This document shows positions 1 to 24,649 of a DNA stretch of 24,649 nt, piece by piece. Position 1 is the first letter of the stretch; each line of letters begins with the position of its first letter. The notes under the pieces are model-generated. The model saw only the letters and a program-made list of their open reading frames with translations, searched no databases and was not told the DNA's origin. Made by a program: the position numbers and the translations under genes. The stretch is from a virus: IMG/VR virus record IMGVR_UViG_3300009514_000087, positions 1 through 24,649 of that record; one strand, written 5' to 3'.

Positions 1-261
1 TGGGGTTACAACGAACTGTGTTGATGTGTCATAGGCATATAGATAAGAAGTTCCAGCTACAACGGTAGCTAGCTTGTTATCTATTCCTGCCAAATGAGCG
101 GCTAGATCGTCAATATCATTTGCTTCGGCAGGTGATGAAGTAGGTGTATAATTAGTTGGATTAAAAGTAATATCAAGCAGGTCGCCATTGATTTCATCAA
201 TGCCGCCGTCTACATGTCTCTTTGCATGCTTTGATATTGGTGATCCACCGCTTCTTGACAT
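1..261 (-). CDS. Phage tail/virion structural protein, N-terminal part (runs off left edge)
   Basis: An open frame of 87 codons runs from an ATG at 261 to the left edge, so only the N-terminus is present. A GGAG ribosome-binding site lies a few bases before the ATG and overlaps the stop region of the upstream gene (3-nt gap), so the two are probably co-translated. Near the N-terminus it reads KHAKRHVDGGIDEINGD, then a segment like NPTNYTPTSSPAEANDIDDLAAHLAGID. The H-x3-GG-x-DE pattern followed by a D/A-rich linker is common in tail-fibre or baseplate-associated proteins of tailed phages. That is family memory, not a domain match, and the function of the missing remainder is unknown. Confidence 0.7.
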   Translation of the reverse strand, partial: MSRSGGSPISKHAKRHVDGGIDEINGDLLDITFNPTNYTPTSSPAEANDIDDLAAHLAGIDNKLATVVAGTSYLYAYDTSTQFVVTP

Positions 262-264
262 ATT

Positions 265-897
265 TTACTCCACGATTATCGACGCAATATAGCTAACGCC
301 ATCACCGTTGTTACTTGCGTTGATATAGATATTGTCCTTCTTATGATTGTGATCAATAGATATAGATGCCCCTTGAGGTAGAATGTAGCCGTTAGATGAA
401 GTAACCCCTGACTTTCCGACAAACACATTTCCTACATTTGTTTCTTTAGCCGCAATAGTAACTGTACCAGTATCTTGAGAAGCCGACAATAGAATCACAG
501 CGACTCCAGCCGTAGCTACTTGGGTTTGTCCATGAACTATCTGTTCCAAAGAGGCCGGCTCTGTAATCACTTTAGTGCTTTTTATTGTGATATTGGCTGT
601 ACCGCTACTGTGAGCTAGAGATCGAACTCGAAAGGTGTCTGTGTCCCTAGTTGCCACGGCTCGAAGAAACACTAAATTATCATCAGAAATCAACCCTGTG
701 GTAGGTTGGATAAGTCCATTTTCTAGAGATTCCAACCCAACAGGAAAGAAATCAGAACCATTCAAAGAAGCTTCAAAAATAAGCTCAACACCAGCGTATG
801 TTGGACCAATAATAACCACACTAATCAAAGAATCTCTGATGTTAGTCAAAGATACTGTCTGTCCTGCTCCTGTTATTGATCCTGTTGTTGTTGACAT
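265..897 (-). CDS. Phage virion/tail-fibre-type protein, 210 aa
   Basis: A beta-rich protein with almost no Cys or Trp and many Ser, Thr, Gly, Val and Ile. Residues about 1-110 carry a pattern (GSITGAGQTVSL, then YAGVELIFEASLNGSDFFPV) often seen in phage structural proteins: a strand-rich module in which the protein acts on 'E.S.DG..F.PV'. The remainder (about 115-210) looks like a second beta domain (QTQVATAGVAVIL, then NGYILPQGASISID), similar to head- or tail-decoration Ig-like folds. The ATG has an AAGGA site 7-8 nt upstream. It is the middle gene of a minus-strand run of three. I infer a virion role from composition and neighbours; the exact part (fibre, decoration or baseplate) is not resolved. 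Confidence 0.7.
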   Translation of the reverse strand: MSTTTGSITGAGQTVSLTNIRDSLISVVIIGPTYAGVELIFEASLNGSDFFPVGLESLENGLIQPTTGLISDDNLVFLRAVATRDTDTFRVRSLAHSSGTANITIKSTKVITEPASLEQIVHGQTQVATAGVAVILLSASQDTGTVTIAAKETNVGNVFVGKSGVTSSNGYILPQGASISIDHNHKKDNIYINASNNGDGVSYIASIIVE

Positions 898-909
898 CTA
901 ACTTTTTCC

Positions 910-1590
910 TTATATATTCTTAACCGCTATCACGGTAATGTCTAAAGTAGCAGAACCGCTATCTAATTGAACTGTCCAGTTGTTATTCGCTGTAGTTTGA
1001 GGGAAAGGTGGACTGAAATTCAACTGGAAGCGGGTGTTTTGATCTAATCTAGTAACGAAATTTATTGTTCCTGCGGTTGAGTCCCTGAGAGTTACTTGAA
1101 CGTTATTCTTATTGCATGTCATTACGATGGCCGTAAGATCGTGATAGACTCCTGCTCCGCCCGCAGAAAGAACTGTAGTCTCAGAGGCACTAGTTATCTG
1201 TGTGTATTGGCTAGTAACCAAGTCCCGTACATGACTTTGAACAACAACTAATCTACCAACATCATCGGTCATGAATTGAGCACGATCAGCGTTTGCAACT
1301 GCGGTAGGATTTGCTGTTCGAGCAACGCCACCAATTTTTACTGGATTCCCGGAATCTACGTCATCATGAGCAACATCGCCTTCAACTTGATTGATACCTC
1401 CGCTGACTGCGGCTACATCTACGTATAATGCACCATCTGCATTTACCTGAAACGGGGCATAATCTCCATCTGTGCCGGCTAGCGGGGCTAGCGTGTCGTT
1501 TCTTACCCCTAAGACAAAAACTCCGGCGTCACCCGAAGAATGGGGATCATCTTCTATTTGCTCGGAAGTAGATAAATTGATAAATACCAT
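910..1590 (-). CDS. Phage virion/tail-fibre-type protein, 226 aa
   Basis: First gene of the minus-strand structural run. The centre (about residues 70-118) contains VEGDVAHDDVDSGNPVKIGG followed by ARTANPTAVANADRAQFMTDDVGRLVVV. This 'HD..DsGnPvKiGg.A....Pta...gdr....tD..Grl' block recurs in tailed-phage virion proteins, as I recall the family. The C-terminal half is a beta-rich domain (YHDLTAIVMTCNKNNVQVTLRD, then DLDITVIAV-like strands) resembling a receptor-binding or decoration module. A GATAAATACAG-type promoter sits about 27 nt upstream on the minus strand. The ribosome-binding site (AGAGAGA) is weaker than in the neighbours. A virion role is likely; the subunit is not identified. Confidence 0.75.
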   Translation of the reverse strand: MVFINLSTSEQIEDDPHSSGDAGVFVLGVRNDTLAPLAGTDGDYAPFQVNADGALYVDVAAVSGGINQVEGDVAHDDVDSGNPVKIGGVARTANPTAVANADRAQFMTDDVGRLVVVQSHVRDLVTSQYTQITSASETTVLSAGGAGVYHDLTAIVMTCNKNNVQVTLRDSTAGTINFVTRLDQNTRFQLNFSPPFPQTTANNNWTVQLDSGSATLDITVIAVKNI

Positions 1591-1600
1591 GATCTCTCTC

Positions 1601-1630
1601 TATAGATAGATACGTACTGTATTTATCTTA
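1601..1630. promoter_or_regulatory. Divergent late-type promoter region
   Basis: The 54-nt gap between divergent genes holds two AT-rich sites. On plus, TATAGATAGATACG (1601-1614) ends 31 nt before the ATG at 1645. On minus, AAGATAAATACAG (1617-1629) ends 27 nt before the ATG at 1590. Both resemble the T4 late promoter core TATAAATA, a single -10-like box recognised by gp55-type sigma factors. Similar sites precede the genes at 2329, 10063, 23154 and 24333. Assignment is by motif similarity and spacing only. Confidence 0.45.
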
Positions 1631-1644
1631 AAAGGGTAATTTCT

Positions 1645-2268
1645 ATGTCACTCGATATTGCTGTTCGTGCAGCTTCTGGGTTAACTTTGATTGCGACCAT
1701 CCAAAGACTATCTGATAGCTTTTATTGGAATGACGTAGCCTCGGCATTTCAAGCCGGACCTAGTTTCGCCAATAAGTCTATCTCTCTAACCGAAGGAACT
1801 AGCGAAGATACATCCACCTATACGGCTAGCGTGACGGGCTTAGATACACCAGAGTATATTCTTGTCAGAATCCATAATTCGACAGGCACACGCACTCTGG
1901 GGCTTGCACACACTTACGTGAGAGAAGACGAAGAGATTGAAGCCGTAGCAAACATCTACCATACAGACACTGAATTTACCATTGACGACGCAAACACACA
2001 GGATGAATACACTGTTACATGGTTCAAAAATGCAGAAAGAATCACAAGCGGCATCACTTCCCCAACAATCCAGGTAATCAAAAGAGTAGACGGCACAGAC
2101 TTAATTGCGAGTACGGCCATGACTCAGGTAGGTACAACTGGATCGTATAAATATGACGAAACAACTAACAGGGCCACTCTCGGCGAAGATGTAATTATCA
2201 TTGTTTCGGCCACAATCGATGGAGCAACACGAAGTTTTTCAGTGGTTAGAGGAAGAGACTCAGCCTAA
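1645..2268 (+). CDS. Phage structural-type beta protein, 207 aa
   Basis: Starts at ATG 1645 behind AAAAGGG. Two halves are visible. Residues about 1-95 read like a small beta sandwich (LTLIATIQRLSDSFYWND, then STYTASVTGLDTPEYILVRI). This resembles virion proteins that take 'parameter plus value' modules, such as BppU-type N-terminal domains. Residues about 96-207 form another strand-rich unit (TEFTIDDANTQDEYTVTWFK, then a C-terminal VSATIDGATRSFSVVRG). No Cys, no signal peptide and no membrane segment. It lies directly before the giant repeat protein and opposite the minus-strand structural genes, so a tail or fibre accessory role is inferred. The function is otherwise unrecognised. Confidence 0.65.
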   Translation: MSLDIAVRAASGLTLIATIQRLSDSFYWNDVASAFQAGPSFANKSISLTEGTSEDTSTYTASVTGLDTPEYILVRIHNSTGTRTLGLAHTYVREDEEIEAVANIYHTDTEFTIDDANTQDEYTVTWFKNAERITSGITSPTIQVIKRVDGTDLIASTAMTQVGTTGSYKYDETTNRATLGEDVIIIVSATIDGATRSFSVVRGRDSA

Positions 2269-2300
2269 TTTTCTGCATTCTTTTGTATCTGCCGGCCTGG

Positions 2301-2313
2301 TAGATAAATACAC
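2301..2313 (+). promoter_or_regulatory. Candidate late promoter for the repeat-protein gene
   Basis: TAGATAAATACAC lies 15 nt before the ATG at 2329, with GGAG in between. It is the closest match in the window to T4 late TATAAATA. A transcript from here would have a very short leader that still keeps the GGAG site. Confidence 0.5.
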
Positions 2314-2328
2314 TTACGGAGATATTCT

Positions 2329-5300
2329 ATGGCCGGTATGATCCCACATTTTTTACGATACATCCTTGTTCTCAAGAGGCCAAGGCTGCGGGGTGGAAAT
2401 TTTGCCTATACTGGCTCTGGCACGCTCAATATTGGAGGATCAGCCGGAGTTCAATTCACGGTCCTATATGTCGGCTCCGGTACACTAAACATTGGAGGGA
2501 CCGTCGGGGTCTCAGTTAGTTACCACTATATTGGCTCTGGAGCCATCGATATCGGTGGTCAAGCCGATATCCAGATCAGCTACACCTACAACGGTTCCGG
2601 TACGATCAATATCGGTGGTCAAGCTGATATTCTGGCCAATTATATTTACAGTGGTTCGGGTGGATTGACTATCTCTGGTTCTGCCGGCATTGTAGCTAGT
2701 AATTACAGCTACACTGCTAGTGGTTCGGGAGGAATCGTAACTGGTGCGGCGGCTGTCGCTTCGACCTACTTTACCTATATCGGGTCAGGTGCTCTCAATA
2801 TTGGCGGTAGTTTCACCTCGCAGACCAACTTTACCTACACCGGCTCCGGTACATTGAATGTCGGCGGAGACGCTACAGAAACGCCGGTACTTAACTATTC
2901 CGGTTCTGGTACAATTAACATTGGTGGACAGTCCAACCTACAAGTAAATTATGTCTACATCAGTTCTGGAACCATCAATATCGGCGGACAAGCCGAACTT
3001 CAGATAAATTACGTCTACACCGGCTCTGGGACGCTTAATATCGGTGGTAATGCTGAAAGTCGAACAAACTATAGCTACGCTGGTTCTGGTACGCTCAATA
3101 TCGGTGGCGACGCTGCTGAAGAGCCATGCTTCAACTATTCAGCTACCGGTGGATTGACGATCAGTGGTAGTGCTGGAATAACTGTAAGCTACAATTACGC
3201 AGGTTCTGGAACATTAAACATCGGTGGGGATGCTACTGAAACTCCCATCTTTAGCTACACCGGTTCTGGAACCATCAATATCGGCGGTGACGCCACTGAA
3301 GAGCCATGCTTTAGTTATTCTGCTGCCGGCGGGCTAACGCTTTCCGGTTCCGCCGGAATTATAGCCAGCAACTACAGCTACACAGCCACGGGCAGTGGTG
3401 GGCTTATCACTGGGGCGACGGCCATTGCTTCTACCATATTTAGCTATATCGGCTCTGGGACATTAAATATCGGCGGCAGTTCTGGGTCGCAGACAAACTA
3501 CAGCTATACAGGATCAGGTACGCTCAATATCGGTGGCGATGCTGCTGAAGAGCCATGCTTCAACTATTCAGCCACTGGTGGGATAACAATCACTGGCTCC
3601 GCTGGACTAAGAGTTAACTACAACTATACTGGGTCGGGAACTCTCAATGTCGGTGGAGACGCTACCGAATCTCCAATATTTACCTACACTGGATCGGGGA
3701 CGCTCAACATCGGTGGCGACGCGGTTGAAGAACCGTGCTTCAATTATTCGGCCGCTGGTGAATTAACGATCACTGGCTCTGCCGGACTAAGAGCAGTTTA
3801 TATCTATACCGGATCAGGAACGTTGAATCTATCCGGTTCAGCAAATACTCCAGGTCGCTTTACCTACGATGGCTCTGGAGCCATCAATATCGGCGGGACT
3901 GCTGGACTAAGAGTTACCTACTACTATACAGGCTCTGGAACACTCACTATTGGCGGAGAGATTCCAGCAGGCAATTTCACTTACACCGGCTCTGGTACGC
4001 TTAATATTGGCGGGTCTGCTGGAGTTCAGTTTAGCTTAACTTACACAGGATCAGGAACCCTCAATATCGGCGGAGATGCAGCCGAAGAGCCTTGCTTTAA
4101 TTATTCTGCTACAGGTGGATTAAATCTTTCTGGTTCCGCAGGAATTGTAGCTAGCAACTACAGCTACACGGCCACAGGCAGTGGTGGACTTATCACTGGT
4201 GCGGCGGCCATCGCTTCTACCATATTAAGCTACACTGGATCAGGTACTCTCAATATCGGTGGTGACGCCGCAGAAGAACCATGTTTCAGCTACTCTGCAA
4301 CAGGTGGCTTGGTAATCACAGGTCAAGCAACTGTCCAACTACAGTTGAGCTACACGGGATCGGGTACTCTCAATATTGGTGGCGATGCCGAAGAACAACC
4401 AACATACACATATACTGGTTCTGGAGCAATCAATATTTCTGGATCGGTCGATACACAGAAAGATTACACCTACACCGGTTCGGGCACGCTCAATATCGAT
4501 GGTAGTGCTGGCATTCAGGTAAACTACACGTACACCGGAAGTGGCACAATTTTCCTCTCTGGTCAAGCTGGGCTCAATGAAGGTAACGACTTTACGTACA
4601 ATGGCTCTGGCACAATAAACATTAGTGGAACTGCCGGAGTCCAAACCAACTATACGTATACGGGCTCAGGAACACTGAGTGTTAGCGGATCAACAGACGT
4701 TGTAGCCACATACAACTACGGCCAGACTGAAGGTGGACTTAATATCGGCGGCGACGCAGATGAAACAATAGTCTTTACCTACACAGGTTCCGGAACCCTC
4801 AACATCGGTGGCGATGCTACTGAAGTCCCAACATTCATTTATATTGGTTCCGGCACGCTCAATATTGGCGGTGATGCCGCCGAAGAGCCTTGCTACAACT
4901 ATGCAGCATCGGGTACTCTCACCATTGGTGGAGACGCTACCGAATCTCCAACTTTCTACTATGTTGGTTCCGGAACACTCAATCTCTCCGGACAAGCCAC
5001 CACTTCTCCCGAGTTTACTTACATAGGCTCAGGGGCTCTTACCATTGGTGGAGATGCAGGTGAAGAACCTTGCTTTAGTTATTCTGCTACGGGCGGGCTA
5101 ACGCTTTTCGGATCAGCCGGCATTGTAGCTAGCAATTACACATACACCGCTAGTGGTTCAGGAGGAATTGTAACTGGAGCGGCGGCTGTCGCTTCGACCG
5201 TTTTCTACTATGTCGCTACTGGTGGGCTCGTCATTGGCGGAGATGCAGTTGAAGAGCCTTGTCTCACTTACGTCGGATCAGGGCAAATTACCATCGGCGG

Positions 5301-6606
5301 ACAAGCTGGTGTATCTGTTAATTACACCTATGCTATGTCTGGCGGGATCATAGTCGATGGTGATCCAGGCGATAACTACATTCCGAATTACATCTACGGC
5401 CAGACTCAAGGTGGATTAAACATCTCGGGTGAAGTCAGCCTTGGAAGTAACTTCACCTATATCGGCTCTGGCGGACTTGTCATTGGCGGAGCAGCGACAA
5501 TCATTATTGTCTACTACTATGTTGGCTCCGGAACACTAAACATCGGCGGACAAGTAAGCATTGCTACCAACTATGTTTACGGAGCAACCCAAGGTGGACT
5601 CCTCATAGATGACGGAGAAGCAACAGTCTCGGCGAATTATGTCTACGGCCAGACTCAAGGCGGACTAGTGATCGGCGGAGAAGCCAATGCATCCGCTACA
5701 TTCACATACACCGGATCAGGCACACTCAATATCGGCGGCGATGCTACAGAAGAACCATGCTTCTCTTATGTTGGAAGCGGTGGCCTTGTCATCTCTGGCG
5801 AAGCTCAAAATATTGTTGTCAACCGCAACATTACTGTTGGCGGTACGCTCTATCTCGGTGGAGACCCAGGAAGGTTCACCACTTACATCTATGGGCCAAC
5901 TCAAGGCGGGCTTATCATCGGTGGATCAGCCGATGCGGAATATGTTGCCCCTGGACTAGCTGGCGGAACTCTCGTTCTAGGTGGAACAGTTGGAATTATC
6001 CAAGTACGTCCACTCTTCCGATATTCTGGATTGGTATGCTTAATTATTGGCTCTCTCGGTGTCTCCGTTAAAACCTACCGCACAAAACAGATCAAATGGA
6101 AACTTGGAGACAAAGTTCAAATCAAAGGTCGTAAAGGAACCTATACAATAAAGAGTATTTGCTCTCGTGGGAGCACCATTTACTACACGTTAAATAATGG
6201 CATAGAACGCCCTGAGTATTGTCTCGTCACTCCTTCAGAGAATAACAAGTGTCTTATTAAGGATTGGCAAAAGATCAAACAAAATGCCTTGGAGGCAATA
6301 GAAAAGTTAAATGCCATTCCTCCAGAGAATATACCCCCCAGGGCTATGTACGCAAGGTTTAGCCTCGGAGAAAAGGTACTAGCTAGACCTGACTACTTTA
6401 AGGGAAAGCCAAGCAATATCGTTAAGATTTGTCTCACAAGTAATCCTTGTGCTATGTACACGCTTAACGACGGGAGAACCTTCTCAGAAGAACAATTACT
6501 GCGGCCAAGCGAAGCATTAGCTTTCAATACCTTGAATTGGCAAGACAAAAAAGATCAGGCCATTGATCGAAATATGAAGCTAATGGGCATGTTAGGTCAA
6601 GATTAG
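2329..6606 (+). CDS. Giant tandem-repeat protein (about 60 x 20-residue repeats) with duplicated C-terminal SH3/KOW-like modules
   Basis: 1425 residues, starting at ATG 2329 with GGAG 7 nt upstream. Residues 1-25 are a short basic, hydrophobic head (HFLRYILVLKRPRLR). Residues about 26-1250 are about 60 repeats with consensus YTGSGTLNIGGDA plus 6-9 variable residues. Each unit begins with Tyr and carries SGxLxIGG, as expected for a beta-solenoid or beta-helix fibre. Ten units contain the variant EEPC with one Cys each. Others are YGQTQGGLxIGG, or ATGGLTLSGSAGIVAS paired with TGSGGLITGAAAIAST. Residues about 1255-1425 differ entirely: Lys-rich, and apparently a tandem duplication. Each copy has (K/S)LG(D/E)KV, then a YTLN(N/D)G strand, a YCLVTPSE or QLLRPSE end, and a Trp/Lys helix. 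I infer a long tail fibre or surface adhesin; the C-terminal modules could anchor it or bind a ligand. It could also be a host-attachment scaffold. The repeat family is not one I can name. Confidence 0.85.
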   Translation: MAGMIPHFLRYILVLKRPRLRGGNFAYTGSGTLNIGGSAGVQFTVLYVGSGTLNIGGTVGVSVSYHYIGSGAIDIGGQADIQISYTYNGSGTINIGGQADILANYIYSGSGGLTISGSAGIVASNYSYTASGSGGIVTGAAAVASTYFTYIGSGALNIGGSFTSQTNFTYTGSGTLNVGGDATETPVLNYSGSGTINIGGQSNLQVNYVYISSGTINIGGQAELQINYVYTGSGTLNIGGNAESRTNYSYAGSGTLNIGGDAAEEPCFNYSATGGLTISGSAGITVSYNYAGSGTLNIGGDATETPIFSYTGSGTINIGGDATEEPCFSYSAAGGLTLSGSAGIIASNYSYTATGSGGLITGATAIASTIFSYIGSGTLNIGGSSGSQTNYSYTGSGTLNIGGDAAEEPCFNYSATGGITITGSAGLRVNYNYTGSGTLNVGGDATESPIFTYTGSGTLNIGGDAVEEPCFNYSAAGELTITGSAGLRAVYIYTGSGTLNLSGSANTPGRFTYDGSGAINIGGTAGLRVTYYYTGSGTLTIGGEIPAGNFTYTGSGTLNIGGSAGVQFSLTYTGSGTLNIGGDAAEEPCFNYSATGGLNLSGSAGIVASNYSYTATGSGGLITGAAAIASTILSYTGSGTLNIGGDAAEEPCFSYSATGGLVITGQATVQLQLSYTGSGTLNIGGDAEEQPTYTYTGSGAINISGSVDTQKDYTYTGSGTLNIDGSAGIQVNYTYTGSGTIFLSGQAGLNEGNDFTYNGSGTINISGTAGVQTNYTYTGSGTLSVSGSTDVVATYNYGQTEGGLNIGGDADETIVFTYTGSGTLNIGGDATEVPTFIYIGSGTLNIGGDAAEEPCYNYAASGTLTIGGDATESPTFYYVGSGTLNLSGQATTSPEFTYIGSGALTIGGDAGEEPCFSYSATGGLTLFGSAGIVASNYTYTASGSGGIVTGAAAVASTVFYYVATGGLVIGGDAVEEPCLTYVGSGQITIGGQAGVSVNYTYAMSGGIIVDGDPGDNYIPNYIYGQTQGGLNISGEVSLGSNFTYIGSGGLVIGGAATIIIVYYYVGSGTLNIGGQVSIATNYVYGATQGGLLIDDGEATVSANYVYGQTQGGLVIGGEANASATFTYTGSGTLNIGGDATEEPCFSYVGSGGLVISGEAQNIVVNRNITVGGTLYLGGDPGRFTTYIYGPTQGGLIIGGSADAEYVAPGLAGGTLVLGGTVGIIQVRPLFRYSGLVCLIIGSLGVSVKTYRTKQIKWKLGDKVQIKGRKGTYTIKSICSRGSTIYYTLNNGIERPEYCLVTPSENNKCLIKDWQKIKQNALEAIEKLNAIPPENIPPRAMYARFSLGEKVLARPDYFKGKPSNIVKICLTSNPCAMYTLNDGRTFSEEQLLRPSEALAFNTLNWQDKKDQAIDRNMKLMGMLGQD
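2404..6075 (+). repeat. In-frame tandem repeats, about 60 units of 57-66 nt
   Basis: Reading units from each Tyr gives 60 consecutive repeats, mostly 20 codons, with 19-, 21- and 22-codon variants. Protein sequence is conserved but synonymous codons vary widely, so most duplications are old or selected to diverge. Exceptions are recent-looking. About 65 nt spanning the EEPC unit are almost identical near 3090 and 3517. A two-unit block occurs four times (2647-2775, 3316-3444, 4102-4230, 5080-5208). The repeat keeps frame throughout, with no stops. Confidence 0.9.
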
Positions 6607-6632
6607 AGATGTCTTGATCCGATAATTATAGT

Positions 6633-8045
6633 ATGAACCTGATCACTGTTCACAACAATTACTCCCAACTCTTAACCGATAGCGAGAAGCTGAAAGATAC
6701 ACTTTGGAGGCTCTTACGATTCCGAGACAAAGGTTACTTTCATAGTGCTTTGTATAAGCAGAAGAAATGGGACGGGTTTAGAGACTTCTTTAGCAAGAAG
6801 ACAGGTAAGTTTCTAACCGGCTTAATTCCGGAAGTCAAACTAGCCCTGCGTAAGTTGAAGGTTGAATATCAAGTCAGAGATGATCGGGAAGCGTTCTCTT
6901 TCTGGTATAGAGAGATCGATGAACACTTCATGAATTATGGAGATAACCCGATTGTCTTGTATGACTATCAGGTAGAGCTTGTTAATCAAATCATACAAAA
7001 TCATCGTGGAATCGTTACCGCCCCTCCCGGTTCTGGCAAGACCAATGTAATGATCGCCTCCATAAAAACACTTCCCCCTAATACACCCACTCTGATTCTT
7101 GCAAATAGAACAAGCCTCGTAGATCAGAACTATGAGGAACTTCAAAAATGGGGATTCGGTAATGTAGGTCGCGTCTATGGGAGAAAAAATGATCCCAACT
7201 ATATCACCTGTGTAACATCCCAGAGTGCCCATAAGATTCCTGATCTCGACAAGATCAAGGTTCTATTTGTTGATGAAATCCATGAAATGATGAGTGCTGG
7301 ACCAATCAAAATCTACAAGCAACTTAAGAATTGCTCTGTTCGAATCGCAATGTCGGGAACCCCATTCAAATTTGACGGCAAAGACCCTGTACAAAAATAT
7401 CAGGTCAAAGGATGGATCGGCCCGCCATTCAAGACGAAAATCACCGAAGAGGGCGTACTTAGTACGAAATTCCTCCAAGAACGCAAAACACTTTCTGTAT
7501 CGAACTGCACCTTCTGGCCGCTGCATGAACCAGACTTGAAATATGCCATTTATCAAGATGCGGTAACGTATGGTCTCGCAGAGAATCATACATTTCACAA
7601 AATCGTCGCCAATCTAGTTGAGGAACGATGTCCTGGCAGAACACTGATTCTTGTAGAGAGACTTGCTCATGGCGATCACTTGAAGAAGCTCATTCCGGGT
7701 TCTTTTTGGATCAAGGGAGAGGATGATCTTGAAACCCGCCGATTTGTAATTGACCACCTAAAGAACTACAAAGGCAACCTAGTCGCTATTGCCACACAAG
7801 GCATTTTGAATACTGGTATCAATGTGATGGTACACAACCTCATCAATTGTGCCGGAGGAAAGGCAGCCCATCAGATCGTACAGAGAATTGGTCGTGGTCT
7901 TCGTCAAGCAGACGATAAGGTGGCCCTAGAGTATCACGACTTCATGTTCCACATGAATCCCTACTTGGAAAAGCATTCCGAAGAACGAGTCAAGATACTC
8001 GATAAGTCGGGACACAAGATCAAAATAATGGATGAGTTGCCGTAG
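6633..8045 (+). CDS. uvsW: UvsW-like DExH recombination helicase
   Basis: 470-residue SF2 helicase. Motif I APPGSGKT is at residues 130-137, motif II DEIH at 214-217, motif III SGT at 241-243. The second RecA-like domain follows, with TLILVER (337-343), motif V around GILNTGINVM (390-399) and motif VI QRIGRGLR at 417-424. Residues about 25-85 (KKWDGFRDFF, KTGKFLTGLIPEVKLALRKL) match the small N-terminal substrate-binding domain of T4 UvsW, which unwinds branched DNA, reverses stalled forks and helps the switch to recombination-dependent replication. Length is close to T4 UvsW (about 500 aa). An in-frame TGA lies just upstream, so ATG 6633 is the first usable start, with only a weak ribosome-binding site. 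The gene converges on the minus operon with a 2-nt gap and no terminator. Confidence 0.88.
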   Translation: MNLITVHNNYSQLLTDSEKLKDTLWRLLRFRDKGYFHSALYKQKKWDGFRDFFSKKTGKFLTGLIPEVKLALRKLKVEYQVRDDREAFSFWYREIDEHFMNYGDNPIVLYDYQVELVNQIIQNHRGIVTAPPGSGKTNVMIASIKTLPPNTPTLILANRTSLVDQNYEELQKWGFGNVGRVYGRKNDPNYITCVTSQSAHKIPDLDKIKVLFVDEIHEMMSAGPIKIYKQLKNCSVRIAMSGTPFKFDGKDPVQKYQVKGWIGPPFKTKITEEGVLSTKFLQERKTLSVSNCTFWPLHEPDLKYAIYQDAVTYGLAENHTFHKIVANLVEERCPGRTLILVERLAHGDHLKKLIPGSFWIKGEDDLETRRFVIDHLKNYKGNLVAIATQGILNTGINVMVHNLINCAGGKAAHQIVQRIGRGLRQADDKVALEYHDFMFHMNPYLEKHSEERVKILDKSGHKIKIMDELP

Positions 8046-8047
8046 CT

Positions 8048-8488
8048 TTACTCGCAACTCAAAAGTAGTTGATCGTCCTTCCACACGGACAGGCAGTGAA
8101 CTTTAGTCTCGGGCCAGAATCTCAACTCATCAACAATCATTTCCTTGAGTTGCATTACGCTCTTAGCTTCTCTATCTAGACTGTATTGCCCTGTGGTATA
8201 ATTGAACAAGTCATTCAGCGGCCAGCGGACATTCATCACATGCCAGAACCTGCACTTTTCTAAACTTCCTTTGAGTTTCGGCAATGCCGATACGACTCTA
8301 AGCATCAAAGGAAGTGATATCCTCTTGAATTGCGGGCTGGTATTAAAAACCTCATTATGGCGACGTTGACCTTCGATTGCCGAAACCACGGACTCAAGTC
8401 GATCTTTGGGAACATCCTTCAAAAGACCAGTTGGTATCCAAAGTCCAACTAGTTTCTCGGCAGTCAGTAGTTCTTTTTCGTCATTCAT
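8048..8488 (-). CDS. Unknown protein, 146 aa
   Basis: Not recognised. The start is ATG 8488, one base after the stop of the DDAH-like gene, with TAGGTGA as ribosome-binding site. A GTG three codons earlier is possible but less well placed. The protein is soluble and mixed alpha/beta, with WIPTGLLKDVPKDRLESVV near the N-terminus and four Trp overall. No Cys pair, signal peptide or membrane segment. The KDVPKDRLES and LKEMIVDELRFW stretches look helical. It ends the minus operon and is probably translated by coupling to the upstream gene. No function is proposed. Confidence 0.75.
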   Translation of the reverse strand: MNDEKELLTAEKLVGLWIPTGLLKDVPKDRLESVVSAIEGQRRHNEVFNTSPQFKRISLPLMLRVVSALPKLKGSLEKCRFWHVMNVRWPLNDLFNYTTGQYSLDREAKSVMQLKEMIVDELRFWPETKVHCLSVWKDDQLLLSCE

Positions 8489-8489
8489 T

Positions 8490-9377
8490 TTAGTCACCTA
8501 TTATTGTTGCTTTCCGACTTCCACCTAGACCAGTTACGCCTTGGTTAAGTCTTAACGTCAAACACTTAGAAGCCCCACCTGACTTCATAAATTCGCTCAT
8601 CTCAACTTCAATAACATCAAACCCATACTGAGTAAGCATGTCTTTTGTTGCTGGGCATCTAGTGGGCATAATCACGTAGTCTCGCAAGACAATCGCATTG
8701 CAAGCAAAGTTTTTAGCTTCGGCCTCAGGTACTGGAAGTACATGGTGATTCCGAAGAAGTATTGCTTTAGATGAGTCAGAGAAGGCAGGAAGGTAGGCCA
8801 TTACGAGCGTATCTCTAAGAGGGCAGAAGCAAGTATCAAGATGATAGAATCGCTCGTCACAAAGATGAAGTCCGTAGACTTGACAATCTATAACGGATTG
8901 CAGTAGCTTCGGCACTTCTGGAGATGTTCTGAACCCAAAACCGCAATAAACTGCGGGGCTTTGCCTTCTAAGGGGATTGAATACTTCGTTGGCCACCAGA
9001 GTGTCGCCGCCCCCTTCGTATGGATAATTAACCATGTGGATTTTTTTGAAGTAGGGGTTGCCATTCTGGCCGCAGAAATTCCTTATCGATTTGAGCCAGT
9101 GTTCTTCCTCAACTTGCCGTTCTGGGAACTTGAAGGTAGAGACAATAAAGTTGTCATCCCAAGCAAACCCAGCATTCGCTGCGAAAACTCCATCTGGATG
9201 TGGTACGTCAAACTCAAAGACTTCTGCATTCAACTTGAGAAGCACATCCTTAAGGTTTCGCCATTGCGTTAAAGCGGCTTTATTGGTTACGCTTTTTTCT
9301 TCTGGGTGCATCCATGGGTTGATACGATAGGTTACATCGAAGTGCTCTGCCGACGACATCAGGATGTGTTCATTCAT
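8490..9377 (-). CDS. DDAH/amidinotransferase-like (guanidino-group-modifying) enzyme
   Basis: 295 residues of the arginine deiminase-amidinotransferase superfamily, a five-bladed propeller fold that attacks guanidino groups through a Cys thioester-like intermediate. Visible landmarks: INPWMHP at 19-25; HPDGVFAANAGF at 60-71 with Asp62; EGGGD at 121-125, giving the acidic residue Glu121; YHLDTCFCPL at 178-187 with catalytic His179; and SGGASKCLTLRL at 266-277 with nucleophile Cys272. The Glu/His/Cys arrangement fits dimethylarginine dimethylaminohydrolase or related enzymes. Substrates could be methylarginine, arginine, agmatine or another guanidine; sequence alone does not decide. The ATG overlaps the previous stop by 4 nt (ATGA). 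It is an unusual accessory metabolic gene for a phage. It could modify host arginine pools or a guanidinylated compound. Confidence 0.8.
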   Translation of the reverse strand: MNEHILMSSAEHFDVTYRINPWMHPEEKSVTNKAALTQWRNLKDVLLKLNAEVFEFDVPHPDGVFAANAGFAWDDNFIVSTFKFPERQVEEEHWLKSIRNFCGQNGNPYFKKIHMVNYPYEGGGDTLVANEVFNPLRRQSPAVYCGFGFRTSPEVPKLLQSVIDCQVYGLHLCDERFYHLDTCFCPLRDTLVMAYLPAFSDSSKAILLRNHHVLPVPEAEAKNFACNAIVLRDYVIMPTRCPATKDMLTQYGFDVIEVEMSEFMKSGGASKCLTLRLNQGVTGLGGSRKATIIGD

Positions 9378-9640
9378 ACATCAAGACCTTTGAGGATTTC
9401 CCCTGCTTCTTCAGGTTTACGTTGTTTGATTGCTGCGGCCAGTCGGCCTCGGTTCTTATACTTATCCCGAGTCGAGTATGTCACCATTAACCAGGAAACA
9501 AGGATTTGGATAGGAGCCTCCTGGGGGTCGATCTTAGCCATGATCTTGTCGATGGTTTCAAAGTGGCCAGCGTATGCGAGATTATCGAATAGGTCGATTA
9601 CTAGTCTGGCTTGGTCTCTCTCGCTTATCAGATGATGCAT
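9374..9640 (-). CDS. Unknown small helical protein, probable frameshifted N-terminus
   Basis: Not recognised. Only the frame from about 9660 downward looks coding: HHLISERDQARLVIDLFDNL, then AGHFETIDKIMAKIDP and QILVSWLMVTYSTRDKYKNR, ending in an EEAGEILKGL helix. The ATG at 9640 has no well-spaced ribosome-binding site, and a GTG at 9697 has none either. A GTG at 9719 does have GGAG at ideal spacing and shares the upstream stop (TAGTG). It opens the other frame, whose first 19 codons read VIDKNTLREIESNIKLFLS. Joining the two needs a +1 shift near 9660. All-helical and acidic/basic mixed, with no Cys. The ATGA junction couples it to the DDAH-like gene. Confidence 0.65.
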   Translation of the reverse strand: MHHLISERDQARLVIDLFDNLAYAGHFETIDKIMAKIDPQEAPIQILVSWLMVTYSTRDKYKNRGRLAAAIKQRKPEEAGEILKGLDV

Positions 9641-9719
9641 TTTGATGCTTGTTTTTCCTACAAGAAAGGAAGAGTTTGATGTTACTCTCAATTTCACGCA
9701 AGGTATTTTTGTCGATCAC
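9641..9719 (-). other. Upstream frame of the preceding gene (candidate frameshift segment)
   Basis: GTG 9719 preceded by GGAG opens a frame that would end at a TAA near 9582 (45 codons). Its first half resembles a normal N-terminus (LREIESNIKLFLS) and its second half is low-quality, basic and polar. The natural reading is that translation starts here and passes into the downstream frame by +1. The alternatives are a sequencing or assembly indel, or a tiny separate leader peptide. Confidence 0.4.
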
Positions 9720-10015
9720 TAGAGGTCTCCTATTTGCCCGCTACCTCTCTCATCGTCAACCTTATAGATGTAATTTACTAAATCGATGAGATTTCTGTCA
9801 GGATTACTTCTCATGAAGCCAATGATGTCATTGATATAAGGTCGTAACTCGGCATAGTTCCCGAGCTTTTGTTCCAATTCTGGCTGTTCTCTAATTCTTG
9901 AAGCCAATACAGATTCAGCATCCGAACTTTTTGCCCCTAAGGCATCGAGGACGATGTCTTTTGCCTCAATTCGGTCGATAGTTAGTTCTAGCCAGTTTTT
10001 GAATTCAAGTTTCAT
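9719..10015 (-). CDS. Unknown helical protein, 98 aa
   Basis: Not recognised. The start is ATG 10015, with AAGGTG 6 nt upstream. An earlier in-frame start at 10075 would extend into the divergent promoter region and is rejected. Mostly helix-forming residues: EFKNWLELTIDRIEAKDIVL, SDAESVLASRIREQPELEQK, then YINDIIGFMRSNPDRNLIDL. No Cys, Trp only in the first helix. It ends with a GSGQIGDL tail. First gene of the minus operon leading to the DDAH-like enzyme. Confidence 0.75.
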   Translation of the reverse strand: MKLEFKNWLELTIDRIEAKDIVLDALGAKSSDAESVLASRIREQPELEQKLGNYAELRPYINDIIGFMRSNPDRNLIDLVNYIYKVDDERGSGQIGDL

Positions 10016-10027
10016 ACTATGCACCTT

Positions 10028-10040
10028 AGATATAGATACG
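10028..10040 (+). promoter_or_regulatory. Candidate late promoter for the gene at 10063
   Basis: AGATATAGATACG lies 22 nt before ATG 10063. It shares the AGATACGT core with 1605-1615 and 24308-24314. It also argues against the upstream GTG at 10042, because a transcript from here would begin close to or after that codon. Confidence 0.4.
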
Positions 10041-10062
10041 TGTGAAAATTGGAAATTCTCAA

Positions 10063-10866
10063 ATGAAACGACCAAACACCAATGACTTCAGGGACTTTTT
10101 TGAGGGACAATATGCCAACTTCGGGCTCGATGACCAAGAGAAAAGGGCGAAAGAGCCATATATGTCTGAACTCGACCGCGATCAACCCGTCAAAATGACC
10201 GAGGTAAAGACGATCACGGATACCCTCAAAGAGCATCAGATTGGAGATAAACTATCCTATTCTCCCTTTATCGACGAAGTGCGATGGGGAGTTGGGGCCG
10301 GAGCCCTCCGCTGTGGAGTTCAGCCTGATATGCACTTGCAGCTTGACCGACTAGGGATCGACCTGCAAGGAGAGCCTGTTTGGATCACCAAGAGACTCTA
10401 TCTTCTCTCCCGCGAAGGTTACGGCGGACATGAATCCGTCGTAGTTGAGGAGGTGCTCGACGAGTTAGATGAAATCAACAACACAGCTATCGACAGTCCT
10501 AAGTCAACATTTGAAGACTTGAAATACATGGTTCATTCTATGGCCTATCGGATGAGAGCTACGGCCAGGGACATATTCCTTTTCAATGGAATCAATAAGC
10601 TCAACGAAAATGAGTATATCATCCGCTTTGGCGTTCGAGGGCAAGGTGTTGCCGCCCCCGATCAAAGTCGCGTCCTTGAAAACCATACAATCGTTGGATT
10701 TACGCCAGACTCTGGCCGCATCCATTTGATCAACCGTAATGTCGAATCAAGTATCGGACGAATGGAATGGTTGATACGGCCAGCCGACACGAATGTTTAT
10801 TTCTTCCCAACGCAATCCATAGATGAGATGATTGCGATTATGGGCACAACAATGAAATACTACTAG
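10063..10866 (+). CDS. Unknown protein, 267 aa (possible phage structural or assembly protein)
   Basis: Not recognised. I chose ATG 10063 because a GTG at 10042 lies inside the promoter-like box and has no ribosome-binding site. The ATG itself has only a weak GGA. The protein begins with a polar segment (MKRPNTNDFRDFFEGQYANF). A mixed domain follows (FIDEVRWGVGAGALRCGVQP, then WITKRLYLLSREGYGGHES), then a helix with VVEEVLDELDEIN, a KYMVHSMAYRMRATARDIFLF segment, and a C-terminal half of strands (YIIRFGVRGQGVAAP, MEWLIRPADTNVYFFP). It has one Cys and no signal peptide. It stands alone on the plus strand between two minus operons under its own late-type promoter, which suits a virion component. 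Inference only. Confidence 0.75.
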   Translation: MKRPNTNDFRDFFEGQYANFGLDDQEKRAKEPYMSELDRDQPVKMTEVKTITDTLKEHQIGDKLSYSPFIDEVRWGVGAGALRCGVQPDMHLQLDRLGIDLQGEPVWITKRLYLLSREGYGGHESVVVEEVLDELDEINNTAIDSPKSTFEDLKYMVHSMAYRMRATARDIFLFNGINKLNENEYIIRFGVRGQGVAAPDQSRVLENHTIVGFTPDSGRIHLINRNVESSIGRMEWLIRPADTNVYFFPTQSIDEMIAIMGTTMKYY

Positions 10867-11210
10867 AGCACAAAAAAGAGCGACAAGTCCTTGAAGTGGT
10901 CAGGCTCGGGTTTTTCATTAAGTAATCTTTCGATTAGTTCAATATCGAAAAATGAATTCCTAGTGTAAATCAAGGATGCATTTATTTCATCTTTTTTTGC
11001 TAGCTTGATTATCTTCCGCCCAAAAAAATCACGATATTCAAGGTGAGTAAAACGGACAGGAGCGGTTTCATCTAGCCATTTTGGAATCTTAAAGACATAG
11101 CCAGTTACTTTTTTGGATTTTCTGCCTATGTGTTTTTTACCGAATTCGGAATAATACTCCGTTCGTCCACCCATCATTTGACTAGTGTAAGCAACCAATC
11201 TAACTAGCAT
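10863..11210 (-). CDS. Unknown basic protein, 115 aa
   Basis: Not recognised. The ATG lies 1 nt after the stop of the zinc-ribbon gene, with AGGGA about 8 nt upstream. Strongly basic in the first two-thirds (GKKHIGRKSKKVTGYVFKIP, then GRKIIKLAKKDE), with a C-terminal acidic helix (DIELIERLLNEKPEPDHFKD). It could bind nucleic acid, but no motif proves it. Its stop codon interlocks with that of the convergent plus gene: both use the palindrome CTAG at 10863-10866. Confidence 0.7.
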   Translation of the reverse strand: MLVRLVAYTSQMMGGRTEYYSEFGKKHIGRKSKKVTGYVFKIPKWLDETAPVRFTHLEYRDFFGRKIIKLAKKDEINASLIYTRNSFFDIELIERLLNEKPEPDHFKDLSLFFVL

Positions 11211-11211
11211 T

Positions 11212-11574
11212 TCACACGTCCCTAAAGGCTCTATATGGAAGTTGAGGCCACCATTCTTGATAGCGATAAAGATGATAGGTAGCGGGAATCATTTTTTCTA
11301 GCTCGTTACAGAGATCAGAACTATGGGAATTGTAAGCCATCTTGTAGAGCCTAATAAGTGACTCAAGCGAAAGCTCCGGATTGGATTGTCCTTCCGCACA
11401 AGGAGCAGTGTCGAGATCGTACTCGGAAAATTCAGGCAACAAATCATCAACCCAAAACTTCATTCTGCACTTCCAGCAGATCGTCACTTCGATTTCCAAT
11501 ACCGGCCCAACTTCCTCACCAATATACACCCAGTTTGTAGCTCGACATACCGGGCAAGAAGGATTAACCCACAT
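11212..11574 (-). CDS. Unknown zinc-ribbon protein, 120 aa
   Basis: Two CxxC knuckles at residues 7-10 (CPVC) and 33-36 (CWKC), separated by a strand-turn-strand (NWVYIGEEVGPVLEIEVTI), form a likely zinc ribbon. The rest is acidic then helical (LSLESLIRLYKMAYN, SSDLCNELEKMIPATYHLYR), ending in a Trp/Tyr-rich tail. The start ATG 11574 has AGGTG 5 nt away and lies 8 nt after the upstream stop. Zinc ribbons of this kind occur in transcription or nucleic-acid-binding proteins and in enzymes; the role here is unknown. Confidence 0.75.
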   Translation of the reverse strand: MWVNPSCPVCRATNWVYIGEEVGPVLEIEVTICWKCRMKFWVDDLLPEFSEYDLDTAPCAEGQSNPELSLESLIRLYKMAYNSHSSDLCNELEKMIPATYHLYRYQEWWPQLPYRAFRDV

Positions 11575-11582
11575 AAGAGCAC

Positions 11583-12290
11583 CTATTCAAATTCATGACT
11601 GAATTCTTGCCTAAAATACGCTTCGACTTCGGGTGTGATCGCTGGACGGTAAAGTTCGGTATCGATGAAGAAAAAAGCATCCGTGAGCAAGTTTTTTTCG
11701 GTAAGCCATTCCTTAAGCATCGGCGACAGCAAAACGTAATATCCACATACTTGTTGTGTTGCTACCCATCTAATTAAACTACGGCCCTTGAGTGCCTTTT
11801 GTACGTTTTCATTGTTGAGTACCTTTAGCTGTTTTTGTAGGAATGCCTTTGTTTCGTCTAGCCTTACTTTCACCTTTTCCCACGAGATGGGCTTTAGTTG
11901 ATTCTCAACGCTCTTTTCTTTTTCGAGCTTCTCATATCTTCGTTTCCAGACCAACCATCGCCGCCACGCTTTTTCGCCGACTAGGATGTTTGGTTGAATC
12001 AGTGGAATCTCACCTGTCTTCTTTCCAATATCTCGCATAACATCCATTTGTGCTTGAATATACATGCGATATTCATACAATTCCAATTTCCCTCGCAGAT
12101 TCATCAGAAGGGTATGACAATACCGGAAGGTGGTACATTTCCGAGGATCACCTTTAGGCATACGAATATGGAAGTATTCAGGGAAATTCTTTTTGGCGTA
12201 CTCTTGATACAATAACATCAACTTGAAGGCGATAGCTTCATCATTGCTCATGTTGTAGTCAAGGATTAACTCAAGTTCACGTTCGAACAC
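11583..12290 (-). CDS. Unknown basic helical protein, 235 aa
   Basis: Not recognised. It begins with GTG 12290 because AGGAG sits exactly 6 nt upstream. Mostly helical and rich in Lys, Arg, Trp and Tyr (MNLRGKLELYEYRMYIQAQM, AWRRWLVWKRRYEKLEKEK). The central Lys/Glu stretch at about 118-165 could be a coiled coil. N-terminal part: RELELILDYNMSNDEAIAFK. No catalytic motif or Cys pair. First gene of the three-gene minus operon and divergent from the DNA polymerase across a structured non-coding gap. The codons for GRSLI (11772-11786) are perfectly complementary to a piece of the RNA candidate in that gap. Confidence 0.75.
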   Translation of the reverse strand: MFERELELILDYNMSNDEAIAFKLMLLYQEYAKKNFPEYFHIRMPKGDPRKCTTFRYCHTLLMNLRGKLELYEYRMYIQAQMDVMRDIGKKTGEIPLIQPNILVGEKAWRRWLVWKRRYEKLEKEKSVENQLKPISWEKVKVRLDETKAFLQKQLKVLNNENVQKALKGRSLIRWVATQQVCGYYVLLSPMLKEWLTEKNLLTDAFFFIDTELYRPAITPEVEAYFRQEFSHEFE

Positions 12291-12758
12291 TATGGTCTCC
12301 TCACTCTATGTATCGACTCAATTGACTAAAGCAATACAGGAGAAATCTCCGATACTAATACTAACTCCTTTGAACTCCTATTAACTACAAATCTTGGGTG
12401 GGAACACCTTACATTCCCTTAGTAACTTCGGCCAGTACCCGCTAAAGTGCTATTGAACAAAACCTAGTGACATGAGTCTCCTCTCATGGGTCCGTGGGAA
12501 TCAGTAATCCACATCACTAGTAACCGAGGTATCCTCTCTCTATGTAAAGTGCCAGGACGGGGAGAAGGTTAGTAGGTAAGAATAGGTGCAATTAAACTAC
12601 GGCCAGTGACTAGTAAGTAAACCATAAGGAATACAAGACTGGTCACATTAAAGGACTCACCTCTCTAGTCCTGGCGACTGGGTACGCACTTAGGTTACTC
12701 TCTAGTGTTTTTTGTGTTTGTTCAACGTTAAAGTGATGCTTTTGTCGATCATCATGGT
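12291..12758. other. 468-nt non-coding divergent gap with many inverted repeats
   Basis: No credible gene on either strand. Short CTAGT/TCTC-rich elements recur (CTAGT five times between 12465 and 12707, CGGCCAGT twice). Hairpins: GGAG-AAAT-CTCC (12339-12350), and CATGAG/CTCATG with a 6-nt loop (12471-12488). A nested fold follows (separate entry). On the minus strand the leader of the gene at 12290 contains TCGATACATAG, a possible promoter. The gap could be a regulatory RNA locus, a replication origin beside the polymerase gene, or both. I saw no tRNA and no credible group I intron core. Confidence 0.6.
12515..12713 (+). ncRNA. Candidate structured RNA ending in a U-tract
   Basis: Three nested stems can be read by eye. 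Outer: CACTAGTAACC (12515-12525) with GGTTACT-CTCT-AGTG (12693-12707), 11 bp with a 4-nt bulge. Middle: CCAGGAC (12552-12558) with GTCCTGG (12668-12674). Inner: GTGACTAGT (12606-12614) with ACTGGTCAC (12638-12646), 9 bp with one G-U. Six Ts follow the outer stem at once (12708-12713), as at an intrinsic terminator, so the RNA would lie on the plus strand. The unpaired linker before the inner stem contains AATTAAACTACGGCC (12590-12604), complementary to the mRNA of the gene at 11583-12290. The 5' end and promoter are not located. Confidence 0.5.
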
Positions 12759-14153
12759 ATGGACGACGTAAACGCCAAGTTTCACCAACTCGCTGCTTCA
12801 GGTGAACCGCTTTACTTCCGGTGTGAGCCGGATATTCTTGACTTCACGCAAGAATACGAAGGTAAGCTGTTGGTGTCGAATAGTAATGAAACGCTTGAAT
12901 TTTCATTTGGTGATGATCGTCGTGATCGTAACATACTGAGTGCCTATACTATGATCGTTAATTCGATCTTAGGTGATGGAACGTTTACCATCACATGGGA
13001 TATCAAGAGGTTATTCAGTTATCTCTTTTTTCGAACTCATCGACGTAATTTGCCGTTGGGGTCTATTTTTGACCTAAAATACGCAGAGCGGTTCATGGGG
13101 CAGGATGCGGATCGTCGGAGACAGAGGCCACCGAACTACGAAGAGGCTGTTCGGCGTTTCAAGTTCATTCAGAGTCCTTCTGTTTATCGGATTAACCGCG
13201 AACTTTATTTACCCTTAGCGATCAAAGTGCTGCCAATTCTTGAAACGAGAGGGCTTCATTTTGAACGGGATGAGGCATTTCATGCCGAAACTCTGTATGT
13301 TTCCTACGACATTGAAGCTCAGGTCAATGGTCGGTTATCGAGTACAAAGCCCAACGATAATTTTCTAGTTGCACACAATTTGAGTCCAGAGATCAAGCGA
13401 CGCCTGGTTCCTCGTCAAGAGGTGAGCAAGCAGATCGATGTATCGAAATTACCTAGCTCGAAACGGTTTGTGCTATTGGATTTCAAGCACATGGAAGTGT
13501 CGCTTATTCAATGGCTCACAAAGGACGAGACCCTAACCGAGATGCTCGGCAAGGATGTTTATAGTGAAATCTATACGGCCTTGACTGACGGCATTTGCGA
13601 TTCACCAAAGAAGCGTGACTTCGCCAAGAAGGTGTTTCTATCTGTGATTTTCGGGCTAGGTGTCGGGAATCTGTCGAAAGACCTAAAGCTACCGCCGAAA
13701 ACTGCCGAAATAGTAATGGGTCGGCTGAAAGCCAAATTTTCGACCGCTATGGCGTGGCTGCAAGCTAAACAGGATGATCTGGCCGCAGACTCTATTGCGA
13801 TTGATAGCTTTGGTCGCCGCCGCGAAATCCTACCAGACAAGGCTTACCTCCGAAGGAACTTCGAGGTACAAGCTCCCTCTGCCGTGATTTGTTTGTTGAA
13901 GTTGGTGGAGTTATTTGATGCTCCGTTATCTCCCGATTCCAACGACCCAAAGCGGAAACGATCTCTCGCGGATCATCTGCTTTTGAATATTCATGATGCT
14001 TACGTTTTGGAGGCTACTTCCGACCAAATGAAAGAGGTAGTGTCCAAAGCAAAGGAAGTTCTGGAGTCACCGATTAAGTGGTGTCCAGGTTTACAACTGA
14101 AGGTCTCGATAAGTGTTGGCGAACGTTTAACCGACATGAAGAAGATTCTGTGA
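12759..14153 (+). CDS. polA: Compact family A DNA polymerase
   Basis: 464 residues. Polymerase landmarks: GRLSST at 191-196; motif A LLDFKHMEVS with Asp241; motif B at 286-299 (R286, K290, then L294 and F298 at the positions of E. coli Pol I Phe762 and Tyr766); GRRREI at 352-357; motif C IHDAY with His412-Asp413. The first about 150 residues (TITWDIKRLF, FDLKYAERFMG) keep the outline of a 3'-5' exonuclease domain but lack its metal-binding acids. Shorter than usual phage PolA (about 550-700 aa), so an exonuclease-dead or trimmed replicative enzyme. An in-frame stop lies at 12729, making ATG 12759 the first start. No ribosome-binding site is visible, unusual for this window. Leu at the 762 position is a subtype known from virioplankton PolA surveys. 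Confidence 0.9.
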   Translation: MDDVNAKFHQLAASGEPLYFRCEPDILDFTQEYEGKLLVSNSNETLEFSFGDDRRDRNILSAYTMIVNSILGDGTFTITWDIKRLFSYLFFRTHRRNLPLGSIFDLKYAERFMGQDADRRRQRPPNYEEAVRRFKFIQSPSVYRINRELYLPLAIKVLPILETRGLHFERDEAFHAETLYVSYDIEAQVNGRLSSTKPNDNFLVAHNLSPEIKRRLVPRQEVSKQIDVSKLPSSKRFVLLDFKHMEVSLIQWLTKDETLTEMLGKDVYSEIYTALTDGICDSPKKRDFAKKVFLSVIFGLGVGNLSKDLKLPPKTAEIVMGRLKAKFSTAMAWLQAKQDDLAADSIAIDSFGRRREILPDKAYLRRNFEVQAPSAVICLLKLVELFDAPLSPDSNDPKRKRSLADHLLLNIHDAYVLEATSDQMKEVVSKAKEVLESPIKWCPGLQLKVSISVGERLTDMKKIL

Positions 14154-14161
14154 GGTGACCA

Positions 14162-15094
14162 ATGAAGAAGTTCTTGCTGTTCCTGATCGCAACAAGTTTG
14201 GTTTCGGCGACATTCGCTGAAGACGCACCGAAAAAGAAGCGACGACCTTTCGCGGACCCAGATGTGGTTTGGGTTCCCGAACAGAAAGCCGAAGCTCCTC
14301 AAAAGAAGTCGAGTGTGAAGCCCGAGGCAGTGCCTGAGGCCCCTCCGCTTCTTCGCCGGCCCCAAAACCCGAATCTTCAAAAGGGAGGCTACAGCGGGAT
14401 GCTAGGGGCCTACACATGCAAGGAATGCCAGATTCATCCATATCCCTGTGATGCCCATCGTTACAACGGCTACGGTGGTGGCTGGGGCGGTTGGGGCGGA
14501 CACGGATGGGGCGGTTGGGGTGGACGATACAATCACGCCTCGACTGCTGCGGAAGGTTATTTGGAAGGTGCGGCCAGTGTGATTCGTGCTCAGGGCACAA
14601 AGAATCTTCTGGACTCGCGGGCTCGAATCAACAATGAGGAAGCTCGTCGTCGGAACTATTTGAATCACGGACTCGGGATTCAGTCTTATTTCGAAGGGCG
14701 AGCTTTGAATAAAGCCTACCGTGATGGCGAAAGAGCCCCTCCTATGACGCCTGAGGTTGCCGCGAAGCTCGCGAGGGATGGTTTGCCTGCAAGCCTGTCG
14801 GACGATCAGTTTAATCGTAAGACAGGGGCCATTGCTTGGCCCGATCTGCTCCTTGGTGACAGCTTTTCATATCATCGGCGAGCCTTGGGTGAGTTATTCG
14901 CTGCTCGTTCGAGTGGCGATTTCAATACAGGCGTTGGTTCAGTGAACTATCGCTACATAAAGCTTATTGGCGACGAAATGCAAGCCGTGCTCAAAGAACA
15001 GATGCAGGTTTTGAGTCCCAATGAATACTTGGTGGCGAAGAAATTCATTGACAGCCTGATTCATGAAGCTCGGTCTGACTCGCCATCCAAGTGA
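14162..15094 (+). CDS. Secreted Gly/Trp-rich protein of planctomycete type
   Basis: 310 residues with a signal peptide at 1-19 (MKKFLLFLIATSLVSATFA, cleavage before Glu-Asp). The mature start is very basic (KKKRRP), followed by a Pro/Lys linker, a Cys-rich bit (CKECQIHPYPC) and a Gly/Trp run of GGWGG units. From about 122 on it reads STAAEGYLEGAASVIRAQGT, EEARRRNYLNHGL, PEVAAKLARDGLPASLSDDQ and KTGAIAWPDLLLGDSF. I recognise this block as a family common in Planctomycetes (typically STAAEG..RG...VIR..G....S.AAIN.E.AR), of unknown function. GAGGTGACC precedes the ATG, 8 nt after the polymerase stop. A host-derived envelope protein is likely; roles such as surface modification or superinfection exclusion are speculation. 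Confidence 0.8.
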   Translation: MKKFLLFLIATSLVSATFAEDAPKKKRRPFADPDVVWVPEQKAEAPQKKSSVKPEAVPEAPPLLRRPQNPNLQKGGYSGMLGAYTCKECQIHPYPCDAHRYNGYGGGWGGWGGHGWGGWGGRYNHASTAAEGYLEGAASVIRAQGTKNLLDSRARINNEEARRRNYLNHGLGIQSYFEGRALNKAYRDGERAPPMTPEVAAKLARDGLPASLSDDQFNRKTGAIAWPDLLLGDSFSYHRRALGELFAARSSGDFNTGVGSVNYRYIKLIGDEMQAVLKEQMQVLSPNEYLVAKKFIDSLIHEARSDSPSK

Positions 15095-15124
15095 GATAGA
15101 ACGGGAGAACTTCGTGATCTTTGC

Positions 15125-15167
15125 GACCACCCCTGGACTCTTACTCCAGGGGTGGTCCTCTCTTTTA
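15125..15167 (+). terminator. Strong intrinsic terminator
   Basis: Perfect 13-bp stem GACCACCCCTGGA / TCCAGGGGTGGTC with a 7-nt loop, followed by CTCTCTTTT. It closes the polymerase-secreted protein transcript and lies just upstream of the next ribosome-binding site. Confidence 0.88.
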
Positions 15168-15186
15168 CCAGAGTAGGAGAGTCGCA

Positions 15187-15483
15187 ATGTTTCTTCTAAT
15201 CGCCGCATTGGTTTTGCCTCCAAAGTGCCGTGAACACGCTGAATTGCGTATCTTGCACTGTCGGGAAAAGACGATGGTCGTCTATTGGTCGGTTCCTGGT
15301 GCATTTGATTACATCGAGCTTTTCCCTGCGGATAAATTCCCCAGGTTGTCGATAAAGCAGTATGAAGGTGGCTGGTTGGTTGAATCTGAACGGACTGGCA
15401 TACACTACGTTAAGAAGATCAGAGTCTTACATCCTCGATCCAAAGCGATGGTTCGTTATTTTATCGGAGAAAAATTGGAATGA
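15187..15483 (+). CDS. Unknown small secreted or membrane-tethered protein, 98 aa
   Basis: Start ATG 15187 with AGGAG 7 nt upstream. A frame opening at 15121 runs through the terminator and is rejected. The N-terminus is hydrophobic (MFLLIAALVLPP, then Cys), resembling a short signal or anchor though without the usual basic start. The rest is strand-rich with MVVYWSVPGAFDYIELFP, a Tyr/Gly/Trp segment (YEGGWLVESERTG) and a basic end (RSKAMVRYFIGEK). It looks like a small beta domain. Its stop overlaps the next ATG (ATGA). Function unknown. Confidence 0.7.
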   Translation: MFLLIAALVLPPKCREHAELRILHCREKTMVVYWSVPGAFDYIELFPADKFPRLSIKQYEGGWLVESERTGIHYVKKIRVLHPRSKAMVRYFIGEKLE

Positions 15484-15635
15484 AGTATCTCAAGCAGTTT
15501 TTTGTTTACTGCGGCTTAGTGGTCTTATCCTTTTTGGTCTGGCCTTGGCTGATTGTCGGCATCAGTTTTGTTCAGCCGCTCGTTCAAAACTATGTTGAGT
15601 GGGTCTTCACTTTTGCACGGGGGACTGGAGTATGA
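15480..15635 (+). CDS. Small membrane protein, 51 aa
   Basis: Too short for routine prediction, but the start and stop overlap both neighbours by 4 nt (ATGA on each side), which supports translation by coupling. It begins MKYLKQFFVYCG, followed by one long hydrophobic helix (about residues 8-31, with WPWL in the middle), and ends WVFTFARGTGV. A single-pass membrane protein, N-terminus basic, probably inside. Candidates by size and position are a lysis or envelope accessory peptide; nothing proves it. Confidence 0.6.
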   Translation: MKYLKQFFVYCGLVVLSFLVWPWLIVGISFVQPLVQNYVEWVFTFARGTGV

Positions 15636-15805
15636 GTTGGGGCACATATAGCTTCAAGCGTTGGATGAAAAAACTTTCTGAAGCCGAGAAGATGCTTCTT
15701 GAAGACGAGGATGTCAAAGCCTTGGTTTTCAAAGCCCAACAGGACGCCAACCAAGAAGGCTGGAAAGATGCTCACAATTACGATCCGTTATGGGATAGTG
15801 ACTGA
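15632..15805 (+). CDS. Unknown small acidic protein, 57 aa
   Basis: Start ATG 15632 (ATGA overlap with the upstream stop); an in-frame ATG further upstream at 15599 lies inside the membrane protein gene and is rejected. Charged and helical: RWMKKLSEAEKMLLEDEDVK, then VFKAQQDANQEGWKDAHN, ending YDPLWDSD. Soluble, probably a small dimer or partner protein. The stop shares its last base with the next start (TGATG). Confidence 0.65.
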   Translation: MSWGTYSFKRWMKKLSEAEKMLLEDEDVKALVFKAQQDANQEGWKDAHNYDPLWDSD

Positions 15806-16113
15806 TGTTACAATGGATAAAAAAACAACTCGGATTCTGTAAGGCAGATGATCTAAGTGGAGTGTTGACTTTGGATTGTTGCGATGGTAGCAATTCAGAG
15901 CTTCGCTGGAGGAAACTACGACTTACGCAAGAGAAGCACTCGAACGGATGGGGATCTTGGGAGAGCCCAGGTGTATTGCAGATGTACACTCAATATTATT
16001 GCTCTAAGTGCGACGGAGAGCTTACTCCAGGCCCTAGTGGAGGCGGCACTAACCAAGTATGCGAAAAGTGTAGAATCAATTATGGATGCCTTCCAGATGC
16101 TCTAGAGCGATGA
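15805..16113 (+). CDS. Unknown zinc-knuckle protein, 102 aa
   Basis: Starts MLQWIKKQLGFCK. A Cys-rich segment follows (LTLDCCDGSN), then a Trp/Gly part, then two CxxC knuckles (CSKCDGEL and CEKCRINYGC) about 20 residues apart, as in a small zinc ribbon. Last of four overlapping genes, ending just before a bidirectional terminator. A regulatory or protein-binding role is possible but not shown. Confidence 0.68.
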   Translation: MLQWIKKQLGFCKADDLSGVLTLDCCDGSNSELRWRKLRLTQEKHSNGWGSWESPGVLQMYTQYYCSKCDGELTPGPSGGGTNQVCEKCRINYGCLPDALER

Positions 16114-16127
16114 TCTACTAGTTGTCA

Positions 16128-16162
16128 CGAAAAAAGCCCCGCCATTGGCGGGGCTTTTTTCG
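16128..16162. terminator. Bidirectional intrinsic terminator
   Basis: Perfect 16-bp inverted repeat CGAAAAAAGCCCCGCC / GGCGGGGCTTTTTTCG with an ATT loop. A-tract on one side and T-tract on the other make it work in both directions, serving the plus operon ending at 16113 and the minus gene ending at 16164. Confidence 0.93.
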
Positions 16163-16163
16163 T

Positions 16164-16343
16164 TTACTTGTCACAGCATTTCTTGCATGTACAGTTCGGG
16201 CAGCAGGGTCCGATTTCTGGACACATACACTTTGTGCCGCAATCATCGCAAGCACAGTCGCATGCGGAAGTCGGGCAGCAGTCGCCACAACCTGCCAAAC
16301 CGAGTAACGCACAGCAAGCAATTAGTGAGAATAGCTTATTCAT
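16164..16343 (-). CDS. Tiny cysteine-rich lipoprotein, 59 aa
   Basis: Starts with ATG 16343 after AAAGGAG (7 nt spacing). Residues 1-18 form a signal peptide (MNKLFSLIACCALLGLAG) and LAGC at 16-19 is a lipobox, so Cys19 would be lipidated and anchored to a membrane. The mature part has 41 residues with 15 Cys, in patterns such as CGDCC, CDCACDDC, CMC, CC..C.C and KKCC. This resembles a metallothionein or a disulfide knot. It has its own strong ribosome-binding site and shares the terminator at 16128-16162. Below the usual length cut-off but convincing. A metal-binding or surface-shield function is inference. Confidence 0.75.
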   Translation of the reverse strand: MNKLFSLIACCALLGLAGCGDCCPTSACDCACDDCGTKCMCPEIGPCCPNCTCKKCCDK

Positions 16344-16557
16344 TTAGGGTCTCCTTTCTTCAACTCCTATCTATTATCGGGCCGACATTTTAGATTTTTA
16401 TTCAAGTTTATTAAAGTTTAGGTCATATATAAGTCGTTGTAATAGATAGAGACAAGTATGTTTCCTGTATCTTACACGCAGCGATTATATGTACTTCTTT
16501 TCACTGAACGTTCTGTTCGGAAATCCTATCTATCCATTTCTTTGACGAGGAGGAAAA
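16344..16557 (+). promoter_or_regulatory. AT-rich leader and possible promoter of the sigma-like gene
   Basis: No credible gene in these 214 bases (an ATG at 16458 opens only a poor overlapping frame). The part at 16388-16433 is very AT-rich and includes TTCAAG (16401-16406) and CATATATAAG (16424-16433), which could be a -35/-10 pair (about 19-nt spacing) or a late-type box. The long leader that follows ends with GACGAGGAGGAAAA, an excellent ribosome-binding site, before ATG 16558. Confidence 0.35.
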
Positions 16558-17139
16558 ATGGATTACATTGTAGAGAGGTTTCGTTTAACCGAAACCGAAT
16601 GGGCGAAACTCGACGAGTTATTCGGAGACTTGGCTCATTATCAGGCTTGGCAGCTTCTGAAGAAGAATGTCAAGAACAACCATACCCATGATGTTGAAGA
16701 CATTGCTCAAGAGCTTCGTTTTTCGATCATTCGGGCTGGTTGCTACTATAAGCGTCAGGTGTACCTTGAGGAATGTTTGGCTACAGCTAAGCTTTACGTC
16801 ACGGACCCTGTGGTGCTTCAGTTAGTTACAAGGTTGGACAAATTATGGCAAGAGAGAACTCGCCATGGAGCCAACCGCCAGAGATTTGGAGAGCATCAGG
16901 AACAGTTGCTAGAGAAAGTTATCGAGGAACATGTTCCAGAGCGGATGCGTCCTTCAAAGGATCGACCTTTACAGATCGACAACAAATTTACGACGTACTG
17001 TAAAGCGATCACCTGGAATTGCCAAAAAAGTCTTGGCAAGAAGATTACACGAGAAAAAAGCCTTCGTTCAGGCATGGTAAGTCTTTCAGAGTATGACTAC
17101 CTTGTATCTACAAATGGCGTGATCTCATGTAACAATTAA
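16558..17139 (+). CDS. Candidate phage late sigma factor (gp55-like), 193 aa
   Basis: GGAGG ribosome-binding site 5 nt before the ATG. Residues 27-61 (YQAWQLLKKNVKN, then DVEDIAQELRFSIIRAG) follow the sigma region 2 pattern: helix, kN, then D(V/I)ED(I)xQE, as in T4 gp55 and sigma-70 core-binding helices. A later block (residues 144-180: FTTYCKAITWNCQKSLGKKI, REKSLRSGMVSLSEYD) looks like the downstream basic and VSLSE part of such factors. T4 gp55 is about 185 aa, so length fits. It would direct RNA polymerase to TATAAATA-like late promoters, several of which occur in this window. Alternatives are another helical DNA-binding protein. It directly precedes dnaB. Confidence 0.5.
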   Translation: MDYIVERFRLTETEWAKLDELFGDLAHYQAWQLLKKNVKNNHTHDVEDIAQELRFSIIRAGCYYKRQVYLEECLATAKLYVTDPVVLQLVTRLDKLWQERTRHGANRQRFGEHQEQLLEKVIEEHVPERMRPSKDRPLQIDNKFTTYCKAITWNCQKSLGKKITREKSLRSGMVSLSEYDYLVSTNGVISCNN

Positions 17140-17157
17140 GATTTGTTTCATCCGGAT

Positions 17158-17201
17158 GCTTCCTTCTTCCGATCACTAAATAGGTGAAAGAAGGAGGAAG
17201 C
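17158..17201 (+). promoter_or_regulatory. Hairpin hiding the dnaB ribosome-binding site
   Basis: GCTTCCTTCTTC (17158-17169) pairs with GAAGGAGGAAGC (17190-17201): 12 bp with one G-U, loop of 20 nt, ending directly at ATG 17202. The Shine-Dalgarno AAGGAGG (17191-17197) is wholly inside the stem. The palindrome CATCCGGATG (17149-17158) abuts it. Confidence 0.6.
17175..17183 (+). promoter_or_regulatory. Possible late promoter inside the hairpin loop
   Basis: ACTAAATAG sits in the loop of the dnaB leader hairpin, 18 nt before the ATG. It resembles TATAAATA but weakly (6 of 8). A start of transcription 7-10 nt downstream would remove the 5' arm and free the ribosome-binding site. Confidence 0.3.
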
Positions 17202-18686
17202 ATGTTGGATGAAAGAGACAAAGAGTTCGCCAAGGGTTTAGTTAGCCCAGATGCCCCGGTCGAACATCAGTATGGGTTCTATTTTGATACGCAGCAGAAG
17301 ATACTCTCTACGCTTCTACAAGACCCGTACTTTACGCTTCAAGCGATAACTCTAGTGAAGCCTATCTATTTCTCGGATAAGGCACACCAGCGTATCTGTA
17401 GGATTCTTTTCAAACACTACACGAAATACAAAGAACTACCTACCAAGAATATCATCGAAGAAGAACTTCAAAGAGAGCTAGAGGATAATCCGGCACTTCA
17501 TTATTTCCTTGATGAGCTTGATGCTGTCGTTTTAGCTTTCGAGCCTGGGCCGAATGCTCGTGAGTATCTGCTTGATCGAATCACTGAATTCGCCAAGCAG
17601 CAAGCCCTAAGGATGGCATTTGCTAATTCGCTGCCGCTTCTGAAAAGCAATAGCGAGAATAAGTGGGCGGAGATCGAAGCGTTGATGCGAGAGGCATTGA
17701 CGGTCGAGCGTAATCTAGATATTGGCCACAACTATTTCCAAGGAGTTGATCTTCGCTTCGAAGAGATCAAAAGAGAACAAGAACGGAAAGAACGATTTAG
17801 AACGGGTTTCCCAAGTATCGATGAAGAACTCGAAGGCGGATTGAGTCGTGGTGAAATCGGCAGTTTTGCTGGTATGTCGGGTGCTGGAAAAAGTGTAGCC
17901 CTGGCAAATGTAGCTTATCAGAATATGAACGATGGTAAGCAAGTGCTCTACATCTCGTTGGAGATGAACGAATGTAAGATCGGTCGTCGTCTTGATGCTT
18001 TGGTAAGCAAGGTTCCATTTGCGGAGATGGTCCCCGAAGAAGAGAGCGTTCGTAGTGCTTTGCAAGAGTTATCTGATGAGCTTAAAAGTGACAATCGATG
18101 CATGATTAAGCAATTCCCGGCCAGTTCGGCTGATGTTTCAACAGTTCGTGCTTACCTTGCACAATTGGCCTTGTATGGCTTCAAACCTGATTTGCTGATC
18201 GTGGATTACATCGGAGAGATGCGGGATTATGTGAATATTCCAACCCACGAGAGTCGTGAAAGGCTCACAAAAGAGTTACGCGGGTTAGCCACAGAGTTGG
18301 ATATTTGTGTATTCACTGCTATGCAGATTAACCGGGGTGGTAGGGAAGCTATCGAAAAGCAAGGCTTCATCGATGATGCTAACCTTGCGGACTCAGCCGG
18401 CCAGAAACGTCCACTGGATGCCTTATGGATTCTTTCTCAAACAGAACAAGAGTCTAAAGCAGGGGTTGGAGTCATCTTTGTGGACAAACATCGTAATGCT
18501 AAGAGCCGATATCGAATTTTTTATCGTGTTGACGCAGGCACTTTGTCGATGAATGAAATAAGCCAAGATACTTATCGCATGAGACTCTCCGAGAAAAGGG
18601 AAGAGATTGTCGAAAGTGTCGAAATTGATGCTTTACGTGATGATAATGAAAGATTCAATCCAAATAGAAGTAAGGGTAGGAAGTAA
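17202..18686 (+). CDS. dnaB: DnaB-type replicative DNA helicase
   Basis: 494 residues from ATG 17202 (an upstream GTG frame start at 17184 lies inside the ribosome-binding site and is rejected). Residues 1-140: helical N-terminal domain that in DnaB contacts primase. RecA-like core: FRTGFPSIDEELEGGLSRGE at 199-218; Walker A GMSGAGKS at 224-231; ISLEMN with catalytic Glu254; Walker B LLIVDYIGEM with Asp335; QINR at 375-378; KHRNAKS at 429-435, the arginine-finger region. The C-terminal tail is acidic then basic (FNPNRSKGRK). It unwinds the phage replication fork as a hexamer. Length matches family members (about 450-500 aa). It ends with TAATG, sharing one base with the next gene. Translation may be controlled by the leader hairpin. 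Confidence 0.92.
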   Translation: MLDERDKEFAKGLVSPDAPVEHQYGFYFDTQQKILSTLLQDPYFTLQAITLVKPIYFSDKAHQRICRILFKHYTKYKELPTKNIIEEELQRELEDNPALHYFLDELDAVVLAFEPGPNAREYLLDRITEFAKQQALRMAFANSLPLLKSNSENKWAEIEALMREALTVERNLDIGHNYFQGVDLRFEEIKREQERKERFRTGFPSIDEELEGGLSRGEIGSFAGMSGAGKSVALANVAYQNMNDGKQVLYISLEMNECKIGRRLDALVSKVPFAEMVPEEESVRSALQELSDELKSDNRCMIKQFPASSADVSTVRAYLAQLALYGFKPDLLIVDYIGEMRDYVNIPTHESRERLTKELRGLATELDICVFTAMQINRGGREAIEKQGFIDDANLADSAGQKRPLDALWILSQTEQESKAGVGVIFVDKHRNAKSRYRIFYRVDAGTLSMNEISQDTYRMRLSEKREEIVESVEIDALRDDNERFNPNRSKGRK

Positions 18687-19180
18687 TGTCTAAGACAATC
18701 AAAGTTCTCGGTGAAGATGTTATGCTTGATTCTGATCTCTTGGAGATCAATGAGGTGAATCTCAATGACTTCTTCAGTACATTCGCTAGTAAGTACAGCT
18801 ATTACAATCAAAAGTGGGCCGAAGCTCAATATGTTTGCCATAAGGCCGAAGACTTACACGAGATTGCTTATGCTAAGACTTTCAAGCAGTACAAAGACGA
18901 CGGCGGCAGTGACAAATATGCTGAAGCCAAAGCAAAAGCCCACCCCGAAGTTATTGATGCCAAATCGAAGGTTCGTGCCGCCAAGATGAATACGCAAATG
19001 CTCTGGGTCTACATTCGATCCCTCGATAAAGCCCATGAGAATGCATTGAATCTAGGTTACAACATTCGAAAGGAAATCGAAAAATTGTTCCCGCAGGAAA
19101 TCAAGGGCACTCAAGTGAACCAAAAAAAGCAGCTTGAGACCGAATTTGATAACTTCCTCGCGGATAGCGAAAATGATTGA
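18686..19180 (+). CDS. UvsY-like recombination mediator candidate, 164 aa
   Basis: All-helical and Lys/Glu-rich. Two parts resemble T4 UvsY as I recall it: an N-terminal helix with a KW pair (KYSYYNQKWAEAQYVCHKAE) and a C-terminal block AKMNTQMLWVYIRSLDKAHE-type followed by NALNLGYNIRKEI, comparable to UvsY TSLQYWGILLDFCSGALDAI plus KSRGFAIKHI. UvsY loads the UvsX recombinase onto single strands. Placement after dnaB fits a replication/recombination set. No UvsX is seen in the window. It could equally be another small phage helical protein (for example a helicase loader). Starts with the shared TAATG. Confidence 0.4.
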   Translation: MSKTIKVLGEDVMLDSDLLEINEVNLNDFFSTFASKYSYYNQKWAEAQYVCHKAEDLHEIAYAKTFKQYKDDGGSDKYAEAKAKAHPEVIDAKSKVRAAKMNTQMLWVYIRSLDKAHENALNLGYNIRKEIEKLFPQEIKGTQVNQKKQLETEFDNFLADSEND

Positions 19181-19760
19181 TCCTACGGATATTACTGACT
19201 TCGATTTGTCAGTTGGAGAACTCGAAGAACGGATTCTCTTTTGGGTTCTGGCCGCAGGAAAAAATGGTAAACAAGCTGCGGCCAGCCTTGAGCGTCTTTG
19301 CCGTATGATTTGTCCAGATCGTAGTGAATGGGAGAGGTCTCCTTTTGCCGTGATCGGCTGGAGAGTGAGGAGAGGGCCGCCAAAGCTTTCTGAGTGGCTT
19401 CAGTCGGCTGGAATTGGGTGCTTCAACCTGAAAGCCGAATACATCATTGATCTTATTCATTCTGGGATCAACCTCCAGACTTGTACCGTAGATGATCTCC
19501 AATCTATCAAGGGTATTGGGCCAAAATCGGCTCGATGTTTCTTAATACATAGTCGGCCCAACCAACGGCTGGCCGGATTGGATCGACATCTCTTGCATTT
19601 CATGCGAGACCGGGGCTACGTTGTGCCTAAGCAAACGCCCCAGTCAAACAAGAAATACAAAGAGATCGAAGCCTTAGCTTTAGAGGTGGCTGACAATCTC
19701 GGTCTGACGCCAGCCGAATTTGACCTCGGTGTATGGAGAAAGTATTCAGGCAATGAATGA
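19173..19760 (+). CDS. HhH-GPD DNA glycosylase/AP lyase
   Basis: 195 residues from ATG 19173, overlapping the previous stop by 8 nt (ATGATTGA). The helix-hairpin-helix is at 109-124 (LQSIKGIGPKSARCFL) with Lys118, and the catalytic Asp is in LDRHLLHF (Asp137), the pair that makes bifunctional glycosylase/lyases of the endonuclease III/OGG class. The N-terminal helices (ELEERILFWVLAAGKNGKQA) and the segment FAVIGWRVRRGPPKLSEWLQ fit the rest of the fold. No 4Fe-4S cluster Cys set follows. Substrate unknown: oxidised or deaminated bases, or a modified base used by phage or host. A repair or anti-restriction role is inferred. Confidence 0.78.
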   Translation: MIDPTDITDFDLSVGELEERILFWVLAAGKNGKQAAASLERLCRMICPDRSEWERSPFAVIGWRVRRGPPKLSEWLQSAGIGCFNLKAEYIIDLIHSGINLQTCTVDDLQSIKGIGPKSARCFLIHSRPNQRLAGLDRHLLHFMRDRGYVVPKQTPQSNKKYKEIEALALEVADNLGLTPAEFDLGVWRKYSGNE

Positions 19761-20586
19761 GCACAATTCGAATCGTAAAATTACGCCTCTCGTTAGAACC
19801 TTTTTTTTCGTTTTCTTTCTAACGACGACCTTCGGGTATGCATTCTTAATGGGTTTAGCGTTCTTTTCTGCTTTTAAGACTGAACGTGATCCATTTGAAT
19901 CCTTTGATTACGGCCAAATCCCCCAAATGGAGCTTCGTTTGCCTCCCGACGTGGAGAATGAATATCCTATTTACAATTACGATATCTCAAAGAGATGTCT
20001 TTCTGCGAGTTGTCGGCTGACTACGGATAGAAGTATTGGCAGCGGCACAGTTTTCAATATCGATGATGAATATGTTTGGATTCTCTCGGCTGGGCATGTC
20101 GTAGAAGGTTCAACTGTAGTTCTGGCGGAATTTTGGCGATCTGGTTCGCCTAGTTTTTTTATGAATGCCGAAGTGGTTTGGTATATGTTACATCCAAGCC
20201 CTTGTGAAGATTTGTCTATTCTTCGAGTGTTGAAAAGTAAGTTTTCCGAACTAGGCCAACCGCTCCCGTATGTAATGCCTTTAGCTTCACCTAAATTCAA
20301 AATCAGAGTTGATACACGAGTGATGTCAATGGGTTGTGAGCAGGGGTATTCGCCCACGATGATCATTGGTTTTGTCAAGCGTGTAGATGAGAATATTTTT
20401 TACATGGTTCCAGACACGATGTACGGTCGCAGCGGATCGGCAGTGCTTGATGAAACAGGCACTCGAATTATTGGCGTTGTAGTTCGGAGAGATGGGATTT
20501 GTGTTAACTTGAACTGCATTTATAGACTAACAGGATGGAACAAGAGTTACTCTGATAAAGAAAAAGAAGGAGTACCGAATGGATAG
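19753..20586 (+). CDS. Membrane-anchored trypsin-like serine protease
   Basis: 277 residues from ATG 19753, overlapping the glycosylase stop by 8 nt (ATGAATGA). One membrane segment (about 16-40: FFFVFFLTTTFGYAFLMGLA) follows a short basic N-terminus, so the protease domain would be outside the cytoplasm. Catalytic triad: SAGHVV with His115, CEDLSILRV with Asp153, YGRSGSAVLD with Ser227. Chymotrypsin/DegP-type fold without a PDZ domain. Six Cys in the outer part could form disulfides. Target unknown: host envelope proteins, virion maturation or a defence factor. Such an enzyme in the middle of replication and nucleotide genes is unusual for a phage. Confidence 0.82.
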   Translation: MNEHNSNRKITPLVRTFFFVFFLTTTFGYAFLMGLAFFSAFKTERDPFESFDYGQIPQMELRLPPDVENEYPIYNYDISKRCLSASCRLTTDRSIGSGTVFNIDDEYVWILSAGHVVEGSTVVLAEFWRSGSPSFFMNAEVVWYMLHPSPCEDLSILRVLKSKFSELGQPLPYVMPLASPKFKIRVDTRVMSMGCEQGYSPTMIIGFVKRVDENIFYMVPDTMYGRSGSAVLDETGTRIIGVVVRRDGICVNLNCIYRLTGWNKSYSDKEKEGVPNG

Positions 20587-20782
20587 TAGCACCCCACTAA
20601 AAGGGCTTTTGGTCTTTTATATTGACGTTGGCAATTTGCCTCCTGAAAAGAGCCACGCTCATCTCGAAGACCAGAAACACAGGCAAGAGCCTGCCCTGGC
20701 TCGGCTCCCCGAAGGCTGGGACACTGTTTGGATCGCACAGAGGAATGTTCCTAGTCGCATTGAAACAATTAAGTTTGACTAA
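20579..20782 (+). CDS. Unknown small protein, 67 aa
   Basis: Not recognised. ATG 20579 overlaps the protease stop by 8 nt (ATGGATAG) and has AAGGAG 6-7 nt upstream. Begins MDSSTPLKGLLVFYIDVGNLPP; a charged middle (HAHLEDQKHRQEPALARLPE) and a C-terminal strand (WDTVWIAQRNVPSRIETIKF) make a small mixed domain. Soluble, no Cys. Co-translated with the protease. Confidence 0.65.
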   Translation: MDSSTPLKGLLVFYIDVGNLPPEKSHAHLEDQKHRQEPALARLPEGWDTVWIAQRNVPSRIETIKFD

Positions 20783-20790
20783 GGAGCATT

Positions 20791-21279
20791 ATGCAAGAAT
20801 ACGTTTTAACCTATGCCGTAGGTACACAAGAAGATGCCGTTCTTTTGGTTTTGAAGGACCGACCCAAATGGCAAGCAGGCAGATTGAATTTACCTGGAGG
20901 CAAACTAGAGGGGAATGAAGACCCTCTGGCCGCAGCCAATAGAGAACTGGTAGAAGAAGCCGGATTGCCTATTGTTGCAAGAACAGCCAAGAAGATGGGC
21001 GTCATCTTAGGTACACAGTGTGTTGTGCATTGTGTGCGTGGTAATGTTGCGGCAATGACCATCAATCCTCGTGAGGGCGAGACAGAGCAGGTTGAGTGGT
21101 TTCATTGGAATGACGCTCTGAATGATAGGAGGCTAATGCCTAACCTAAGAGTCATTTTGCCCTTGATGCGTTCTGGTGTTTCTGGGTGGGAAATATCTGA
21201 TGATTATCAAACACGAAAACGAACAAAGGAATGGCATTCTGTGAGCATGTCTATTCCTGATGAGAAGTTCTTTGAATAG
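20791..21279 (+). CDS. Nudix hydrolase
   Basis: 162 residues with AAGGAG before the ATG. The Nudix box is complete at 37-59: G37, E43, R51-E52-L53, E55-E56, G58-L59 (GX5EX7REUXEEXGU). LNLPGG precedes it as in canonical members, and YAVGTQEDAVLLVLKDRPKW at 8-27 is the first strand pair. Members cleave a nucleoside diphosphate linked to X, such as oxidised nucleotides, NAD- or sugar-nucleotides, or mRNA caps. Substrate not inferable. Phages use such enzymes for nucleotide cleaning or sugar-nucleotide metabolism. Confidence 0.88.
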   Translation: MQEYVLTYAVGTQEDAVLLVLKDRPKWQAGRLNLPGGKLEGNEDPLAAANRELVEEAGLPIVARTAKKMGVILGTQCVVHCVRGNVAAMTINPREGETEQVEWFHWNDALNDRRLMPNLRVILPLMRSGVSGWEISDDYQTRKRTKEWHSVSMSIPDEKFFE

Positions 21280-21287
21280 GAGAGGCC

Positions 21288-21836
21288 ATGTCTTTTGATC
21301 GAATACTCGCCAAAAAAGACCTTACTACTAACGTCACTCATGATTTAGTTTTGGAACGCTTAGTGAATGCTGCCACGGTATGTGATTGGAGTTTCGATAA
21401 TGCCTTAGGTAAGACATTCAAAGAAAAATTTCCGAGTCTTTACGTTAAGTTGATTGAACTTACGAATGTAGTCGTAGCTAAGAGCGGGCAAGGATTTTTC
21501 TGTATTGTTGTCTCGCCCCTAGTTTTGAACATCATAGAGGAATCAGGGCAACTTGAGTATTCTTGTGACCATTTCCCTATCGGTTACAACGAAGTTTATC
21601 CCGTTGGGGTGCTTTCTCGCCGTTGGCGTGTTTATTGCGATCCCCTCTTAGGTTCGACCTCCAAAGAAGAAGTCGTTGAGGATTCTAAGAAGGAGAGCTT
21701 CGGCTTTCCAGAGTCGTTTAACCTTAAGGGTATGATGGAAAGCTCTGGGTGGGTTTTATTGTGCCCGGCTCCAGTAGCTGCTCAAGATGATTTTAAGGCG
21801 AATGCAAAAATGAACATCTGTGGTCTTTTTAGGTAA
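21288..21836 (+). CDS. Capsid-fold-like orphan protein, 182 aa (possible)
   Basis: AGGAG ribosome-binding site 5-6 nt before ATG 21288. Residues 66-121 (SGQGFFCIVVSPLVLNIIEE, then NEVYPVGVLSRRWRVYCDPL) resemble the C-terminal part of T4 gp23-type major capsid proteins, which reads (from memory) GMGNWILMS... GTLNGRMQVFADPY. The later GWVLLCPAPVA matches their closing strand. No phage capsid gene is nearby and the protein is too short for a whole capsid, so it may be a domain paralogue, a decoration or scaffold part, or a coincidental pattern. Several Cys, unlike most virion proteins here. Confidence 0.5.
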   Translation: MSFDRILAKKDLTTNVTHDLVLERLVNAATVCDWSFDNALGKTFKEKFPSLYVKLIELTNVVVAKSGQGFFCIVVSPLVLNIIEESGQLEYSCDHFPIGYNEVYPVGVLSRRWRVYCDPLLGSTSKEEVVEDSKKESFGFPESFNLKGMMESSGWVLLCPAPVAAQDDFKANAKMNICGLFR

Positions 21837-21837
21837 T

Positions 21838-22230
21838 ATGCAAGGCAAAGTTTGGGGTAAGACTGAGAAGATTTTCGACAATGGCCTTGTCGAGATTCAC
21901 CGTATTGAAGCGAACGCCGGCGGCTTCAGTTCTAGGCATCGTCACCACAGCAAGTGGAACATGTTCTACATCGAGTCGGGCAAGCTGGCCGTAGAAATCT
22001 ACCGAGAGAATGGCCTACGTGATCGCACCATTATTAGCGACGGCCAGCAGACATCTGTTCCTCCACGCGAGTGGCATCGCTTTGAGGCACTTTCTAACAC
22101 AATTGCCTATGAAGTTTACTGGTCTGAACTCATTTCTGACGATATAGAGAGAGAAGACCATGGTGGTATGTTTGAGACGGAGACGTTTGTATCGGAGATT
22201 GTAAATGGAAGAAAAAAAGAAGCTGAGTGA
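21838..22230 (+). CDS. Cupin-fold sugar-binding or isomerase-like protein
   Basis: 130 residues from ATG 21838 (a GTG at 21820 has no ribosome-binding site; AGGTAAT precedes the ATG). Cupin motif 1: GGFSSRHRHHSKWN with His34, His36 and conserved His37/Asn41; motif 2: PPREWHRFEAL with His80. Begins VWGKTEKIFDNGLVEIHRIE, as in the mannose-6-phosphate isomerase/GDP-mannose pyrophosphorylase type cupins (WG..E.i....). Metal-binding, small-molecule role likely; whether it isomerises or only binds is unclear. Next to a Nudix gene, which could mean sugar-nucleotide metabolism. The next gene overlaps it by 26 nt. Confidence 0.75.
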   Translation: MQGKVWGKTEKIFDNGLVEIHRIEANAGGFSSRHRHHSKWNMFYIESGKLAVEIYRENGLRDRTIISDGQQTSVPPREWHRFEALSNTIAYEVYWSELISDDIEREDHGGMFETETFVSEIVNGRKKEAE

Positions 22231-22609
22231 CGAACTAAGAGAGATTTTCAACGAGTCAGTTAGGTTGAATAAGGAAGCTATTGAGCAGAGGAAGAAGGAA
22301 GATAAACTGAAGATCGACAAGGAAGCTGATCGGATTCTCGCTCAGGCGATCCAAGGAATGTATAAGGCGGCACGGGATCGTTTCAATCGCTACCAAGTGA
22401 TTAAAAAGGTTGATTGTTCAGCGGTCCATGTGCCAAATAGTCGATTTCGAAATGTCTGCCGGCCTTCCGAACTGATGGGAGCTTCACGTGTAGTTTATGA
22501 TCGGCTTAAGGGGATGGGCCTAAATGTCAGTATCGATTACTGGCAGGATAAGGACCACGATGAGCCTGGGGCGTACATCGCTGGATTTGCATTAGAAGCA
22601 TCATGGTAG
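22205..22609 (+). CDS. Unknown protein with charged coiled-coil N-terminus, 134 aa
   Basis: Start ATG 22205 with GGAG 8 nt upstream, inside the end of the cupin gene. The first 45 residues are Lys/Glu-rich (EEKKKLSDELREIFNESVRL, then EQRKKEDKLKIDKEADRILA), a likely coiled coil. The C-terminal half (about 60-134) is a small mixed domain: KKVDCSAVHVPNSRFRNVCR, then VYDRLKGMGLNVSIDYWQDK and GAYIAGFALEASW. No known motif. Possibly a DNA- or membrane-associated helper. Confidence 0.7.
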   Translation: MEEKKKLSDELREIFNESVRLNKEAIEQRKKEDKLKIDKEADRILAQAIQGMYKAARDRFNRYQVIKKVDCSAVHVPNSRFRNVCRPSELMGASRVVYDRLKGMGLNVSIDYWQDKDHDEPGAYIAGFALEASW

Positions 22610-22956
22610 AAGCAATTGATTGGATAATAGCTGGGCTATTTGCTTTAATCATCATCCTCGGAATTGTCGGGATAGTCAATGCCTGTAGTAATGAGAAAGC
22701 TCGCAAACGCATGATTTACGGGCGGGTTTTAAGCAAGAGTTACAGTCCGTCTCGAACCTACACGAGGCTCATGCTCGTGGGGAAAATCATGATGCCTCAA
22801 ATCGTCTATGTGTCTGAAAGATATTCTATTTTCGTTGACGGATTTGATAAAGATGACAAGCCAGTTTCAGCGACGTGGTCAGTAGATAGTAAGACTTACG
22901 AATCACTTAAGATAGAACAAGAAGTACGAGTTATAGATGGACGACTCAACTGGTAA
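22603..22956 (+). CDS. Unknown single-pass membrane protein, 117 aa
   Basis: ATG 22603 overlaps the upstream stop by 7 nt. A hydrophobic helix at about 5-27 (DWIIAGLFALIIILGIVGIV) is followed by a basic stop (NEKARKRM) and a beta-rich domain (YGRVLSKSYSPSRTYTRLML, PQIVYVSERYSIFVDGFDKD, WSVDSKTYESLKIEQEVRVI) on the basic side. The last part resembles small OB- or SH3-like cytoplasmic domains. Function unknown. Confidence 0.7.
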   Translation: MVEAIDWIIAGLFALIIILGIVGIVNACSNEKARKRMIYGRVLSKSYSPSRTYTRLMLVGKIMMPQIVYVSERYSIFVDGFDKDDKPVSATWSVDSKTYESLKIEQEVRVIDGRLNW

Positions 22957-23131
22957 ATTCAAGTATTCCCTAGTAAATTGGATAACGAAAGAGTATCCCA
23001 AGATTGCTGCAAGGCAGTATGAGTCTACTTGTAAAGCTCGTAAGGAGAATCCTTTCTGGCCGCTGCCAATAACTCAGGCCGACATCGACCTACTGAAAAA
23101 GTGGGGTGAGGAAGGAACTCGTAAGGCATAA
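22937..23131 (+). CDS. Unknown small protein, 64 aa
   Basis: ATG 22937 lies 20 nt inside the end of the membrane protein gene. The ribosome-binding site is weak. The frame is intact and has a coherent composition: MDDSTGKFKYSLVNWITKEY, then CKARKENPFWPLPITQADID, LLKKWGEEGTRKA. Two Trp-rich helical segments. Soluble. Function unknown. Confidence 0.6.
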   Translation: MDDSTGKFKYSLVNWITKEYPKIAARQYESTCKARKENPFWPLPITQADIDLLKKWGEEGTRKA

Positions 23132-23137
23132 ATATAT
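23127..23137 (+). promoter_or_regulatory. Candidate late promoter for the small repeat protein
   Basis: CATAAATATAT ends 16 nt before the ATG, just ahead of GGAGG. It matches TATAAATA in 7 of 8 positions and overlaps the stop of the gene at 22937-23131. Confidence 0.5.
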
Positions 23138-23153
23138 CACGGAGGTAAGGAGT

Positions 23154-23591
23154 ATGCCAACTCTTACAATTAGGGTTAATTTCAATCAAGACATTTCACA
23201 TCTGTCGCCTGTTTTTAGGGACACAAACAACTTTTTTCGGGGCACTCGCAGCACGTGGTTGCCAAATGAGTTGTTGAACAACAGGCAACTCCATCATGGT
23301 GATACGTTCACGGTTACCGGTTTCGAGGCCGTTTATTTCCGAAATTTGATCAACAATGGGATTTTGCAGAACTTTGAAATTGTCGTTACGCCAACGACAG
23401 GGAGTTCCAGTGCTACTGGTGACGGCGGGCTTACATTGGGTGGGGCTGCGGTTGCTGCCAACATGTCTGGCTTTAGTATCACAGGTGATGATGGAATCAC
23501 CATATTTGGAGCAGTCACCGGTGGAATTCAAACAGCCAACTTCCTTTACGCAGCCACGGGTGGCTTCGGCGGTATTGGCGGCGGCGTATAA
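23154..23591 (+). CDS. Small repeat-bearing structural protein, paralogue of the giant repeat protein
   Basis: 145 residues. ATG 23154 has AAGGAG/GGAGG ribosome-binding sites; an upstream frame start at 23106 is inside the previous gene. Residues 1-80 form an N-terminal domain (TLTIRVNFNQDISHLSPVFR, then HGDTFTVTGFEAVYFRNLIN) with no name that I know. The C-terminal part has three degenerate Gly-rich units: ATGDGGLTLGGAAVAAN, ITGDDGITIFGAVTGG and YAATGGFGGIGGGV. They match the ATGGLTLSG/TGG variants of the 1425-residue protein, so the two share a repeat fold. A short fibre, cap or adaptor is plausible. Confidence 0.75.
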   Translation: MPTLTIRVNFNQDISHLSPVFRDTNNFFRGTRSTWLPNELLNNRQLHHGDTFTVTGFEAVYFRNLINNGILQNFEIVVTPTTGSSSATGDGGLTLGGAAVAANMSGFSITGDDGITIFGAVTGGIQTANFLYAATGGFGGIGGGV

Positions 23592-23698
23592 ATTGAAGTT
23601 TGACCAGCATATATAAGAATACCTGAGGTTAAGACCTTTCATCGCATAGGGTACAGGGAAGCGGGTTAATCCTGGCCCAACAGAAAAAGGAGGGTGCT
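23592..23698 (+). promoter_or_regulatory. Leader of the hsp20 gene with late-type boxes
   Basis: No gene. TATAAATT (23587-23594) overlaps the upstream stop codon, and TATATAAGAATACC lies at 23610-23623. Either could be a promoter. A long leader follows, ending in AAGGAGG before ATG 23699. Confidence 0.35.
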
Positions 23699-24229
23699 AT
23701 GACACTTCCAACAATTTTTGATGAAATGGCAAGGACACGGGATCAAATCTTTGAACCGTTCCAAGCTCAATTCAACAAAGTATTCGATGAATTTTTTGGT
23801 CCTAGGTCGAAAAGTACGATCAAGAGCCTAGTCCGCACATCGTATCCGAAGCTTGATGCCGTGGTGGCAGAAGGGCAATATCGGGTTGATATTGCGGTTC
23901 CTGGAGTGAATCCAGACGACCTAAAAGTAGAGATTCGGCCAGTAACTGAGTCGATCAAAACTGAAGAAGGCGTCACACAAAGGGATACGGGTTACCGTGT
24001 ACTGAGAATCTCGGGCAGGATGGATCATAGATTCCAGACGCCACAGGAATCAGCGTTTCAGGTTCGTGAACTCAAGCGTTCGTTTTTCGAACGTGAAGAG
24101 CTTCTCCCGAAAGGGTTAGAAGGCGATCCTGAAGCCAAGTATGAACATGGCATGCTGAGTCTTATATGGCAACTGCCTGAAAAAGAAAACGAGCCAGAAG
24201 CTCGACAAATTGAGATTCGTAGAGCGTAA
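23699..24229 (+). CDS. hsp20: Small heat shock protein (Hsp20/alpha-crystallin)
   Basis: 176 residues, AAGGAGG ribosome-binding site. The alpha-crystallin domain covers about 49-160: YRVDIAVPGVNPDDLKVEI at 61-79, YRVLRISGRM in the middle, ERSFF-type and GMLSLIWQLP strands near the end. The C-terminal IxI anchor is IEI at 171-173. N-terminal helix about 1-40. An ATP-independent holdase that stops unfolding proteins from aggregating. Phage-encoded copies occur in cyanophage T4-like genomes. It may help virion assembly or protect against host stress. Terminates at a strong hairpin downstream. Confidence 0.92.
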   Translation: MTLPTIFDEMARTRDQIFEPFQAQFNKVFDEFFGPRSKSTIKSLVRTSYPKLDAVVAEGQYRVDIAVPGVNPDDLKVEIRPVTESIKTEEGVTQRDTGYRVLRISGRMDHRFQTPQESAFQVRELKRSFFEREELLPKGLEGDPEAKYEHGMLSLIWQLPEKENEPEARQIEIRRA

Positions 24230-24265
24230 AAGCTCACGACAAATCCCGCAGGTCTAACTGAAGGG

Positions 24266-24304
24266 AAGAGGGGATAGTAAGACGTGATTACTATCCCCTC
24301 TTTC
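24266..24304 (+). terminator. Intrinsic terminator after hsp20
   Basis: Perfect 15-bp stem AAGAGGGGATAGTAA / TTACTATCCCCTCTT with a 7-nt loop, followed by TT. The U-tract is short, but the stem is very stable. Likely bidirectional in part. Confidence 0.82.
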
Positions 24305-24305
24305 A

Positions 24306-24314
24306 CTAGATACG
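24306..24314 (+). promoter_or_regulatory. Candidate promoter after the terminator
   Basis: CTAGATACG lies 18 nt before ATG 24333, directly after the hairpin. It shares the AGATACG core with 1605-1614 and 10034-10040. Confidence 0.35.
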
Positions 24315-24332
24315 GATGTGAAGACTTTCATT

Positions 24333-24488
24333 ATGTTCATTCCGTATAAAGATTACTACCTTTTCTCGAAGAAAACTGGCCCACTTTTGACTCGCGGGCT
24401 TTGCTTTGAACAAGATGATAGCCCGCCGATGATTGGTCGCACGATCATCATTATTCATCACTATACTAAAAGTGATGAGTCTCAGTGA
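24333..24488 (+). CDS. Unknown small protein, 51 aa
   Basis: Too short for most predictors. ATG 24333, stop TGA 24486-24488. Starts MFIPYKDYYLFSKKTGPLLT, then a negative stretch (FEQDDSPPM), a beta strand IGRTIIIIHHY and a polar end. Follows a terminator and promoter-like box, and overlaps the next gene by 14 nt. Ribosome-binding site weak. Support is context and coherent composition. Confidence 0.5.
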   Translation: MFIPYKDYYLFSKKTGPLLTRGLCFEQDDSPPMIGRTIIIIHHYTKSDESQ

Positions 24489-24649
24489 ATCTAAAGAGAT
24501 TGTTCAAAGACATAAGTGGCAGTTAGACGATACGATATTAGGCGATCATGCCGAACTATGTACTGCCTTAATGTATCTAAGGAAAGGTCACTTCAAGGCT
24601 GGCTTTGCGATGTACGAACATTTCTGGCCAGACGAGAGAAAAAGCCTTT
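24475..24649 (+). CDS. Unknown protein with TPR-like start (cut by right edge)
   Basis: 58 complete codons from ATG 24475 to the end. Residues about 25-52 read HAELCTALMYLRKGHFKAGF, then AMYEHFWP. The L(R/K)xGxFxxGFxxYExxW pattern is the signature of a tetratricopeptide helix pair, as in many glycan-related or regulatory proteins. The remaining domain is beyond the window. No firm function. Confidence 0.6.
   Translation, partial: MSLSESKEIVQRHKWQLDDTILGDHAELCTALMYLRKGHFKAGFAMYEHFWPDERKSL

Follow-up and report, generated by a model that had tools for sequence, protein, structure and literature searches.

The window, that is, the whole stretch of DNA analysed here, is a 24.6-kb virus record which represents a fragment from a clade of huge phages. 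Within it a gap of 468 nt (12291-12758) separates two divergent genes, one on the minus strand, called div here, and one on the plus strand that encodes a family-A DNA polymerase (Table 1). The gap contains no open reading frame of 60 aa, as the initial annotation stated in calling it gene-free, and its neighbourhood encodes the DNA polymerase, DnaB and a helicase. The div protein has homologues of 26-39% identity in the same position in dozens of huge-phage loci and is predicted by AlphaFold to adopt an all-helical fold (pLDDT 90.7), but this fold gave zero matches to the PDB at E<=0.001 and suggests no role. Elsewhere the window carries a DDAH/arginine-deiminase-like gene (8490-9377, minus strand), homologues of which occur in L007, L008 and L021, and a gene for a 1425-aa protein (2329-6606, plus strand) with seven stretches matching phrog_11522.

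The nearest GenBank record, reached by tblastn with the window polymerase and div, is LR756511, an uncultured phage of 595 kb, which has in common with the window the helicase, div, the polymerase, g16 (16558-17139) and DnaB. A blastn search of the window in phages gave no relatives and neither did single-sequence protein queries in IMG/VR; relatives in IMG/VR were recruited with alignments of g16 and the helicase, some of them on contigs of 380-530 kb. No g16 protein was found in prokaryote genomes. Across these relatives the divergent div/polymerase pair is conserved and flanks the same gap. In one of them, L010, a TnpB-like ORF, apparently degenerate as judged by eye from its translation, lies between div and the polymerase at ~19448-19951.

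What, then, occupies the gap? Comparison of gap against gap by blastn connected many loci, some of the matches being coding (for example L067/L091), and a MAFFT alignment of ten gaps contained long conserved words together with paired regions. A covariance model built from five sequences (R1) matched eight more sequence-distinct loci at E<=0.011 and two others at 0.013 and 0.41, all of them within the gap and all on the polymerase strand. With the models R2 and R3 some 20 sequence-distinct phages have a match in the gap on the polymerase strand, with E down to 1e-27, and in an R3 search of 915 kb every match below E 0.1 falls in the gap, unrelated ones starting at ~0.2. Weak R2 matches in the right gap and strand of L013 and L081 are left out of the member count, and L046 (E 0.17) is taken as a probable member.

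The comparison of homologous phages that had been proposed as a check on the initial annotation yields strong compensatory change in the stems of the family, with both sides changed in 23 of 24 pairs. The covariation score is 0.642 for 15 sequences and 0.647 for 20, against 0.209-0.219 for shuffled and at most 0.125 for slid controls, in alignments fitted to the structure; for an unfitted MAFFT alignment (A8) it is 0.420 against 0.186 (0/500). The outer junction stem, Pout, has 94.9% of its cells paired in alignment A13, with compensatory changes present. Outside the P2 hairpin there are 30 G-U cells and 5 A-C cells, an imbalance which indicates the plus strand, although the alignment was fitted to a plus-strand model and the count is hence partly biased. 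It is thus almost certain that the div-polymerase gap of huge phages is home to a new family of structured RNA.

From 5' to 3' the family RNA opens with the P2 hairpin, whose loop is of the GUACCC type; an A-rich linker then leads to a three-way junction, after which come the stem P5, a variable middle, the 3' strand of a pseudoknot and a 3' motif of the type ACUCGGU, which in some members is followed by UGCGCAUA. Within the junction Pout surrounds the hairpins P3 and P4, and in some members also P3b. The P5 loop is the site of the 5' strand of the long-range pseudoknot, which begins +23 to +31 nt past the junction in 14 of the 17 members tested, the window included; for L119, L079 and L008 the best helix that the program gave lies elsewhere. 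The predicted strands covary, as in GCCGACT/AGTCGGC, GATGCTGACTC/GGGTCAGCATC and GATGCTATGG/CCATAGCATC, with TGCCAGGAC/GTCCTGGCG in the window. A single pseudoknot helix often falls short of significance by itself, and the case for the putative pseudoknot is made by the steady offset of its 5' strand together with the compensatory changes. Counted from P2 to the 3' motif, the length is 391-408 nt in 10 of the 14 members measured; outside the window it ranges over 345-519 nt. The RNA core is enriched in G+C within A/T-rich genomes.

In the copies found, the family keeps to one locus. A DNA pattern of the RNA core scanned over IMG/VR, with gene context ignored, returned 70 loci, of which 69 were new and many were repeat samplings of the same phages; 34 of the new loci were confirmed by the model, each with at least 84 bits. 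In 33 of these 34 the polymerase lies downstream at a distance of 365-540 nt and on the same strand; the remaining locus, L283, is a stretch of 1.2 kb in which a polymerase was not detected. The distance between div and the RNA varies from 157 to 1112 nt, and across 42 records there is at most one significant copy per record. With the same pattern in prokaryote genomes, the matches listed are chance ones by the model (best E 0.62), and blastn found no GenBank phage bearing the RNA. Sequences that look structured but go unrecognised by the models lie in L059 (~3121-3400), in the gaps of L113 and L116 and in L010 (18202-18650); the L059, L113 and L116 gaps have AATGGGCCGAC...AGCGGCTA in common. 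They may represent more RNA types, likewise divergent, at this locus.

Table 1. Genes, RNA elements and sequence features at the div-polymerase gap of the window
Feature	Position	Strand	Remarks
div gene	11583-12290	-	235 aa; left flank of gap
DNA polymerase, family A	12759-14153	+	464 aa; Pfam DNA_pol_A 2.6e-21
RNA, conserved part from P2 to 3' motif (best estimate)	12421-12692	+	R3 match, pseudoknot, 3' motif, fold z; may extend to ~12713
P2 hairpin region, loop conserved; AACTTCGGCCAGTACCCGCTAAAGTG	12424-12449	+	aligned to P2 by R2/R3
Three-way junction	12463-12520	+	Pout 12464-12470/12514-12520; P3 12471-12476/12483-12488; P4 12494-12497/12509-12512
CATGAG/CTCATG hairpin	12471-12476/12483-12488	+	in sequence
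GTAACC/GGTTAC stem	12520-12525/12693-12698	+	in sequence
P5, TCCTCTCTCT/GGGGAGAAGG	12532-12541/12559-12568	+	one mismatch; from sequence inspection and analogy with group A P5
GCCAGGAC/GTCCTGGC stem	12551-12558/12668-12675	+	8 bp, perfect
Pseudoknot 5' strand, GCCAGGAC	12551-12558	+	in P5 loop; +24 nt past junction
Pseudoknot 3' strand, GTCCTGGC	12668-12675	+	partner of 12551-12558
AATAGGTGCAATT	12581-12593	+	from inspection; alike: L046 AACAGGTGCAATT, L074 AATAGGTACGCT, L088 AATAAGTACACT
Hairpin GTGACTAGT/ACTGGTCAC	12606-12614/12638-12646 (12606-12646)	+	local, 9 bp, one G-U
3' motif, GACTGGGTACGCACTTA	12676-12692	+	cf. L079 GACTCGGTGTGCGCATA
GGTTACT...CTAGTG, then T6	12693-12713	+	possible 3' end
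T6 tract	12708-12713	+	in sequence

The window's own copy is a divergent one. R2 and R3 both assign it to 12421-12523 on the plus strand, in the right register, and for R3 this is the best match on both strands of all 24.6 kb, albeit with a weak E of 0.09; in the 915-kb search its E is 3.4, within noise. The window's fold shows the junction, and relatives have the same architecture. From P2 to the 3' motif the window RNA measures 267 nt compared with a typical ~400, its middle domain being shorter. A single IMG/VR contig contains the 17-mer GGCCAGTACCCGCTAAA (12430-12446), within the L046 gap homologous to that of the window, and GGCCNGTNCNCGCTA is common to the window, L007 and L046. The window pseudoknot comprises 9 pairs (p=0.017 against the shuffled segment). 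A descriptor of junction, pseudoknot and motif, written with the window in view, is found in 4 of 1000 shuffles, and the junction descriptor alone in 69 of 1000. Could the window gap lie outside the family, its stems being due to chance? The E of 0.09 and the 6.9% of shuffles that contain the junction would allow it, but place, strand and register are all right, and the pseudoknot offset, the 3' motif and the 17-mer shared with L046 only speak against it, so that we regard such a coincidence as improbable and the window gap as very probably holding a divergent member of the family.

This outcome revises the initial annotation in part. Every stem listed there is located in the sequence of the gap, and the proposal of a structured plus-strand RNA is supported, but not as ~200 nt of nested stems from 12515: by the best estimate the RNA starts near 12421. 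The proviso that it might be longer if the 5' part belonged to it was well placed, this part contributing the best-supported core, namely a hairpin (~12421-12450) and the junction. The 12551/12668 stem is a long-range pseudoknot and not one of several concentric helices. The outer stem with its U-tract was not seen as a terminator in relatives, and a terminator scan of the window's gap found none. In its outermost part (12515-12519 with CTAGTG at 12702-12707) the outer stem is in competition with Pout, which has the better support. The word CTAGTG occurs at 12464-12469 and 12702-12707, and its sole CACTAG partner is 12514-12519; the junction stem and the 3'-terminal stem before T6 are mutually competing and make a possible switch. 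The repeated words CTAGT and CGGCCAGT are both present as described, the recurrence of CTAGT owing partly to the strands of Pout, and one copy of CGGCCAGT is the conserved P2 region.

An excess of fold stability over shuffled sequence is lacking for the gap as a whole (12291-12720, z -0.31) and is mild for 12505-12718 (z -2.27, 3/200). For 12421-12713, the segment whose ends follow the homologues, z is -2.46 (1/200 shuffles), and the minimum free energy fold of this segment includes the hairpin 12606-12646. The minus strand of the gap folds no better than the plus strand (z -0.11). Fold energy is weak evidence here and the comparative evidence is decisive.

In one subclade the gap is filled by a protein gene. 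This gene, g387, of ~390 aa, is present in LR756511, where it encodes 387 aa, and in three other distinct records; it lies at 10204-11367 on the minus strand of L002, with homologues in L003, L004 and L005, exactly where relatives have the RNA. The covariance models found no RNA in the gap of LR756511. The g387 protein contains the polymerase-like motifs NIDIxNSQPLL, FFRETFFGK and IHDS, and gave neither a Pfam match nor a credible match in the PDB. RNA and g387 are mutually exclusive, in that no RNA is found in g387 records and no g387 in the RNA-bearing records searched, which suggests a testable functional swap. Divergence could be another cause of the RNA's absence from g387 records, and records are perhaps incomplete.

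How would such an RNA be transcribed? Sigma-70-like sites are enriched upstream of it (mean 6.24 compared with 5.58 in shuffled sequence; p<=0.03 in 10 of 21), and L069/L070 have TTGACA-TATAAT 18-19 nt ahead of P2; no sigma-70-like promoter was found in the window's gap. Sites directly before the polymerase are weakly enriched (5.84 compared with 5.55); L007 has a strong promoter-like site exactly where the polymerase starts, and that of L073 is good. Since promoter-like sites stand both upstream of the RNA and at the polymerase start, the sequences suggest that in some relatives the RNA is likely to be transcribed apart from the polymerase.

With regard to function, the site beside the polymerase suggests that the RNA takes part in copying the phage genome or in its control, and our leading guess, a tentative one, is a replication-linked RNA of the origin or primer type. 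In such a scheme the RNA would be produced at or near a replication origin and would fold, whereupon its 3' end or a bound protein might prime or license DNA synthesis; this synthesis would be performed by the adjacent family-A polymerase, in the manner of ColE1 RNA II or of T4 origin transcripts. A fitted GC-skew change point lies <=10 kb from the gap in three of six large records (G018, G001 and G004) and elsewhere in the other three (G016, W01 and G007). G001 has the change near the gap, with g387 present and the RNA absent, and the skew is therefore a feature of the locus, not of the RNA, and for the most part it tracks the strand of the genes. In several records third-position skew shifts the same way in plus-strand and minus-strand genes, but the coding strand changes too. 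GC skew is thus not taken as proof of an origin. The tail between the 3' motif and the polymerase is A/T-rich (0.69 compared with 0.62, p=0.002), as promoters would be too. Together the skew, the tail and the neighbouring genes are circumstantial evidence for a replication link, for which the mutual exclusion of the RNA and g387 also speaks, and the support for the origin-associated transcript envisaged by the initial annotation is likewise circumstantial. Against this reading are the weak model score of the window copy and the negative scans for a sigma-70-like promoter and a terminator in its gap, and the fixed site just upstream of the polymerase is equally compatible with a leader.

A possible alternative, to which we give rather modest weight, is a structured RNA that stands alone and whose job has nothing to do with replication, as a scaffold, a ribozyme or a regulator of host or phage proteins, which has become lodged in a conserved gap. 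The discrete size, the G+C-enriched core, the promoter-like sites upstream and the variable distance from div all fit such an RNA, which would be comparable to other large phage RNAs without a known function; yet in the copies found it is never apart from the polymerase. Of the further roles raised in the initial annotation, that of a regulatory RNA is possible and that of a decoy is without support.

A long 5' leader acting in cis to control how the downstream polymerase is expressed would account for the constant strand and spacing, and the promoter enrichment at the polymerase start is weak enough for read-through to be possible. We nevertheless consider it doubtful, as L007 and L073 have promoter-like sites at the polymerase start itself, an RNA of ~400 nt containing a long-range pseudoknot would be large as leaders go, and the g387 subclade, which is without the RNA, retains the family-A polymerase. 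That the element works as DNA, through origin hairpins or protein-binding sites, its folding being incidental, would suit a divergent intergenic region with an A/T-rich tail and, in some genomes, a skew boundary, but is very improbable given the compensatory change in the long-range pseudoknot and the tolerance of G-U with A-C rare, the latter partly biased by plus-strand fitting.

Returning to the replication-linked reading, its strongest form would have a new class of RNA act directly in huge-phage replication initiation, as a primer or as a replisome RNA, with a polymerase-like protein having taken over its site in one subclade; this form is speculative and on balance unlikely. What is at hand is a strongly covarying RNA family without an Rfam relative, at one locus, in phages whose contigs reach 381 kb and which are known almost solely from metagenomes. 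A conserved RNA tied to a DNA polymerase gene offers a handle on how huge phages start replication.

Among known systems, ColE1 RNA II is a primer RNA that is extended by a family-A enzyme, DNA polymerase I. The likeness, which is an analogy only, is that of a structured transcript beside a replication function, with a polymerase of family A as the neighbour in the phage; the gap RNA differs in having no Rfam similarity to RNA II and in adjoining the polymerase gene itself, whereas the antisense RNA I and the cleavage site are features of ColE1. T4-type R-loop origins combine a promoter, a transcript and an A/T-rich unwinding element, and several relatives have a promoter-like site, the RNA and an A/T-rich tail in the same order; we know of no conserved pseudoknotted RNAs among the T4 origin transcripts. 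Group I introns, RNase P and tmRNA are likewise large RNAs with long-range pairing. A group I intron, considered on account of P7-like GACTA/TAGTC words in the window, was rejected, there being no credible Rfam match at E<=10; there is also no split gene, and ARAGORN found no tRNA or tmRNA in the window. As the initial annotation recognised no RNA family, so Rfam is without a match to the gap; for the window and its homologues nothing reaches the gathering threshold, and chance matches alone appear at E<=10. No published account of the gap RNA was found in the literature searched, which covered few subscription journals. Finally, GOLLD, ROOL and OLE are large ornate RNAs, structures of which are given in PMC12286853. 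The resemblance is that of long, complex, conserved RNAs linked to bacteria or phages, while the gap RNA has no Rfam match to them, another size and other gene neighbours. The RNA family itself is thus new, and the kind of function that it performs may prove a known one.
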